Positions 1 to 64,000 of a DNA stretch of 64,000 nucleotides are shown here, in pieces. The notes below the pieces were generated by a model. That model did not search any database. It saw only the letters and a list, made by a program, of their open reading frames with translations, and had not been told where the DNA came from. Position 1 is the first letter of the stretch, and every line of letters begins with the position of its first letter. Source of the DNA: Haloarchaeobius salinus (GTDB lineage: Archaea > Halobacteriota > Halobacteria > Halobacteriales > Natrialbaceae); NCBI RefSeq assembly GCF_024464185.1, contig NZ_JANHAU010000001.1, forward strand, positions 496,001-560,000. Reading direction: 5' to 3'. The position numbers and the translations under genes were made by a program.

Positions 1-52
1 CATGCAGATAGGCGCGGATGTCTCGGCCCGCTCTGTAGCTTCGCCGGCGGAG

Positions 53-95
53 TAAAAAGAGGGGGTCGCCGATTCCGAGCGACTGGGAATCGGCG
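53..95 (-). terminator. Hairpin plus T-run behind the aldehyde dehydrogenase gene
   Basis: A perfect 10-bp inverted repeat (67-76 CGCCGATTCC with 86-95 GGAATCGGCG, 9-nt loop) lies just past the stop codon of the aldehyde dehydrogenase gene. Read on the minus strand, it is followed within about 10 nt by a run of five T (complement of about 54-58). This resembles an intrinsic terminator. The rest of 1-131 shows no supported gene. Confidence 0.6.
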
Positions 96-131
96 GGGGT
101 CCTTCTACCGAAGCCCCCGTGACCACCGGTC

Positions 132-1583
132 TCAGTACAGGTTGACGTTGACGTTCTTGACCTGCGTGTACTCCTTGATGGCCTCCTCGCCCTGCTCGCG
201 ACCGTAGCCCGACTCCTTGTAGCCGCCGAAGGGCGTCTGCGGGAACGTGACCGGGTACTCGTTGATGGAGACCATGCCGTACTCCAGGCGCTCGGCGACG
301 CGATGTGCGCGCTTGATGTCGTTCGTCCAGATGCCGGACATCAGACCGTACGGCGAGTCGTTGGCGACCTCGATGGCCTCCGCCTCGTCGCTCACCTCGA
401 TGACCGACAGCACCGGCCCGAAGATCTCCTCGCGGGCGACGGTCATGTCGTTGGTCACGTCGGTCAGGACGGTCGGCTCGACGAAGTGGCCGACGTCCTT
501 GTCGTCGGGGACGCCACCGCCGGCGGCGACGGTCGCACCCTCCTCGACGCCCTGCTCGATGTACGAGAGGACCTCGTCCTGCTGGCTGGCCGATACCTGC
601 GGGCCCATCCGGCCGTCGTCGTCGATGCCGGAGCCGAGCGGCATCGCCTCGGCCATCTCGCAGACCATCTCGACGAGCTCGTCGTGGACGTCCTCGTGGA
701 CGACCAGGCGCGAGCCCGCCCAGCACATCTGCCCGCAGTTCATGAAGATGCCGTTGCGGACACCCTTCGACGTGGCGTCGAGGTCCGCGTCGGGGAAGAC
801 GACGTGCGGGCCCTTGCCGCCGAGCTCGAGCGTGACGCCGGTGACGTGCTCGCTCGCGGTCTCCATGACGTGCTTGCCGATCTCGGTCGAGCCGGTGAAC
901 GCGACGTGCTCGACGCCCTCGTGGCTGGCCAGCGCGTCACCCGCCGTGCTCCCGCGGCCGGGCAGCACGTTGAAGACGCCGTCGGGCAGGCCGGCCTCCT
1001 CGGCGGCCTTCGCGTAGTACAGCGCCGACAGCGGCGTCTCGCTGGAGGGCTTCAGGATGGCCGTGTTGCCGGCGGCCAGTGCGGGCGCGAGCGAGCGACC
1101 GGCGAGCTGGAACGGGTAGTTCCACGGGCTGATGTGGGCGGTGACGCCCAGCGGCTCGCGACGGGTGTAGTTCAGGCGCGGGCCGTCGACCGGGATGGTG
1201 TCGCCCTGGATCTTGTCCGTCCAGCCGGCGTAGTACCGGAACGTGTCGACGACCATGCCGACGTCGATGGACGCCTCGAACGGCGTCTTGCCGTTGTCGT
1301 GGGACTCGACGAGGCCGATCTCCTCGTCCATCGCCTCGATGGCGTCGGCCATCGCGTGCAGGTGCTGACCGCGCTCGCCCGGCCCCATGCGGCTCCACTC
1401 GCTGTCGTGTGCCGACGCGGCCTCGGCCGCCTCGACCGCGCGGTCCACGTCCTCGGGGCCCGCCGCCGATACCTCGGCGTACAGCTCCTCGGTCGCCGGA
1501 TCGTAGGTTTCGAGCGTCTCGCCGGACGCTGCATCTGTCCATTCGCCGTCGATGTACAGCTGTGTCGGGCCGTCGTATGCCAT
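132..1583 (-). CDS. NAD(P)-dependent aldehyde dehydrogenase
   Basis: The 483-residue protein has the full length of the aldehyde dehydrogenase superfamily, which oxidises aldehydes to acids through a thiohemiacetal on a catalytic cysteine. Visible landmarks are PWNYP with the oxyanion Asn155, cofactor Lys178 (ILKPS), the base Glu253 in LELGGK and catalytic Cys287 in MNCGQMC. The ATG at 1583 is chosen because upstream in-frame sequence is low-complexity and overlaps the divergent neighbour's promoter region, and an A/T-rich stretch lies about 30 nt upstream. The substrate cannot be read from sequence; betaine-aldehyde or fatty-aldehyde types are possible. Next door are acyl-CoA ligases, which fits an aldehyde-to-fatty-acid route, but this is inference. 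Confidence 0.93.
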   Translation of the reverse strand: MAYDGPTQLYIDGEWTDAASGETLETYDPATEELYAEVSAAGPEDVDRAVEAAEAASAHDSEWSRMGPGERGQHLHAMADAIEAMDEEIGLVESHDNGKTPFEASIDVGMVVDTFRYYAGWTDKIQGDTIPVDGPRLNYTRREPLGVTAHISPWNYPFQLAGRSLAPALAAGNTAILKPSSETPLSALYYAKAAEEAGLPDGVFNVLPGRGSTAGDALASHEGVEHVAFTGSTEIGKHVMETASEHVTGVTLELGGKGPHVVFPDADLDATSKGVRNGIFMNCGQMCWAGSRLVVHEDVHDELVEMVCEMAEAMPLGSGIDDDGRMGPQVSASQQDEVLSYIEQGVEEGATVAAGGGVPDDKDVGHFVEPTVLTDVTNDMTVAREEIFGPVLSVIEVSDEAEAIEVANDSPYGLMSGIWTNDIKRAHRVAERLEYGMVSINEYPVTFPQTPFGGYKESGYGREQGEEAIKEYTQVKNVNVNLY

Positions 1584-1721
1584 AGACGGTGGTTCGGTTT
1601 GCGGCGGATTAGTAGTACCGGAGCGTGGCAAGGCGCGCCGGGTCTCCCCGGTCTCCGGAGTCGACCGGAACGGGGCCGCCCACGAGACAGGCTTTTCACC
1701 CGGCGGCACGCGCCACCACGT

Positions 1722-2633
1722 ATGACAGCAGGCGACGTGAACGAAGTCACGACGGGCGAGTGCTCGGACCTGTACTACGTCGACACCGGCATGTACGGCA
1801 CGGCGGAGTACGGCGCGGTGTACGTCCTCGACGCCGCGGAGGTCGCGCTCGTGGACACCGGCATCGGGACGCATCACGACCGCGTCCTCGACGCGCTGGA
1901 CGAGCTCGACATCGCGCCCGAGGCGGTCGACCACCTCGTGGTGACGCACGTCCACCTCGACCACGCGGGCGGGGCGGGCTTCCTCGCCGACGCGTGCGAG
2001 AACGCGACGGTCTGGGTCCACGAGCGCGGCGCGCGCCACCTCGCGGACCCGTCGCGGCTCTGGGAGGGGACGAAGGCCGCGGTCGGCGACCAGATAGACT
2101 GGTACACCGAACCGCAGCCGGTGCCCGAGGAGCGCATCGAGACCCTGGCCGACGGCGACACCATCGACCTCGGCGACCGCGAACTGCACGCAGCGCACGC
2201 GCCGGGGCACGCACCGCACCAGCACGTGTTCCACGACCCGGCGAACGACGCCGTGTTCACGGCCGACGCGGCGGGCATCTACGTCCCGAGCCTGGACCTG
2301 GTACGGGAGACGAGCCCGCCGCCGCAGTTCGACCTCGAACAGGCGCTCGCCGACGTGGAGACCATCCGGTCGTTCGAGCCGTCGACGCTCCTGTACCCGC
2401 ACTTCGGGCCCGCGGCGACCGACGACCGGCTCACCGAGTACGAGGCCAGACTGGAGTCGTGGGTCGCGGAGGTGGCGGCAAAGCGCGACGAACTCGGCGA
2501 CGACGAGGCCGTCGTCGAGCACTTCGCGGAGACGACCGAGATGGCCGAGGTCTGGGGCGAGCGCAAGGCCAGCGGCGAGACGGCGATGAACGTCCGGGGC
2601 GTGCTCCGGTACCTCGACAGCCGGGACGACTGA
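1722..2633 (+). CDS. Metallo-beta-lactamase-fold hydrolase
   Basis: The 303-residue protein of the metallo-beta-lactamase superfamily shows the zinc signature HVHLDHAG (His76, His78, Asp80, His81), a later APGHAPHQHVF metal-ligand segment near residue 165 and a DTG motif near residue 45. The fold binds two metals and hydrolyses thioesters, lactones or phosphoesters. It is divergent from the aldehyde dehydrogenase and is followed after 75 nt by an acyl-CoA ligase, so a thioesterase-like role is plausible but unproven. A T-rich box (about 1691-1697) sits about 28 nt before the ATG. The C-terminal helical extension (residues 230-303) is typical of the glyoxalase II-like branch. Confidence 0.88.
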   Translation: MTAGDVNEVTTGECSDLYYVDTGMYGTAEYGAVYVLDAAEVALVDTGIGTHHDRVLDALDELDIAPEAVDHLVVTHVHLDHAGGAGFLADACENATVWVHERGARHLADPSRLWEGTKAAVGDQIDWYTEPQPVPEERIETLADGDTIDLGDRELHAAHAPGHAPHQHVFHDPANDAVFTADAAGIYVPSLDLVRETSPPPQFDLEQALADVETIRSFEPSTLLYPHFGPAATDDRLTEYEARLESWVAEVAAKRDELGDDEAVVEHFAETTEMAEVWGERKASGETAMNVRGVLRYLDSRDD

Positions 2634-2676
2634 GCCGGTCGCGCAGTCGGGGAGAAACTGACCGAAAGTTCAGGTG

Positions 2677-2683
2677 TTTTTAT
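2677..2683 (+). promoter_or_regulatory. TATA-like promoter of the first acyl-CoA ligase
   Basis: TTTTTAT lies 26-32 nt before the ATG at 2709, the spacing expected for a leaderless haloarchaeal transcript. Confidence 0.6.
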
Positions 2684-2708
2684 CCCCCCTGCAGTACAGG
2701 GGTGTGGT

Positions 2709-4658
2709 ATGAACTGGCAGGAGGCGGAGCGAGAGTACACCGACGAGGTGACAGGTGAGACGAACCTCGCCCGGATGTTCGAGGACAGCGCCGAGCGACA
2801 CGCCGACCGTCCGGCACAGATGTTCAAGGGTGGGGTCTACGACCGTTCGCTGACCGAGTCGGTGGTCCCGGCGGCCCCGGACGGCGAGTACCGCGCCATC
2901 AGCTACGACGACATGCGGACCGTCGTCCGCCACCTGGCCGCCGGCTTCCGCGACCTCGGCGTCGGCGCGGGCGACCGCGTGGGTATCTTCTCGAACACGC
3001 GGATGGAGTGGGCACAGTGCGACTTCGGCCTGCTCTCGGCCGGCGCGGTCGTGACGACCGTGTACTCGGGCTCGTCGGCCCGGCAGGTGCGCTACCTGCT
3101 CGACGACCCGAACGCGACGGCCGTCGTCGTCGAGAACGAGGACGCACTCTCCCGCGTGCTGGAGGTGGAGGACGACCTCGACCTCGAGTTCATCGTCTCC
3201 ATCGACCGGCTCGACGGCCACGACGACCGCGACGACATCCACACGCTCGCCGAGGTCCACGACCGGGGCGCGGAGCTCTTCGACCGCGACGAGTACGAGT
3301 CCTGGGTCGACTCGCGCGAGTGGGACGACCTCGCGAGCCTCATCTACACCTCGGGCACGACCGGCCAGCCGAAGGGCGTCCAGCTCACCCACGGCAACTT
3401 CCGGTCGAACGTCAACCAGATCCGCAAGCGCTACGGCCCGCGTCCCGACAAGGGCGACCTCCCGGTCATCGACGCGGACACCCGGACCGTCTCGTTCCTG
3501 CCGCTGGCGCACGTCTTCGAGCGGACGGCCGGCCACTTCGAGATGTTCGCCGCGGGGGCCTGCGTCGGCTACGCCGAGAGCCCCGACACCCTGCGTGACG
3601 ACTTCAACGCGGTGAAGCCGAACGCCGCGACGAGCGTCCCGCGGGTGTACGAGAAGATCTACGACGCCATCCGCGAGCAGGCCGAGACCTCGAACCTGCG
3701 CTCGCGCATCTTCGAGTGGGCGACCGACGTGGGCGTCGAGTACTACGAGGCCGAGAACCCGGGCGTCGCGCTCCGGGCGAAGGCCAGACTCGCCGACAAG
3801 CTGGTGTTCCAGAAGGTGCGCGAGGCGCTCGGCGGCAACGTCGACTTCCTCATCAGCGGCGGCGGCTCGCTCTCGCCGGAGCTCTGTGCGCTGTACCACG
3901 CGATGGGCCTGCCCATCATGGAGGGCTACGGGCTCACCGAGACCGCACCCGTCGTGTCGGTGAACCCGCCGGAGGAGCCGAAGATCGGCACCATCGGGCC
4001 GCCGGTCGTCGACGAGGAGATCCACATCGACGAGGACGTGGTCGAGCAGGCGACGTTCGCCGACGACCCCGGACAGGTCGGCGAACTGCTCGTCCACGGG
4101 CCGAACGTCACCGAGGGCTACTGGGAGAAGCCCGGCGAGACGACCGAGGCGTTCACCGAGCTGGACGGCGAGCGCTGGTTCCGCACCGGCGACATCGTCC
4201 ACCTGCGGCCCGACGGCTACATCGAGTTCCGCGAGCGCTCGAAGCAGATCCTCGTGCTCTCGACCGGGAAGAACGTCGCGCCCGCCCCCATCGAGGACGC
4301 CTTCGCCGCCTCGCCGGTCGTCGAGCAGTGCATGGTCGTCGGCGACGGCGAGAAGTTCGTCGGCGCGCTCATGGTACCGAACCTCGAACGGCTCCGCGAC
4401 GAGGCGGCGGAGGACGGCACCGAACTGCCCGACGACGACGAGGCGGCCGTCGAACACGAGTACGTCCGCGAGCGGGTCCAGGCGGAGGTCGACCGCATCA
4501 ACCCGCAGTTCGAGACCTACGAGCAGATCAAGCGGTTCCGGCTGGTCACCGAGGAGTTCACGGAGGAGAACGACCTGCTGACGCCGACGATGAAGAAGAA
4601 GCGCCGGAACATCATCGACGTGCACGACGGGCTCATCGACGATATCTACGCGGAGTAG
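2709..4658 (+). CDS. Long-chain acyl-CoA synthetase (AMP-forming), copy 1
   Basis: The 649-residue member of the ANL adenylating family activates fatty acids with ATP and then transfers the acyl group to CoA. The P-loop-like motif YTSGTTGQPKG is near residues 213-223, the motif GYGLTE near 405-410, the TGD motif near 495 and the C-terminal STGKNVAPAPIE with the hinge and catalytic lysine region near 517-528. Length and order match the FadD/long-chain subgroup. A second copy follows at 4780. Each has its own TATA-like box, so the pair is probably not one operon. Chain-length preference cannot be told from sequence. Confidence 0.93.
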   Translation: MNWQEAEREYTDEVTGETNLARMFEDSAERHADRPAQMFKGGVYDRSLTESVVPAAPDGEYRAISYDDMRTVVRHLAAGFRDLGVGAGDRVGIFSNTRMEWAQCDFGLLSAGAVVTTVYSGSSARQVRYLLDDPNATAVVVENEDALSRVLEVEDDLDLEFIVSIDRLDGHDDRDDIHTLAEVHDRGAELFDRDEYESWVDSREWDDLASLIYTSGTTGQPKGVQLTHGNFRSNVNQIRKRYGPRPDKGDLPVIDADTRTVSFLPLAHVFERTAGHFEMFAAGACVGYAESPDTLRDDFNAVKPNAATSVPRVYEKIYDAIREQAETSNLRSRIFEWATDVGVEYYEAENPGVALRAKARLADKLVFQKVREALGGNVDFLISGGGSLSPELCALYHAMGLPIMEGYGLTETAPVVSVNPPEEPKIGTIGPPVVDEEIHIDEDVVEQATFADDPGQVGELLVHGPNVTEGYWEKPGETTEAFTELDGERWFRTGDIVHLRPDGYIEFRERSKQILVLSTGKNVAPAPIEDAFAASPVVEQCMVVGDGEKFVGALMVPNLERLRDEAAEDGTELPDDDEAAVEHEYVRERVQAEVDRINPQFETYEQIKRFRLVTEEFTEENDLLTPTMKKKRRNIIDVHDGLIDDIYAE

Positions 4659-4744
4659 CACCGGACGGCTCGACGCCCCTCACACCGGCAGAACGGGGCG
4701 AAGGCCGCGCTTGAACTGCGGGAAACGGGCAAAACTGCCATAAC

Positions 4745-4751
4745 TTTTTAT
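4745..4751 (+). promoter_or_regulatory. TATA-like promoter of the second acyl-CoA ligase
   Basis: CTTTTTATC (box about 4745-4751) lies about 30 nt before the ATG at 4780. This gives the second ligase its own leaderless promoter. Confidence 0.6.
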
Positions 4752-4779
4752 CATGGTCCGGTCCTGATAACGCCCAGTC

Positions 4780-6762
4780 ATGGATTGGCGGGAGGCAGAA
4801 CAACAGTTCTCGGACGACGTGACGGGCATGAACACCCTGGCACGGATGTTCAACGACAGCGCGGACCGACACCCGGACCGGCCGGCACAGAAGTACAAAG
4901 GCGATGTGTACGACCGGAGTCTGGCCACGGTGGGGGCGGTGGACGAGGCACCGGCTGACGGCTACGCGACGCTCAGCTACGCCGAGATGCAGGACATCGT
5001 CCAGAGCCTCGCGGCGGGGTTCCGGGCGCTCGGCGTCGGGGCTGGCGACAGGGTGGGGCTGTTCTCCGACACGCGGATGGAGTGGGCCCAGTGCGACTTC
5101 GGCCTGCTCTCCGCGGGCGCGGTCGTGACGACGGTGTACGAGTCGTCCTCGCCGGCACAGGTGCGCTACCTGCTCGACGACCCCGGCGCGACGGGTGTCG
5201 TCGTCGAGAACCAGGAGCTGCTCGACCGCGTACTCGAGGTCTCGGACTCCCTGTCCATCCGTTTCATCGTCTGCATGGACGACCTCCCGGCTGAGTACGG
5301 CGACGAGGACGGCGTCTACACGCTCGGCGAGGTGTACGAGCAGGGGCGGAAGCGCTTCGACGGCGACACCTTCGAGACGTGGCTCGACGAGACCGACGTC
5401 GAGGACCTCGCGAGCCTCGTCTACACGTCCGGAACGACCGGCCAGCCGAAGGGGGTGCGCCTGACCCACCGCAACTTCCGGTCGAACGTCAACCAGATGT
5501 ACCGCCGGTACGGCCCGCGCCCGGAGAAGTCCAGTTCGTTCCCGACCATCGACGAGAACACCCGGACGGTGTCGTACCTGCCGCTGGCGCACGTCTTCGA
5601 GCGCGCCGCCGGGCACTTCCTCATCTTCGCGGCCGGCGGCTGCGTCGGCTACGCCGAGAGCGTCGACACGCTGAAGGAGGACTTCCAGACCGTCGAACCG
5701 AACACCGCGACGAGCGTCCCGCGGGTGTACGAGAAGATCTACGACGCCATCCGCGAGCAGGCCGCAGAGAGCGGCTTCAAGGAGCGGGTCTTCAACTGGG
5801 CGACCGGCGTCAGCCGCGAGTACTACCGCTCCGACCGGCCCGGGGCGCTGCTGAGGGCTCGCTACTGGCTCGCGGACAAGCTCGTCTTCAGCGACGTGCG
5901 CGAGGCGCTCGGCGGCAACGTCGACTACCTCATCAGCGGCGGTGGCACGCTCTCGGACGAGCTCTGTACCCTCTACCACGGGATGGGGCTGCCCATCTAC
6001 GAGGGCTACGGGCTCACCGAGGCGTCGCCAGTCGTGACGAGCAACCCGCCCGAGGAGGTCAAGATCGGCACCATCGGCCCGGCGTACCACGACATCGACG
6101 TCCGCATCGACACCTCGGTCGTCCCCGAGGGCGAGGCGACGGACACGATGGGCAAGCTCGGCGAGCTGCTCATCCGCGGGCCGAACGTGACCGACGGCTA
6201 CTGGAACAAGCCCGAGGAGACCGAGGCCGCGTTCACCGAGGACGGCTTCTTCAAGACCGGCGACATCGTCCACGAGCGACCGGACGACTACCTCGTGTTC
6301 CGCGAGCGCTCGAAACAGATCCTGGTGCTGTCGACGGGGAAGAACGTCGCGCCCGCCCCCATCGAGGACGCGTTCGTCTCCAGCCGTCTCGTCGAGCAGG
6401 TGATGGTGATGGGCGACGGGGAGAAGTTCGTCTCCGCGCTCGTCGTCCCGAACTTCGAGGCGCTGCGCGAGCGGGCCGCGGAGGAGGGCGTCGACGTGCC
6501 CGACGACGACTACGCGCTCTGTGACGACGACTGGGCGTACGAGACCATCGAGGCGGAGGTCGAGGCGGTGAACGAGCGCTTCGAGAAGCACGAACAGATC
6601 AAGGAGTTCCGGCTGGCCGAGGAGGAGTTCACCGAGGACAACGACATGATGACGCCGACGATGAAGAAGAAGCGCCGGAACATCAAGGACCGCTACGACC
6701 GTCTGGTCGAGGAGATCTACGGCGAGGACGACCGCGCGGAACCGGCGGAAGCCGAGGACTGA
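4780..6762 (+). CDS. Long-chain acyl-CoA synthetase (AMP-forming), copy 2
   Basis: The 660-residue paralogue of the preceding gene has the same motif order: YTSGTTGQPKG near 213, GYGLTE near 408, TGD near 495 and STGKNVAPAPIE near 523. Much of the sequence is identical, including 60 bp of exact DNA identity (5705-5764 with 3625-3684), so the pair arose by tandem duplication. Divergence is concentrated in the N-terminal 60 residues and the region around 140-200, where substrate preference may differ. The C-terminus adds an acidic tail. Function is as for copy 1; separate promoters suggest separate regulation. Confidence 0.93.
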   Translation: MDWREAEQQFSDDVTGMNTLARMFNDSADRHPDRPAQKYKGDVYDRSLATVGAVDEAPADGYATLSYAEMQDIVQSLAAGFRALGVGAGDRVGLFSDTRMEWAQCDFGLLSAGAVVTTVYESSSPAQVRYLLDDPGATGVVVENQELLDRVLEVSDSLSIRFIVCMDDLPAEYGDEDGVYTLGEVYEQGRKRFDGDTFETWLDETDVEDLASLVYTSGTTGQPKGVRLTHRNFRSNVNQMYRRYGPRPEKSSSFPTIDENTRTVSYLPLAHVFERAAGHFLIFAAGGCVGYAESVDTLKEDFQTVEPNTATSVPRVYEKIYDAIREQAAESGFKERVFNWATGVSREYYRSDRPGALLRARYWLADKLVFSDVREALGGNVDYLISGGGTLSDELCTLYHGMGLPIYEGYGLTEASPVVTSNPPEEVKIGTIGPAYHDIDVRIDTSVVPEGEATDTMGKLGELLIRGPNVTDGYWNKPEETEAAFTEDGFFKTGDIVHERPDDYLVFRERSKQILVLSTGKNVAPAPIEDAFVSSRLVEQVMVMGDGEKFVSALVVPNFEALRERAAEEGVDVPDDDYALCDDDWAYETIEAEVEAVNERFEKHEQIKEFRLAEEEFTEDNDMMTPTMKKKRRNIKDRYDRLVEEIYGEDDRAEPAEAED

Positions 6763-6852
6763 GCTGCCGGACCGCCGTCGTCGAGACGCCGCGCTCGCCT
6801 CCTGCGACGGCCCCCGATGCGATGTCGTCGGGCCACCCACGGACCGCGCACC

Positions 6853-6858
6853 CTTTTA
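6853..6858 (+). promoter_or_regulatory. TATA-like promoter of the lactonase-like gene
   Basis: TTTTAT (within CCCTTTTATTCC) lies about 30 nt before the ATG at 6888 and supports that start over the upstream in-frame ATG at 6822. Confidence 0.55.
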
Positions 6859-6887
6859 TTCCGGTCCGCCCCGAAGCTCGGGCCGTC

Positions 6888-7691
6888 ATGTCCGCGACGG
6901 CACTCTACACGCTGAACACCGCGCACTGGACGTTCGACTTCTCGGCGGCCGTGCAGATGCAGAACCCCGGCGAACCGTACCGCGGTACCTGTCCGGCCTA
7001 CCTGATCGAGCATCCCGAGGGCACGGTGCTCGTCGACACCGGCGTCAGCCCGGAGCTGGTGGCGGACCCGGCGTCGTACGGCCCCACCGGGGCGGCACAC
7101 ATGGCCCCGCTGCTGGAGACGCTGGAGCAGGCCGAGGACCAGCACCTCGAACGACTGCTCGACGCGGTCGGCTACGAGCCGGCCGACGTCGACGTGGTCG
7201 TCATGAGCCACCTGCACACCGACCACGCGGGCAACCTCGATCTGTTCCCCGACGCCGAGTTCGTCGTCCAGAAGGCGGAGCTGCGCTACGCGTTCTACCC
7301 CGACGGCGTCCAGCGCCTGTTCTACGTCACCGGCGACTTCCACCACCTGCGACGGATGGACTACGACGTGACCGCGGTCCGCGGCGAGTACGACGTGTTC
7401 GGCGACGGGAGCGTCGTCGCGTTCCCGACGCCGGGGCACTCGCCGGGCCACCAGTCCGTGCAGGTCGAACTGCCCGACGCGGGGACGGTCATCCTCGCCA
7501 TCGACGCCGCCAACCATCGCGAGGGCTACGAGGGCGAGCTCGCGGCGTCGTTCGCACACTCGCTGGAGGACTCCGTGGAGTCCATCCAGGCCGTCAAGCG
7601 TCGGGCCGAGCTGGCCGACGCGGACGTGTACGTCCACCACGACCCCGACGACATCGGCTCGCTGCCCGAGCCGCCGGCGGCGCTGAAGTAG
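6888..7691 (+). CDS. N-acyl homoserine lactonase-like metallo-hydrolase
   Basis: The 267-residue metallo-beta-lactamase-fold protein carries HLHTDHAG (His108, His110, Asp112, His113) and a later PGHSPGHQS ligand segment near residue 183. The N-terminus, with a short strand then a YLIEHPEGTVLVDTG hairpin, resembles the AttM/AiiA-like lactonase branch, which opens homoserine lactones. In haloarchaea, proteins of this type are seldom tested, so the name describes the fold and subgroup only. The start is set by the TATA-like box 30 nt upstream. It may act with the adjacent acyl-CoA ligases on acyl derivatives; this is inference. Confidence 0.82.
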   Translation: MSATALYTLNTAHWTFDFSAAVQMQNPGEPYRGTCPAYLIEHPEGTVLVDTGVSPELVADPASYGPTGAAHMAPLLETLEQAEDQHLERLLDAVGYEPADVDVVVMSHLHTDHAGNLDLFPDAEFVVQKAELRYAFYPDGVQRLFYVTGDFHHLRRMDYDVTAVRGEYDVFGDGSVVAFPTPGHSPGHQSVQVELPDAGTVILAIDAANHREGYEGELAASFAHSLEDSVESIQAVKRRAELADADVYVHHDPDDIGSLPEPPAALK

Positions 7692-7786
7692 TTGGTTCGC
7701 CAACAACGTTATCTCACAGACCCCCGAAGCGTCTGACGCACGTCCGACGCGACGGGGGAGACTCGTCGTCGGGTGCGTGATACGCG

Positions 7787-8317
7787 ATGAACTCGGCAGT
7801 CATCTCGACGTTGCCCGACGACCACCACCAGCGCGTGCTCGACATCTGGGACGACCTGGAGGCCGAGTTCGGCATCGACCCGGCGTCCGAACTCCCGCCG
7901 CCGCACGTCTCCTACCACGTCGCGGAGACCTACGACGCCTCGACCGTCGAGTCGCGGCTCCACTCGGTCCGGCCGGAGGTCGAGCCGTTCACCGTCCGCA
8001 CCGGCGGGCTGGGCGTGTTCACCGCCGCGCCGGTGGTGTACCTGCCCGTCGCACGGTCACCGGAGCTGGCCGAACTCCACGACAGCCTCTGGTCGCGACT
8101 CACCGACTTCGCCGACCGCGCCGACGACTACTACCACCCGGAGCGGTGGTTCCCGCACGTCACGCTGGCGTACCACAGCCTCGACGACGAGCTTGCGGGC
8201 GACGTGGTGACCTTTCTGTCCGACTACGAGTTCGACTGGGAGATGGAGATCCGGGACCTCGCGCACCTGGAGTCCAACGGCACCGAGACGCGCATCTGCT
8301 CGCGCGTGGAGCTGTGA
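7787..8317 (+). CDS. 2'-5' RNA ligase-like 2H phosphoesterase
   Basis: The 176-residue protein has the two tetrapeptide motifs of the 2H phosphoesterase superfamily: His40-Val-Ser42 (PPPHVSYH) and His124-Val-Thr126 (FPHVTLAYH). Members open 2',3'-cyclic phosphates or 2'-5' linkages in RNA or nucleotides. Family length is about 170-190 residues, so it is complete. No neighbour suggests a particular substrate. The ATG at 7787 gives an N-terminus beginning at the first beta strand, as expected. Confidence 0.8.
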   Translation: MNSAVISTLPDDHHQRVLDIWDDLEAEFGIDPASELPPPHVSYHVAETYDASTVESRLHSVRPEVEPFTVRTGGLGVFTAAPVVYLPVARSPELAELHDSLWSRLTDFADRADDYYHPERWFPHVTLAYHSLDDELAGDVVTFLSDYEFDWEMEIRDLAHLESNGTETRICSRVEL

Positions 8318-8340
8318 CCGAGTTCCGCTGACGACGAACC

Positions 8341-9108
8341 CTACTCCGCCGGCGACTCCGCCGCCGCCTCCCCGACCTCCGTCGTCACCGCGAGGAACGC
8401 ATCCTCCAGACTGGTCGCTTCGCCCGTCTCCGCCCGGCGTTTCAACTCCTCGGGCGCGCCCTGAGCCACCAGCCGGCCGTCGTGGAGCACGCCGATACGG
8501 TCCGCGAGCTCGTCGACGACGGGCAGGATGTGCGTCGAGAGGAACACCGTCATCTCCCGGTCCGCGAGGTCCGCGATGGTGTCGCGCATCGTCCGCGCCG
8601 CCCGCGGGTCCAGCCCCGAGGTGGGCTCGTCGAGGAACGCGACCTCGGGCTCGTGCAGCACCGCCTGGATGACGCCCGTCTTCTGTCGCATCCCCTTCGA
8701 GTAGGCGTCGATGCGCTTGTCCGCGTCGTCGAGCAGGTCGAAGCGTTCGAGCAGGGACTCGATGCGCTCGGCCGCCTCGTCGTCCGGGATGTCACGCAGG
8801 CCCGCGACGTACTCCAGCTGCTCGCGCCCCGTCAGCTCCTCGTACAGCGGTGGCTCCTCCGGCAGGTAGCCGATGTGGGGGGTCACCGACTCGCGGTCGG
8901 TGATGGGCTGGCCGGCGACGTGCGCGGTGCCCGCACTCGGGCGCGTCAGCGTCGTCAGCATCCGCATCGTCGTCGTCTTCCCCGCGCCGTTCGGCCCGAG
9001 GAAGCCGAACACCTCGCCGCTCTCGATGCGCAGGTCGAGGTCGCCGACTGCCGTCTCCCCGTCGTACTCCTTCGTCAAGCCGTCCGTGACGATGGCCGCG
9101 TCGGTCAT
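8341..9108 (-). CDS. ABC transporter ATP-binding protein, no adjacent permease
   Basis: The 255-residue ATPase of the multidrug/ABC-2 type has Walker A GPNGAGKT at 38-45, signature YSKGMRQ near 136-142, Walker B VAFLDEP at 156-162 and the switch His in STHILP near 191. The C-terminal EATSLEDAFLAVT helix is typical of CcmA/NatA-like subunits that pair with separately encoded ABC-2 permeases. No permease gene lies on either side: a convergent 2H phosphoesterase is downstream and a 575-bp gene-free stretch is upstream. The partner must be encoded elsewhere or was lost. The family assignment is firm, the substrate unknown. Confidence 0.9.
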   Translation of the reverse strand: MTDAAIVTDGLTKEYDGETAVGDLDLRIESGEVFGFLGPNGAGKTTTMRMLTTLTRPSAGTAHVAGQPITDRESVTPHIGYLPEEPPLYEELTGREQLEYVAGLRDIPDDEAAERIESLLERFDLLDDADKRIDAYSKGMRQKTGVIQAVLHEPEVAFLDEPTSGLDPRAARTMRDTIADLADREMTVFLSTHILPVVDELADRIGVLHDGRLVAQGAPEELKRRAETGEATSLEDAFLAVTTEVGEAAAESPAE

Positions 9109-9267
9109 TGTCGGAGTCGTTCGTGGGCTGGCGGTATGAAGGCACCGTGGCTGTTTCCGGGTGTGAAAAGTCGGCTAGTGATGTTCGAGGAGCGTGCTTC
9201 GGGCGGTTGTCTGGGTAGGGGGAACAGCTGGGTCCCTCGGTCAGTCGTGGGACTCGCCAGAACCGTC

Positions 9268-9525
9268 AACAGCCAGAAAGCCCCGGCAGGCTACGCTTCC
9301 GGGACTCGCTGCGGTCCTCGTTCCTGCGGTCCTTGCGTCGTCCAGGTTCGCGTAGCCTGCCGCCCCTTTCAGCCCCACCCGACCCCGACTGCACCGCACC
9401 TCACGCCTCCCCAGCCTCCTGCGGTGCTCGCTGCGCTGCGCTCCTCGTCCCTCGCACGAGTGGGGCTCGACACGCTCGCTTCGCTCGCGGTCTCGCCAGC
9501 CGCGCGCCACCCGGCTGGTCGGGAA
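9268..9525 (-). repeat. Structured dispersed repeat, family 1, copy 1
   Basis: On the minus strand this element reads: GC-rich hairpin region beginning CGGCTGGCGAGAC, then GCAGGAGGCTGGGGAGG, then CTGAAAG-GGG, a 13-bp stem (complement of 9350-9362), a conserved loop containing CGAACC, GCAAG and ACCGCAGG, the matching arm (complement of 9284-9296), then GGG-CTTTC-TGGCTGTT. The 13-bp stem is perfect. Copy 2 at 48871-49230 keeps the frame and loop but has a different stem sequence. It encodes no protein. Function is unknown; a structured RNA or a non-autonomous mobile element are the main options. Confidence 0.75.
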
Positions 9526-9574
9526 GCATCGCCACTGGCGGAGCGACGAAAACGAAAAACTCCAGAAATTCGAT

Positions 9575-9612
9575 TACTCCCCGTTGACTTCGAACTCGAT
9601 GGCTGCGCCCTG
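9575..9612 (-). repeat. Displaced copy of the thiolase 3' end
   Basis: These 38 bp match 9686-9723, the last codons of the thiolase gene (encoding [11 protein letters not shown] and most of the stop codon), with one mismatch. The gene's copy ends in TAG. This copy ends in TAA followed by TCGA. A family 2 element lies exactly between the two copies. Confidence 0.85.
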
Positions 9613-9615
9613 GCA

Positions 9616-9669
9616 CGACCACCTTTTGTCTCCCTCGCTTCGCTCGGTCGCAAAAGCTGGGCCAAAAAG
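9616..9669 (-). repeat. Gene-end element, family 2, copy C
   Basis: On the minus strand this reads CTTTTTGGCCCAGCTTTTG, a short GC hairpin with CGAGCG-AA-GCGAGG, then ACAAAAGGTGGTCG. It starts 16 nt after the thiolase stop codon and ends 3 nt before the displaced thiolase tail. The constant ends match copies A and B near 56.7 and 57.1 kb, while the hairpin differs. T-runs face both directions, so it could also terminate transcription. Confidence 0.75.
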
Positions 9670-9684
9670 TGGGAGTGAAGGCGT

Positions 9685-10875
9685 CTACTCTCCGTTGACT
9701 TCGAACTCGATGGCTGCGCCCTGACCGAAGCCGACGCAGAGCGTCGCCAGGCCGAGGCCGCCTCCGCGCTTGCGGAGCTCGTGGATGAGCGTCACTGGCA
9801 GCCGGGCACCGGAGGCACCGAGCGGGTGGCCGATGGCGATTGCGCCGCCGTTGACGTTGAAGATGTCCTCGTCGATGCCGAGCTCCTCGCGGGCGTACAC
9901 CGTCTGGGAGGCGAACGCCTCGTTGAGCTCGACGAGGTCGTACTCCTCGATGTCGCGGCCGTTACGTTCGAGCAGGCCGCGCGTGGCCGGGACCGGACCG
10001 ATGCCCATGACGGTGGGGTCGACGCCGGCGACGTTGTTCATGCCGACCTCGGCGAGGATCTCGAGGTCGTGCTCCTCGGCGAACTCCTTCGAGGTGACGA
10101 GCGTGGCCGCTGCACCGTCGGAGATCTGGCTGGAGTTGCCGGCCGTGATGTCCTTCATGAACGCGGGCGGGAGGCTCTGGAGCGTCTCGAAGTCGGTGTC
10201 GGGCCGGATGCCCTCGTCCTCGGTGATGGTGCGGACCTCGGTCTCGACGGGCTCGCCCTCGTCGTCCTCCTCGACGGTGACCTCGGCCTCGATGGGGATG
10301 ATCTCGTCCTCGAAGCGGCCCTCCTCGGTGGCGGCGGCGGCGCGCTGGTGGCTCTGGACGGCGTAGCGGTCCTGGGCCTCGCGCGAGATGTCGAACTCGT
10401 CGGCGACCTTCTCGGCGGTCATGCCCATCTGGAGCTCGACCATGTTGTACAGCTCCTGGAACGCCGGGTGGAAGTTCCGGCTCTCCATCCCGCCGCCCAT
10501 CGGCACGCGGGTCATGTGCTCGAAGCCGCCCGCGATGATGCAGTCGCGGTTGCCCGCCGCGATGGCATCAGAGGCGGAGATGACCGCCTGCATCGAGGAG
10601 GCACACCAGCGGTTGATGGTCGTCGCGGGCACACTCTCGCCGAGTTCGGACATCAGGGCGATGATGCGGGCGACGTTGTTGTCCTGCTCGCCGCGCTGCT
10701 GGGCGCAGCCCCACATCAGGTCGTCGACGTCCGCGCCGGAGAGGTCGTTCTCGGCGAGGATCTCGTCGATGAGGGGGACGGAGAGGTCCTCGCCGCGGGT
10801 GTTCTCGTAGACGCCACCCTGGCGACCCTGGGGTGTCCGGTACGCTGCCGCGATGACGGGCGTGTGTCCTGGCAT
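9685..10875 (-). CDS. Acetyl-CoA C-acyltransferase (thiolase)
   Basis: The 396-residue thiolase has the three expected catalytic residues: acyl-accepting Cys91 (RWCASS), His350 ([13 protein letters not shown]) and Cys380 (LCVGFGQG). It cleaves 3-ketoacyl-CoA or condenses two acetyl-CoA. The ATG at 10875 is preferred over one at 10899 because [15 protein letters not shown] is a normal thiolase N-terminus and a TTTAAG box lies about 28 nt upstream. The two long-chain acyl-CoA ligases nearby make beta-oxidation the likely role. Its last 38 bp are repeated downstream beyond a small structured element. Confidence 0.95.
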
Positions 10876-11064
10876 ACCTGTAGCGTGGGCAGGCACCACC
10901 TTAAATCACGGCTGAACGGGCAGTAATCGTGCCGGGAGTTTATTCGACCCGTCAACGAGCGGCCGGAATCGTTCCAGCCACCCGACACCGAGTCGGAATC
11001 CGACGGTCCTCCCGGTGAACGGAACCCAAAAAGGGTTTAGGCACGCTCTCGCTGGAAGCGAGTA

Positions 11065-13452
11065 ATGACCGACGACCCCACGCCGCCCTCCAGCCGTCCG
11101 GCGGACGCGGTCCGCACCGACGGCGGGTCGTCGTCCCCCTCGACGGACGACCGGGACGAGGCCGACGGCCGCGACGGGCCAGCGGAACACGACGAGGTCG
11201 ACGAGCCCACAGGAGAGGACGAGACACCGGGTGAGAGCGCCGACGAGCGGACGGACGACGACGAGTGGGACGAGTGGACCGCCGGGACGGTGAGCGAGGA
11301 CACGCCCACCGACGAGCCCGACGACGAGCAGCCGACGGGCGACGACGCAGCGACCGACGACCCCGAACCGGACGAGCTCGCGGGCAACGACGACTACCCG
11401 TGGTCGTCGAGCAACCGCACGCTCGGCGCGCTCGTGCTCGTCGCCGTGGCCGGCCTCGCCGCGCGGCTGGTGTGGCTCGGCGAGCGGCTCGTCCACCAGG
11501 ACGAGGGTCGGGTCGCCTACTGGGTGGTCCGCTATCTCGAGACCGGCGCGTACGAGTACCGCCCCATCGTCCACGGCCCGTTCCTCTTCCACGTCGACAG
11601 GTACGTCTTCCAGCTGCTCGGGCCGTCGGACTTCAGCGCGCGGCTTCCGGTCGCCATCCTCGGTGCCATCCTGCCGCTCGCGGCGTGGCTCTACCGGAAG
11701 CACCTGCGGGACACCGAGGTCGTCGCACTCGGGCTGTTCCTCGCGTTCAACCCGGTCCTGCTGTACTACTCGCGGTTCATGCGCTCGGACATCCCGCTGG
11801 TCGTGTTCGTCGCGTTCACCGTCGGGTTCTTCCTGCGGTACTACGACGAGCGCCAGCGTCGGTACCTCGCCGCCGGGGTGGCGACGCTCGCGCTCGCGAT
11901 GACGACGAAGGAGAACGCGCTGCTCTACCCGGTCTGCTGGCTCGGGGCGGCCGCGCTCCTGCTCGACCACCGGCTGTTTCGTGCGCCGGTGACCGACGAC
12001 CTGACGGTCTGGGGCGTCCTCGTCGACTACCTCGACTGGGTGCTGCCGTTCGACCTTCGCGGGTCGTGGAACACGCTCACGGCGGGGAACGTGAACGGGC
12101 TCGTCGACCGCCACATCGACTGGTGGCGGACGGGCTGGACCGCCGTCGCGGTCGCGGTCGGCCTCGTCGTCGAGTTCTTCGCCATCATCGTGCTGTTCTA
12201 CGCGCCCCGCGGCGGCGGCTACACGAAGCAACACGCCGCAGGTTGGCCCGGTCCGGAACAGGCCGGCCAGAACATCGGGCTGTGGAACTCGCTCGGCCAG
12301 CTCGCCGGCGGCGACCCCGACATGTTCGTCGCGGTCGTCCGGGAGGCCATCGTCGGCTCGTGGGAGGAGTTCACCGGCCAGTGGGCGAGCGACCACGGCA
12401 ACTCCTACCTCTCGTTCTTCGAGCACTACGTGAACGTGCTCGAAGCGGCGGCGCTCGTGCTCTGTGCGTTCGCCGTCATCGGGTTCGTCGTCGACCGCTA
12501 CAGCAGCGACGGCCCCCGCGACCTCGTCGCACTCGCGTCGTACTGGGGCTTCGTCAGCGTGCTCGGCTACCCCATCGCGACGGACATCCGCGCGGGCTGG
12601 GCGACGACCCACGCCATCATCGCGCTCGCCATCCCGGCGGCGGTCGGCCTCGCCATCGTCTTCCGCTGGGGCATCGAGTCGTTCACCGACGACGACCCCG
12701 TCGGCGTCGCGCTGACGGTCGTCGTCCTCCTGCTCGTCTCCGGGCAGGTCGCCACGACGGCGGTCGGGCTGGTGTACGTGAACGACCAGGACCCCGACAA
12801 CATGCTCGTGCAGTACGCCCAGTCCTCCAGCACGGACCTGAAGGACAGCCTGCAGGAGGTCGAGCGCATCGGCCGCGAGCAGGGTGGCCCCGACGACGTG
12901 GACGTGCTGTTCTACGGCAACGAGTACTACACGTCGAACCTGAGCGACGACTTCCAGCCACCGGCCTCCAGTGGCTACTACGAACGCCGGACGCTGATGT
13001 GGTACATGGAGATGTACCAGTACCGCGCGAACCAGACCGACGGGGAGAGTTTCGTCTACGACACGGCCATCACGCTCCGGCAGGTCAACCGGACGAACGC
13101 ACCGGTCGTCGTCGCCATCGGGAACGGCTCCAACGGCGATGACGCGGAGGACATCCACCGGTGGCTCATCGAGGAGGGGTACGAGCCACGCGAGTTCCAG
13201 CGCTTCGCGACGGTCAACCGGACGGACGAGGGGCTCGGACCGGGGACGCCGTTCATGATCTACGTCAACGAGTCGGCGCTGTCCGAACCGGCAGACGTGC
13301 CGGCACCCGAGCAGTCGAACGCGGTGGGACCCGTCTCGACGGCACCCACCGACCGGCTGCAGACGGCGGCCCGGACCGTCGCCGTGGACGACTGGCTCCG
13401 ACGCGCGGCGCGACCGGCCCGAGCGCGCGGGTCGCCTGTTCTCGGCGCGTAA
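11065..13452 (+). CDS. Agl23-type (TIGR03663-like) multispanning membrane protein
   Basis: The 795-residue protein begins with about 115 disordered acidic residues, followed by about 11-13 hydrophobic helices. The first loop after helix 1 has HQDEGRVAYW, with the acidic pair typical of GT-C membrane glycosyltransferase folds, and a later RFMRSDIP motif near residue 235. The pattern matches the haloarchaeal family named for flippase-associated Agl23, linked to N-glycan lipid carriers. A soluble C-terminal domain follows from about residue 585. The promoter region has AACCC/GGGTT repeats overlapping a TTTAG box about 27 nt before the ATG. No other glycosylation gene is adjacent. Confidence 0.75.
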   Translation: MTDDPTPPSSRPADAVRTDGGSSSPSTDDRDEADGRDGPAEHDEVDEPTGEDETPGESADERTDDDEWDEWTAGTVSEDTPTDEPDDEQPTGDDAATDDPEPDELAGNDDYPWSSSNRTLGALVLVAVAGLAARLVWLGERLVHQDEGRVAYWVVRYLETGAYEYRPIVHGPFLFHVDRYVFQLLGPSDFSARLPVAILGAILPLAAWLYRKHLRDTEVVALGLFLAFNPVLLYYSRFMRSDIPLVVFVAFTVGFFLRYYDERQRRYLAAGVATLALAMTTKENALLYPVCWLGAAALLLDHRLFRAPVTDDLTVWGVLVDYLDWVLPFDLRGSWNTLTAGNVNGLVDRHIDWWRTGWTAVAVAVGLVVEFFAIIVLFYAPRGGGYTKQHAAGWPGPEQAGQNIGLWNSLGQLAGGDPDMFVAVVREAIVGSWEEFTGQWASDHGNSYLSFFEHYVNVLEAAALVLCAFAVIGFVVDRYSSDGPRDLVALASYWGFVSVLGYPIATDIRAGWATTHAIIALAIPAAVGLAIVFRWGIESFTDDDPVGVALTVVVLLLVSGQVATTAVGLVYVNDQDPDNMLVQYAQSSSTDLKDSLQEVERIGREQGGPDDVDVLFYGNEYYTSNLSDDFQPPASSGYYERRTLMWYMEMYQYRANQTDGESFVYDTAITLRQVNRTNAPVVVAIGNGSNGDDAEDIHRWLIEEGYEPREFQRFATVNRTDEGLGPGTPFMIYVNESALSEPADVPAPEQSNAVGPVSTAPTDRLQTAARTVAVDDWLRRAARPARARGSPVLGA

Positions 13453-13500
13453 TCGGTGCTCCGACGGCCTTAAGCGGCCGTGGCGTCAACCTCTGGAAGA

Positions 13501-14859
13501 ATGAGTAACGCGGCGCTATCGGTCGTCGAGTTCCTGTTGACCGCCGACGTCTACACCGAGAACCGCGAGCTGGACGAGAACGACCTCCCGCCGCGGTTCC
13601 GACGCGTGTTCTACGCCGACGGCGAGGTCGAGCGACCGCTCACGGTGACGAACAAGACGGCCCGGGCGGCGACGAGTATCGACCACCCCTGGGACGCGGT
13701 CTCCGAACTCCTCTTCACCGACCGCGACGAGTTCTCCGGGAAACTGACGCTCACCCAGCCCGAGATGGCCGAGAACTGGTTCCTCGAACGGGTGGACGCC
13801 GGGGTGATACGCCGGAACCCCACCCTCGCCTGGGAGTTCGCCGACGAGTTCGACGGGGTCACCTACGAGGAGGCCCGGGAGGCCAACCGCCCCATCCAGG
13901 CCGACCGCGTCTGGATCGACTCGCTGCTCGACGAGATGTTCGAGGACGAGGAGGACGAGGAGATGCTCGACCTCGTCGACATCCGCGCGCCCGAGGAGAT
14001 CGACCAGACGCTCGACGACATCGTGCTCACCGAGGAGCAGGAGGGCGAGATTCAGAAGGTCGTCAAGGCCATCGAGCACCGCGAGTACCTCGCCGAGATC
14101 GGCCTGCGCGAGATCGGCAAGCTGCTGTTCGTCGGCCCGCCGGGCACCGGGAAGACCTCCGCCGCGAAGGGGCTGGCGTACAAGCTCGACCTGCCGTTCG
14201 TCGAGGTGAAGCTCTCGATGATCACGAGCCAGTACCTCGGCGAGACGGCCAAGAACGTCGAGAAGACGTTCGAGGTGGCAAAGCGGCTCTCGCCGTGTAT
14301 CCTGTTCATGGACGAGTTCGACTTCGTCGCCAAGACCCGCGGTGGCGACGAACACAACGCCATCAAGCGCGCCGTCAACACCCTGCTGAAGAGCATCGAC
14401 GACATCTCGCTCATCCAGGACGACGTGCTGCTCATCGGTGCGACGAACCACCCCGACCAGCTCGACGCCGCGGCCTGGCGGCGCTTCGACGAGATCGTCA
14501 ACTTCCCCAAACCCGACCACGGGATGCGTTCGGACATCCTCCGCATCATCACCCGCGCGATGGACATCGAGGAGTTCGACCCCGACGCCATCGCCGACAT
14601 CACCGAGGGCCTCACCGGGAGCGACCTCCGGCTGGTCATGCGCGAGGCCGTCCTCGACGCGCTCACCGAGGAGCGCACGACGCTGACCCAGCAGGACCTC
14701 GAGGCCGCCGTCGCCGACTTCGAGGAGCGGGACAATCTCAAGAACATGGACATGATCGAGGGCGACCACGACGCCCTGGTCGCGGGCGGCGACATCGCGG
14801 GCGACGGGTCGGGGCACGACAGCGACGAACACGATCACGATCACGGTCACGACGACTGA
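13501..14859 (+). CDS. AAA-type ATPase with histidine-rich tail
   Basis: The 452-residue AAA+ ATPase has Walker A GPPGTGKT at 212-219, Walker B ILFMDEFD at 267-274, a sensor-1 Asn (GATNHP near 307) and an arginine-finger region AAWRRFDE. The N-terminal 200 residues form a distinct domain with no family I recognise, plus an acidic stretch near 146-157. The last 20 residues are almost only His and Asp, which suggests metal binding. The fold resembles proteasome-activating or membrane-remodelling AAA proteins, but the N-domain differs from both. It stands alone in transcription. Function unknown. Confidence 0.85.
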   Translation: MSNAALSVVEFLLTADVYTENRELDENDLPPRFRRVFYADGEVERPLTVTNKTARAATSIDHPWDAVSELLFTDRDEFSGKLTLTQPEMAENWFLERVDAGVIRRNPTLAWEFADEFDGVTYEEAREANRPIQADRVWIDSLLDEMFEDEEDEEMLDLVDIRAPEEIDQTLDDIVLTEEQEGEIQKVVKAIEHREYLAEIGLREIGKLLFVGPPGTGKTSAAKGLAYKLDLPFVEVKLSMITSQYLGETAKNVEKTFEVAKRLSPCILFMDEFDFVAKTRGGDEHNAIKRAVNTLLKSIDDISLIQDDVLLIGATNHPDQLDAAAWRRFDEIVNFPKPDHGMRSDILRIITRAMDIEEFDPDAIADITEGLTGSDLRLVMREAVLDALTEERTTLTQQDLEAAVADFEERDNLKNMDMIEGDHDALVAGGDIAGDGSGHDSDEHDHDHGHDD

Positions 14860-14913
14860 GACGACGACCCCCAACCCGCGCCTTTTTCGCCCCCCAACCC
14901 AAAGCCGGAGACG

Positions 14914-15738
14914 ATGCTGGTCACGCTGCTCGGAACGGGCGACACGACGGGGACGCCGACGCCCGGCTGTGACTGCGACACCTGCCAGGCGGCCGTCGAA
15001 CGCGGCGTCGAGCGCACCCGGTTCTCGGTCCACGTCCACAACGAGCGCACCGGGGAGTCCCTGCTCGTCGACTGCAGCCCCGACTTCCGCTACCAGTTCC
15101 TCAAGAACGACGCACCCCTGCCGGACGCCGCCGTCGTCACCCACATCCACTTCGACCACCTCGACGGCCTCGGCAACGCCTACCGGCTGCTCGACGGCCT
15201 GCAGGTGCACGCGGCGAACGAGACCGACCCGGAGACGGGCGAGAGCGTCGCCGACACCGTCGACCGGAAGTACGACTACCTCGACGCGGTGACGGTGAAC
15301 CACCAGACGCCGTTCGAACCCTTCAGCACCTGCGGCTTCGAGGTGACGCTCGTCCCCGTGGCCCACCCGCCGCTGGTCTGCTACGGGCTGGCCATCGAGG
15401 ACCCCGAGACGGGCGCGAAGCTCTCCATCTCGGGTGACACGAGCTACGCGCTGGGAGAGGACTCACGGGACGTGCTTCGGGATGCCGACCTGCTGCTCGC
15501 CGACGGTATCGTGCCGGCCAGCCTCTGCAGGCACCACCCCCTCGGTGGCGACCACGCCGACGCGGACGGGGTCTTCCGCACGTTCGGCACGAAGCACATG
15601 ACCTACGAGGGGGCGCTCGCGCTGGGTGAGGACGTCGACGCCGACGTGACGCGGGTCGTCCACGCGGCGCACTTCTACCCGGTCGAGGCGGCGTTCGACG
15701 ACGCCATCGCGGTCGACGGCGAGACGTACGAGCTGTAG
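14914..15738 (+). CDS. PhnP-like metallo-hydrolase
   Basis: The 274-residue metallo-beta-lactamase-fold protein begins LGTGDTTGTPTPGC and has the Cys19-Cys21-Cys24 cluster that binds a structural zinc in PhnP-type phosphodiesterases. The active site is HIHFDHLDG (His77, His79, Asp81, His82), with further ligands in SGDTSY. PhnP family enzymes open cyclic phosphodiesters, and relatives include LipM-linked and tRNase Z-like hydrolases. No phosphonate genes are nearby, so that pathway is not implied. The ATG gives the canonical N-terminus. Confidence 0.83.
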   Translation: MLVTLLGTGDTTGTPTPGCDCDTCQAAVERGVERTRFSVHVHNERTGESLLVDCSPDFRYQFLKNDAPLPDAAVVTHIHFDHLDGLGNAYRLLDGLQVHAANETDPETGESVADTVDRKYDYLDAVTVNHQTPFEPFSTCGFEVTLVPVAHPPLVCYGLAIEDPETGAKLSISGDTSYALGEDSRDVLRDADLLLADGIVPASLCRHHPLGGDHADADGVFRTFGTKHMTYEGALALGEDVDADVTRVVHAAHFYPVEAAFDDAIAVDGETYEL

Positions 15739-15804
15739 AAGGAGACGACCGGGTGTGGGATGACGGACGCCGGTCATGGGATGGAGGCTGCTTGCGCCGC
15801 CCGT

Positions 15805-16050
15805 TCAGAGTGTCTCGCCGACGAGGTGGACGAGCGCGAACGGACTCGCGACGACGCCGACCAGCAGCGCGGCGTAGACCGCGAGGCCGACGGCGAGCGC
15901 AAGCCCGGGGACGAGCGTCAGCGCGACGGTCGCCAGCGCGAGGACGGCGACGACGGCGAGCAGGACGCGGCCGAGTCCCTGCGGGACGGTGGTGGTCTTG
16001 GGTCGGTTCTTCCGCCCGAGCGTGGTGTTGGTGGTGGTGGTGGTGCTCAT
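15805..16050 (-). CDS. Small two-helix membrane protein
   Basis: The 81-residue hypothetical protein has a Thr/Asn-rich, positively charged N-terminal segment (about residues 1-25) and two hydrophobic stretches (about 28-52 and 55-78), so it is probably an integral membrane protein. It resembles no family I can name. An A/T-rich promoter with TTATACTTATT (complement of 16083-16093) lies 33-43 nt upstream of the ATG, the strongest TATA-like box in this part of the window. That supports it as a real gene. Confidence 0.65.
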   Translation of the reverse strand: MSTTTTTNTTLGRKNRPKTTTVPQGLGRVLLAVVAVLALATVALTLVPGLALAVGLAVYAALLVGVVASPFALVHLVGETL

Positions 16051-16190
16051 CTGTTCTCATCTGTTCGTAGCACTGCCGACCCAATAAGTATAATCTGAAA
16101 AACATTTCTGTAACCTGCTGTACTGAAATTCCCTTCACCAACCGCTCCCGGGGTGGGGCGAGGGACGAGAAGACCGGACAGCGACCGCAG

Positions 16191-17099
16191 TCAGTCGTCG
16201 GCGGGAACCGGTGCCGTGCGCTCGACCTCGGACACCGCGAGGTCGTCGTCGATGGTGACCGTGAGGGACTCCCCGTCGAGCTCGATGGTCACGGTGACCG
16301 AGAAGGGGTCCGTCGAGTGAACGGTCGTCCCGTGGTCGGAGACGCACCACGGGAGCTCCCAGTACGGCGTCCCGTTGAGGTCGACGTCGTGCTCGCGGTG
16401 GAAGTGGACCACGTCGGACTGGTCGAGCAGCACGAGGCCGATGGCCGAGCAGAGCGAGTGCCCGCACTGCTGGCAGACGTGCTCGACCCGGACGTCCGAG
16501 CCGATGCAGCAGTCGCCCTCGCGCTCGACGTGGCTCGCCATCCTGCCGCTGCACTCGGGGCAGACGCCGTCGGCGGCGAGACAGTGGAGGTGACGGACGC
16601 GCTGGTCGAACGCCTGCATGACCTCGTCCCGGTCACGGTCGGTCAGCCCGCCCGGCGGGAACGGGTACTCGCCGTGGGGGTGGCCGCAGTCAGCGCACTC
16701 GATGGTGATGTTCTCGTCCTCGTAGGCGGCGACGAGCGAGCCACCGCAGGCGACGCAGTCGGCGTCGAGGCCGTGGGGCCCCCAGCGCGGGTTCTGGTTG
16801 AACTCGCCGGCGATGACCGCCCGGACGACCTTCTTGCCGGCGTAGCGCAGGTCGTAGCCGTCGTCGGTGTTCACGACGAACTGGTCGGTGAGCTGCTGGA
16901 GGTGATAGTTGAACTGGGCGCTGTCGCGCATCTCGACGGTCTCGCGGAGGTCCGAGAACCGGACCGGTCGCTCGTCGGCCCGCCAGAGCGCCTCGAGGAT
17001 GGACAGCCGCGTCTCGTTGCCCACCACCGAGAACGCCTCCGCGGGCGCGACGCACGCCTCGCACTCGTTGATGTCCGGTTTGCTGTCCGGTCTGCTCAT
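16191..17099 (-). CDS. ArsR-like HTH regulator with zinc-ribbon repeats
   Basis: The 302-residue protein has a winged-helix domain near residues 22-105 (FSVVGNETRLSILEAL, an ArsR-type opening) and then several CxxC pairs: CVAC near 114, CADC near 132, CPEC near 175 and CQQC near 205. These form two zinc ribbons. It likely binds DNA and responds to a ligand or partner through the C-terminal half, which ends in a beta-rich segment. The ATG at 17099 is chosen over 17123 because TTTACTT lies about 25 nt upstream. The first residues also hold CEAC. The regulon is unknown. Confidence 0.82.
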   Translation of the reverse strand: MSRPDSKPDINECEACVAPAEAFSVVGNETRLSILEALWRADERPVRFSDLRETVEMRDSAQFNYHLQQLTDQFVVNTDDGYDLRYAGKKVVRAVIAGEFNQNPRWGPHGLDADCVACGGSLVAAYEDENITIECADCGHPHGEYPFPPGGLTDRDRDEVMQAFDQRVRHLHCLAADGVCPECSGRMASHVEREGDCCIGSDVRVEHVCQQCGHSLCSAIGLVLLDQSDVVHFHREHDVDLNGTPYWELPWCVSDHGTTVHSTDPFSVTVTIELDGESLTVTIDDDLAVSEVERTAPVPADD

Positions 17100-17314
17100 A
17101 GACGGTAGTTCACGAGCATCCAAGTAAAGCGTTCCCTGTAGTCCGTTTTGGTACAGAAAATGACATTATCCGGACCGAGGGTTCACAAAGGATGACGGGA
17201 CCAGCCCCGGCGTGCTCTGACGAGTCGCCGCGGGCCGACCAGCGGTCGTACGGCACACCGGTCCGCGCCCACCCACTGTGCCGTCTGTTCGCCCCACGGT
17301 AGCGGTGGCCTCCC

Positions 17315-18286
17315 TCAGCCGAACCGGTCCAGCCCCGCCTGCCTGCTCGCCAGTCCGTCCGGGTCCGCCACCCAGCCGGTCCGCCCGTCCCGCTCGCCCG
17401 CCGCGTCGACCGAGGGCGGCTCACCAGCCTCGAACCCCGGACAGTCCGGGCCGCACTCGTTGCCGGGATCGACGACGCGGCCCTTCCACTCGCAGTGCGG
17501 GACGCCGCCACCGCCAGCGACGGCTTCGTCCCGGACCCACGCACAGCCCGGGAACTCGGCCACCCGCCAGCCCTTGCCGTAGGCACGCTCGGCCAGCCGG
17601 CGGCGTGCCCGGACCTTGGCCTCGGCGGTCGCGACCCGCACCTCCGTCCAGCCCGCGTGCTCCTCGACGATCTCGGTGCCGTGCTCGTCGACCGGGAGTG
17701 GCGACGCTTCCCGGACGACGGTGCGGTCCAGCGTCTCGGGGTCGAACCGCCAGACGCCGACCGCCTCGGGGATGCGGTTCAGGTGCGCCCGGGTGACGTG
17801 ACTCGCCGTCGCGAGCACCACCTCGTCGACGAGCGCCAGCCGGACGTCCTTCAGGAGCTGCGTCTCCAGGTCGCCGGGTGCGCCGAGGTCGGGCTTGTTC
17901 TCGACGGCGACGAGCCGGTCGAACCAGCCGTCCGGGTACCGACACGCCCGGCGGACGTGCTCGGCACCGGCGGTCGGGTCGCGCTCGAAGAAGCCCACGT
18001 CGACGGCCCGTTCGACGATGCCGCGGGCACGTTCGCCTGGGAGGTCGAACGCGCCGCGCCAGTCCCGCGAGCGACCGCGGCCCACGCCGCTCTCGATGGC
18101 CCGGTGGGGGATGCTCCGCTCGGTGATGGCGGCGCGGTCGTCGAACGTCGGGCCTGGTTCGACCACGACCACGTCGAGCACCCGCCGGGCGCTGTGGACG
18201 CCGCCGCCGAGCTGTCGCGCGAGCACCCCGTCGACGTCGCGCTCCAGGCTGGCACAGAGCCGCTGTTCGAACGCGAATTCGCGCAC
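17315..18286 (-). CDS. DUF5787-like protein
   Basis: The 323-residue protein begins VREFAFEQRLCASLE, which I recognise from haloarchaeal DUF5787 proteins. The middle has WFDRLVAVENKPDL, reminiscent of nuclease-like folds with an acidic-Lys pair, and the C-terminus has a Cys cluster (CGPDCPGF). The GTG at 18286 is chosen because a TTTTAG box (complement of 18309-18314) lies 23-28 nt upstream, a leaderless promoter. The longer ATG frame at 18397 would run through that box and into the divergent neighbour. Function is not known. Confidence 0.72.
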   Translation of the reverse strand: MREFAFEQRLCASLERDVDGVLARQLGGGVHSARRVLDVVVVEPGPTFDDRAAITERSIPHRAIESGVGRGRSRDWRGAFDLPGERARGIVERAVDVGFFERDPTAGAEHVRRACRYPDGWFDRLVAVENKPDLGAPGDLETQLLKDVRLALVDEVVLATASHVTRAHLNRIPEAVGVWRFDPETLDRTVVREASPLPVDEHGTEIVEEHAGWTEVRVATAEAKVRARRRLAERAYGKGWRVAEFPGCAWVRDEAVAGGGGVPHCEWKGRVVDPGNECGPDCPGFEAGEPPSVDAAGERDGRTGWVADPDGLASRQAGLDRFG

Positions 18287-18396
18287 AGGTGGCGTTGGCC
18301 TCGCGGGGCTAAAAGTCCGTCTCCGAGCGACGTCGACTCGCCACGGACCGGCGTCGTTGGGGTAGCTATTTCTGGGCGACGGGAGAACGACGGGCA

Positions 18397-20229
18397 ATGG
18401 CCGTCCCAGAACCGACGACGGCGATGCTCGTGGTGTTCGCCATCACGGGTGTGGCGTTGCTCGCGTTCGTGACGGAAGTGGTCTCGCCGGACGTGACCGC
18501 CCTCGCGGTCCTCGTCTCGCTGGTCGTCCTCGAACCGTGGACCACGGTCGACCCCGCGACGGCCCTCTCGGGCTTCGCCAGCGCCGCGACGATCACCATC
18601 ATGGCGATGTACATGCTGAGCGAGGGGGTCCAGCGGACCGGTGCGGTCCAGCGCCTCGGCGCGTTCCTCGGCCGCGTCACGGGTGGCGACGAGCGCCGCG
18701 TCCTCGCCGCGACGGTCGGCACGACCGGACCGCTCGCCGGCATCGTCAACAACACCCCCGTCGTCGCCGTCTTCATCCCGATGATCGGCGACCTCGCCGA
18801 GGAGAGCCACCTCTCGCCCTCGAAGTTCCTCATCCCGCTGTCGTACGCCGCGATGCTCGGGGGGACGTTGACGCTCATCGGGACGGCGACGAACATCATC
18901 GCCTCCGACCTCGTCGCGACGGACCTGGTGCCCGACCACGGCCCCATCGGGATGTTCGAACTCACGCCGCTCGGTATCGTGATCCTGCTCGTCGGGAGCC
19001 TGTACCTGCTGACGGTCGCACCGCGGCTCCTGCCCGAGCGTGTGCCGCCGACGCTCGACGTGACGGACACGTACGAGGTCAGCGACTACCTCGCACAGGT
19101 CCAGGTCCGCGAATCGTCGGGACTGGTCGGCCAGCGTGTCGAGGACGCGTTCACCTCGATGGAGCTCGACGTGGACGTGCTCCAGCTCGTCCGCGACGAC
19201 GAGGTGTTCATCGCGCCGGGGAGCGACCGCGACGTCATGGCGGGCGACGTGCTCACCGTCCGGGCGAACCTGCAGGACGTGAACCGGTTCGCGGAGGCGT
19301 ACGACCTCCGGCAACTCCCCCGCGAGGAGGTCACCGGCGACAGCCTCAGCGCGCCGTGGATACGCGGCGAACTCATCGAACTCGCCATCCCGCCGGAGTC
19401 CGAGTTCGTGGGCGACACTCTCGCGGAGCTGCGGTTCCGGGAACGGTACGGCGGGACGGTCATGGCGATCCGGCGCGGGAGCCAGGTCACCCACGAACGA
19501 CTCGACGCGTTCGAGCTCTCGGGCGGTGACTCGCTGCTCGTCTACGCGACGTCGACGGCGGCGGAGCTCCTCGCGGACGAGGACGAGGTGCTGGTGACGC
19601 GGGGTCCGCGTGACGGGACGGAGAAGCCCCCGCTCTCGCCGAAGACGCCCGTCGCCATCGGCATCCTCCTCACCGTCATCGGGCTCGCGGCGTTCACGCA
19701 CTTCCCCATCGTCGTCACCGCACTCGGCGGCGTCGTCGCGATGGTCCTCACGGGCTGTCTCGACATCGACGACGCCTACGACGCGGTGTCGTGGAACGTC
19801 ATCTTCCTGCTGGCGGGTATCCTCCCGCTGTCGGCGGCGCTGCAGGCCTCCGGCGGCGCGGGCTACCTCGCCGACCTGTTGGTGCTGGCGGCCGAGGGAG
19901 CCGACCCGCTGCTCGTCGTCGGCGCGTTCTACGTGCTGACGGGGCTGCTCGCGAACGTCATCACGCCGGTCGCGAGCGTCGCCCTGCTGGTACCGGTGGC
20001 GGCTCGCTCCGCGAGCGAGCTGGCCGCGGACCCGTTCTCGTTCGTGCTCGCGGTCACCTTCGCCGGCTCGACGGCGTTCATGACCCCCATCGGCTACCAG
20101 ACGAACCTGATGGTGTACGGTCCCGGCGGCTACCGGTTCACGGACTACCTGCGCGTCGGCGCGCCGCTCCAGCTGCTGCTCGCGGTCGTGACGACGCTGG
20201 GTATCGGTGTGCTGTGGCCACCGGGGTGA
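18397..20229 (+). CDS. SLC13-family sodium/anion symporter with two TrkA-C domains
   Basis: The 610-residue membrane protein has two halves of hydrophobic helices (about 8-210 and 410-605) joined by a soluble insert that carries two RCK-C/TrkA-C domains (about 215-300 and 315-405). The hairpin motifs [12 protein letters not shown] (near 113) and a matching [14 protein letters not shown] (near 515) are the substrate-binding signatures of the DASS/SLC13 family, which imports dicarboxylates, sulfate or other anions with sodium. The TrkA-C inserts likely sense a nucleotide or ligand. The substrate is not decidable from sequence. Confidence 0.88.
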
Positions 20230-20344
20230 CGCGTCAGTCCCCGTACCCGTCGATTCCGCGCCGCGCTCGTCCCGGAGCGTGGCGTCTGAGAACGGTGGGT
20301 TTATCAGTCGCTCGGGGGTAGTCGTAGCCAAGATTACTCTCGAT

Positions 20345-21580
20345 ATGGCAGGAAACCATCAACAACCGGAGGTGAACATCGGACTCGTCGGCCACGTCGA
20401 CCACGGGAAGACGACACTCGTACAGGCGCTCAGTGGCGAGTGGACCGACCAGCACTCCGAGGAGATGAAGCGTGGCATCTCCATCCGCCTCGGCTACGCC
20501 GACGCCACGTTCCGCCGCTGCCCCGAGTGCGAGGGTGCCGACGCGTACACCGTCGCCGACCACTGCGAGGAACACGACGTCGACACCGAGGTCGTCCGCA
20601 CGGTCTCGTTCGTCGACGCACCCGGTCACGAGACGCTGATGGCGACGATGCTCTCCGGCGCGGCCATCATGGACGGCGCGGTCCTCGTCGTGAGCGCGAC
20701 CGAGGACGTGCCCCAGGCCCAGACCGAGGAGCACCTGATGGCGCTGGACATCATCGGCATCGAGAACATCGTCATCGCCCAGAACAAGGTCGACCTCGTC
20801 GACGCCGACCGCGCCCGCGAGAACTACGAGCAGATCACGGAGTTCGTCTCGGGTACCGTCGCCGAGGACGCCCCCATCATCCCGGTCAGCGCGGGACAGA
20901 ACGTCAACATGGACGTCCTCATCGACGCCATCGAGACGCGCATCCCGACCCCCGACCGCGACCCCGACGCCGACGCACGGATGCACGTCGCACGGTCGTT
21001 CGACATCAACCGCCCGGGCACCACATGGGACCAGCTCAAAGGCGGCGTCATCGGCGGCTCGCTCGTCAGCGGCCGACTCCACACCGACGACGACGTCGAG
21101 GTCCGTCCGGGCCGTGAGGTCGAGGAGGGCGGCCAGACCGAGTACCGGCCCATCGAGACGACCGTCCGGTCGCTCCAGGCCGGCGGCCAGACAGTCGACG
21201 AGGCGTCGCCGGGCGGCCTGCTCGGCGTCGGCACCGGGCTCGACCCGTCCTACACGAAGGGCGACGCGCTCGCGGGACAGATCGCCGGCCCGCCGGGGAC
21301 GCTCCCGCCGACGTGGGAGTCGTTCACCATGTCCGTCGACCTGCTCGACCGCGTCGTCGGCGACGACATGGGCGAGGTCGAGGACGTCAACACCGGCGAG
21401 CCGCTGATGCTCACGGTCGGCACCGCCACCACGGTCGGTGCGGTCACCTCCGCCCGCGACGGCGAGTGCGAGGTCAACCTGAAGCGGCCGGTGTGTGCTT
21501 CCGACGGCGCGAAGATCGCCATCAATCGTCGGGTCGGTGCACGCTGGCGGCTCATCGGGGTCGGCACGCTCCAGGGATAG
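20345..21580 (+). CDS. eif2g: Translation initiation factor aIF2, gamma subunit
   Basis: The 411-residue GTPase carries initiator tRNA to the small ribosomal subunit as the core of aIF2. G1 GHVDHGKT is at 16-23, switch I has [11 protein letters not shown], the zinc-knuckle cysteines lie in CPEC near 59-62 and a further Cys near 74, G3 is DAPGHE and G4 NKVD. Domains II and III follow. The ATG is set by [23 protein letters not shown] alignment, and a TTTAT box lies about 45 nt upstream. It heads a cluster with PIN, Rpo7, Spt4 and dephospho-CoA kinase genes with spacings of 0-5 nt, so it probably leads that operon. Confidence 0.97.
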
Positions 21581-21583
21581 CCG

Positions 21584-21970
21584 ATGTCGACACGGGTCGT
21601 CCTCGATACGAGCGCGCTCATGATGCCCGTCGAGCTGGACGTGCGGCTGTTCGACGAGCTGGACCGCCTCGTGGAGGGCGTCGACCCGGTCGCGCCGCAG
21701 GCGGTCGTCGAGGAGCTCCGTCGCCTCTCCGAGAAGGGCGGCGAGGAGGGCACCGCCGCGAACGTCGGTCACGACCTCGTCACCGAACGCTGTCTCGTCG
21801 TCGACACGGAGGAATCGTACGCGGACGACGCCATCGTCGAACTCGCCCGCGAGGGCCACGCCGCGTACGTCGTCACGAACGACCTGCCCCTGCGCGACCG
21901 CGTGCTGGACGCGGGCGTTCCGGTAATAGCTTTACGGGGCAAGAACAAACTCGCAGTAACTCAACCATAA
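21584..21970 (+). CDS. PIN-domain ribonuclease-like protein
   Basis: The 128-residue PIN-domain protein has the acidic metal site spread over Asp8 (VVLDTSALM), the conserved Glu near 44, Asp near 84-85 (YADDAIVE) and Asp near 101-106 (VTNDLPLRD). Archaeal proteins of this kind resemble Fcf1/Utp24 and Nob1-type rRNA-processing nucleases more than VapC toxins. No antitoxin gene is present, and the position between aIF2-gamma and Rpo7 points to RNA maturation rather than toxin function. The start is 3 nt after the aIF2-gamma stop. Confidence 0.85.
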   Translation: MSTRVVLDTSALMMPVELDVRLFDELDRLVEGVDPVAPQAVVEELRRLSEKGGEEGTAANVGHDLVTERCLVVDTEESYADDAIVELAREGHAAYVVTNDLPLRDRVLDAGVPVIALRGKNKLAVTQP

Positions 21971-21974
21971 ACAG

Positions 21975-22544
21975 ATGTACAAACGCGTCAGGCTCAAGGA
22001 CACGGTCGAGGTGCCGCCGGAGGAGCTCGGGGACGTCAGCCCGGACCTCGTGAAGAAACTGCTGCAGGACAAGCTCGAAGGTCGCATGGACGAGGACGTC
22101 GGGAGCGTCGTCACCGTGACGAAGGTCCACGACATCGGCGAGGGCACCGTCCTCCCGAACCGTCCGGGCGTCTACTACGAGGCGGACTTCGACGCGGTCA
22201 CGTTCGACCCGCAGATGCAGGAGGTCGTCGACGGGACCGTCGTCGAGGTCGTCGAGTTCGGTGCCTTCGTCGGCATCGGCCCGGTCGACGGGCTGCTCCA
22301 CGTCTCCCAGATCTCGGACGAGTACCTCGCGTTCGACCACGAGAACCAGCAGCTCGCCTCCAGCGAGTCCAACCGCACGCTCGGCGTCGACGACGCCGTC
22401 CGGGCGCGCATCGTCACGAAGAGCATCGACGAGCGCAACCCGCGGGACTCCAAGATCGGGCTGACGGCGAAACAGCCCGGGCTCGGCAAGCACGGCTGGC
22501 TCGAGGAGGACAGACAGAAGCGCGAAGCGCAGGCGGGTGATTAG
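21975..22544 (+). CDS. rpo7: RNA polymerase subunit Rpo7 (RpoE')
   Basis: The 189-residue homologue of eukaryotic Rpb7 has an N-terminal RNP-like domain (about 1-80, MYKRVRLKDTVEVPP) and a C-terminal S1 RNA-binding domain (about 82-165, with VVEFGAFVGIGPVDGLLHVSQI). With Rpo4 it forms the stalk of archaeal RNA polymerase and guides the nascent transcript. It is directly followed by Spt4, which starts at the next base, so they are co-translated. Length fits the family. Confidence 0.96.
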   Translation: MYKRVRLKDTVEVPPEELGDVSPDLVKKLLQDKLEGRMDEDVGSVVTVTKVHDIGEGTVLPNRPGVYYEADFDAVTFDPQMQEVVDGTVVEVVEFGAFVGIGPVDGLLHVSQISDEYLAFDHENQQLASSESNRTLGVDDAVRARIVTKSIDERNPRDSKIGLTAKQPGLGKHGWLEEDRQKREAQAGD

Positions 22545-22742
22545 ATGGCGCAAGACAGAGTCGTCTGCCGCGAGTGCCACCGGGTGAACGAGCCGAACAA
22601 CGCGACGTGTGACTCCTGTGGCTCCAGTTCGCTGACGGAGGACTGGGCGGGCTACGTCATCATCGCCCATCCCGAGACGTCCGCCATCGCCACCGAGATG
22701 GAGGTCACGGAGCCCGGCAAGTACGCGCTGAAGGTCCGCTGA
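22545..22742 (+). CDS. spt4: Transcription elongation factor Spt4 (RpoE'')
   Basis: The 65-residue zinc protein has CRECH and CDSCG pairs near the N-terminus and then the GYVIIAHPETSAIA core that pairs with the NGN domain of Spt5. Spt4-Spt5 clamps RNA polymerase and raises processivity. It begins at the base after the Rpo7 stop and ends one base before the GTG of the next gene. Confidence 0.95.
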   Translation: MAQDRVVCRECHRVNEPNNATCDSCGSSSLTEDWAGYVIIAHPETSAIATEMEVTEPGKYALKVR

Positions 22743-22743
22743 C

Positions 22744-23286
22744 GTGAGCGGGGACAGCGACGGCACGGTCGTGCTTACGCTGCCCGAGTCGCTCCGCAGC
22801 GCGTTCAAGGAGCCGCTGGGCCCGGTCGAGACCGACGCGAAGGTGCTGCTGCAGGATGTCTCCGGCCCGCTCGTCGCCGTCGGCGACATCGTCACCTACC
22901 ACTTCGTGAGCGCCGGGCGACAGCCGGACGTGGCGCTGGTCGACGAGCGCACGAAGCGTGCGCCGGTCGACGAGGCCGTCCGCGAGGCGGTCGTCGACGC
23001 CGACGTGACCGTGCCGAATCCGGCCGGAACTATCACCGAGGAGCTGCTCGTCGCGCTCCGCGGGGCGCTCGAAGACGGCGAGACGACGACCATCTTCGTC
23101 GACGGCGAGGAGGACCTCGCGACGCTGCCCGCGGTACTGCTGGCACCGGAGGGCGCGAGCGTCGTCTACGGCCAGCCCGACGAGGGGATGGTCCACGTCG
23201 AGGTCACGTCGGAGAACAAACGGAAGATGCAGTCGTTGCTCGACCGGATGAACGGCGACCACGAGCGGGTCGCCGAGCTGCTCTAG
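22744..23286 (+). CDS. GTP-dependent dephospho-CoA kinase (DUF359)
   Basis: The 180-residue member of the archaeal DUF359 family catalyses the last step of CoA synthesis using GTP, as shown for Thermococcus. Family landmarks include LQDVSGPLVAVGDIVTYHF, the NPAGTITEEL segment and VDGEEDLATLPAVLLAPEG near the C-terminal half. The GTG start lies one base after the Spt4 stop, and the operon position is the usual archaeal one. Its stop codon TAG shares the four bases CTAG (23283-23286) with the stop of the opposing transducer gene. Confidence 0.9.
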   Translation: MSGDSDGTVVLTLPESLRSAFKEPLGPVETDAKVLLQDVSGPLVAVGDIVTYHFVSAGRQPDVALVDERTKRAPVDEAVREAVVDADVTVPNPAGTITEELLVALRGALEDGETTTIFVDGEEDLATLPAVLLAPEGASVVYGQPDEGMVHVEVTSENKRKMQSLLDRMNGDHERVAELL

Positions 23287-25742
23287 TTCTCGTCCGGCGC
23301 GTCGCCGAACTCGAACTCCACGTCGTCGGAGACCGATTCTTCTCCGCTCGCGTCTGCGTTGCCGCCTGCGTCGACGTCCGCAACCGCGTCCGCGTCGAGC
23401 ACCTGCTCGTCGAGCGTGTCGGAAAGCGTCAGTTCCTCGCCGAGCAGGCCCTCCGCGCCGTCGCCCGCATCGGTCGTGAAGCGGTCGAGTGCCTCGCTCA
23501 GGCGCGACGCCTGCTGGCTGAGCGAGCCGGCGCTGTTGGACACCTCGGTGAGCGCGGTGGTCTGCTCCTCGGCGGCGGCGGCGACGTTCTCGGCCTCGCT
23601 GGTGGTCTCCTCGGAGATGGTCGCCGCGTCGTCGACCATCGCCACGACCTCCTGGGTGGAGGCAGCCTGCTCCTCGGTCGCTGCCGAGATCTCCTGGACG
23701 CCGGTGTTGGTCTCCCCGGCGTACTCGGCGATCTCGTCTAAGGCGTCGACCGCACGTTCGACCGACTCGACGTTCTCGGAGACGCGTTCGGCCGTGTTCT
23801 GGACCTCGGTCGCGGTCTCGTCGGTCTGCTCCTGGATGCGTTCGAGGCGCTCCTCGATGTCCTCGGCGGCTGCCTTCGTGTCCTCTGCGAGCTCCTTGAC
23901 CTGCTGGGCGACGACCGCGAACCCTTCGCCTTCGCCGTCGGCGTTCCCGGCTGCACCGCGTGAGGCCTCGATGTTCGCGTTCAGCGCGAGCATGTTCGTC
24001 TCCTTCGCGAGGTCGGTGATGAACTCGGTCAGCTCGTCGATCTGCTGCATCTCGTCCTCGAGCTCGGCGATGGCGTCGACGGCCGCCTCGGAGTCCGTCT
24101 CGATCTCGCGCATCCCCTCGATGGCGTCCTCGGCCGCGTCGCGACCGGTGCGGCCGGTCTCGGCGGTCCGCTCTGCGATGTCGGCGACCTCGTTCGAGGA
24201 GGCCGCGATCTCCTCCGTGGTCGTCGAGAGGCTCTCCATCTCGCCGCTGACGTTCTGGAGGCTCTGGTTCTGCCGTTCCGCGCCGTCCGAGATCTCCTGG
24301 ATGGATTCGGTCACCTGCTCGGACGCCGACCGGACCTCCTCGCTGGAGGCGGTCACCTGCTCCGAGGCGGTCGCGACCTCGCTCGCGAAGCGCTTGAGCC
24401 GCTCGACGGTCGTCTCGATCTCGCCGATCATCTCGTTGAACTCCGTCGCGATCTCGCTCATCGCGTCGGACTCGGACTCGGCGTTCATGCGGGCGGTGAA
24501 GTCGCCGTCCCCGCAGGACTGCATCACCCGGGCGTACTGGTCGGCCTTCTGCTCCAGGTGCCGGTTCATCTCCTCGGCCTCGGCCTGGGCGAGCTCGGCG
24601 GCCTCGCGTGCCTCGTTGGCGTTCTGGATCTGCTCGCGCAGGGCGTCACGCATCGAGGCGAAGCCCGCGTACAGCTGCCCGATGTTGTCGACCCGGCCGG
24701 TCTCGAAGTCGACGTTCAGGTCGCCCTCCTCCATCTGTTCGGCCTTCCCGCGGAGGCGGTCAATGGAGGTCGCGGTGTTCCGGCCGAGCACCGCACCGAC
24801 GAGACCGATGAGCAGGACGATGCCGCCGGTGACGTACAGCCCGTACTCGGAGATGTCGGAGACGACGCCGTACGCATCGTCCTGGGGCTTGTGGACGGCG
24901 ACGACCCAGTCGGTGCCCTCGACCGGTGCGTAGCCGGCCACGTAGGCGTCCCTGAGGCCGTAGGAGCTGCTGTCGAGGACGCTGTCGGGCGAGCTCGCCG
25001 TGAGCGCCGCGCTGTCGTTGCTGCTGCCGCCGGCGACGCCCGTGATCTCCCCGGCACGGTTCGCGTCGTAGCTCTCGCCGAAGAACACCGAGGAGAACTG
25101 GTCGTCGAAGACGATGGTCCCGTCGCCGTCCATGACGACGGTCGCACCGGAGTCGCCGACGGTCCCGCGCAAGTTCAGCGAGTAGGCGTCGGCGCTCATC
25201 GTCAGCAGGACGGCGTGGCCGTCACCGGTCGCCGCGGCGTAGGTGACCGCCTGGAGCTGGCCGTTCTGGTAGACGTCGACCAGCCGGGGGTTCTCTGTGC
25301 CTGCGATGTCGTCGAGCGCGCTGGTCGACGACATCCCGAGGCTGTCGATACCCTCGCCCTCGAACCCGCGCGTGCTCGCCTCGATGGTCTGGTCGTCGAG
25401 GCTGACGTACTCGATGGCCTCGACGTCCTCGAGGGTACTCCGCTGTGACAACATGTTCGAGATCCGGGTCGTATCCCCGCTCTCGACCGTCTCCGACGTG
25501 CTCAGGATACGGGTCAGCTGCTTGTTCCGTTCGTTCCACTTCGCGAGCTCGTTCGCCTCCTGGTTGGCGAGGATCTCGTACTCGTCGTTGGTCCCCTGCT
25601 TGACCTCCTGTTCGACCTGTGCTGTCGCGGCGAGCCCCACCGCCCCGACCACGATACCGAGGAGAACGAGTGCGATAGCGAACTTCAGTGCGTACCGTCT
25701 CCGAATCGCGTTCGGAACGAGCATCCGGACAAGTTGGAACAT
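23283..25742 (-). CDS. Methyl-accepting chemotaxis transducer (Htr type)
   Basis: The 819-residue transducer has one membrane helix near 16-40, a Cache-like extracellular sensor (about 42-295), a second helix near 300-320, HAMP (about 320-372), coiled coils and a methyl-accepting signalling domain whose hairpin tip region (LAKETNMLALNANIEASRGAAG) lies near 580-600. It signals to CheA/CheW to control the archaellum. The acidic tail is typical of haloarchaeal transducers. It opposes the information-processing cluster on both sides, which suggests later insertion. The ligand is unknown. Confidence 0.93.
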   Translation of the reverse strand: MFQLVRMLVPNAIRRRYALKFAIALVLLGIVVGAVGLAATAQVEQEVKQGTNDEYEILANQEANELAKWNERNKQLTRILSTSETVESGDTTRISNMLSQRSTLEDVEAIEYVSLDDQTIEASTRGFEGEGIDSLGMSSTSALDDIAGTENPRLVDVYQNGQLQAVTYAAATGDGHAVLLTMSADAYSLNLRGTVGDSGATVVMDGDGTIVFDDQFSSVFFGESYDANRAGEITGVAGGSSNDSAALTASSPDSVLDSSSYGLRDAYVAGYAPVEGTDWVVAVHKPQDDAYGVVSDISEYGLYVTGGIVLLIGLVGAVLGRNTATSIDRLRGKAEQMEEGDLNVDFETGRVDNIGQLYAGFASMRDALREQIQNANEAREAAELAQAEAEEMNRHLEQKADQYARVMQSCGDGDFTARMNAESESDAMSEIATEFNEMIGEIETTVERLKRFASEVATASEQVTASSEEVRSASEQVTESIQEISDGAERQNQSLQNVSGEMESLSTTTEEIAASSNEVADIAERTAETGRTGRDAAEDAIEGMREIETDSEAAVDAIAELEDEMQQIDELTEFITDLAKETNMLALNANIEASRGAAGNADGEGEGFAVVAQQVKELAEDTKAAAEDIEERLERIQEQTDETATEVQNTAERVSENVESVERAVDALDEIAEYAGETNTGVQEISAATEEQAASTQEVVAMVDDAATISEETTSEAENVAAAAEEQTTALTEVSNSAGSLSQQASRLSEALDRFTTDAGDGAEGLLGEELTLSDTLDEQVLDADAVADVDAGGNADASGEESVSDDVEFEFGDAPDEN

Positions 25743-25957
25743 ACGCTTGAATTTAGTGGCTTATTCATAAAGCTCTCGGCAGATATTGTCACTCGAATCT
25801 CACTCCGCTATCGCGCCCCGTGACGAAGACGGGCCCGTGACGGACCCGTGTGACGTTGCGGCACTCGCTCGCCGAACACCCGTCGCCTCAGCGGTCGAAC
25901 CTCCCACTTCGAAATCCTTTTACCCGCTTCGCGGGGTAGATTAGGTAACTGGATACC

Positions 25958-26269
25958 ATGGACATCGAGATACTCTCGGAGGAGGAGAACCCCATGTTGC
26001 ACCGAACGGACGTCAAGTTCGAGATGGTCCACGAGGAAGCGACCCCGTCTCGTCTCTCGGTTCGCGACAGCCTGGCGGCCATGCTGAACAAGGACGCGGA
26101 CGAAGTCGTCGTCCGCAAACTCGACACGAAGTTCGGGATGCGCAAGACCGTCGGGCACGCGAAGGTGTACGACACCGCAGAGCGCGCCCAGGACGTCGAA
26201 CAGGACCACATGCTCGACCGCAACAAGATCGTCGCCGACGAGGCCGGCGAGGAAGCCGAGGAGGCCTAA
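25958..26269 (+). CDS. rps24e: Small-subunit ribosomal protein S24e
   Basis: The 103-residue protein starts [19 protein letters not shown] and contains the conserved [20 protein letters not shown] segment of S24e, followed by an acidic haloarchaeal tail. It is a component of the 30S body. A TTTTAC box lies about 35-40 nt upstream. S27ae follows after one base, then Kae1-Bud32 with no gap, so the three form an operon. Confidence 0.96.
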
Positions 26270-26270
26270 G

Positions 26271-26405
26271 ATGGCACGCTACGAGTACTACAACGACGAC
26301 GGCGAGGCGGAGCGAGAGCTGTGCCCCCGCTGTGGCGACACGTTCCTCGGCGACTACGGGGACCGAAAGCACTGCGGGAAGTGCTCCTACACCGAGTGGG
26401 AGTAG
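26271..26405 (+). CDS. rps27ae: Small-subunit ribosomal protein S27ae
   Basis: The 44-residue zinc ribosomal protein has Cys18/Cys21 (CPRCG) and Cys35/Cys38 (CGKC) as the zinc site and the short Tyr-rich N-terminus MARYEYYND. It is too short for most gene callers. The start is one base after the S24e stop, and the stop abuts the ATG of the Kae1-Bud32 gene. Confidence 0.95.
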
Positions 26406-27983
26406 ATGCGCGTCCTCGGCGTCGAGGGCACGGCCTGGTGCGCCAGTGCCGCCTGCTACGACGCTGAGGCCGACAGCGTTCTCATCGAATCCGACGCGTA
26501 CGAACCGGAGAGCGGCGGCATCCATCCGCGCGAGGCCGCCGAGCACATGCAGGAGGCCCTGCCCGCGGTCGTCGAGCGGGTCCTCGAACGGGTCGACGGC
26601 CCCGTCGACGCCGTCGCGTTCTCGCGTGGCCCCGGCCTCGGCCCCTGTCTCCGCATCGTCGGCACCACCGCACGGGCGCTCGCCGGCTCGCTCGACGTGC
26701 CGCTCGTCGGCGTCAACCACATGGTCGCCCACCTCGAGATCGGCCGCCACCGTTCTGGCTTCGAATCGCCGGTCTGTCTGAACGCCAGCGGCGCGAACGC
26801 CCACCTGCTCGGCTACCGGGACGGCCGCTACCGCGTGCTCGGCGAGACGATGGACACGGGCGTCGGCAACGCCATCGACAAGTTCACGCGTCACGTCGGC
26901 TGGTCGCACCCGGGCGGCCCGAAGGTCGAGGCCCACGCCGCAGACGGGGAGTTCGTCGACCTGCCCTACGTCGTCAAGGGGATGGACTTCTCCTTCTCGG
27001 GCATCATGTCGGCGGCGAAGGGGGCCTACGACGACGGTGTCCCGGTCGCGGACGTCTGCTTCTCGCTGCAGGAGCACATCTTCGGGATGCTGACGGAGGT
27101 GTCGGAGCGGGCCCTCTCGCTCACCGGCAGCGACGAGCTCGTCCTCGGGGGCGGCGTCGGCCAGAACGCCCGCCTCAGGGAGATGCTGGAGACGATGTGC
27201 GAACAGCGCGGGGCCGAGTTCTTCGCGCCCGAGCCCCGGTTCCTTCGGGACAACGCCGGCATGATAGCGGTGCTCGGCGCGAAGATGCACGCCGCGGGCG
27301 ACACCCTCGCCATCCCCGACTCGGGCGTCGACCCGAACTTCCGGCCCGACGAGGTGCCCGTCACGTGGCGGGACGACGACGAGGACGTCGCCATCGCCCC
27401 CGAGTCGGGGCCGGTCCGGGGTGCCGAGGCCGTCGTCGAGTTCGACGGCGACACGGTTCGAAAACGGCGCGTCCCCAAGCGCTACCGCCACCCCGACCTC
27501 GACGCGACGCTGCGACGCGAACGGACGACACAGGAGGCCCGGCTGACGAGCCTCGCCAGACGGGTCGGCGTTCCGACGCCGGTCGTCCGCGACGTCGACG
27601 TCGGGTCGGCGACCATCGAGTTCGAGTACGTCGGTGCGTCGGACCTGCGAGACGCCCTCTCCGCGCCACGGGTCCGCGACGTGGGACGGCACCTCGCCAC
27701 CATCCACGCGGCCGGGTTCGTCCACGGGGACCCCACCACCCGGAACGTCCGGGTCGGCGGCGACGACGACCGTACGTACCTCGTCGACTTCGGGCTCGGC
27801 TACCACACCGACCACGTCGAGGACTACGCGATGGACCTGCACGTGTTCGACCAGAGCCTCGTCGGGACCGCCGACGCCCCCGACGAGCTGCGGGACGTGG
27901 TCCGCGACGGCTACCGCGAGGTCGGCGACGAGCAGGTGCTCACGCGGCTGCAGGACGTCGAAGGTCGCGGTCGGTACCGGTGA
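26406..27983 (+). CDS. Kae1-Bud32 fusion: tRNA t6A synthase and kinase
   Basis: The 525-residue fusion has an N-terminal Kae1/TsaD ASKHA-fold domain (about 1-325) with metal ligands His105 and His109 (NHMVAH). This domain makes N6-threonylcarbamoyladenosine at position 37 of ANN-decoding tRNAs. The C-terminal Bud32 kinase/ATPase domain (about 335-525) has HGDPTTRN near 440 and the metal-binding VDFGLG near 460. Both belong to the KEOPS complex. The fused form is usual in haloarchaea and methanococci. The start directly follows the S27ae stop. Confidence 0.95.
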   Translation: MRVLGVEGTAWCASAACYDAEADSVLIESDAYEPESGGIHPREAAEHMQEALPAVVERVLERVDGPVDAVAFSRGPGLGPCLRIVGTTARALAGSLDVPLVGVNHMVAHLEIGRHRSGFESPVCLNASGANAHLLGYRDGRYRVLGETMDTGVGNAIDKFTRHVGWSHPGGPKVEAHAADGEFVDLPYVVKGMDFSFSGIMSAAKGAYDDGVPVADVCFSLQEHIFGMLTEVSERALSLTGSDELVLGGGVGQNARLREMLETMCEQRGAEFFAPEPRFLRDNAGMIAVLGAKMHAAGDTLAIPDSGVDPNFRPDEVPVTWRDDDEDVAIAPESGPVRGAEAVVEFDGDTVRKRRVPKRYRHPDLDATLRRERTTQEARLTSLARRVGVPTPVVRDVDVGSATIEFEYVGASDLRDALSAPRVRDVGRHLATIHAAGFVHGDPTTRNVRVGGDDDRTYLVDFGLGYHTDHVEDYAMDLHVFDQSLVGTADAPDELRDVVRDGYREVGDEQVLTRLQDVEGRGRYR

Positions 27984-27986
27984 GAA

Positions 27987-28988
27987 TCAGGCGGGGCGCT
28001 CTTCCACGTCGGCGCGCTCGCGGATCAGCTCGCGCAGCTCCTCGGCGTCGCGCATTTTCTCGACCTCCTCGCGCTCGACGATGGCGGTGCCGTCGACGGA
28101 CTCGCGCTTCGAGCGGTCGACGAAGTACACCGACCGCGTCCGGGTCACGTCGCCGATGGAGGCCATGATGCGGGCGCGCTTCTCGGCGGCCTGGGTGAAC
28201 GCGGAGTGACCGGTGAGGATGGTGTCCTCGCGGACCTCCCACGCGTCGGCGTCGTCGCTGGCCTCGTGGTCCTCGCTGACGGCCTTGAACGGCGCGCGCG
28301 TCGTCGGGTGGACGTCGAAGCCGACGCGGGTCATCACCGTGACCATGGGCTCGTCGTCCGGGTCCGCGTCGGGGTCCTCCGGCGTCGGTTCGGCGTCGCG
28401 GACCTCGTCGGCACCGTCCTCAAGCACGTCGACGGGGGCGGTGAGCGGTGCGTCGAACAGCTTCTCGAGTCGCATCGCGACCTCGACGGAGGCGTTCATG
28501 CCGTCCTCGTACTTGGAGACGGTGCGTCTGGAGACGCCGAGTTCGCTGGCGAGCTGGCCGAGGCTCATGTCCTGCTCCTCGCGCTCGTCGGCGAGCAGGT
28601 CGCCGTCGATGTTGACGTAGAGGCCGCCGGGGGCGGCGTAGACGAGCGGCGGGACGCCCTCGACGAACAGCCCCATGGCCGTGTCGGGGGCGAAGACGGG
28701 GACGCCGTGGCGGAAGTACACCACGTCGGATTCGAGGTCCTCGTCGCGGGTCCGGAGGCCGATGACCATCGGGGTCGCGTTGAGGTACGCGCCGAGGCGG
28801 CGCATCTCCGCGCCGGTCGCGGCGTCGAACGCGTCGATGTTCGAGAGCACCTTCAGCAGGACGAGGTCCTCGCCGCGCCGCGCCGCGAGGTCGAAGCTCT
28901 TGGGCCGGATGGCACACCGGTCGCTCACGGCGAAGCCCGCATCCTGGAGCATTGCTGTGAGGTTGCCGACCAGTGCATCCCGGGACAT
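27987..28988 (-). CDS. HTH-type transcriptional regulator (archaeal XRE-like)
   Basis: The 333-residue protein has an N-terminal endonuclease-like domain (about 1-120, with [18 protein letters not shown], a restriction-endonuclease-fold feature) and then a Cro/XRE helix-turn-helix (about 134-170, [18 protein letters not shown]). The C-terminal half carries an acidic stretch and a further alpha/beta segment. This is the widespread archaeal family annotated as putative HTH-type regulatory protein. The ATG at 28988 is preferred to 29036, since [14 protein letters not shown] is the usual start. It is convergent with kae1-bud32. Target unknown. Confidence 0.85.
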
Positions 28989-29160
28989 ACCCGTACGTAA
29001 TCGATTCTTCGCATATATGTGTTGTGCCGGTCGCAAACGCCCGATGTCCGGCGATTCTCGACGAATCGAGGGGAAGGTACAAATACGAGGTCCGCCGCGC
29101 CCGCGGGCCCGCGACCCGGACCCGAAAGCGATTACCCGCCACCGCCGCTACGAACCCCCG

Positions 29161-30429
29161 ATGACGGTCATCGGGCTGGACGACACCGACTCCCGCGAGT
29201 TCGGGATGTGCACGACGTACGTCGCCAGCGGCGTCGCCGACCGGGTCGAAGCAGCTGGCGGCCACGTCGACCGCGTGCTGCTCGTCCGGCTGAACCCCGC
29301 CGTCGAGCACAAGACCCGCGGCAACGCCGCCCTCGCGGTCCACTGCGACCTCGCACCCGAGACTGCCGAGTCCATCGCCCGCGAGGAGCTCGCCGCCGCC
29401 GAGACGGACGACCCGAACACGAACCCCGGCTTCGTCGTCGCACCCGGCGCTCCGGACGCCGTGCCGGACGCCGTCGCCGCCTTCGCCCGCGATGCCCTCC
29501 GCGAGATCCACGCCATCGACGACGCCCGCGTCCTCGCCGACGAGTCCGGCTACCGCCACGGCGGCCACGGCAACGCCCGCGGCACCGTCGGTGCGCTCGC
29601 TGCGGTCGGCGCGTGGGCCGCCCTCGACGACTGGACGTACGAGCACATCAGCTACCGCGAGTCCGACCGCTGGGGCACCGAGCGCGACGTGGACTCCGAC
29701 TCCCTGTTCGCCGCCGCGGACCGCCACTACCCCGACGTCTGGGACACCGTCGACCGCGTCGAGGGTGAGGCCGTCTGCGTGCCCCACACGCCCTGTCCCA
29801 TCCTCTACGGCATCCGGGGCGACGACCCCGGTTCGGTGCGCGCACTCGCCGACGAGATTCGAAGCGAACCCGTCCACGACTCGCGGCTGTTCGTCACCAA
29901 CCAGGGCACCGACGCCCACCTCGCCGACGGCGAACTCGGCGCGCTCGACCCGAAGCGGGGGTGGCGCGTCGGCGGCACGGTGCTCGGTGAGCCCGAGACG
30001 CGCGAGGGCGGTCACGTCTTCGTCGGATTCGGCGACCCCGACGGCCCTCGCATCGAGTGTGCCGCCTTCGAACCAACCAAACGGTTCCGCGACCGGGTGC
30101 GGGCGCTCCGCCCGGGCGACCGCCTCACCGTCTGCGGCGAGGTCAGCGACGGCACGCTCAAGCTGGAGAAGTTCGCCGTGCGCGAGCTGGACCGGACCCG
30201 GCTCGTGACGCCGACGTGCCCCGACTGCGGCCGGACGATGAAGTCCGCTGGCCGGAACCAGGGCTACCGCTGCCGGGACTGCGGCACCCACGCCGACGGC
30301 AAGGTCGAGACCACCGTCGAGCGCGACCTCGAACCCGGCTGGTACGAGGTGCCCCCGTGTGCCCGCCGGCATGTCGCCAAACCGCTCGTCAGGGGCGGGT
30401 TCGACGCCGAGACGCACCCGGAGCGGTGA
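29161..30429 (+). CDS. tiaS: tRNA(Ile2) 2-agmatinylcytidine synthetase TiaS
   Basis: The 422-residue enzyme attaches agmatine to C34 of tRNA-Ile(CAU), letting it read AUA. It opens with MTVIGLDDTDSREFGMCTTY (kinase-like Thr/Asp motif), holds the RHGGHGNARGT region near 137-147 and has an OB-fold after residue 260. It ends with a zinc ribbon using CPDC near 355 and CRDC near 373, all features of TiaS. This gene is essential in archaea that read AUA this way. It stands alone, divergent from the HTH regulator. Confidence 0.94.
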   Translation: MTVIGLDDTDSREFGMCTTYVASGVADRVEAAGGHVDRVLLVRLNPAVEHKTRGNAALAVHCDLAPETAESIAREELAAAETDDPNTNPGFVVAPGAPDAVPDAVAAFARDALREIHAIDDARVLADESGYRHGGHGNARGTVGALAAVGAWAALDDWTYEHISYRESDRWGTERDVDSDSLFAAADRHYPDVWDTVDRVEGEAVCVPHTPCPILYGIRGDDPGSVRALADEIRSEPVHDSRLFVTNQGTDAHLADGELGALDPKRGWRVGGTVLGEPETREGGHVFVGFGDPDGPRIECAAFEPTKRFRDRVRALRPGDRLTVCGEVSDGTLKLEKFAVRELDRTRLVTPTCPDCGRTMKSAGRNQGYRCRDCGTHADGKVETTVERDLEPGWYEVPPCARRHVAKPLVRGGFDAETHPER

Positions 30430-30493
30430 GGGAAACCGATTCTATGTGGGGGCGCGCGGCTGTCCCGGAATCGCGGCGCGGTTCCGATGGCCA

Positions 30494-30540
30494 GTGGGAG
30501 CTTGCTCTCACGCTGGCGAGCGAAGCGAAGGCCGCTCGCC
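30494..30540. other. Two adjacent hairpins behind tiaS
   Basis: GTGGGAGC-TT-GCTCTCAC (30494-30511) forms an 8-bp hairpin with one G-U pair. It is followed by GGCGAGCG/CGCTCGCC arms (30515-30522 and 30533-30540). The first has the same TT loop as the hairpins at 48974-49046. They lie in the 216-bp gap behind tiaS, where I see no gene. Confidence 0.5.
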
Positions 30541-30645
30541 GCGCGCGTGTGAGTGATGAGAAGCGCGGCCGATACTCACAGTAGAAGCGACGGATACTCC
30601 CGGGCACCGACACCGACAAACCCCTCCCACCCGAAGCCCGGTTCA

Positions 30646-30909
30646 ATGACCGACACCGTGCAGTGCTGGCTCGTGGAGCGCTCGTTCGGCGACCGGAACC
30701 TCGTCACCGTCGTCTACGCGACCGAGGACGGGGAGCTGTACCGCCAGCAGGAGCGCTCGGAGCACGCCGTGCGTCGCTCGCCCGTCACCGCGGGCGCGGA
30801 GTTCCCGGCCGGGGAACTGGAGGAGACGCCCGACGAGGAGACGCGTGAGCGGTACGCGGCGGAGGCACGGCGCACCGCCGAGTCGTACGAGCCCGACGAG
30901 GAGATCTGA
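30646..30909 (+). CDS. Small hypothetical protein
   Basis: The 87-residue protein contains VQCWLVERSFGDRNLVTVVYATEDGELY, which reads as a compact beta sheet, followed by an acidic helical C-terminus. It looks like a conserved haloarchaeal protein, but I cannot assign a family. The ATG at 30646 is chosen because the longer frame from 30553 has a low-complexity start. It is in the same direction as tiaS but 216 nt away, so it is likely transcribed separately. Confidence 0.65.
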   Translation: MTDTVQCWLVERSFGDRNLVTVVYATEDGELYRQQERSEHAVRRSPVTAGAEFPAGELEETPDEETRERYAAEARRTAESYEPDEEI

Positions 30910-30980
30910 TACCGAGACGCGGACGGGAACCGGGTAAAGATACGAGAACCAACACTAGGGTCCGTTTTCTCCGTTTTGTA

Positions 30981-31002
30981 GCGTTTTGAGCCCTCGAAAC
31001 GC
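30981..31002. promoter_or_regulatory. Operator-like palindrome upstream of the ABC genes
   Basis: GCGTTTTGAG-CC-CTCGAAACGC is a 10-bp inverted repeat with one mismatch, flanked by a second outer pair GTAGC (30978-30982) and GCTAC (31006-31010). It lies 22-45 nt upstream of the TATA box of the ABC operon, the position of a regulator binding site. Confidence 0.5.
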
Positions 31003-31024
31003 CGTGCTACTACCCATCAGAGTA

Positions 31025-31033
31025 TCTATAAAT
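31025..31033 (+). promoter_or_regulatory. TATA box of the first ABC module
   Basis: TCTATAAAT lies 23-31 nt before the ATG at 31056, fitting a leaderless transcript. Confidence 0.65.
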
Positions 31034-31055
31034 AGCCGGAAGACGTATATCCCTT

Positions 31056-32039
31056 ATGGATTCTGTAATCGAACTTACCGACGTGACGAAGCAGTTCGGT
31101 GACGTGACCGCACTGCGAGACGTCGACCTCGCCGTCGAGGAGGGGGAGGTGTTCGGATTTTTGGGCCCGAACGGGGCCGGCAAGTCCACCACCATCGACA
31201 TGCTGCTCGACTTCGTCCGCCCGACAGCGGGCGAGATCCGCGTGCTCGGGCTGGATCCCCAGGCCGAGAGCGTCGCGCTCCGCAAGCACGTCGGCATCCT
31301 CCCGGACGGCTACCACGTCTACGACCGACTGACCGGCCGCCAGCACGTCCAGTTCGCCATCGACTCGAAGGGTGGTGACGACGACCCCATCGAGCTACTG
31401 GAGCGCGTCGGCATCGCGGAGGCCGCCGACCGAAAGGCGGGCGGCTACTCCAAGGGGATGACCCAGCGGCTCGTGCTGGCGATGGCGCTGGCCGGCGAGC
31501 CCGACCTCCTCGTCCTCGACGAGCCCACCACCGGCCTCGACCCGGCCGGTGCCCGGGAGATGCGCGAGATCATCCGCGAGGAGGTGGCTCGGGGCGCGAC
31601 CGTCTTCTTCTCGTCGCACATCCTCGAGCAGGTCGAGGCGGTCTGTGACCGCGTCGCCATCCTCAACCGGGGCGAGCTCGTCGCCGTCGACACCATCGAC
31701 AACCTGCGCGCGAGCATGGGCGACGGCGCGACGCTCACCGTCACCGTCGACGCCGAGCCGACCATGGAGACGCTCGACGCCATCGAGGCGCTCCCGGGCA
31801 TCACCTCCGTCGGCGCGGCCGGCACCACCATCACGGTCCACTGCGCGTCGAGCGCCAAGACCGCCGTGCTCGACGCCATCGAGGCGTCCGGGCTCACCGT
31901 GTCGGACTTCGCGACCGAGCGCACCTCGCTGGAGGACCTGTTCCTCCGGTACACCGGGGACGGCGACGGACCGACCGTCGGGGCAGACGACACGACCGAC
32001 GACCCGGCCGCCGACGCGGCGATGGAGGTGGAGCGATGA
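31056..32039 (+). CDS. ABC transporter ATP-binding protein, module 1
   Basis: The 327-residue ATPase has Walker A GPNGAGKS at 37-44, signature YSKGMTQ near 131, Walker B LLVLDEPTTGLD near 150-161 and the switch His in SSHILEQ near 189. The C-terminal 100 residues form the extra domain typical of ABC-2 type exporters, ending in an acidic tail. Its stop overlaps the ATG of the permease gene (ATGA at 32036). It pairs with the permease of module 1. The module was duplicated to give 32970-34741. Substrate unknown; NosF/CcmA-like families include copper and multidrug exporters. Confidence 0.93.
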   Translation: MDSVIELTDVTKQFGDVTALRDVDLAVEEGEVFGFLGPNGAGKSTTIDMLLDFVRPTAGEIRVLGLDPQAESVALRKHVGILPDGYHVYDRLTGRQHVQFAIDSKGGDDDPIELLERVGIAEAADRKAGGYSKGMTQRLVLAMALAGEPDLLVLDEPTTGLDPAGAREMREIIREEVARGATVFFSSHILEQVEAVCDRVAILNRGELVAVDTIDNLRASMGDGATLTVTVDAEPTMETLDAIEALPGITSVGAAGTTITVHCASSAKTAVLDAIEASGLTVSDFATERTSLEDLFLRYTGDGDGPTVGADDTTDDPAADAAMEVER

Positions 32040-32884
32040 GCTGGACCGTCGTCGCCCGGAAGGACTTCCAGGACGCCCGGCTCTCGCGGTCGCTCTGGCT
32101 GCTGACCGGGCTGTTCGTCCTGTTCGCGGCCGGCATGGCGTGGGTGTACACCGAGATCAGCAGCCTCGGCGCGGACGACCCGCAGCTCACCGCGCTCGGG
32201 CTGTACGACTTCCTCGCCTCGTCGGCGACGCTGTTCGTCTCCATCGCGGCGCTGGTGCTGGCGTACAAGGCAATCGCTGGCGAGCGCGACACCGGCAGCG
32301 TGAAGCTCCTGCTCGGCCTGCCCCACTCCCGTCTGGACGTGGTGCTCGGCAAGGTCGTCGGACGCACCGCGACGCTCGCGGTGTCCATCGTCCTCGGGTT
32401 CGTCGTCGCCCTCGGGGTCATCGTGGCCCTGTACGACACGTACTCGCTGGTCGACTACGCGCTGTTCGTCGGCGTGACCCTGCTGTTCGCGCTGGTGTAC
32501 GTGAGCCTCATGGTCGGCATCTCGGCCAGCGTCTCCACCAGCGGCAAGGCCGCCGCCCTCGCGTTCGGCACGTTCGTCGTCGTCGAGCTGCTCTGGGGTG
32601 CGGTCGCCACCGCCGCGGTGTACGTCGCCAACGGCTTCGCGCTCCCGGCCGGCATCGCACAGTACCCGACCTGGTACTTCGGCATCGTGAGCCTCTCGCC
32701 CAGTGCGGCCTACCAGTCCGCCCTCGCGACCGTCCTCGACGGCGCGAGCACCACCGGCGAGATCGTCGGCGGGTCCGCCGAGGCGGTCTACCTCGAGCCC
32801 TGGTTCGGCTTCGTCTGGCTGACGCTCTGGCTGGTCGTCCCGCTCGCCATCGGCGCGTTCCGGTTCAGCCGCGCCGACCTCTGA
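32036..32884 (+). CDS. ABC-2 type permease, module 1
   Basis: The 282-residue membrane protein has six predicted helices, opening WTVVARKDFQDARLSRSLWLL. The N-terminal amphipathic stretch, then the ABC-2/NosY-like core with GERDTGSVKLLLGLPHSRLDVVLGKVVGR in the first cytoplasmic loop, marks the NosY/ABC-2 permease family. It overlaps the ATPase gene by four bases, so the two are translationally coupled. Its paralogue is at 33878. Confidence 0.9.
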   Translation: MSWTVVARKDFQDARLSRSLWLLTGLFVLFAAGMAWVYTEISSLGADDPQLTALGLYDFLASSATLFVSIAALVLAYKAIAGERDTGSVKLLLGLPHSRLDVVLGKVVGRTATLAVSIVLGFVVALGVIVALYDTYSLVDYALFVGVTLLFALVYVSLMVGISASVSTSGKAAALAFGTFVVVELLWGAVATAAVYVANGFALPAGIAQYPTWYFGIVSLSPSAAYQSALATVLDGASTTGEIVGGSAEAVYLEPWFGFVWLTLWLVVPLAIGAFRFSRADL

Positions 32885-32969
32885 GCGGCCCAGTATCGGC
32901 AGCCGTTTTTCCGGGTCGGTAAATCGCCGACCCCTTTTATGGCGTGCGTGTTCGTAGCGTGGCACACAC

Positions 32970-33881
32970 ATGGCCGCCATCGAACTCGACCGCGTCACGA
33001 AACGGTTCGACGAGGTCACCGCACTCGACGAGCTCACCATGACCGTCGAGGAGGGGGAGGTGTTCGGATTTCTCGGTCCGAACGGGGCCGGCAAGTCCAC
33101 CACCATCGACATCCTGCTCGACTTCGTCCGGCCGACCAGTGGCTCCTGTCGCGTGCTCGGGATGAACCCGCAGCAGCAGCCCGAGGCCGTCCGGAACCGC
33201 GTCGGCATCCTGCCGGACGGCTACCACGTCTACGACCGGCTGACGGGTCGCCAGCACGTCCAGTTCGCCATCGACTCGAAGGGCGGCGACGACGACCCGA
33301 TGCGCCTCCTCGACCGGGTCGGCATCGCCGACGCCGCCGACCGGAAGGCCGGGGGCTACTCCAAGGGGATGACCCAGCGGCTCGTGCTGGCGATGGCGCT
33401 GGCCGGCGAGCCCGACCTTCTCGTCCTCGACGAGCCGACGACGGGGCTCGACCCGGCCGGTGCACGGGAGATGCGTCGGATCATCGAGACCGAGGTCGAC
33501 CGTGGTGCGACCGTCTTCTTCTCCAGCCACATCCTCGAACAGGTCGAGGCCGTCGCCGACCGCGTCGGCATCCTCAGCGAGGGCGAGCTCGTCGCCATCG
33601 ACACCATCGACAACCTCCGCGACGCCACCGCCGCGGGCGAGACGCTGACCGTGACGCTCTCGACCCCGCCGACCGACGCCGCCGTCGCCGCCGCCGAGAG
33701 CGTCGCCGGCGTCCAGAGCATCACCGTCGACGGGGCGACGCTCACCATCTCCTGTCGGGGGAACGTGAAGATGGACGTCCTCGACGCGCTGGAGTCCGCC
33801 GGGCACGAGGTCGTCGACTTCTCCACCGACCAGACCTCGCTCGAGGACCTGTTCATGCAGTACACGGGGGTCAGCGCATGA
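32970..33881 (+). CDS. ABC transporter ATP-binding protein, module 2
   Basis: The 303-residue ATPase has Walker A GPNGAGKS at 36-43, the same YSKGMTQ signature and the LDEPTTGLD Walker B. It is closely related to the module 1 ATPase and shares 65 bp of exact DNA identity across the signature region (33354-33418 with 31443-31507). The C-terminal tail differs and is shorter. It overlaps the next permease gene by four bases. Two transporters may use distinct substrates, or the ATPases may be interchangeable. Confidence 0.93.
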   Translation: MAAIELDRVTKRFDEVTALDELTMTVEEGEVFGFLGPNGAGKSTTIDILLDFVRPTSGSCRVLGMNPQQQPEAVRNRVGILPDGYHVYDRLTGRQHVQFAIDSKGGDDDPMRLLDRVGIADAADRKAGGYSKGMTQRLVLAMALAGEPDLLVLDEPTTGLDPAGAREMRRIIETEVDRGATVFFSSHILEQVEAVADRVGILSEGELVAIDTIDNLRDATAAGETLTVTLSTPPTDAAVAAAESVAGVQSITVDGATLTISCRGNVKMDVLDALESAGHEVVDFSTDQTSLEDLFMQYTGVSA

Positions 33882-34741
33882 GTGCGACGCTCGTCGCGAG
33901 GAAGGACTTCCAGGACGCCAGCCGCTCGAAGGTGCTCTGGATCCTCTCGGCGCTGTACGTCCTGTTCATCTCGGCGATGGTCTGGGCGTTCTCCGAGTTC
34001 GAGAGCCTGCTCGCCGGGGGCGACGCGGCCGCCGCCGCCCAGCAGGGCGTGAGCTTCAACCTCTACCTGTTCATGGCCGGCGCGACCACGCTGTTCATCT
34101 CCGCGACCGCGCTCGTCGTGAGCTACAAGTCCATCGCCGGCGAGCGCGAGTCCGGCCAGCTGAAGCTCCTGCTCGGCCTGCCGCACTCCCGACGGGACGT
34201 GCTGCTCGGGAAGGTCGTCGGCCGGACCGGCGTCCTCGCCGTCCCCGTCCTGCTCGGCTTCGCCGTCGCACTCCTCGTCGCGTTCGTCATCGGCGTCGAC
34301 GTCGTCGTCACCGAGTACGTCGTCTTCGCGCTGCTCACCGTCCTCTACGCGCTGGTGTACGTCAGCATCGTCGTCGGCGTCTCCGCGATGGCCAACACCA
34401 CCACGCAGGCGACCGCCGGAGCCATCTCCATCTTCGTCGTCCTCGAGGTGCTCTGGGACCTCGTCCCGACGGTGGCGGTGTTCGGCTACTACTACCTCAC
34501 CGACCAACCCATCCCGGTGTCTGCGGCGGAGTACCCCGAGTGGTTCTACGTCGTCACCCGGCTCGCACCCACGACGGCGTACAACACCGCACGCAACGCC
34601 GTGTTGCCGAAGTCCGCGTCCGTCAGCATCGACAGCAGCTCGTTCCTGCTCCAGGACTGGCTCGGCTTCGTCGTCCTCGGGGTCTGGTTGGTCGTGCCGC
34701 TGGTCGTCGGCTACTGGCGGTTCGACGCTGCCGACCTGTGA
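33878..34741 (+). CDS. ABC-2 type permease, module 2
   Basis: The 287-residue, six-helix protein is homologous to the module 1 permease. MSATLVARKDFQDASRSKVLWIL opens it, and the conserved GERESGQLKLLLGLPHSRRDVLLGKVVGR loop is nearly identical to that of the paralogue. The main differences are in the outward loops (about 40-55 and 205-240), where substrate contacts would lie. The ATG within ATGA couples it to its ATPase. Confidence 0.9.
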   Translation: MSATLVARKDFQDASRSKVLWILSALYVLFISAMVWAFSEFESLLAGGDAAAAAQQGVSFNLYLFMAGATTLFISATALVVSYKSIAGERESGQLKLLLGLPHSRRDVLLGKVVGRTGVLAVPVLLGFAVALLVAFVIGVDVVVTEYVVFALLTVLYALVYVSIVVGVSAMANTTTQATAGAISIFVVLEVLWDLVPTVAVFGYYYLTDQPIPVSAAEYPEWFYVVTRLAPTTAYNTARNAVLPKSASVSIDSSSFLLQDWLGFVVLGVWLVVPLVVGYWRFDAADL

Positions 34742-34794
34742 ACGGCCCCCACGCCACCTGAACCCTTTTTCGGCCCGACGCCGTCCGTCGGAAC

Positions 34795-35808
34795 GTGTTC
34801 GACACCGAGCCGTTCACCGACGAGCAGGTCGGCCGGGCGGTCGCACTGGCCTGCGACGCCACCGTTCGGTCGTACAGCCACGCCGAGGAAGGCAGCGACC
34901 GCATCGCCGTCGCGACGCTGACCGACGACCGCCGGGTGGTGCTGAAGGCACCGGAGCTCGTCGACCCGGAGCGGTTCCGGCCGGAGCCACGCCTCGCCGC
35001 GCTGGTCGACCGCGAGACCGACGTGCCCGTCCCGACGGTCCACCACATCGGCGAGGACGGCCCGATCGACGGCCCGTGGTTCGTCATGGCCCACGTCGAC
35101 GGCGAGAACTGGGAGAACCGTGTGGCCGAGTTCCCCGACGACCAGCACGAGCGACTCGTCCGCGAGGCGGGCCGCAACCTCGCCCGGCTCCACGGCATCC
35201 GCCAGTTCGAGGGCTTCGGTCGGGTCGGTGTCGACGGCTCGGGCGCGCTCCGTGTCGACGAACCGCGGCCGGACTGGTGCGAGTGGTTCCGCGAGCTCGC
35301 CCACGGGAAGCTCGACCGCATGGCCGACGGCCCGTTCGACGACCTGCTCCCGGCCTGTCGGCGCGAACTCGACCGGCTCGCCGACGCGGTCCCCCGGGAC
35401 GTCCGTCCCGCACCGGCCCACACCGACTACCGGCTCGGCAACCTGCTCGTCGACCCCGACGCGCCGCCCGCGGAGCCGGTTACGCGGGCCGTCATCGACT
35501 GGGGGAACACGTACACCGCCCACGGCGAGTTCGACCTCGCGAAGACCGCGGACTTCCTCTTCGGCTGGGAGGACGTCCCCGCCGACCGACGGGCGACGCT
35601 CCGGGAGACGCTCTACGAGGCGTACGCGGCCGAGACAGGAGTGGAACGCGACGCGGCGTTCCGGGAACGCCAGCGCGCCTACCGGCTGGTCACCAGGCTC
35701 GCCGGCATGGAGGGCGTCCCGTTCTGGTTCGCGGACGGCTCGGATGCACAGGCAGCAGCCGAGACGCGACACCGCACGTTCCTCCGGGACCGGTACGACA
35801 TCGCGTAG
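34795..35808 (+). CDS. APH-fold phosphotransferase family protein
   Basis: The 337-residue protein has the aminoglycoside-phosphotransferase/choline-kinase fold. The N-lobe has VVLKAPEL with the ATP-binding Lys, the catalytic loop is HTDYRLGNLL near 203-212 and the metal-binding IDWGN is near 228. Such enzymes phosphorylate small molecules; the substrate here is unknown. The GTG start is supported by a CCTTTTT box about 27 nt upstream and by the N-terminus FDTEPFTDEQV. It is not resistance-like in context. Confidence 0.82.
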   Translation: MFDTEPFTDEQVGRAVALACDATVRSYSHAEEGSDRIAVATLTDDRRVVLKAPELVDPERFRPEPRLAALVDRETDVPVPTVHHIGEDGPIDGPWFVMAHVDGENWENRVAEFPDDQHERLVREAGRNLARLHGIRQFEGFGRVGVDGSGALRVDEPRPDWCEWFRELAHGKLDRMADGPFDDLLPACRRELDRLADAVPRDVRPAPAHTDYRLGNLLVDPDAPPAEPVTRAVIDWGNTYTAHGEFDLAKTADFLFGWEDVPADRRATLRETLYEAYAAETGVERDAAFRERQRAYRLVTRLAGMEGVPFWFADGSDAQAAAETRHRTFLRDRYDIA

Positions 35809-35811
35809 GAG

Positions 35812-39025
<3,214 letters not shown>

Positions 39026-39068
39026 GTCTGCCTGTGCTACCGGACCCCCCGAACTTGACGCTTCTGGC

Positions 39069-39626
39069 CTACAGCAGCAGAATCACGGCGGCGAACAGGA
39101 CCAGCACGCCGAGCACGTCGCAGGTGTTCGTCACGACCGGGATGACCACGTCGTCCGGGTCGAGCCCGAGCCGGTAGGCGGCGTACGTCGTCACCAGCGT
39201 CACCGCGATCGCGAGCACCGCCAGCACGGCCCCCGAGAACGCCGCCACGAGGACGACCTGCGCCGGGGCGAGCGTCGCCCCCACGGTCAGCTCGGTCAGC
39301 GCCCACGCGCCGAGACCGACGACCGGGAACACCGAGACGGCGAGCCCTGCCGTCGCGAGCGCGTTCCCGACGAGCGTGTCGTCCTCCGGCGAGAACGAGA
39401 CGGTGCCGAGGTGGACCGCCGTCGAGAGCCGCGCCGCCAGGATGGAGCCGAGGTTCCCCGCCGTCCCGATGGTCACCGGCACGAGCACCAAAAGCGACGG
39501 CCGCCGCAACAGCTCCTCCTCGAAGCTCCCGAGCACCAGCCCCGAGCCGAGCTCGACGAGCGAGAGCACGAGGAGCAGCGGGAGCATCGCCCGCGAGATC
39601 GACCGGACCGACCAGTGCTCGGGCAC
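39069..39626 (-). CDS. MgtE/SLC41-type membrane domain, half 2
   Basis: The 185-residue protein has five predicted helices and the SLC41 signature TAGNLGSILAARLSTAVHLG plus PVVTNTCDVLG, the Mg2+-pathway residues of MgtE. It lacks the CBS and N-terminal regulatory domains. The GTG start directly follows the stop of the upstream half gene (39627), so the two form one translational unit and probably a two-subunit Mg2+ or other divalent cation channel. Confidence 0.85.
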   Translation of the reverse strand: MPEHWSVRSISRAMLPLLLVLSLVELGSGLVLGSFEEELLRRPSLLVLVPVTIGTAGNLGSILAARLSTAVHLGTVSFSPEDDTLVGNALATAGLAVSVFPVVGLGAWALTELTVGATLAPAQVVLVAAFSGAVLAVLAIAVTLVTTYAAYRLGLDPDDVVIPVVTNTCDVLGVLVLFAAVILLL

Positions 39627-40205
39627 TCAGATACCCCCGACCGAGAGCACGATGCGCGCCGCGAGCAGGAGGAAGGTCATCCCGAACACGTCCCCCGTGG
39701 TCGTGACGATGGGGCCGACGAGCGTGTCCGGGTTCTGCCCGCGACGGAAGCCGACGAAGACGACCGAGACGACCGCGACCGTGAGCGTGATACCCGAGAG
39801 CAGCCCCGCGAGCAGCGACACCGCCACCAGCGTCGCAAGCGGCGCGGCCGCCTGCCCGAGCAGCCCGAGCAGGACGTACGCCGCCACCGCCGCGAACGCG
39901 CTTACGAACAGCCCGTTCGTGATGGCCGCCGCGATGGCCCCCCGGAGCCGCTCGTTCCCCAGGTCGAAGCGTGGTTCGAGCAACCCCTGGTGGAGCCCGG
40001 TCGCGAGCCGCGCACCCAGCGAGCCGTAGACGTTCCCGCGCGTCGCCAGCAGCGCCGGGACGAGCACCAGTAATCCAGGAACCTGCTGGAGCTCCGAGCG
40101 CATCCCGCCCAGAACGAGGCCCGCGAACAGCCCCCCGACGACGCTCGCCCCCAGCGCGGGCAGCGCCTCGCGGTAGGCCTCGCGTGCGACGGCGCGGATG
40201 CTCAT
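39627..40205 (-). CDS. MgtE/SLC41-type membrane domain, half 1
   Basis: The 192-residue protein is homologous to its downstream partner, with LLATRGNVYGSLGARLATGLHQGL and PIVTTTGDVFGM as the paired signatures. It has five predicted helices. The ATG at 40205 is preferred over 40256 because MSIRAVAREAYREALPAL is a normal start. The two half genes correspond to the two repeats found fused in eukaryotic SLC41. Confidence 0.85.
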   Translation of the reverse strand: MSIRAVAREAYREALPALGASVVGGLFAGLVLGGMRSELQQVPGLLVLVPALLATRGNVYGSLGARLATGLHQGLLEPRFDLGNERLRGAIAAAITNGLFVSAFAAVAAYVLLGLLGQAAAPLATLVAVSLLAGLLSGITLTVAVVSVVFVGFRRGQNPDTLVGPIVTTTGDVFGMTFLLLAARIVLSVGGI

Positions 40206-40291
40206 GTGGCAGGCGACACGCTCGGACGGGATAAATTCACGGCGTGACGGTGGCACTCGTCGCTGTTCTCAGGGCGTGGAACGCCGTCCGG

Positions 40292-40537
40292 CTACGGCTC
40301 CGTCCACCGGATCTCGTACTCCAGCTCGTACCGCTGCTCGCCCGTCTCGGAGTCCGTGAGCCGCTCGAGTTCGACCTCGAAGCGTGGGTTCTCCGGGACC
40401 GACACCTGCTGTTCGTCCGTCCCGCTCTCGAGGTGGACCGACCCCGCCCCGATCTCCTCGGCGGCGGCGACGAGTGCCTCGGCGATCTCCGCCCGCGAAC
40501 GGTGCTCCTCCGTCTTGAACAGCTGTTCTTCGGGCAT
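40292..40537 (-). CDS. Amphi-Trp domain protein
   Basis: The 81-residue protein matches the small amphi-Trp family, with MPEEQLFKTEEHRSRAEIAEALVAAAE at the N-terminus and a C-terminal YELEYEIRW strand. The family is common in haloarchaea and also occurs in bacteria; its function is unknown. A TTTATT box lies about 27 nt upstream on the minus strand, and CGTTCGAACG, a perfect palindrome, sits at the start codon. Confidence 0.8.
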   Translation of the reverse strand: MPEEQLFKTEEHRSRAEIAEALVAAAEEIGAGSVHLESGTDEQQVSVPENPRFEVELERLTDSETGEQRYELEYEIRWTEP

Positions 40538-40688
40538 CGTTCGAACGTTCGCCGGCCAGCGGAATAAACTCCGTCACTGGTTCTCATGGCCCGGGGACGA
40601 GCCCCGTAGCCGGCCGGCTCCGGTCTCCTGGCACCTCCTGTCCGACTCCGGGAAGACTTACGGCATCCGGCGCGAAGCTCCGACCAAC

Positions 40689-41537
40689 GTGACCGACATC
40701 CTCCTGACGAACGACGACGGCATCGACGGCGACGGGCTGGCCGCCCTCCGCGAGGAACTCCTCGACATCGGCGACGTGACGGTGGTCGCGCCCGCCGACA
40801 ACCAGTCCGGCGTGGGGCGGAAACGCTCGCGGTACACGACCCGCGAGTCCCACGACTGGGGCTACGCCATCGCGGGCACGCCCGCCGACTGCGTAGCCTA
40901 CGCCCTCCGGGGGCTGGACCGCGAGTTCGACCTCGTGGTCTCCGGCTGCAACCACGGGCCGAACATGGGCTCGTACGTGCTCGGGCGCTCGGGCACCGTC
41001 GGCGCGGCGGTCGAGGCGGCCTACCTCGGGACGCCTGCCATCGCCGTCTCCGCGTACCACAACGTCGAGTTCTTCACCCACCCCGCCGAGGAGTTCGACT
41101 TCTCCGAGCCGACCCGTGTCGCGGGCGAGCTCACCAGGGCCGCGCTCGACGCGGACGTGTTCGACGCGGTCGACATCCTGAACGTGAACGCGCCGTGTGA
41201 CGCCACGGACCCGCGGCTCCGGGTGACCCATCCGCACGACGACTTCGACGTGCGCGTCGAGCACCGCAGCGTCGAGGAGGCCGAGGTCGAGGACCTGCCG
41301 GTGGACGTCGAGCCGGACGACGAGCTCGTCGCACTCAACGACAAGTTCTGGCCGCACGTCGAGAACTGGGAGAACCCGCTGACCGACGCCGACGAGGTGC
41401 GGGACCGCTACCCCGTCGGGAGCGACCGCCGCGCCGTCGTCGACGGCGAGGTGAGCGTCTCGCCGCTGACCGCGCCGCACGAGGCCGCACACCACGAGAA
41501 GCTCGACGCGATCGTCGAACAGCTGAACCTGGCCTGA
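40689..41537 (+). CDS. surE: 5'/3'-nucleotidase SurE
   Basis: The 282-residue SurE homologue dephosphorylates nucleoside monophosphates. The metal site is DILLTNDDG (Asp8/Asp9 region), followed by AP.DNQSGVG with Ser and Asn near 42 and SGCNHGPNMGSYVLGRSGTVGAAVEA near 88-112. The GTG at 40689 gives the standard N-terminus VTDILLTNDDGIDG, and the upstream frame is not protein-like. Confidence 0.93.
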   Translation: MTDILLTNDDGIDGDGLAALREELLDIGDVTVVAPADNQSGVGRKRSRYTTRESHDWGYAIAGTPADCVAYALRGLDREFDLVVSGCNHGPNMGSYVLGRSGTVGAAVEAAYLGTPAIAVSAYHNVEFFTHPAEEFDFSEPTRVAGELTRAALDADVFDAVDILNVNAPCDATDPRLRVTHPHDDFDVRVEHRSVEEAEVEDLPVDVEPDDELVALNDKFWPHVENWENPLTDADEVRDRYPVGSDRRAVVDGEVSVSPLTAPHEAAHHEKLDAIVEQLNLA

Positions 41538-41628
41538 CAGGTCATGGGCCGCCCGGCCGGGTGAGGAGGTGGTGATGGCCGTTGAGAGGGCGGAAAGTGA
41601 TAGCCGTCGGGGAGAAACCCGAGTAAAC

Positions 41629-41638
41629 TATTTTAATG
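41629..41638 (+). promoter_or_regulatory. TATA box of the importer operon
   Basis: TATTTTAATG lies 20-29 nt before the ATG at 41658. Confidence 0.6.
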
Positions 41639-41657
41639 ATGCGTGTTACCTACGCTC

Positions 41658-42953
41658 ATGGTTGGAAACAGCGATAGGGTCGTCGACCGGAGAACGTTCC
41701 TCAAGATCAGTGGTGCGGGTAGCATCGCAGCGACCGCCGGGTGCCTGGGGCTCGGGGGTGGCGGTGGTGGTGGCGCGATCACCATCGGCCAGCCGGCGGC
41801 ACAGACCGGTCAGTGGGACTTCCTGCAGCCAGGCGTCTCGAAGGCGACCGACGTGGCGCTGCAGGGTATCAACGACGCCGGCGGACCGCTCGACCGCGAA
41901 CTCACCCTCGAACGGTCGGACACCTCGGTGAACCCACAGCAGGCACGCACCGTCGTCACGCAGCTCACGGAGAACGAGGACGCCGTCGCGGTGCTCGGGC
42001 TGTTCTCCAGCGAGCTCGAACCGATGTACGATTTCCTGCAGGAGCAACAGGTCCCGGTGGTCACGCCGTGGCCGGGGTCGAACTTCCTCGACACCCGTGG
42101 CGGCGACCACGGCACGCCCGAGGACGTGAGCGACGACGAGTGGATCTGGCGGACCGTCATCAGCGACACCGTCCACACCGCCGGGGCGGCACTGCGGTCG
42201 CTCGACCAGGGCCACGACACCATGGGCATCATCAACGGCACCACCTCCGGGGCACGTAGCTGGGTGGGCGGGTTCCGGAGCGCCTACGAGGCCAACGGCG
42301 GCACCGTCGCCGAACAGGTCGAGGTGGCCCAGGGCGAGTCGAACTACCAGTCAGCGCTCGAACGGCTGTTCCAGGCCGACTTCAGTGCGTTCGCGGTGAG
42401 CCTCCCGCTGGAGGACGCCATCACGCTCCTGAGCGACTGGGCCGACGGCGGCTATGGCCGTCAGCCCGTGCTCTCGGACCCGCTCTCGCAGAACGAGCTC
42501 GCCAACCAGGTCGGCAGCGACCTGAACGGTGCGTGGGCGGCCAGCCCCGGCGAGTCCGGCCCGAACTACGGCACCTTCGAGAGCGCGTACAGCAGCGGCG
42601 AGGGCGACGCCGAGATCAACGCCTGGACGCCGCCCGCGTGGGACGCGATCCAGGTCACCGCCCTCGCCATCGAACGCGCCGGCGAGGCGACGCCCGAGGC
42701 CATCGAGCAGAACCTCGGCCCCGTCTCGCGCGGCTCCGGCACCGAGGTCGCGGACTTCGCCGAGGGGAAGGAGGCGCTGGCCAACGGCGACGAGATCAAG
42801 TACATGGGTGCCGCCACGCCCGTGACGTTCACCCAGTTCGGCAACGTCGTCGGCTCGGTCGTCATCAACGAGGTCCAGGACGGGGCGTTCGGGCAGGTCG
42901 AGACCATCCCGGCGGAGGACCTCCGCGAGTTCGTGCCGGAGGGCGAGTACTGA
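41658..42953 (+). CDS. Branched-chain amino-acid-type ABC substrate-binding lipoprotein
   Basis: The 431-residue protein has a twin-arginine signal (DRRTFLKISGAG), the lipobox TAGC with mature Cys about 29, a poly-Gly linker and then a LivJ-type periplasmic-binding fold with GVLGLFSSEL-like and PVVTPWPGS segments. It captures a ligand, perhaps an amino acid, amide or urea, and passes it to the LivHM permease below. It heads a five-gene operon with four-base overlaps after the second gene. Confidence 0.92.
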   Translation: MVGNSDRVVDRRTFLKISGAGSIAATAGCLGLGGGGGGGAITIGQPAAQTGQWDFLQPGVSKATDVALQGINDAGGPLDRELTLERSDTSVNPQQARTVVTQLTENEDAVAVLGLFSSELEPMYDFLQEQQVPVVTPWPGSNFLDTRGGDHGTPEDVSDDEWIWRTVISDTVHTAGAALRSLDQGHDTMGIINGTTSGARSWVGGFRSAYEANGGTVAEQVEVAQGESNYQSALERLFQADFSAFAVSLPLEDAITLLSDWADGGYGRQPVLSDPLSQNELANQVGSDLNGAWAASPGESGPNYGTFESAYSSGEGDAEINAWTPPAWDAIQVTALAIERAGEATPEAIEQNLGPVSRGSGTEVADFAEGKEALANGDEIKYMGAATPVTFTQFGNVVGSVVINEVQDGAFGQVETIPAEDLREFVPEGEY

Positions 42954-42956
42954 TAG

Positions 42957-43871
42957 ATGGGGCTCGCACAGAACCTCATCTTCGGGCTCGTCACGGGCTC
43001 GTACATCGCCATCGCGGCCATCGGGTTCACGCTCATCTACGGCATCGTGAACATGATCAACTTCGCGTACGGCGAGTACCTCACCATCGGGGCGTTCATC
43101 GGCCTCCTCTCGGCCGGCGCACTCCCCCTGCCGCTGCCCGTGTCGGTGGTCGTCGCGATGGTCGGCGGCGGCATCGCCAGCATCCTGCTCGCGAAGCTGT
43201 TCTTCACGCCCATCAACCACACCGGCCCCATCCCGATGCTGCTGACGTCCATCGGGCTCGGCCTCGTGCTCCGCAACGCCATCCGGCTCGTCGCGGGCCG
43301 CAGCGCCCGGTACTACGACACCGAGACGACGACCTGGCAGTTCCGGAACGTGCCCGACCTCTCGGTCGGCCCCGTCGACCTGCTCGGGGGCTTCTTCGTG
43401 ACCTCCCAGCAGCTCATCGTCGTCGGCTGTGCGCTCGGCGTGTTCCTCGTCCTGCACACCGTCCTGACCCGGACCGACGTGGGCATCGCGATGCGTGCGA
43501 TGAGCGACGACGAGGCACTGGCACGCGTCAGGGGCATCGATACCCAGCTCATCAGGAACAGCGTCTGGGTGCTCGCAGGGATGCTCGCCGGACTCTCGGG
43601 CGTGCTGCTGGGCATCCAGACGAACGTCAGCGTCACGACGGGGTTCAGTCAGATCCTCCAGATCCTGTCGGCCGCCATCCTCGGCGGCGCGGGGAGTCCC
43701 TACGGGGCGATCGCCGGCGCGTACATCATCGGCGTCGCGCTCGCGCTCTCGACTGCGTTCCTGCCCTCGTCGATGACGGGCATCTCCTCGGCCATCGCCT
43801 TCGCCATCCTCGTCGTCGTCCTGCTCGTCAAGCCCAGCGGCATCGCCGGCGCGGAGGTGCGTGAGGCGTGA
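42957..43871 (+). CDS. LivH-type ABC permease
   Basis: The 304-residue membrane permease has about eight helices and the LivH signature GFTLIYGIVNMINFAYGEY near 22-40. The cytoplasmic coupling loop AMSDDEALARVRGID lies near 181-195. It forms the translocation pore with the next gene product. The start is 3 nt after the binding-protein stop, and its stop overlaps the GTG of livM. Confidence 0.92.
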   Translation: MGLAQNLIFGLVTGSYIAIAAIGFTLIYGIVNMINFAYGEYLTIGAFIGLLSAGALPLPLPVSVVVAMVGGGIASILLAKLFFTPINHTGPIPMLLTSIGLGLVLRNAIRLVAGRSARYYDTETTTWQFRNVPDLSVGPVDLLGGFFVTSQQLIVVGCALGVFLVLHTVLTRTDVGIAMRAMSDDEALARVRGIDTQLIRNSVWVLAGMLAGLSGVLLGIQTNVSVTTGFSQILQILSAAILGGAGSPYGAIAGAYIIGVALALSTAFLPSSMTGISSAIAFAILVVVLLVKPSGIAGAEVREA

Positions 43872-44911
43872 GCGTCCGCGACTCCCTGCCGGCCCACGAC
43901 TCCGACACCGCGCTGGTGCTCAGCGTCGTGGCCGTCGTCCTCGGACTCGCCATCGCGTTCACGCCCGTCACGGCGACGATCCCGGGCGACCTCTACGTGT
44001 TCTTCGAGGTCGGCATCCTGTTCGTCGTCTACGGCATCCTCGTGCTGGGGCTCGACCTCCAGTACGGCCACACCGGCCTCGTCAACTTCGGCCACGTCGT
44101 GTTCTTCGCGGCCGGCGCGTACACGATGGCGATGCTCTCGGCGGTCGACTCGTTCGAGGGCATCGCGCTCGGCTACCCGTGGCCGCTCGGGGTCGTCGCC
44201 GCCGTGCTCGTCGCCGGACTGCTCGGCGCGTTCGTCGGAGCCACGTCGCTGCGGCTGCGCGGGGACTTCCTCGCCATCGCGACGCTCGCCACCGCCGAGA
44301 TCTTCCACACGCTGTTCATCAACTTCACCGACGTCTTCGGCGGGACGACCGGCATCTTCGGCATCCCGACGCCGCTGGGCGACGTCGCTGGCACCCGCGA
44401 CGCGACGCTCGTGGCGACGCTGCTGGTGTTCGGCGGCCTCACCGCGTTGACGTTCGCCATCGTCGCACGGCTCACCGAGGCACCCTACGGTCGGGTGTTG
44501 CGCGCCATCCGCGCCGACGAGCTGGTGACCCGGGCCGTCGGCAAGTCGACGTTCCGGTACAAGATGGAGTCGTTCGTCTACGGTGCCGCACTCGCGGGCT
44601 TCGCGGGTGCCATCTTCGCGATGTACAACGGTGCCATCTCGCCGGACTTCTTCGAACTGCAGGTGACGGTGACCATCTGGATCGGGATGCTGCTCGGCGG
44701 CGCGTCGAACCACCGCGCGGTGCTCGGCGGCCTCGGCATCATCATGGGCCTGCGGCTGTTCTCGCGGTTCGCCCAGGGCTCTGCGCCCGTCACCGCCGGC
44801 GAGTTCGCGTCCATCCGGCTCATCGTGGTCGGGCTCATCCTCATCCTCGTCATCAGGTACCGGCCGGCCGGCATCTGGGGCGACGAACGCGAGCTGGAGG
44901 TGGACTCGTGA
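43868..44911 (+). CDS. LivM-type ABC permease
   Basis: The 347-residue permease has the LivM marker LDLQYGHTGLVNFGHVVFFAAGAY near 59-82 and the coupling loop RAIRADELVTRAVGK near 215-229. The GTG start at 43868 overlaps the livH stop by four bases and the gene ends overlapping livG. About nine helices are predicted. Confidence 0.92.
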   Translation: MSVRDSLPAHDSDTALVLSVVAVVLGLAIAFTPVTATIPGDLYVFFEVGILFVVYGILVLGLDLQYGHTGLVNFGHVVFFAAGAYTMAMLSAVDSFEGIALGYPWPLGVVAAVLVAGLLGAFVGATSLRLRGDFLAIATLATAEIFHTLFINFTDVFGGTTGIFGIPTPLGDVAGTRDATLVATLLVFGGLTALTFAIVARLTEAPYGRVLRAIRADELVTRAVGKSTFRYKMESFVYGAALAGFAGAIFAMYNGAISPDFFELQVTVTIWIGMLLGGASNHRAVLGGLGIIMGLRLFSRFAQGSAPVTAGEFASIRLIVVGLILILVIRYRPAGIWGDERELEVDS

Positions 44912-45663
44912 GCCTGCTCGACGTCGACGGCCTCGTCAAGGAGTTCGGCGGCCTCGTGGCCATCGACGACCTCTCGCTCTCGGTCGACGAGGGCGAGCTC
45001 GTCGGCGTCATGGGACCCAACGGCGCGGGCAAGTCGACGTTCTTCAACTGCGTGAGCGGCGTCGTCCAGCCCGACGGCGGCACCGTCCGCTTCGACGGTC
45101 GCGACGTCACCGGGGCGGAAACCGAGGTGCTCGCCCGCGACGGGCTGGTCCGGACGTTCCAGCACACCCGCCAGCTCGACACGATGACGGTGCGGGAGAA
45201 CGTCCGCCTGGCCGCGCCCGGCCAGCCCGGCGAGCAGCCGGTCGCCGCGCTGCTTCGCACCAGCGCCATGCAGGATATCGAGGCCAGGGTGGCCGAGCGC
45301 GCCGACGAGCTCATCGAGACGTTCGAGCTCACGCGGCTCGCCGACGAGTACGCGAGCAGCCTCTCGGGCGGCCAGCGAAAGCTGCTCGAGCTCGCCCGCG
45401 TGCTGATGCTGGAGCCCGACCTGCTCCTGCTCGACGAGCCGTTCGCCGGCGTGAACCCCACGCTCACGAACGAGATCGCCGACCACATCCGCGGTCTGAA
45501 CGACGACGGGATGACCGTCGTCGTCATCGAGCACGAACTGGAGACGCTGACCGACCTCGTCGACCGACTGGTCGTGCTCCAGCAGGGCCGCCTGCTGGTC
45601 GAGGGCGAGCCCGAGGCCGTACTGAACGACGAACGCGTCATCGACGCCTACCTTGGATCATGA
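44908..45663 (+). CDS. LivG-type ABC ATPase
   Basis: The 251-residue ATPase has Walker A GPNGAGKS at 36-43, the LSGGQRKLLELAR signature near 151 and Walker B LLLLDEPFAGVN near 171. The C-terminal VIEHELETLTDLVDRL is typical of LivG. The GTG start overlaps the livM stop by four bases, and the end overlaps livF. It energises the HM permease with LivF. Confidence 0.92.
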   Translation: MSLLDVDGLVKEFGGLVAIDDLSLSVDEGELVGVMGPNGAGKSTFFNCVSGVVQPDGGTVRFDGRDVTGAETEVLARDGLVRTFQHTRQLDTMTVRENVRLAAPGQPGEQPVAALLRTSAMQDIEARVAERADELIETFELTRLADEYASSLSGGQRKLLELARVLMLEPDLLLLDEPFAGVNPTLTNEIADHIRGLNDDGMTVVVIEHELETLTDLVDRLVVLQQGRLLVEGEPEAVLNDERVIDAYLGS

Positions 45664-46424
45664 ACGACGCAACGACGCTCGACGACGACACGCCGGACGA
45701 CACCCGTAGCACGCGGGGCGACCACCTGCTCGACGTGACCGACCTCGACGCGGGCTACGGCGACCTGCAGGTGCTCACCGACGTGGACATGCACGTCGAC
45801 GAGGGTGAGTACGTCGCCATCGTCGGCCCGAACGGAGCCGGGAAATCGACCCTGATGAAGTCCGTGTTCGGCCTCGCGGACCGCATGGGCGGACGGATAA
45901 CGTTCGACGGCATCGACATCACCGACTTCCCCCCGGAGGAGGTCATCGAGGTCGGGATGAGCTACGTCCCCCAGAGCGAGAACGTGTTCCCGTCGCTCAC
46001 CGTCGCGGAGAACCTCCGCATCGGCGCGTACATCCTCGACGAGGTGCCCGAGGAACGCAGGCAGGCGGTGTTCGACCGCTTCCCCGTCCTCGAGGAGCGC
46101 GGCGACCAGAACGCCGGCACGCTCTCGGGCGGCCAGCAGCAGATGCTCGCCATGGGCGCGGCGCTCATGCTCGACCCCGAACTGCTCCTGCTCGACGAGC
46201 CCTCCGCCGGGCTCGCACCCGACCTCGTCGAGGAGATGTTCGACCGCATCGACGAGGTGAACGCCGCCGGCACGTCGGTGCTGATGGTGGAGCAGAACGC
46301 GAAGGAGGCGCTCCGGCGCTGCGACCGCGGCTACGTGCTCGCACAGGGCGAGAACCGCTACGAGGGCCCCGGCGACGACCTGCTGGACGACGACGAGGTC
46401 AGACGGCAGTTCCTCGGCGGGTGA
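45660..46424 (+). CDS. LivF-type ABC ATPase
   Basis: The 254-residue ATPase has Walker A GPNGAGKS at 56-63, LSGGQQQMLAMGAAL near 155 and LLLLDEPSAGLAP near 175, and ends with VEQNAKEALRRCDRGYVL, the LivF marker. An N-terminal acidic extension of about 20 residues precedes the fold. The ATG within ATGA at 45660 couples it to livG. It is the last gene of the importer operon. Confidence 0.92.
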   Translation: MNDATTLDDDTPDDTRSTRGDHLLDVTDLDAGYGDLQVLTDVDMHVDEGEYVAIVGPNGAGKSTLMKSVFGLADRMGGRITFDGIDITDFPPEEVIEVGMSYVPQSENVFPSLTVAENLRIGAYILDEVPEERRQAVFDRFPVLEERGDQNAGTLSGGQQQMLAMGAALMLDPELLLLDEPSAGLAPDLVEEMFDRIDEVNAAGTSVLMVEQNAKEALRRCDRGYVLAQGENRYEGPGDDLLDDDEVRRQFLGG

Positions 46425-46513
46425 GGCGGACCCGACCGTCGAACGCCGGGCCGGTCCGCGGACCGTCGCGTTGTCCCACCAATTTTTACCCAGACCAGTC
46501 GTACGTCGGACAG

Positions 46514-47812
46514 ATGCCCTCCACACGACGACGACTCCTCGCGACCGTCGGGAGTGCCCTCCTCGGCGGCTGTGTGGGGTTCGACGGCTTCGGGTCCGGT
46601 CGCGGAGACCCACCCGTGCCGGCCCTGACGGAACCCGATGACTGGGCGATGCCCGACTACGACGCCGGGAACACGCGTTCGCCGCCGGGGTACGCCGCGC
46701 CCGACGATCTCGATACAGCCGCCGACTGGACGGTCGAGTTCACCGAGATCGAACCGGACGACGTCGCCGGCCCCGTGGTCGCCGACGGGGTCGCGTACGT
46801 CGCACTGGCGGGCCGCCGGCGAGGACGGGAGGCGGAACGGCTCGTCGCGCTCGACGCCCGGACCGGCGACGAACGCTGGCGGGTTTCGGGACCGGGCGGC
46901 AGGGACGCGTCTCCGCCGGTCGTCTCGGGGGAGACCGTCTTCTGGCTCACGTCTGCCGGGGAGCTACGCGCGCTGCATCCCACCGACGGGTCTACCCGGT
47001 GGACACGCGACGTGCGGAACCACAGTCGCCAGGTCCCGGCGCACGGACTCGTCCTGACGGTGCGGGGGAGCCACTCGAACCCCCGCCTGGCAGCCATCGA
47101 CCCACGGTCCGGGACGCCGTACTGGACCAGGAGCGAGGGGGAACGGGGCTGGGACGTCCTCGCGGCCGACGACGACGCGTTCTACGTCAGACTCGGAGCC
47201 GCCACCGACGACCAGCCCGTCGAGTTCCACGCCCTGGACCCGCTGACCGGGGAGAGCCGCTGGTCGACCTCGCGTGTGGAATCGAGGGGTGCGACCGTCC
47301 ACGCTGGAACCGTCTACTGCTCGAGCGGTCGACCCGACGCACGGGAGCTGCTCGCGTTCGATACCGGGCGGCGGGACGCCGAGTGGTCGGAGATACACGA
47401 CCTCCAGCGGACCGACGACGGCGTCACCACCAACGGTGCACAGAACGTCGCGGCCGTCACCGACGACCTGCTCCTGCTCCACTACGACTTCCACGGCGCG
47501 ACACACGACCGCATCGAGGCCCGTGACCCCGACACCGGCGACGCGCTGTGGACTGTCGCGGGGACCGGCGACGACCCGGTGTTGTACGCCCCGCCCGTCG
47601 TCGCCGGGAACCGGGTGTACCTCGTCCAGTGGCGCTACGACGACGCGGGAGACACCGACAGCACGCTTCGCGTCCTCGACCGGGACGGCGGTGACGAACT
47701 GACGCGCCTCGACCTGCCCGAACCGACCGTCACGGCCCCCGTCGTCGCGGACGGTCGGCTGTTCCTCCGGACGGAGCCGACTGCTCGCAGTGCCGGGATC
47801 AGCGTGCTGTAG
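46514..47812 (+). CDS. PQQ-like beta-propeller lipoprotein
   Basis: The 432-residue protein starts MPSTRRRLLATVGSALLGGCVG, a twin-arginine-like signal with the lipobox LGGC. The mature part holds repeated tryptophan-docking motifs (DARTGDERWRV, HPTDGSTRWTR, DPLTGESRWST, DPDTGDALWTV), about seven blades of a PQQ/BamB-like propeller. It is probably anchored on the outer face and binds a partner protein; it need not hold PQQ. A AATTTTTACC box lies about 25-30 nt upstream of the ATG and confirms that start. Confidence 0.82.
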   Translation: MPSTRRRLLATVGSALLGGCVGFDGFGSGRGDPPVPALTEPDDWAMPDYDAGNTRSPPGYAAPDDLDTAADWTVEFTEIEPDDVAGPVVADGVAYVALAGRRRGREAERLVALDARTGDERWRVSGPGGRDASPPVVSGETVFWLTSAGELRALHPTDGSTRWTRDVRNHSRQVPAHGLVLTVRGSHSNPRLAAIDPRSGTPYWTRSEGERGWDVLAADDDAFYVRLGAATDDQPVEFHALDPLTGESRWSTSRVESRGATVHAGTVYCSSGRPDARELLAFDTGRRDAEWSEIHDLQRTDDGVTTNGAQNVAAVTDDLLLLHYDFHGATHDRIEARDPDTGDALWTVAGTGDDPVLYAPPVVAGNRVYLVQWRYDDAGDTDSTLRVLDRDGGDELTRLDLPEPTVTAPVVADGRLFLRTEPTARSAGISVL

Positions 47813-47820
47813 CTGTCGCC

Positions 47821-48795
47821 TCAGAACGACTGCTCGATCCCGATTCCCTCCTCGGTCGCCGACTCGTACACCGCCGCAGCCGCCGCCGCGTCGAGCACCG
47901 CGGTCCCGACGCTCTCGACCACCAGAATCTCCTCGTCTGACTCCCGCCCCGCCTCGCCCTCGAACACCGCCGAGAGCGGGATGAGGTCGTCGACGGTCAG
48001 GTCAGTCGCGAGCAGGTCGCCGATTTCGGCGACCTCCTCGGGTACGTCCGCGAAGACGCGGGCGGCGCGGTCGAACACCGCCGGTTCGAGCTCCTGCATC
48101 TCGCCGGTGTACGCGCCGACGGCGACGACGAGCGTGCCCGGCGCGAGCGCGTCGGCGGGGAACACCGGTTCCGGGCTGGTCGTCGCAGTCACGACCACGT
48201 TCGAATCCTCGACCGCTGCCTCCGCGGAGTCGACGGCTTCGGCCGGGATGTCGTGCCCGCGGAGGTCGGCCGCACAGTCGTGCCGGGAGTCGCTCGGCGA
48301 GTAGACTTTGACCGAGTCGACCGCACAGAGCGCCGCGATAGCGCGGGTCTGCCAGCGCGCCTGCGTGCCCGCCCCGAGCACGCCCACGCGGAGCGGTTCC
48401 GACGCCGCCAGCTCGCGTGCCGCCAGCCCGCCGATACAGCCCGTCCGGGCGTTCGTGATGCGCCCGCCGTTCATGAACGAGACTGGCTCGCCGGTCCGGG
48501 CGTCGGCGAGCACGACCTGCGCGTGGATGGTCGGCAGCCCGCGCTCGGCGTTGCCCTCGTGAACCCCCACGAGCTTCGTCGCGAAGTAGGGCCCGCCGTG
48601 GACGTACGCCGGCATCGCCAGACCCATCCCCAGCGGCTCCGCCCCGTCGAGGCCGGTCCCCACGTCGTAGTGCGGGCGTTCGGGACGTTCGACCTCGCCT
48701 CGGCCCTGCTTCACGAGCGCGTCCTCCACGACGGGCGCGAGCGACCGGAGGTCGACCAGCGACGTGACCTCGTCGTCCGAGAGTACGAGTACCAT
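47821..48795 (-). CDS. Ornithine cyclodeaminase / mu-crystallin family protein
   Basis: The 324-residue NAD(P)-binding enzyme of the ornithine cyclodeaminase/alanine dehydrogenase family has an N-terminal half with ATKLVGVHEGNAERGLPTIHAQVVL, the segment FMNGGRITNARTG near 106-118 and a Rossmann motif VLGAGTQA near 139-146. Substrates in this family vary (ornithine, alanine, ketimines), so the reaction is not fixed. It is convergent with the beta-propeller gene, with 8 nt between their stops. Confidence 0.87.
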   Translation of the reverse strand: MVLVLSDDEVTSLVDLRSLAPVVEDALVKQGRGEVERPERPHYDVGTGLDGAEPLGMGLAMPAYVHGGPYFATKLVGVHEGNAERGLPTIHAQVVLADARTGEPVSFMNGGRITNARTGCIGGLAARELAASEPLRVGVLGAGTQARWQTRAIAALCAVDSVKVYSPSDSRHDCAADLRGHDIPAEAVDSAEAAVEDSNVVVTATTSPEPVFPADALAPGTLVVAVGAYTGEMQELEPAVFDRAARVFADVPEEVAEIGDLLATDLTVDDLIPLSAVFEGEAGRESDEEILVVESVGTAVLDAAAAAAVYESATEEGIGIEQSF

Positions 48796-48870
48796 GTCGG
48801 GGAGTGGCCGGGTGTCGTGTTAACTGTTTGTGGCGGGCCCGACGGTGATCGACCGACCGGTTGCATTGCT

Positions 48871-49230
48871 CCCCGAGAAACCGGCAGGGCGCGCGGTTGG
48901 CGAGACCGCGAGCGCAGCGAGCGTGTCTCGCCGACACTCGCGCGAGGTCTTCGGGAGCGTGCGACCGAAGGCTTGCGAGAGCTTGCTCTCGCAGTGGACG
49001 AGGAGCGCAGCTTGCGAGCATCGGTCACGAAACGCTTGCGTTTCGTGAGCACGCCGGAAATCTCTGATTTCCGGAGATGCAGGAGGCTGGGGAGGTTCGA
49101 GGGCGGTCGCGGTGCGGGGTGGGACTGAAAGGGGCGAGCTTCTCGGCGAACCCGGAGCCCGCAAGCACCGCAGGCACGAGGAGCACAGCGCGGCTCCCGG
49201 GAGCCGAGAAGCTCGGGGCTTTCTGGCTGT
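48871..49230 (+). repeat. Structured dispersed repeat, family 1, copy 2
   Basis: The same frame as copy 1, in the plus orientation: GGTTGGCGAGAC...GTCTCGCC hairpin, GCAGGAGGCTGGGGAGG, CTGAAAG-GGG, 13-bp stem arm 49134-49146, a loop with CGAACC, GCAAG and ACCGCAGG, the matching arm 49202-49214, then GGG-CTTTC-TGGCTGTT. An inner stem GGAGCC/GGCTCC replaces GGAC/GTCC of copy 1. It is about 100 bp longer than copy 1 owing to the hairpin array at 48974-49073. No protein is encoded. Confidence 0.75.
48974..49073 (+). repeat. Array of three perfect tiny-loop hairpins inside copy 2
   Basis: GCGAGAGC-TT-GCTCTCGC (48974-48991), CACGAAACGC-TT-GCGTTTCGTG (49025-49046) and CCGGAAATC-TCT-GATTTCCGG (49053-49073) are perfect stems of 8, 10 and 9 bp with 2-3-nt loops. 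They are absent from copy 1 and have unrelated stem sequences. Confidence 0.8.
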
Positions 49231-49276
49231 TAGCGACTCCATCGAGCCTACAACCAGTACTCGAACACCATCTAGC

Positions 49277-49993
49277 TCACTTCGCCAGCCGGGCGTTGTA
49301 GTACACCTCGTGGTGGTGTTCGACCTCGACAACAGACCACGGCGTCCCGACGCAGATGCCCCGCAGCCGGTCGGGCGAAAAGAGCAGGAAGTGCAGCGCG
49401 CGACCGAGAATCCGGTCGCCGTCGCGCGGCTCGTACTCGAAGTGGAAGGTGCGGTGGGCGAAGCCGTCGCGGGGGTCGGGCCGGTAGCCGAACAGGTCGT
49501 CGTCGACCAGGTTGGGGTCGTAGTTGTCCACCTGCGCGGTGGCCTCGTCGTCGGTGATATGCGCGAGGTCAGAGAGCAGCGAGCGCACGCCAGCCACCGA
49601 GTGTGCCAGCCCGACCTGGGTGCCGTTCAGCAGCACCGACCGGAACCGGTCGCGCTCGAACGGCAGGTCGAACATGTCGGCGACGGCGACGTTCTCGACG
49701 CCCCGCTCGCGGGCCGCCTGCACCGCGCCGGGGCTCACGTCGACGCCGAGTACCTCGGTTCCCCGGTCCTCGAAGAAGCGGACGTGCTGGCCCGCGCCAC
49801 AGCCGAGGTCGAGAACCGGGCCGTCGAGGCCGGCCAGGCGTGCGCGCTGCTCGTCGTCCCAGTCCTCGTGGCTGCCGAAGTAGTTCTCCGCGATGTGGCC
49901 GTCCATCCGGTCCTCGCCGTCGACGTACCGACAGTCGCCGAGTTCACCGCGCTGGAAGTCCCGCATCGCCGTGCCGAGTGCGTCTGCTGCCAT
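49277..49993 (-). CDS. SAM-dependent class I methyltransferase
   Basis: The 238-residue protein has the Rossmann methyltransferase motif I VLDLGCGAG at 60-68, motif II VLGVDVSPGAV near 80-90 and an acidic post-motif segment VAVADMFDLPF near 102. It transfers a methyl group from S-adenosylmethionine to a substrate that cannot be told from sequence. The C-terminal part (about 150-238) is a His/Tyr-rich extension (VEVEHHHEVYYNARLAK). The gene is followed by a structured repeat. Confidence 0.85.
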   Translation of the reverse strand: MAADALGTAMRDFQRGELGDCRYVDGEDRMDGHIAENYFGSHEDWDDEQRARLAGLDGPVLDLGCGAGQHVRFFEDRGTEVLGVDVSPGAVQAARERGVENVAVADMFDLPFERDRFRSVLLNGTQVGLAHSVAGVRSLLSDLAHITDDEATAQVDNYDPNLVDDDLFGYRPDPRDGFAHRTFHFEYEPRDGDRILGRALHFLLFSPDRLRGICVGTPWSVVEVEHHHEVYYNARLAK

Positions 49994-50136
49994 ACAGATG
50001 AGCTAACACACCGCAATTGTAATAAAACTGTAATGAAAGGTGGTACCAATCCACAGTTGTGAACGTTTAGCGTCCACGGGGAGCAGCGTCGCCGGTCGGG
50101 AGAAAACACTTGACCGACCGTAGAGAACCCCGCGAC

Positions 50137-50477
50137 GTGCATCGTCGTCAACTCCTCCACGCACTCACCGCCACCACCGTCACCACGCTCGCCGGCTGTT
50201 CGTTCGGCGGCGAGTACCACGACTTCGAGGCCGACAACCGGCGCGACGACGCCGAAACGGTCAGTGTGGCATGGGACGACACCGAGGAGCAGTTCTCGCT
50301 CGCCCCCGGGGAGTCCGTCTCGCGACGCGACCTCCTGCCCGACGATGGCACAACCACCGTCGATGTCGAGGCGAGGCTGCCGACGTCCACGAGCGCATCG
50401 AGTGGACCGGAAGCGGCACGCTCCGGGTCAGTATCGATACCCTCGACGTCTCCATCGGCAGAACCTACGACGACTGA
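50137..50477 (+). pseudogene. Small lipoprotein gene broken by a 5-bp duplication
   Basis: From the GTG at 50137 the frame gives HRRQLLHALTATTVTTLAGC (Tat-like signal and lipobox) and a mature domain up to TTTVDVE. There a tandem GAGGC-GAGGC (50368-50377) shifts the frame. Dropping one GAGGC restores EAADVHERIEWTGSGTL and a proper stop at 50475-50477, about 112 residues in all. Either a recent slippage mutation or a sequencing error is present. It would be a short membrane-anchored protein of unknown role. Confidence 0.7.
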
Positions 50478-50492
50478 AAATCGAACACTCGA

Positions 50493-51896
50493 TTACCCGA
50501 ACGGCCCGCCACCGCCGCCCATCCCGCCCATGCCGCCACCGCCGCCGCCCTGCTGTTGCATCTTCTTCATCATGCGCTGCATGTCGCCGTCCATACCGCC
50601 CTGGAACTGCTTCAGGGTCTGCTCCATCATCTTGTGCTGCTGGAGCAGCTCGCGGATCTTCTCCTCGGGCTGGCCGGAGCCCCGCGAGATGCGTTCGACC
50701 TGTGACTGGCCGACCGAGCGCGGGTTCTCCATCTCGTCGTCGGTCATCGAGTCCATGATGACCTCGAAGCTGCGCATGCGCTCCTGGGTGACGTCCATCG
50801 CGTCGTCGGGGAGCTGGTCCTTCAGCCCGCCGCCGCCGAAGCCCGGGATCATGTCCATCACCTGGTCGAGCGGGCCCATGCGGTTCATCGCGTCCATCTG
50901 CTTTTTCATGTCCTTCAGGGTGAACTTGCCCTGGAGCATGTCCTCCGGGTCCCAGTCCTCTTCCTCCTCCTGGGTCTCCTCCATCGCGCGCTCGACGCGC
51001 TCGACGAGCGAGCCCAGGTCGCCCATGCCGAGCAGGCGGGAGATGAACCCCTCCGGCTCGAAGCGCTCGATGTCCTGGACCTCCTCGCCGGTCCCGAGGA
51101 AGGCGATGGAGGAGTCCGTCTCGTTGACGGCGGTCAGCGCGCCGCCACCCTTCGCGGTGCCGTCGAGCTTCGTGATGACGACGCCGCCGATGCCGACGGA
51201 CTCGTCGAACTGCTGGGCCTGCTCCTTCGCGCCCTGCCCGATTGCGGCGTCGAGCACCAGCAGCGAGATGTCCGGGTCGACGGTCGCCTCGATCTCCTCG
51301 ATCTCCTCGATGAGGTCGTCCTCCAGCGCGTGCCGGCCGGCCGTGTCGACGATGTGGACGTCGGCGTCCTCGGTCGCCTCCAGCCCCTTCCGGGCGATGT
51401 CGACCGGGTCGTCGTTGTCGGGGTCGCCGTAGAACTCCACCTCGGCGCGCTCGGCCATCTGCTTGGCCTGGTCGTACGCACCCGGACGGAACGTGTCCGT
51501 CTGGATGACCGCCGGGCGGAGCCCCTTCTTCGAGAACCACCACGCCATCTTCGCCGCGGAGGTCGTCTTCCCCGACCCCTGCAGGCCGGCGAGCATGATG
51601 GTCTGCTCCTCCAGCGGGAGCTCCGTCGAGTCACCGATGAGGTCGACCAGCTCCTCGTAGACGATGCGGAGGACGAAGTCACGCGCCGGTGTGCCCGACG
51701 GCGGCTCCTCCTCCAGCGCGCGCTGTTTGATGTTGTCCGACAGCTCCATCACGAGGGAGACGTCGACGTCCGCCTGCAGTAGCGACCGCTGGATCTCCTT
51801 GACGACCTCCTCGACGTCCTCCTCGGAGATGCGTGACTTCCCGCGGAGTTTGTCGAGGGTGCCTCGGAGAGAGCTCCCCAAGTCGTCGAGTACCAT
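50493..51896 (-). CDS. srp54: Signal recognition particle protein Srp54
   Basis: The 467-residue GTPase recognises signal peptides as part of SRP. The NG domain has [18 protein letters not shown] near 104-121, DTAGR and the [11 protein letters not shown] motif near 240-250. The methionine-rich M domain (about 320-440) ends in a Gly/Met tail of about 25 residues. A TTTAGGC box (complement of about 51924-51930) gives it its own promoter, although ftsY lies upstream on the same strand. Confidence 0.97.
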
Positions 51897-52161
51897 TATC
51901 GGGTACTCGTACGTGGCTCCCGCCTAAAGGCCTTTTCTCGTCGACTCCGGAAGGACGACTCCGTCCGTGCGGCCACGAATCGCAACCAACCCCTCGATTT
52001 GACTACCGAAACTGGCTTCTGGGACCGCTTTTATGCCCGGTCGTCGTAGCACCCCGTGCAGCCTGTCGCCAGCTGTCATCCCCACCCACTTCCATCATCC
52101 CGATGGCATCCTGGCGATGCATCTCTCTTTCGCGTGAATCGACCGCAGAAGCGGGCCGCTC

Positions 52162-53340
52162 CTACTCCTCGCCGCCGAGCAGGCGTTCCACGACGACCTC
52201 GGGGTCGAACCGCTCGAGGTGGTCGTATCCCTGCCCGACGCCCAGAAAGAGGATGGGCTTGCCCGTGACGTGGGCGACGGAGATGGCCGCACCGCCGTTG
52301 GAGTCGGCGTCGGCCTTCGTCAGGATGGAGCCGTCGATAGTGACGGCCTCGTCGAACTGCTCGGCGCGCCGGACCGCGTCCTGCCCGGCGACGGCCTCGT
52401 CGACGAACAGCGTCATGTCGGGGCCGACCACGCGGCCGATCTTCTCGAGCTGGTCCATCAGCCCCTCGTTCGTGTGCAGGCGACCCGCCGTGTCACCGAG
52501 CACCACGTCCACCTCGTTCGCCTCGGCGTACTCCACGGCGTCGTAGATGACCGCCGCCGGGTCACCGCCCTGCTGGTGCGAGATGAGCTTCCGGTCGAGC
52601 GCTGCCGCGTGCTCGCCGATCTGCTCGTTCGCGCCGGCACGGTAGGTGTCCCCGTTCGCGAGCACCGACGAGTAGCCCCGCTCCTCGAGGTACCGCGACA
52701 TCTTCGCGATGCTCGTCGTCTTCCCGACGCCGTTGACGCCGGTGAAGATGATGACCAGCGGCTTGTCTGCATCCGCGATGCGCTGGTCGAAGTCGAACTG
52801 GCCGACCGAGATGACGTCCAGGAGCGCCTCGCGCAGCGCGTCCTCGACGATGCTCCCGGTCGACTCGGTGAACTTCCGGCGCTCGCCGACGAGCTCCTCC
52901 TCGACGCGGTCGAGGATCTCCTCGGCGACGCTCATCTCGACGTCGGACTCGAGCAGCGCCATCTTGAGGTCCCAGAGCGGCTCCTCCAGGTCCTCCTCCT
53001 CGATGACGAACTTTCCCGTCGCCGCGGCCTTCACCTTCGCGCCGAAGCCCGTGGAGGTCTCGCCCGCCTCGGGGTCGTCGGCCTCGTCGTCGTCGGCCTC
53101 GTCGCCCGACGTGTCCGCAGCCTCGGGGTCGGCGGCCGTCGTCTCCGTGACCGACTCGGCGGCGGACTCGGCAGCCGGCTCGGCGGCGTCGGCCTCTCCG
53201 ACCGGTTCCGCCGCCGCGGCCTCCGCAGTCTCGCCCTCGGGAGCGTCGGTCGCGGCCTCCTCCTCGGCGGCCTTCTCCTCGGCGGTCTCCTCGACGTCCT
53301 CGCGGAAACTGCCGAGCTTCTCCTTCAGGCTGTCGAACAT
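52162..53340 (-). CDS. ftsY: Signal recognition particle receptor FtsY
   Basis: The 392-residue SRP receptor has about 110 acidic, Ala/Glu-rich N-terminal residues (a haloarchaeal A domain for membrane association), then N and G domains with FTGVNGVGKTTSIAKMSRYL near 195-214, DTAGR near 281 and the TKADADSNGGAAIS segment. It docks ribosome-SRP complexes. It follows the prefoldin gene by 3 nt and shares a transcript with pfdA and L18Ae. Confidence 0.96.
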   Translation of the reverse strand: MFDSLKEKLGSFREDVEETAEEKAAEEEAATDAPEGETAEAAAAEPVGEADAAEPAAESAAESVTETTAADPEAADTSGDEADDDEADDPEAGETSTGFGAKVKAAATGKFVIEEEDLEEPLWDLKMALLESDVEMSVAEEILDRVEEELVGERRKFTESTGSIVEDALREALLDVISVGQFDFDQRIADADKPLVIIFTGVNGVGKTTSIAKMSRYLEERGYSSVLANGDTYRAGANEQIGEHAAALDRKLISHQQGGDPAAVIYDAVEYAEANEVDVVLGDTAGRLHTNEGLMDQLEKIGRVVGPDMTLFVDEAVAGQDAVRRAEQFDEAVTIDGSILTKADADSNGGAAISVAHVTGKPILFLGVGQGYDHLERFDPEVVVERLLGGEE

Positions 53341-53343
53341 CGC

Positions 53344-53808
53344 TTACTCGTCGTCGGCCTCTTCCTGCTGCTGGGCCTGCTGCATCTGCTGCTGGAGCTG
53401 CTGCTGCTGGGCCTGCTGGGCCTGCTGCTGGAGCTGCTCGTTCTCGCTCTCCAGCTCGGCGATCTCGCCCTGGACGTCCTCGATGCGGTCGTCGAGCGTG
53501 TCCTGCTTCGTCTCGAGCGTGTCGATCGCGCCCTCCTGGTCGCGCTCCGCGGCGTAGCCGCCGCCGAGACCGACGACGATCTCGTCGATGTCCTCGACCG
53601 TCGCGCGGATGTACGCGTCGCCACCGAGCGGCACCTGCACGACCGAGTCCGTCTCGAGCGTCTCGAGTGCCTCGATGGCCTCGTTCATCTCCGTCTTCTC
53701 GTTGCGGAGGTCCTCGACCTCGCCCTCGAGCTCCTCGATCTCCTGCTGGATGGCCTGCATCTCCTGCTGGAGCTGCTGCATCTGACCGCCGCCACCACCG
53801 CCCATCAT
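53344..53808 (-). CDS. pfdA: Prefoldin subunit alpha
   Basis: The 154-residue prefoldin has two long coiled coils (about 10-50 and 95-150) around a beta-hairpin core (VVQVPLGGDAYIRATVEDIDEIVVGLGGGYAAER). It forms a hexamer with beta subunits and hands unfolded proteins to the thermosome. The C-terminal coil is very Gln-rich. The ATG overlaps the L18Ae stop codon (ATGATG), so the genes are coupled. Confidence 0.94.
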   Translation of the reverse strand: MMGGGGGGQMQQLQQEMQAIQQEIEELEGEVEDLRNEKTEMNEAIEALETLETDSVVQVPLGGDAYIRATVEDIDEIVVGLGGGYAAERDQEGAIDTLETKQDTLDDRIEDVQGEIAELESENEQLQQQAQQAQQQQLQQQMQQAQQQEEADDE

Positions 53809-53981
53809 TGTGCCTCGACCTCCGTGACGTCCATCTGCGCACGCTTCAGGTTGTGCTGGCTGCCGAACGTCGCGAACGTGCGCTCACGCGCGACGTTCTC
53901 GTTCGGGGCCTCGACTGTCGTCTCGAAGGGGCGGTCCCCCTCGCGTGCCTGGAACGTCCCGCGAACAGTAAACTGACTCAT
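53805..53981 (-). CDS. rpl18a: Large-subunit ribosomal protein L18Ae (LX)
   Basis: The 58-residue protein reads MSQFTVRGTFQARE...ERTFATFGSQHNLKRAQ, the compact archaeal L18Ae/LX. It is too short for usual gene callers. It heads the operon L18Ae, prefoldin alpha, FtsY, as in other archaea, with its stop TGA overlapping the prefoldin ATG. The promoter is unclear. Confidence 0.92.
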   Translation of the reverse strand: MSQFTVRGTFQAREGDRPFETTVEAPNENVARERTFATFGSQHNLKRAQMDVTEVEAQ

Positions 53982-54194
53982 GGGCGCTACTCGGTCGGGC
54001 AGATGGAAGAATGTTCCCTTCTGTCCGTGCGCGTGTCGCCCCGAGGTGCTGTTCTCGGGTCGGTGGCGGTTCGCGTCCGCAGGGCGGTCGAGCGTCTCGA
54101 GGGCCCCGCTATCGTCGGGAACGGCTCGTTCGATACGCCCGCGACTGCCGGTGTGTTCCGACTGCCGGTCGAACCAGTCGGTACCGGGAGGCGC

Positions 54195-55409
54195 TCACTC
54201 CACGTCGAGGGAGCCGTCGCCGGCCAGCGCCGCCAGTCGCTCCGCACCCGCCCGGGTCCCCTTCGCGATGAGTACGTCGCCGGGGTGGAGCAGGGTCGTG
54301 GGGCCGGGCGAGATCTCCCAGTCGTCGCCGTCGGCGTCGGTGTGGCGGACCGCGATGACGCGCATCCCGGTCTCGGTGCGGACCATCTGCTCGCCGAGGG
54401 TGGTGTCCGCCAGCTCGGAGCCGGGGGCGACGTCCAGTCGCACGACGACCTCGTCGGACTCGAAGACGGCCTCGGCGACGACGGGGTGGGTGCCCATGCC
54501 GCGGAGGACGCCCTCGGCGATCTCGAGCGCGGCGTCGGAGATGACCTCCGTTGCCTCGGCGATGTGCATCAGCCCGCGCAGCGAGACGGGGTCGTCGACC
54601 CGGCTGGCGGCCCGGAGGACCCACGCCTCGAACCGGGATTCGAGCGCATCCATCTCTGCCTCGAGTTCGGCGACCTCAGCGGCGAGTGCCTCGCTGTCGT
54701 ACAGCACCGAGCCGTAGGCGACGTCGACGCCGAGCTCGCTCATGTTCTTCATCAGGACGATGGAGTCGACGGCGCGTTCGAGGTCCTCGATGCCGGGCTC
54801 GACGGGGTCGGGGGTGACGTACTCGCCCCCGGTCACGTCGGCGTAGACGCTCGCGAGGTTCTCCTCGACGCCGCGCAGGAGGAGCACGTCGCCGGCCCGG
54901 ATGTAGTCGTCGCGGTCGGGGTTGAGCCGCCAGTCGCCGCCGCGCCGCATGGCGATGACGCGCACGCCGGTCTCGGTCTCGAGGTTCAGCTCCTCCAGCG
55001 TGTGGCCGGCGAGCGGCGAGTCGTCGGCGACGAGCGCGCGGGCGACGGTCTCGATGGCCTCCGGGAGCGCGGTCCGGAGCGCGTCGGGCAGGCCGATCTC
55101 CTCGATGACGACCTTCGCCACGTCGCCGGTCGCGTCGCTGATCTTCTCGGTCGCCCCGACGACGCCCAGCACGGGCGCGAGCGCCTCGGCGTCCTCGGGC
55201 GACCGGGCGGCCATCATGAGGCTCATCCGGGCGCGCATCTGGAGCACGTCCATGCGTTCCTCCAGCTCGAGCACCTCCTCGGCGACCTCCCGGCTCCCGA
55301 GCAGCACCGCCGAGAACGACATGTCGATCATCAACTCGGCGGTGTCTTTCATCTCCGCGAGCACGGCCTTGACGCTCACGGGCTCGTACTCCACGTCACC
55401 GACGTCCAT
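54195..55409 (-). CDS. Tandem PhoU / TrkA-C regulatory protein
   Basis: The 404-residue protein is built of two repeats, each a PhoU-like helical bundle (about 5-100 and 210-300) followed by a TrkA-C/RCK-C domain (about 110-190 and 310-395; GVRVIAMRRGGDW and GMRVIAVRHTDADGDDW mark them). It has no membrane helix. Such proteins control potassium channels or transporters or bind cyclic di-AMP. The ATG at 55409 is chosen since MDVGDVEYEPVSVK fits the family start. No channel gene is adjacent. Confidence 0.83.
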   Translation of the reverse strand: MDVGDVEYEPVSVKAVLAEMKDTAELMIDMSFSAVLLGSREVAEEVLELEERMDVLQMRARMSLMMAARSPEDAEALAPVLGVVGATEKISDATGDVAKVVIEEIGLPDALRTALPEAIETVARALVADDSPLAGHTLEELNLETETGVRVIAMRRGGDWRLNPDRDDYIRAGDVLLLRGVEENLASVYADVTGGEYVTPDPVEPGIEDLERAVDSIVLMKNMSELGVDVAYGSVLYDSEALAAEVAELEAEMDALESRFEAWVLRAASRVDDPVSLRGLMHIAEATEVISDAALEIAEGVLRGMGTHPVVAEAVFESDEVVVRLDVAPGSELADTTLGEQMVRTETGMRVIAVRHTDADGDDWEISPGPTTLLHPGDVLIAKGTRAGAERLAALAGDGSLDVE

Positions 55410-55537
55410 ACGTCGGGGTTCTCCGGGACGGGAGAAAAGCGTTCGGCCGCCCGTTCCGGGCGACAACCGGCAATTTAGCACGGTAGGGTAGCGAGTAAAG
55501 GACAATGTTTTTCGGTGAAGGTTCTAAAGCTCAGCGT

Positions 55538-56674
55538 ATGTCTGACGACCTCAAGAAAGGGCTGGAGGGTGTCCTCGTTGCCGAGTCCGAACTGAGCTTC
55601 ATCGACGGCGACGAGGGCCGCCTCGTCTACCGCGGGTACGACATCGAGGACCTCGCCCGGGACGCCAGCTACGAGGAGGTGCTCTACCTCCTCTGGCACG
55701 GTCGCCTCCCGAATCGGGACGAGCTCGACGAGTTCGCCGCGTCGATGGCCGCCGAACGGGAGATCGACGACGGCGTCATGGCGACGGTGCGCGAGCTCGC
55801 CGCCGCCGACGAGGAGCCGATGGCCGCGCTCCGCACCACGGTGTCGCAGCTCTCGGCGTACGACGACGACGCGGCGGCGGACCCGACCGACGAGGACGCG
55901 AACCTCCGGAAGGGGCGGCGCATCACGGCGAAGATCCCGACCATCCTCGCCGCGTTCGTCCGCGTCCGCAACGGCGACGAACCCGTCGCGCCCCGCGAGG
56001 ACCTCGACCACGCGACGAACTTCCTCTACATGCTCAACGGCGAGGTACCGGACGACGTGCTCGCCGAGACGTTCGACATGGCGCTCGTGCTCCACGCCGA
56101 CCACGGGCTGAACGCCTCGACGTTCACCTCGATGGTCGTCTCCTCGACGCTCGCCGACCTGCACTCCGCGATACCGGGGGGCATCGGCGCGCTCTCGGGC
56201 AGCCTGCACGGCGGCGCGAACCAGGACGTGATGGAGGCGCTGCTCGAGCTCGAGGAGTCCGGCAAGGACCCCGTCCAGTGGGTCGAGGACCGGCTCGACG
56301 CGGGCGAGCGCGTCCCCGGCTTCGGCCACCGCGTCTACAACGTCAAGGACCCCCGGGCGAAGATCCTCTCCGAGAAGAGCGAGGCGCTGGGCGAGGCCGC
56401 GGGCACGCCCCACTGGCACGACTACTCCGTCGCTATCGAGGAGTACCTCACCGAGGAGAAGGGCCTCGCGCCCAACGTCGACTTCTACTCCGCGTCGACG
56501 TACTACCAGATGGGTATCCCCATCGACATCTACACGCCCATCTTCGTCATGAGCCGCGTCGGCGGCTGGGTCGCCCACGTGCTCGAACAGTACGACGACA
56601 ACCGCCTCATCCGGCCGCGGGCCCGCTACGTCGGGCCGATGGACGAGGAGTTCGTGCCGGTCGACGAGCGGTAG
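55538..56674 (+). CDS. citZ: Citrate synthase
   Basis: The 378-residue citrate synthase is the first enzyme of the TCA cycle. The catalytic triad appears as His224 (GSLHGGAN), His264 (PGFGHRVY) and Asp315 (NVDFYSAS). It belongs to the short, bacterial/archaeal type. The ATG at 55538 gives the normal MSDDLKKGLEGVL start with a T-rich stretch about 30 nt upstream; an upstream ATG at 55505 is less likely. Its last 73 bp are repeated downstream behind a small structured element. Confidence 0.95.
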   Translation: MSDDLKKGLEGVLVAESELSFIDGDEGRLVYRGYDIEDLARDASYEEVLYLLWHGRLPNRDELDEFAASMAAEREIDDGVMATVRELAAADEEPMAALRTTVSQLSAYDDDAAADPTDEDANLRKGRRITAKIPTILAAFVRVRNGDEPVAPREDLDHATNFLYMLNGEVPDDVLAETFDMALVLHADHGLNASTFTSMVVSSTLADLHSAIPGGIGALSGSLHGGANQDVMEALLELEESGKDPVQWVEDRLDAGERVPGFGHRVYNVKDPRAKILSEKSEALGEAAGTPHWHDYSVAIEEYLTEEKGLAPNVDFYSASTYYQMGIPIDIYTPIFVMSRVGGWVAHVLEQYDDNRLIRPRARYVGPMDEEFVPVDER

Positions 56675-56884
56675 AACGCGAGCGAGAACTGCGAGGGCGA
56701 ACGGGGCGCCTGCGACCCGGAGCGTCTTTTTGGCCCAGCTTTTTCGAGGAGTGGTTCCCGGAGCGAGCGTAGCGAGCGGGGGAACCCGACGATGAAAAAG
56801 GTGGTCGTACGACCGCCTCATCCGGCCGCGGGCCCGCTACGTCGGGCCGATGGACGAGGAGTTCGTGCCGGTCGACGAGCGGTA
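56601..56884. repeat. Direct repeat of the citrate synthase 3' end around a family 2 element
   Basis: 56601-56673 (end of the gene, to the second base of its TAG stop) is repeated exactly, 73 of 73 bp, at 56812-56884, where the next base gives TAA then TCGA. The 138 bp between the copies hold the family 2 copy A. The arrangement is the same as at the thiolase gene. Confidence 0.9.
56726..56807 (+). repeat. Gene-end element, family 2, copy A
   Basis: CTTTTTGGCCCAGCTTTTT, CGAGGAG, a hairpin with stem GGTTCCC (56753-56759) and GGGAACC (56780-56786), then CGACGATGAAAAAGGTGGTC. It follows the citrate synthase stop by 51 nt and precedes the displaced tail by 4 nt. Confidence 0.8.
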
Positions 56885-56946
56885 ATCGACCCGAGCACAC
56901 GTCCTCCGTCGGTCGTCAGCGTTCCACGCCGCGGAGCCGCTGCTTC

Positions 56947-57030
56947 GCGGTAGCGTAGGCGGAGTGGAGGCGGTGCGGTAGCGGAGGCGGAGCGGAGGCG
57001 GTGCGGTAGCGGAGGCGGAGTGGAGGCGGC
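56947..57030. repeat. Three tandem 28-bp repeats
   Basis: Units 56947-56974, 56975-57002 and 57003-57030 differ from one another at only one to three positions. The unit is GCGGTAGCGGAGGCGGAG followed by YGGAGGCGGY. The array has no spacers, so it is not a CRISPR array. Confidence 0.85.
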
Positions 57031-57093
57031 GCGGTCGGTCGTACGGCGGCCGAAGGCCGCCGTTTCACCGCGGCGAACGGAGTGAGCCGCGGC

Positions 57094-57160
57094 CTTTTTG
57101 GCCCAGCTTTTTCGAGGAGCGGTGCGCCGGAGGCGCACCCGACGACGAAAAAGGTGGTCG
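57094..57160 (+). repeat. Gene-end element, family 2, copy B
   Basis: CTTTTTGGCCCAGCTTTTT, CGAGGAG, hairpin stem GGTGCGCC (57121-57128) and GGCGCACC (57132-57139) with a GGA loop, then CGACGACGAAAAAGGTGGTC. It ends at the base next to the stop codon of the small zinc protein, which runs in the opposite direction. Confidence 0.8.
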
Positions 57161-57256
57161 TTAGTCGGCTCCGGCGTGTTCGCGCCAGCCGCAACCGGGG
57201 CACAGGAGCGAGCCGCCGGTCTTCCGGGCGGATGTCGCACAGCGTGGGCAGGTCAT
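57161..57256 (-). CDS. 31-residue zinc-ribbon microprotein
   Basis: The 31-residue protein reads MTCPRCATSARK...LLCPGCGWREHAGAD, with two CPxC pairs (Cys3/Cys6 and Cys19/Cys22) that would form a zinc ribbon. Haloarchaea carry many such CPxCG microproteins, some with roles in swarming or biofilm. A GAGGTGA Shine-Dalgarno-like motif lies about 5 nt upstream of the ATG. It is 100 nt downstream of, and on the same strand as, the membrane protein below, so co-transcription is possible. Confidence 0.78.
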   Translation of the reverse strand: MTCPRCATSARKTGGSLLCPGCGWREHAGAD

Positions 57257-57356
57257 GTAGGTCACCTCTGAGGAGGACGGACGCTAGCGGAGGGCTTGAC
57301 CGTTGCGAGTGTGTGCGACACAGTGTCGTGGCTGGTGGCGTCCGACCGCGGGCCGG

Positions 57357-57806
57357 TCAGCGGGTCAGCTCCCTGGTGACCTGCACGATACCGATGAGCG
57401 TCAGGCACAGCAGCACGAGCGAGACGGTGCTGCGGACGACGGACCGGTACTCCGGCCCCACCCAGTCCGTGATGGCCTGCATGGTGCTCCCGTAGAACTG
57501 GAACAGCAGGACGACGCTGAACAGGGCGAGGACGGCGAGTGCGACCCAGAGGACGGACCGGCGGACGCGGTCGCCCGACCCGTCGTCGGACTCGGGTGGC
57601 TCGCCGTCGCCACCGTCGCGTCCGGGTTCGGCCTCCGTGACGGCCGGTTCGCTGTCGTCGGTTGACTGGCCGTCGGCATCGGGGGCCGGTCCGTCGGCGT
57701 CGTCGGGGACCGACCCGCCGTCGTCGAGCGTGGACCCCGCGTCGTCGGCGTCCGGGGCGGTCGTGCGCGGTTCGTCGTCGGTGTCGTGGGTGGTGTCGTC
57801 GGTCAT
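57357..57806 (-). CDS. Membrane protein with long acidic N-terminus
   Basis: The 149-residue protein has about 85 mostly Asp/Pro/Thr/Ser residues (disordered), then two hydrophobic helices near 88-110 and 125-147. No family is recognised. Its ATG overlaps the stop of the upstream surface protein gene (ATGA at 57803), so the two are co-translated and may act as a pair at the membrane. Confidence 0.72.
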   Translation of the reverse strand: MTDDTTHDTDDEPRTTAPDADDAGSTLDDGGSVPDDADGPAPDADGQSTDDSEPAVTEAEPGRDGGDGEPPESDDGSGDRVRRSVLWVALAVLALFSVVLLFQFYGSTMQAITDWVGPEYRSVVRSTVSLVLLCLTLIGIVQVTRELTR

Positions 57807-58816
57807 CGTCGGAGCCTCCGTGCGAGCAGGGCGGTCGCGAGCAGTGCAGCGAGAGCGACGGGGACGCCGAAGCCGGGCTGGCCGCCGCCGTCGGCAGCGT
57901 CCTCCCGCTCGGTCCGGGCGGGCGGCTGGTCGTCCTCGTCCGCGAAGTCGCCGCTCTCGAAGCCGCCGGTATCGTTCTCCTCGTCGACGCTGAGTCCGGC
58001 ACCGGGGCCGAGGTTGGCGACCGAGCGCTCGGTGTCGACGACGGTGTCGCCCCGCCAGAGGATGGCGTCGAGGTAGTAGTCGTAGCCGTCGGGGACGGTC
58101 AGCTCGGCGCTCGGTGTGACCGTCTCGCCTGGGTCGACGCGCCCGACGTCGACGGTCGTCCGGTCGGCGACGACGTTCGAGCCGTTCTGTCTGGCCTTCA
58201 GGACGAAGCGGAGGTCGTCGGCGGGCTCGTCGCCGGTGTTCGAGAGGTACGTCGTCACGTCGAGCGTCGCCTCGTCGCCGGACACCGACGCGATGCTGTA
58301 CTCGATCACCGGGAGGTCGGCACCCTCGAACTCGTGGAAGGCGACGGGTGTGCGCTCGTACTCGGGGACGAGGTGTTCGACGCCCGAGACGGTCCGGCTC
58401 CCGGCGTCGAGCCGACGGTCGTCGCGGTAGAGGACGGCCTCGATGCGGTAGCCGCCCTCGCGGGGGACCGCGAGCGTGCCGGTGACGTTGACCTCGCGAC
58501 CGCCGGACAGTTCGCCGAGCGAGAGCGTCCGTGTGGCGGCGACGGTGCCGCTCTCGTCGTCGGTGGCCCGGAGGAGGACGGTGACGTTCGGGGCGGTGTT
58601 GCCGCGGTGTTCGACGTACGGCGTCACGGCGAAGGTGGCCGTGCCGCCGGAGACGTTCTCGACGGCGATGGTCAGGTCTTCGACGGAGCCACCGCCGGGG
58701 TCCGTCGGTTCGGGAGGCACGGGGGACTGGAGGGCGTCGGGCACGGCGACGAGGACACCGGCCGTCGCGACGACGGCGATGACGGCGAGCGCCGCCAGAA
58801 CCGATTCGATACGCAT
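57803..58816 (-). CDS. Surface protein with PGF-CTERM-type anchor
   Basis: The 337-residue secreted protein has an N-terminal signal helix (MRIESVLAALAVIAVVATAGVLVAV), two beta-rich CARDB-like domains (about 45-150 and 165-270), an acidic/Thr linker and a C-terminal hydrophobic tail PGFGVPVALAALLATALLARRLRR. That tail is the PGF-CTERM signal cut and replaced by a lipid by archaeosortase A. It is therefore probably a lipid-anchored cell-surface protein. TTTACAAACG about 20-30 nt upstream serves as promoter. Confidence 0.83.
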   Translation of the reverse strand: MRIESVLAALAVIAVVATAGVLVAVPDALQSPVPPEPTDPGGGSVEDLTIAVENVSGGTATFAVTPYVEHRGNTAPNVTVLLRATDDESGTVAATRTLSLGELSGGREVNVTGTLAVPREGGYRIEAVLYRDDRRLDAGSRTVSGVEHLVPEYERTPVAFHEFEGADLPVIEYSIASVSGDEATLDVTTYLSNTGDEPADDLRFVLKARQNGSNVVADRTTVDVGRVDPGETVTPSAELTVPDGYDYYLDAILWRGDTVVDTERSVANLGPGAGLSVDEENDTGGFESGDFADEDDQPPARTEREDAADGGGQPGFGVPVALAALLATALLARRLRR

Positions 58817-58936
58817 ACCGACATGTCTGCATGCGTTTGTAAATGCTTTGTGTGGGCCGACGTGTCAGCGCTGGCCACAACCCCTTTTATCGCTACACTC
58901 GTCTACCGACCGTACTTGGGGCCGCTATCCACTGGA

Positions 58937-60373
58937 ATGACCGACACTGACCGCCCGTCCGTCCTCTGTGTCGTGGCGTCCGACGAGCGGCGTTCCCGCC
59001 TCGTCGACGCGTTCGACGGGAGCGTCCGTGTCGAGACGATGGCGTCCGTCGACGACGCGGTGGCGCTGCTCGAGACATCCGTCGGCACCCACTGCGTGCT
59101 GCTGGCCGACGACGTCCGGGACGGCGACCTCGTCGAGGCCATCGAGCAGTTCGACGGGTTGATCCTCGACCTGCCGGTCGTCGCCGTCGCCCAGGACCGC
59201 CGCGACGTGGCATCGGCCGCGCTCGACGCGGGCGCGGTCGACGTGGTCGACGACGGCAGCGAGGTGGCACGCCGGCTGGCGGCCGAGCGGGCGACCCGTG
59301 CCGCCGAGCGCTGGATCCGGGAGATGGAGTCGCGTTCGATGTCGAAGGTGCAGACGTTGTTCGAGAACACGAGCGATGGCGTCGTCGAGGCGAAGCTGTC
59401 CGGCGAGACGGCCATCATCCAGCAGGCGAACCACGCCTTCGCGCAGACGTTCGGCGCGGAGCCGGGCACGCTCGTCGGCCGGGACCTCGACGACGTCGTG
59501 CTTCCGCCGTCGCGGCGGACCGAGGGGCGGGAGCTCAACCGCCGCGTCGCGGACGGCGAGCGGGTCGAGACCGAGGTGCGCCGGCTCGCCGCCGACGAGG
59601 TCCGGACGTTCCTGCTCCGCAGCGTCGCCGTCACGCCGGGGAGCGACCGGGCGTACTTCGTCTACACCGACGTGACCGAGCAGCGCGAACGCGAACGCGA
59701 GCTCCAGCGCCAGAACGAGCGCCTCGACGAGTTCGCGGGCATCGTCAGCCACGACCTCCGGAACCCGCTGACGGTCGCCTGCGGCCACCACGAGCTGCTC
59801 GACGACGAGTACGAGCACGAGAGCCTCGACGAGCTGGGCTGGGCGCTCGAACGCATGAAGTCGCTCATCGCCGACGTGCTCCAGCTCGCCCGGACGGGCA
59901 AGACCGTCGACGACCCCCAGCCGGTGTCGCTCCAGCACGTCGCGCGCGAGGCGTGGTCGTACTGCGACACCGGCGAGGCGAGCCTGCGCGTCGTCGAGCA
60001 CGACGGCTCGCTGCTGGCCGACCCGGAGCGCCTGAGCGCGCTGTTCGAGAACCTCTACCGGAACTCGGTCGCCCACGTCGGCGGGGACGTGGCGGTCGTC
60101 GTCGAACGGACGGTACACGGCTTCGGGGTCGCCGACGACGGCCCGGGACTGCCCGTCACGGACGCCAGTCGGGCGTTCGAGCAGGGTTTCACGACGGCCG
60201 AGGACGGCACCGGCTTCGGGCTGGCCATCGTCGAGGACATCGCCGAGGCCCACGGCTGGACGGTCCGGGTCGACCCGGCCCACGACGGCGCGCGCTTCGT
60301 CTTCGAGAACGTCGAGTGGGTCGAGGACGACCAGCCCGGGCCCGGTGGGCACTCCGGCGACCCGGCGAGGTAG
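58937..60373 (+). CDS. PAS-domain sensor histidine kinase
   Basis: The 478-residue cytoplasmic histidine kinase has a receiver-like N-terminal domain (about 5-115), a PAS domain (about 135-250), HisKA with phospho-acceptor His272 (GIVSHDLRNPLTV) and an HATPase_c domain with the N box ENLYRNSVAHV, G1 DDGPGLP and GTGFGLAIVEDIAEAHG near 440. It has no membrane helix. The receiver-like domain lacks the usual acidic pocket. No response regulator gene is adjacent, which is common in haloarchaea. The signal is unknown. Confidence 0.9.
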   Translation: MTDTDRPSVLCVVASDERRSRLVDAFDGSVRVETMASVDDAVALLETSVGTHCVLLADDVRDGDLVEAIEQFDGLILDLPVVAVAQDRRDVASAALDAGAVDVVDDGSEVARRLAAERATRAAERWIREMESRSMSKVQTLFENTSDGVVEAKLSGETAIIQQANHAFAQTFGAEPGTLVGRDLDDVVLPPSRRTEGRELNRRVADGERVETEVRRLAADEVRTFLLRSVAVTPGSDRAYFVYTDVTEQRERERELQRQNERLDEFAGIVSHDLRNPLTVACGHHELLDDEYEHESLDELGWALERMKSLIADVLQLARTGKTVDDPQPVSLQHVAREAWSYCDTGEASLRVVEHDGSLLADPERLSALFENLYRNSVAHVGGDVAVVVERTVHGFGVADDGPGLPVTDASRAFEQGFTTAEDGTGFGLAIVEDIAEAHGWTVRVDPAHDGARFVFENVEWVEDDQPGPGGHSGDPAR

Positions 60374-60411
60374 GCGACGTCGACGCATAGGCGGTCGTCG
60401 GTCCGGGCCGG

Positions 60412-61779
60412 TCAGTCCACCACGCTCCCGCGTTCTGCCATCATCCGTGCCGCCCGGTTCGCCCAGTCGCCGTAGCGGAACCCGAGCGCGACGACGACCG
60501 CGGCGAGCCCGTAGTAGCCGACGATGCCGCCGTACGCACCGACGACGCCGTAGTCCAGGACGACGCCGACGACGTAGCTGAAGCCGAGGAAGAAGAGACC
60601 GAGCCCGAGGATACGGGCGACGAACGGCGTGCGCGTCTCGCTGCCGCCCTGCAGGCTGCCGGAGAAGACGACGAACGTCACGAGCGCCGGGGCCGCGAGC
60701 CCGTAGACCCGGGCGAAGTCGACGGCGTAGTCCACGGTCGCGGGGTCCCGGGTGAAGATGCGCACGAACAGCGGCGCGGTCACGACCAGCACGAGGCCGA
60801 TGCTCCCGACGGTGACGAGTCCGAGCAGCGCGGTCGCGTAGCCGTTCTCGCGGGCGGCCTCGGGGTCGCCCTCGCCGAGTGCCTGCCCGACCACGACGCT
60901 GGCGGCGACACTGTAGCCGCGCGAGAGCGGGCCCGTAACCTGCTGGTACAGCCGGCGACCGACCTGGAACGCGGCGTTGACCTCGGTGCCGAAGCCGAGC
61001 AGCAGCGCGTTGAACGGGAACTCCGCGAACGTCTCCACGAACCCCTCGACGACACGGGGGGCGGAGACGACGACGAGCTGGCGGGCGATGACGGGGTTGG
61101 TCGGCATGGCGAAGCTCGCGCTGGTCCGCCCCGCGAACATCACCGCACAGAGCACGACGGCGGTGAACACGTTGCTGAAGGCGGTCGCGGCTCCGACGCC
61201 GACGATCTCGTAGCGCGGCACGCCGAACAGGCCGAGTCCGAGGGTGACGCTCCCGACGATGTTCAGGCCGTTCGAGACGACGTTGACGTACATCGGCGTG
61301 CGCGTGTCGCCGGTGCCCTGCAACGACCGGGCGGCGATGAGCGACACCTGGCGGGCCGGCGCGGTCGCGAAGATGATGGCGAGGTAGGTGCCGCCGAGGC
61401 TGGCGACGGTGTCGTTCGCGCCGAGGATGGCCAGCGCCTCGTAGCCGAACGTCAGCCCGAACAGGACGAACGGGATACCGGTGACGAGCCCGAGGACGAT
61501 GGCCTGCGTGACGGCTTCGTCGCGGTTCGCAGCCGCGGCGGCCCCCGTGTCCTGGCTCGACAGCGCGATGGCCCCACCGCCGAGTCCGAGGCCGATCCTG
61601 AGGGGGAAGCGCGAGTAGAGGTCGGCCAGCCCGATGGCCGCGATGGCCGCCGGCGAGAACAGCCCCGTGACGATGATGTCGGTGGTGCGCATCGCCGTGC
61701 GCACCGTCTGCTCGACCATCACCGGCCACGAGAGCCCGAGGACCCGCCGCCAGACGGCGAACAGCCGACCCCTGTCCAT
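60412..61779 (-). CDS. MATE-family multidrug/sodium exporter
   Basis: The 455-residue protein has about 12 helices in two related halves, starting MDRGRLFAVWRRVLGLSWPVMVEQTVRTAMRTTDIIVTGLFSPAAIAAIGLADLY with SWPVMVEQ, as in MATE/NorM proteins. Features include ARSLQGTGDTRTPMYVNVVSN and the second-half counterpart SLQGGSETRTPFVARIL. MATE carriers expel cationic compounds in exchange for sodium or protons. Substrate unknown. Confidence 0.88.
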   Translation of the reverse strand: MDRGRLFAVWRRVLGLSWPVMVEQTVRTAMRTTDIIVTGLFSPAAIAAIGLADLYSRFPLRIGLGLGGGAIALSSQDTGAAAAANRDEAVTQAIVLGLVTGIPFVLFGLTFGYEALAILGANDTVASLGGTYLAIIFATAPARQVSLIAARSLQGTGDTRTPMYVNVVSNGLNIVGSVTLGLGLFGVPRYEIVGVGAATAFSNVFTAVVLCAVMFAGRTSASFAMPTNPVIARQLVVVSAPRVVEGFVETFAEFPFNALLLGFGTEVNAAFQVGRRLYQQVTGPLSRGYSVAASVVVGQALGEGDPEAARENGYATALLGLVTVGSIGLVLVVTAPLFVRIFTRDPATVDYAVDFARVYGLAAPALVTFVVFSGSLQGGSETRTPFVARILGLGLFFLGFSYVVGVVLDYGVVGAYGGIVGYYGLAAVVVALGFRYGDWANRAARMMAERGSVVD

Positions 61780-61857
61780 GGTCTGCTTGTGTCCCTCGGT
61801 GCCTTCGTGTTGACGGAAGCGGAAGCGTCAGGGACCCGGCGGCCGTCCGCGAGACCG

Positions 61858-62262
61858 ATGGACGTCTTCGTCTACGGCACGCTCACCGACCCCGACCGCG
61901 TCGCCGAACTGCTCGACGACTGGTCGTTCGGCCCGGACGCCGTCCTCCGGGGGGCCCACCGCGTCGACGGTCGGTACCCGACGCTCGCGCCCGGCGGGGA
62001 GACGGCGGGGCGGATCCTCCACACGACCGAGATTGCGGCACTGGACCGCTACGAGGGCGTCGAGAGCGGGCTGTACCGACGGGTCACGGTCCCGCGGGAG
62101 GCCGACGCTGGCGACGGCGAACCGGTCCAGATGTACGTCGGCGACCCGGCCGAACTCGCGGTCGTGGACGCCGCCGCGGACTGGCCCGACGGCCCGCCGA
62201 CGCTCGACGCACTGGCCGAACTGGTTTCGGCCGAAGGTGTCGTGGTACCAACGCTCGAATGA
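61858..62262 (+). CDS. Gamma-glutamylcyclotransferase-like (AIG2) protein
   Basis: The 134-residue GGCT-like fold protein has the nucleotide-free YGTLTDPD motif near 6-13, the catalytic-type Glu in TEIAALDRYEG near 62 and the family ending near 134. Members cleave gamma-glutamyl amines or form part of Thg1- or butirosin-like pathways, so the substrate is open. The ATG at 61858 is chosen since MDVFVYGTL is the usual start; the frame from 61789 is low-quality. Confidence 0.83.
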   Translation: MDVFVYGTLTDPDRVAELLDDWSFGPDAVLRGAHRVDGRYPTLAPGGETAGRILHTTEIAALDRYEGVESGLYRRVTVPREADAGDGEPVQMYVGDPAELAVVDAAADWPDGPPTLDALAELVSAEGVVVPTLE

Positions 62263-62341
62263 CACCCGGCAGACGACCGTCTGACGGCCACTGAAGGTCG
62301 ACGCAGTACTGCGATTACACTTTCACTCCGGATGGCTGGCG

Positions 62342-62349
62342 TTTATATA
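62342..62349 (+). promoter_or_regulatory. Distal TATA box upstream of threonine deaminase
   Basis: TTTATATA within GGCGTTTATATACATC lies about 240 nt before the ATG. It may start a small RNA or a long 5' leader. Confidence 0.5.
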
Positions 62350-62556
62350 CATCCGGGCCGACGACTCAGTTGCACGTCACACGCGTGCTACCCCGTATTT
62401 CCCTTTGGACGACCGCGGCGGGCTCCCCGTACCCGCGACGGGCGTCTCTTTCGGCGTATCCCGGTGAGCGACGGGCTCGCCGGTCGCTGGATGGAGATCG
62501 GATCCGGACCGATGCTCGCGCCGTCCCCGACATCGGCGACGGGCACCCATGACGGC

Positions 62557-62563
62557 AATATTA
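62557..62563 (+). promoter_or_regulatory. Proximal TATA box of threonine deaminase
   Basis: AATATTA lies 28-34 nt before the ATG at 62591, fitting a leaderless transcript. Confidence 0.6.
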
Positions 62564-62590
62564 ACCGGGCGGCGGTCCAACCCCGCGATT

Positions 62591-63802
62591 ATGCTCGAAC
62601 TCGACGACGTTCTCGCCGCGGAGCCGCGAGTCAGGGAGACATCGCGGCACACACCCATCGAGTACACGCACACGTTCTCGGACATGACGGGCGCGGAGGT
62701 CCACCTGAAGATGGAGAACTTCCAGCGCACCGGCTCGTTCAAGATCCGGGGGGCGACCAACCGCATCGCGACGCTGTCCGAGGAGGAGAAGGCGGCCGGT
62801 GTCGTCACCGCGAGCGCGGGCAACCACGCACAGGGGGTGGCGCTGGCGGCGACGCGCTCGGGCGTCGACGCGAAGATCGTCATGCCGGAGTACGCACCCA
62901 TCTCGAAGATCAAGGCGACCCAGAGCTACGGCGCGGCGGTCGTCCTCCACGGCGCGGACTACGACGAGGCAGCCGAGAAGGCCCACGAGCTCGAAGCCGA
63001 GGAGGGCCGGACGTACGTCCACGCGTTCGACGACGAGAAGGTGATGGCGGGCCAGGGCACCATCGGGCTGGAGGTCCTGGAGGACCTGCCCGAGGTCGAG
63101 ACGGTCGTCGTCCCCATCGGGGGCGGCGGGCTCATCTCCGGCATCGCGACCGCGATCAAGGCGAAGAGCCCGGAGACGCGGGTCATCGGCGTGCAGGCCG
63201 AGGGCGCATCGAGCGTCGCCCAGTCGCTCACCAAGGGCCACCGCGTCGAGCTCGACCGCGTCGACACCATCGCCGACGGCATCGCGGTCCGAGGCCCCGG
63301 CACGCTCACCTACGAGGTCATCACGGAGCGCGTCGACGAGGTCGTCACGGTCTCCGACCCCGAGATCGCGATGGCGCTGACGTACGTGCTCGAACGCGGG
63401 AAGACGCTCGTCGAGGGTGCCGGCGCGGCCCCGCTCGCCGCCCTGCTGTTCGACAAGTTCGACTACGAGGAGGACGAGGTCGTCGTCCCGGCGATGTGCG
63501 GGGGGAACATCGACCTGAACATGCTGACGACGGTCATCATGCGCGGCCTCGTCGCGACGGGTCGGTACGTGAAGATCCGGACCGTGCTCCGTGACCGCCC
63601 CGGCTCGCTCGAGGACCTGCTCCACGTCATCAGCGAGAAGAAGGCGAACATCTACGCCATCCAGCACGACCGCACCTCCCGACAGATCGGCATGGCCGAC
63701 ACCGAGGTCGAGGTCGACCTCGAAACCCGGGGGAGAGACCACATCGACGAGCTGCTGGAGGCAATCCGCGACGCCGGCTACGAGGTCGAGGTGCTGGTCT
63801 GA
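62591..63802 (+). CDS. ilvA: Threonine ammonia-lyase (threonine deaminase)
   Basis: The 403-residue PLP enzyme turns threonine into 2-oxobutanoate and ammonia, the first step of isoleucine synthesis. PLP-Lys51 lies in RTGSFKIRGATN, the phosphate-binding GGGGLISG loop near 178-185, and a C-terminal ACT domain (about 325-403) marks a regulated or catabolic form. The ATG at 62591 is preferred over 62549 because a TATA box lies 30 nt upstream and MLELDDVLAA starts the fold. The single ACT domain resembles TdcB-type enzymes with an added regulator. Confidence 0.94.
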   Translation: MLELDDVLAAEPRVRETSRHTPIEYTHTFSDMTGAEVHLKMENFQRTGSFKIRGATNRIATLSEEEKAAGVVTASAGNHAQGVALAATRSGVDAKIVMPEYAPISKIKATQSYGAAVVLHGADYDEAAEKAHELEAEEGRTYVHAFDDEKVMAGQGTIGLEVLEDLPEVETVVVPIGGGGLISGIATAIKAKSPETRVIGVQAEGASSVAQSLTKGHRVELDRVDTIADGIAVRGPGTLTYEVITERVDEVVTVSDPEIAMALTYVLERGKTLVEGAGAAPLAALLFDKFDYEEDEVVVPAMCGGNIDLNMLTTVIMRGLVATGRYVKIRTVLRDRPGSLEDLLHVISEKKANIYAIQHDRTSRQIGMADTEVEVDLETRGRDHIDELLEAIRDAGYEVEVLV

Positions 63803-64000
63803 CCGGCGTACCTGACCGTCAGGAACTGCCGCCCGCACAGCCACATCTCGTGGGTGGCGACGACGGCGGCCCCCTCCGTTCTCCGCACGTCCGTCGGCGC
63901 GCCCGGCGCGTCCGCAGGCCACACCCGGAACCGCTGTACCATCGGCAGGGCGAACGCGCCCGCTGGCGTCACCAGGTAGAGGCCGGGATCACCCGGTGCC
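63778..64000 (-). CDS. Unidentified gene, 3' end only
   Basis: The final 73 codons of a minus-strand gene run in from the right edge of the window, ending with a stop at 63778-63780. They read DPGLYLVTPAGAFALPM and then VATHEMWLCGRQFLTVRYAG near the C-terminus, with no motif I can name. The end overlaps the 3' end of the threonine deaminase gene by 25 bp. The start is outside the window, so the product cannot be identified. Confidence 0.45.
   Translation of the reverse strand, partial: APGDPGLYLVTPAGAFALPMVQRFRVWPADAPGAPTDVRRTEGAAVVATHEMWLCGRQFLTVRYAGQTSTSTS

Follow-up and report, generated by a model that had tools for sequence, protein, structure and literature searches.

The citrate synthase locus

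The window, which is the whole stretch of 64,000 nucleotides of Haloarchaeobius salinus DNA analysed here (contig NZ_JANHAU010000001.1, positions 496,001 to 560,000), contains a citrate synthase gene whose 3′ end is present twice (Table 1). The two tails, at 56601–56673 and 56812–56884, are identical over 73 bp with a period of 211, and the duplication extends to 76 bp with one mismatch when it is counted from 56598 and 56809. The insert between the tails (56674–56811) is 138 bp long and contains no protein gene. The copy belonging to the gene ends in TAG, while the second copy ends in TAATCGA. Sequence comparison thus bears out a preliminary description of the locus on the exact repeat, the size of the insert, its lack of a protein gene and both ends. 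Hereafter, T1 designates the tail of the working gene and T2 the second copy.

Table 1. Features of the citrate synthase and thiolase loci, in positions of the window.
Feature	Position	Strand	Basis or extent
Citrate synthase gene (PF00285)	55505–56674	+	Pfam match
T1, tail of the working citrate synthase gene, within the duplication	56598–56673	+	73 bp exact from 56601
Spacer from the citrate synthase stop codon to element A	56674–56725	+	52 bp
Element A: TTTTTGGCCCAG, T-run, hairpin, A-run, GGTGGTC; single long stem	56726–56808	+	Pattern and predicted fold
T2, second citrate synthase tail copy, starting directly behind element A	56809–56884	+	
Element B, same family as A, between convergent genes, without tail copy	57094–57161	+	
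Putative 31-codon ORF with two CxxC motifs, convergent to citrate synthase	57161–57256	−	
Thiolase (acetyl-CoA C-acyltransferase family) open frame, second target	9688–10905	−	
T1 of the thiolase case	9686–9723	−	
Element of the thiolase case	9615–9669	−	Pattern and predicted fold
T2 of the thiolase case	9575–9612	−	38 bp, one mismatch

The two spacers at the citrate synthase locus have nothing in common, although the tails are identical, and part of the spacer ahead of element A resembles a second repeat family found elsewhere in the genome. Element B lies about 370 bp beyond element A, immediately ahead of the stop codon of the convergent short ORF. In the related genome G003, element B and the convergent ORF are present and the citrate synthase gene has a single tail, indicating that element A is the extra one. 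The CxxC pairs of the ORF, which is seen in G003 too, are zinc-ribbon-like; the part of the ORF that was searched against Pfam gave no match. A search of the window against Rfam returned nothing at gathering scores.

A chance origin of the element or the duplication is excluded, the expected number of occurrences of the element core in the window being 0. An assembly artefact was likewise rejected, since many independent genomes show the layout.

A family of short hairpin elements

Element A, element B and the element at the thiolase gene, which are the three occurrences in the window, share the core CTTTTTGGCCCAGCTTTTT...GAAAAAGGTGGTCGT. The family comprises haloarchaeal cassettes that are short and non-coding and contain a hairpin; together with the spacer, they measure about 50–170 bp. 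The termini of the element are imperfectly inverted (GGYCCAGNTTTTT versus AAAAAGGTGGTYC) and are paired in the predicted fold; specifically, both arms of element A are predicted to pair into one long stem. A hairpin with a T-run behind a gene is the layout of an intrinsic terminator, and, judged by their sequence, the cassettes look like two-way transcription terminators. T-stretches end transcription in Haloferax volcanii (PMC7237163), and together with the T-runs of the element this suggests that transcripts would end at the element. At locus L111 (G003 C3:254889), the right half of a family element occurs in several tandem copies with a 43-bp period.

A second case at the thiolase gene

The thiolase locus in the same window has the same architecture as the citrate synthase locus, a parallel that the preliminary description leaves out. 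The changes between thiolase T1 and T2 comprise 20 silent and 14 replacing ones, versus an expectation of 7.5 silent and 26.5 replacing, and the stop lies at the identical codon in 20 of 21 tail pairs. The excess of silent changes and the shared stop codon indicate that the thiolase T2 served as a functional gene end until fairly recently.

Recurrence and targets across haloarchaea

When 1.26 Mb of the contig was scanned for local duplications of at least 20 bp, without reference to the element, only 73 came to light, mostly within long open frames; just two of them, at citrate synthase and thiolase, overlap the end of a protein gene and flank a family element. The element pattern has 66 matches, spread over 40 of 101 Natrialbaceae genomes, and the reversed control has none. 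The edge of the neighbouring gene is copied right behind the right end of the element at 54 of 62 distinct Natrialbaceae elements (1 of 62 for a control region further away) and at 9 of 27 elements outside Natrialbaceae (control, 2 of 27), the 54/62 and 9/27 counts not being independent because orthologous loci repeat.

Core genes make up most of the roughly 12 targets, which are citrate synthase, thiolase, Dph6 (PF01902), EtfA, SufS, SufU, PolD-DP2, HisH, an M29 peptidase, TiaS, a PUA-domain protein and a DUF4385 gene. The DUF4385 gene is targeted at its 5′ edge, and thus the process is not strictly confined to 3′ ends. The copied tails vary in length, roughly from 20 to 180 bp, with no short target duplication of fixed length. 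Their placement relative to the element is not random, as copies begin at most about 12 bases from its right end. At L114, the PolD DP2 target gene is also matched by intein models.

The preliminary description proposed a search for further cases in the genome and knew of no named element with this behaviour. The thiolase locus is a second case in the genome, and the layout is found at about 12 genes in many haloarchaea. A limited search of the open literature and Rfam found no named element; the openly licensed papers searched contained nothing on the element, its core letters or the gene-tail duplication, which is weak evidence of novelty. A small element that takes up position at the edge of a gene and leaves the gene intact is apparently undescribed so far.

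Other repeats were noted in the same genome (contig G000 C1), where short copies of 20–27 bp lie near tRNA genes. The 3′ ends of tRNA-Arg (248753–248827) and tRNA-Val (967611–967686) recur about 100–120 bp on, each pair of copies being separated by another small palindromic repeat (GGGAGCGGAACGGAGTGGAGCGACC), and short copies also lie beside tRNA-Leu near 1132509 and 642854. At 845663–846110, a 69-bp unit is repeated about six times head to tail with no mismatch.

The join is fixed at each target

For any one target gene, different genera show almost the same junction of element and copy. In nearly all genera with a Dph6 case, the copy begins directly after AAAAAGGTGGTTC, at a shared codon, and presence of the element is patchy inside genera. 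Haloarcula vallismortis, H. salina, H. amylovorans and Halorientalis persicus have their citrate synthase genes targeted at the same codons, give or take a few bases, and the elements of Haloarcula and Halorientalis there are somewhat different from that of Haloarchaeobius. Haloarchaeobius sp. FL176 (G004) presents a separate citrate synthase case, in which the copied stretch begins 28 bp from the end of the gene. In 5 of about 11 target families, the gene reads TTC or TTCG just before the copied part, an observation made post hoc; the frequency of TTC in the contig is 0.012.

The second tail is the old one at the testable loci

In single-tail relatives that can be aligned, the downstream flank is that of T2 and not that of T1, and therefore the second tail is the old one at the testable loci. 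It follows that the net gain is one tail, the spacer and the element, placed between the gene and its old end. Specifically, the single thiolase tail of G002 adjoins the flank that lies behind T2 in G003, and clear flank matches at Dph6 favour T2 in five genera (g28, g5, g3, g13 and g29). Of 46 Dph6 flank comparisons, T2 is the better match in 10 and T1 in 3, and the remainder do not decide; in one genus pair (L228/L229), the single-tail flank is closer to T1. Some Dph6 T2 copies contain in-frame stops, indicating that these copies are no longer held by selection. The frequency with which T1 alters the protein end is not significantly higher than in single-tail genes (p 0.2).

The alignment with single-tail relatives that was proposed in the preliminary description therefore supports insertion at the thiolase and Dph6 loci, and at citrate synthase the first bases behind the single tail of G003 align clearly to the flank of neither copy. 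Its reading of integration into gene 3′ ends with restoration of the gene is partly supported, by the recurrence, the non-random tails and the age of the second tail at the testable loci. The support does not extend to integration by a recombinase, as at tRNA islands: for Dph6, the only target searched, 125 genomes contain no larger or distant version of the T2 join and no tail copy away from its own gene, and one target lies at a 5′ edge.

Turnover of the tail copies

The T1 and T2 copies of Dph6 are 93% identical on average within a genome versus 80% between genomes, and identity peaks beside the join. Tail–element units also form arrays of two or three, which end in a tail; a full or partial second element lies behind T2 at L110, L115, L116, L121, L130 and L133, and partial excisions and decayed elements without T2 are seen as well. 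These patterns fit recombination between tails that expands, contracts and homogenises the copies. In the polyploid Haloferax volcanii, gene conversion between genome copies is documented and works efficiently (PMC8223754, PMC11276520). At two single-tail Dph6 loci (L187 and L172), the last 9–20 bases of the gene are recopied shortly behind the stop, and in sequence these short recopies resemble the footprints of an excised element.

Comparison with known systems

e14 and phage 21 in E. coli icd, and the islands at tRNA 3′ ends, are integrative elements that restore the 3′ end of the gene. As in this type, the new tail completes the gene and the old tail is displaced to the far side, which the flank comparisons found here; in addition, the targets are conserved and the tail differences are mostly silent. 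Unlike this type, the haloarchaeal element is only about 100 bp long, with no integrase or cargo found, and it has a dozen unrelated targets, one of them at a 5′ edge, and forms a repeatable unit. MITEs, or small non-autonomous repeats, have reportedly been described for Haloquadratum. The haloarchaeal element is likewise short and non-coding, with a hairpin and ends that appear imperfectly inverted, but it copies tens to more than 100 bases of its target at a position fixed for each gene, and it has few copies per genome and no known partner transposase. Intrinsic two-way terminators between convergent haloarchaeal genes have T-runs in both directions round a hairpin, as the element does, and element B is placed in this manner, but ordinary terminators of this kind come without a copy of a gene end. 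Inteins and other homing elements occupy fixed sites in conserved genes, are patchy in their presence and have flanks that serve as homology arms. The haloarchaeal element is similar in all three respects, but it has no endonuclease and lies outside the working reading frame.

Proposed origin and spread of the cassettes

We favour, at somewhat short of an even chance, an explanation in which the cassettes are captured rarely and are then spread and homogenised by homologous recombination between gene tails. Observation covers the layout and its recurrence, the fixed join, the greater age of T2 at several loci, the patchiness, the turnover of copies and the repetition of units; illegitimate capture and spread between species by homologous recombination are what we infer. 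Capture would be a rare event for each target, an illegitimate join between the right end of the element (GGTGG) and a point inside the gene. The settled order is gene, T1, spacer, element and T2; T1 completes the working gene, and T2 would be the older gene end pushed outwards. Homologous recombination could then carry the two-tailed cassette from cell to cell and from species to species. The gene body would act as the left arm and T2 as the right arm, and this is possible since the two arms pair with every allele of the gene irrespective of its downstream sequence. Exchange between tails would also expand, contract, excise and homogenise the copies, and the element, as a terminator, would be harmless or mildly useful in place. 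In favour of this explanation are the tail copies behind most Natrialbaceae elements, the shared joins in Dph6 and citrate synthase, the T2 flank of single-tail relatives, the higher tail identity within than between genomes, the silent changes at thiolase, the arrays and the gene conversion of Haloferax volcanii. Against it stand the non-significant result on altered protein ends and the L228/L229 pair, and a join that is fixed over many genera also fits site-specific insertion or one ancient insertion followed by losses.

The main rival is site-specific integration, in which a recombinase supplied in trans would insert the cassette inside the gene at a short core sequence, possibly TTCG, and the cassette would carry a gene-restoring mimic of the tail. 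The invariance of the join in each gene, the TTC or TTCG that precedes the copied part in the families noted above and the high copy identity next to the join are in its favour, but a single enzyme would need to act on a dozen gene tails that are unrelated to each other, no encoded enzyme was seen, nor any larger version of the Dph6 join in 125 genomes, and the mimic is too close to the host's own gene in each case, as the within-genome identity of Dph6 illustrates; we regard this explanation as rather unlikely. Local tandem duplication, in which stalling of replication or repair at the hairpin and restart upstream in the gene would recopy the unit and the second element would later be lost, appears improbable. 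It would account for the arrays of two and three units and for the second elements behind T2 at several loci, but in the single-tail relatives the element is missing and the T2 flank is present, which argues for an ancestor without the tail–element unit; moreover, the citrate synthase spacers share nothing while the tails are identical, and the arrays end in a tail. An element in each unit and a one-unit ancestor, as simple tandem duplication would leave, were not found.

A selected function seems more doubtful still. T2 might be kept for antisense transcripts arriving from the far side, or a second end and a terminator might guard the locus. The recurrence of the same genes in many genera is consistent with such a role, as are T-runs facing both ways, given termination at T-stretches in Haloferax volcanii (PMC7237163), but the element is patchy within genera, some T2 copies have in-frame stops, and the element persists without T2 at the thiolase gene of G001 and G005.

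The cassettes may, with a fair though less than even chance, form a previously unrecognised class of minimal mobile DNA. Such gene-free hairpin elements would copy the edge of a conserved gene on entry and then home to that gene in other species through homologous recombination, the displaced tail serving as their homology arm. If so, an element of about 100 bases without genes would occupy fixed sites in core genes across an archaeal class without damage. Recurrent fragments of gene ends in haloarchaea, which annotation would treat as debris, would thereby be explained, and the tail–element–tail layout would make the entry and spread of such elements directly testable.
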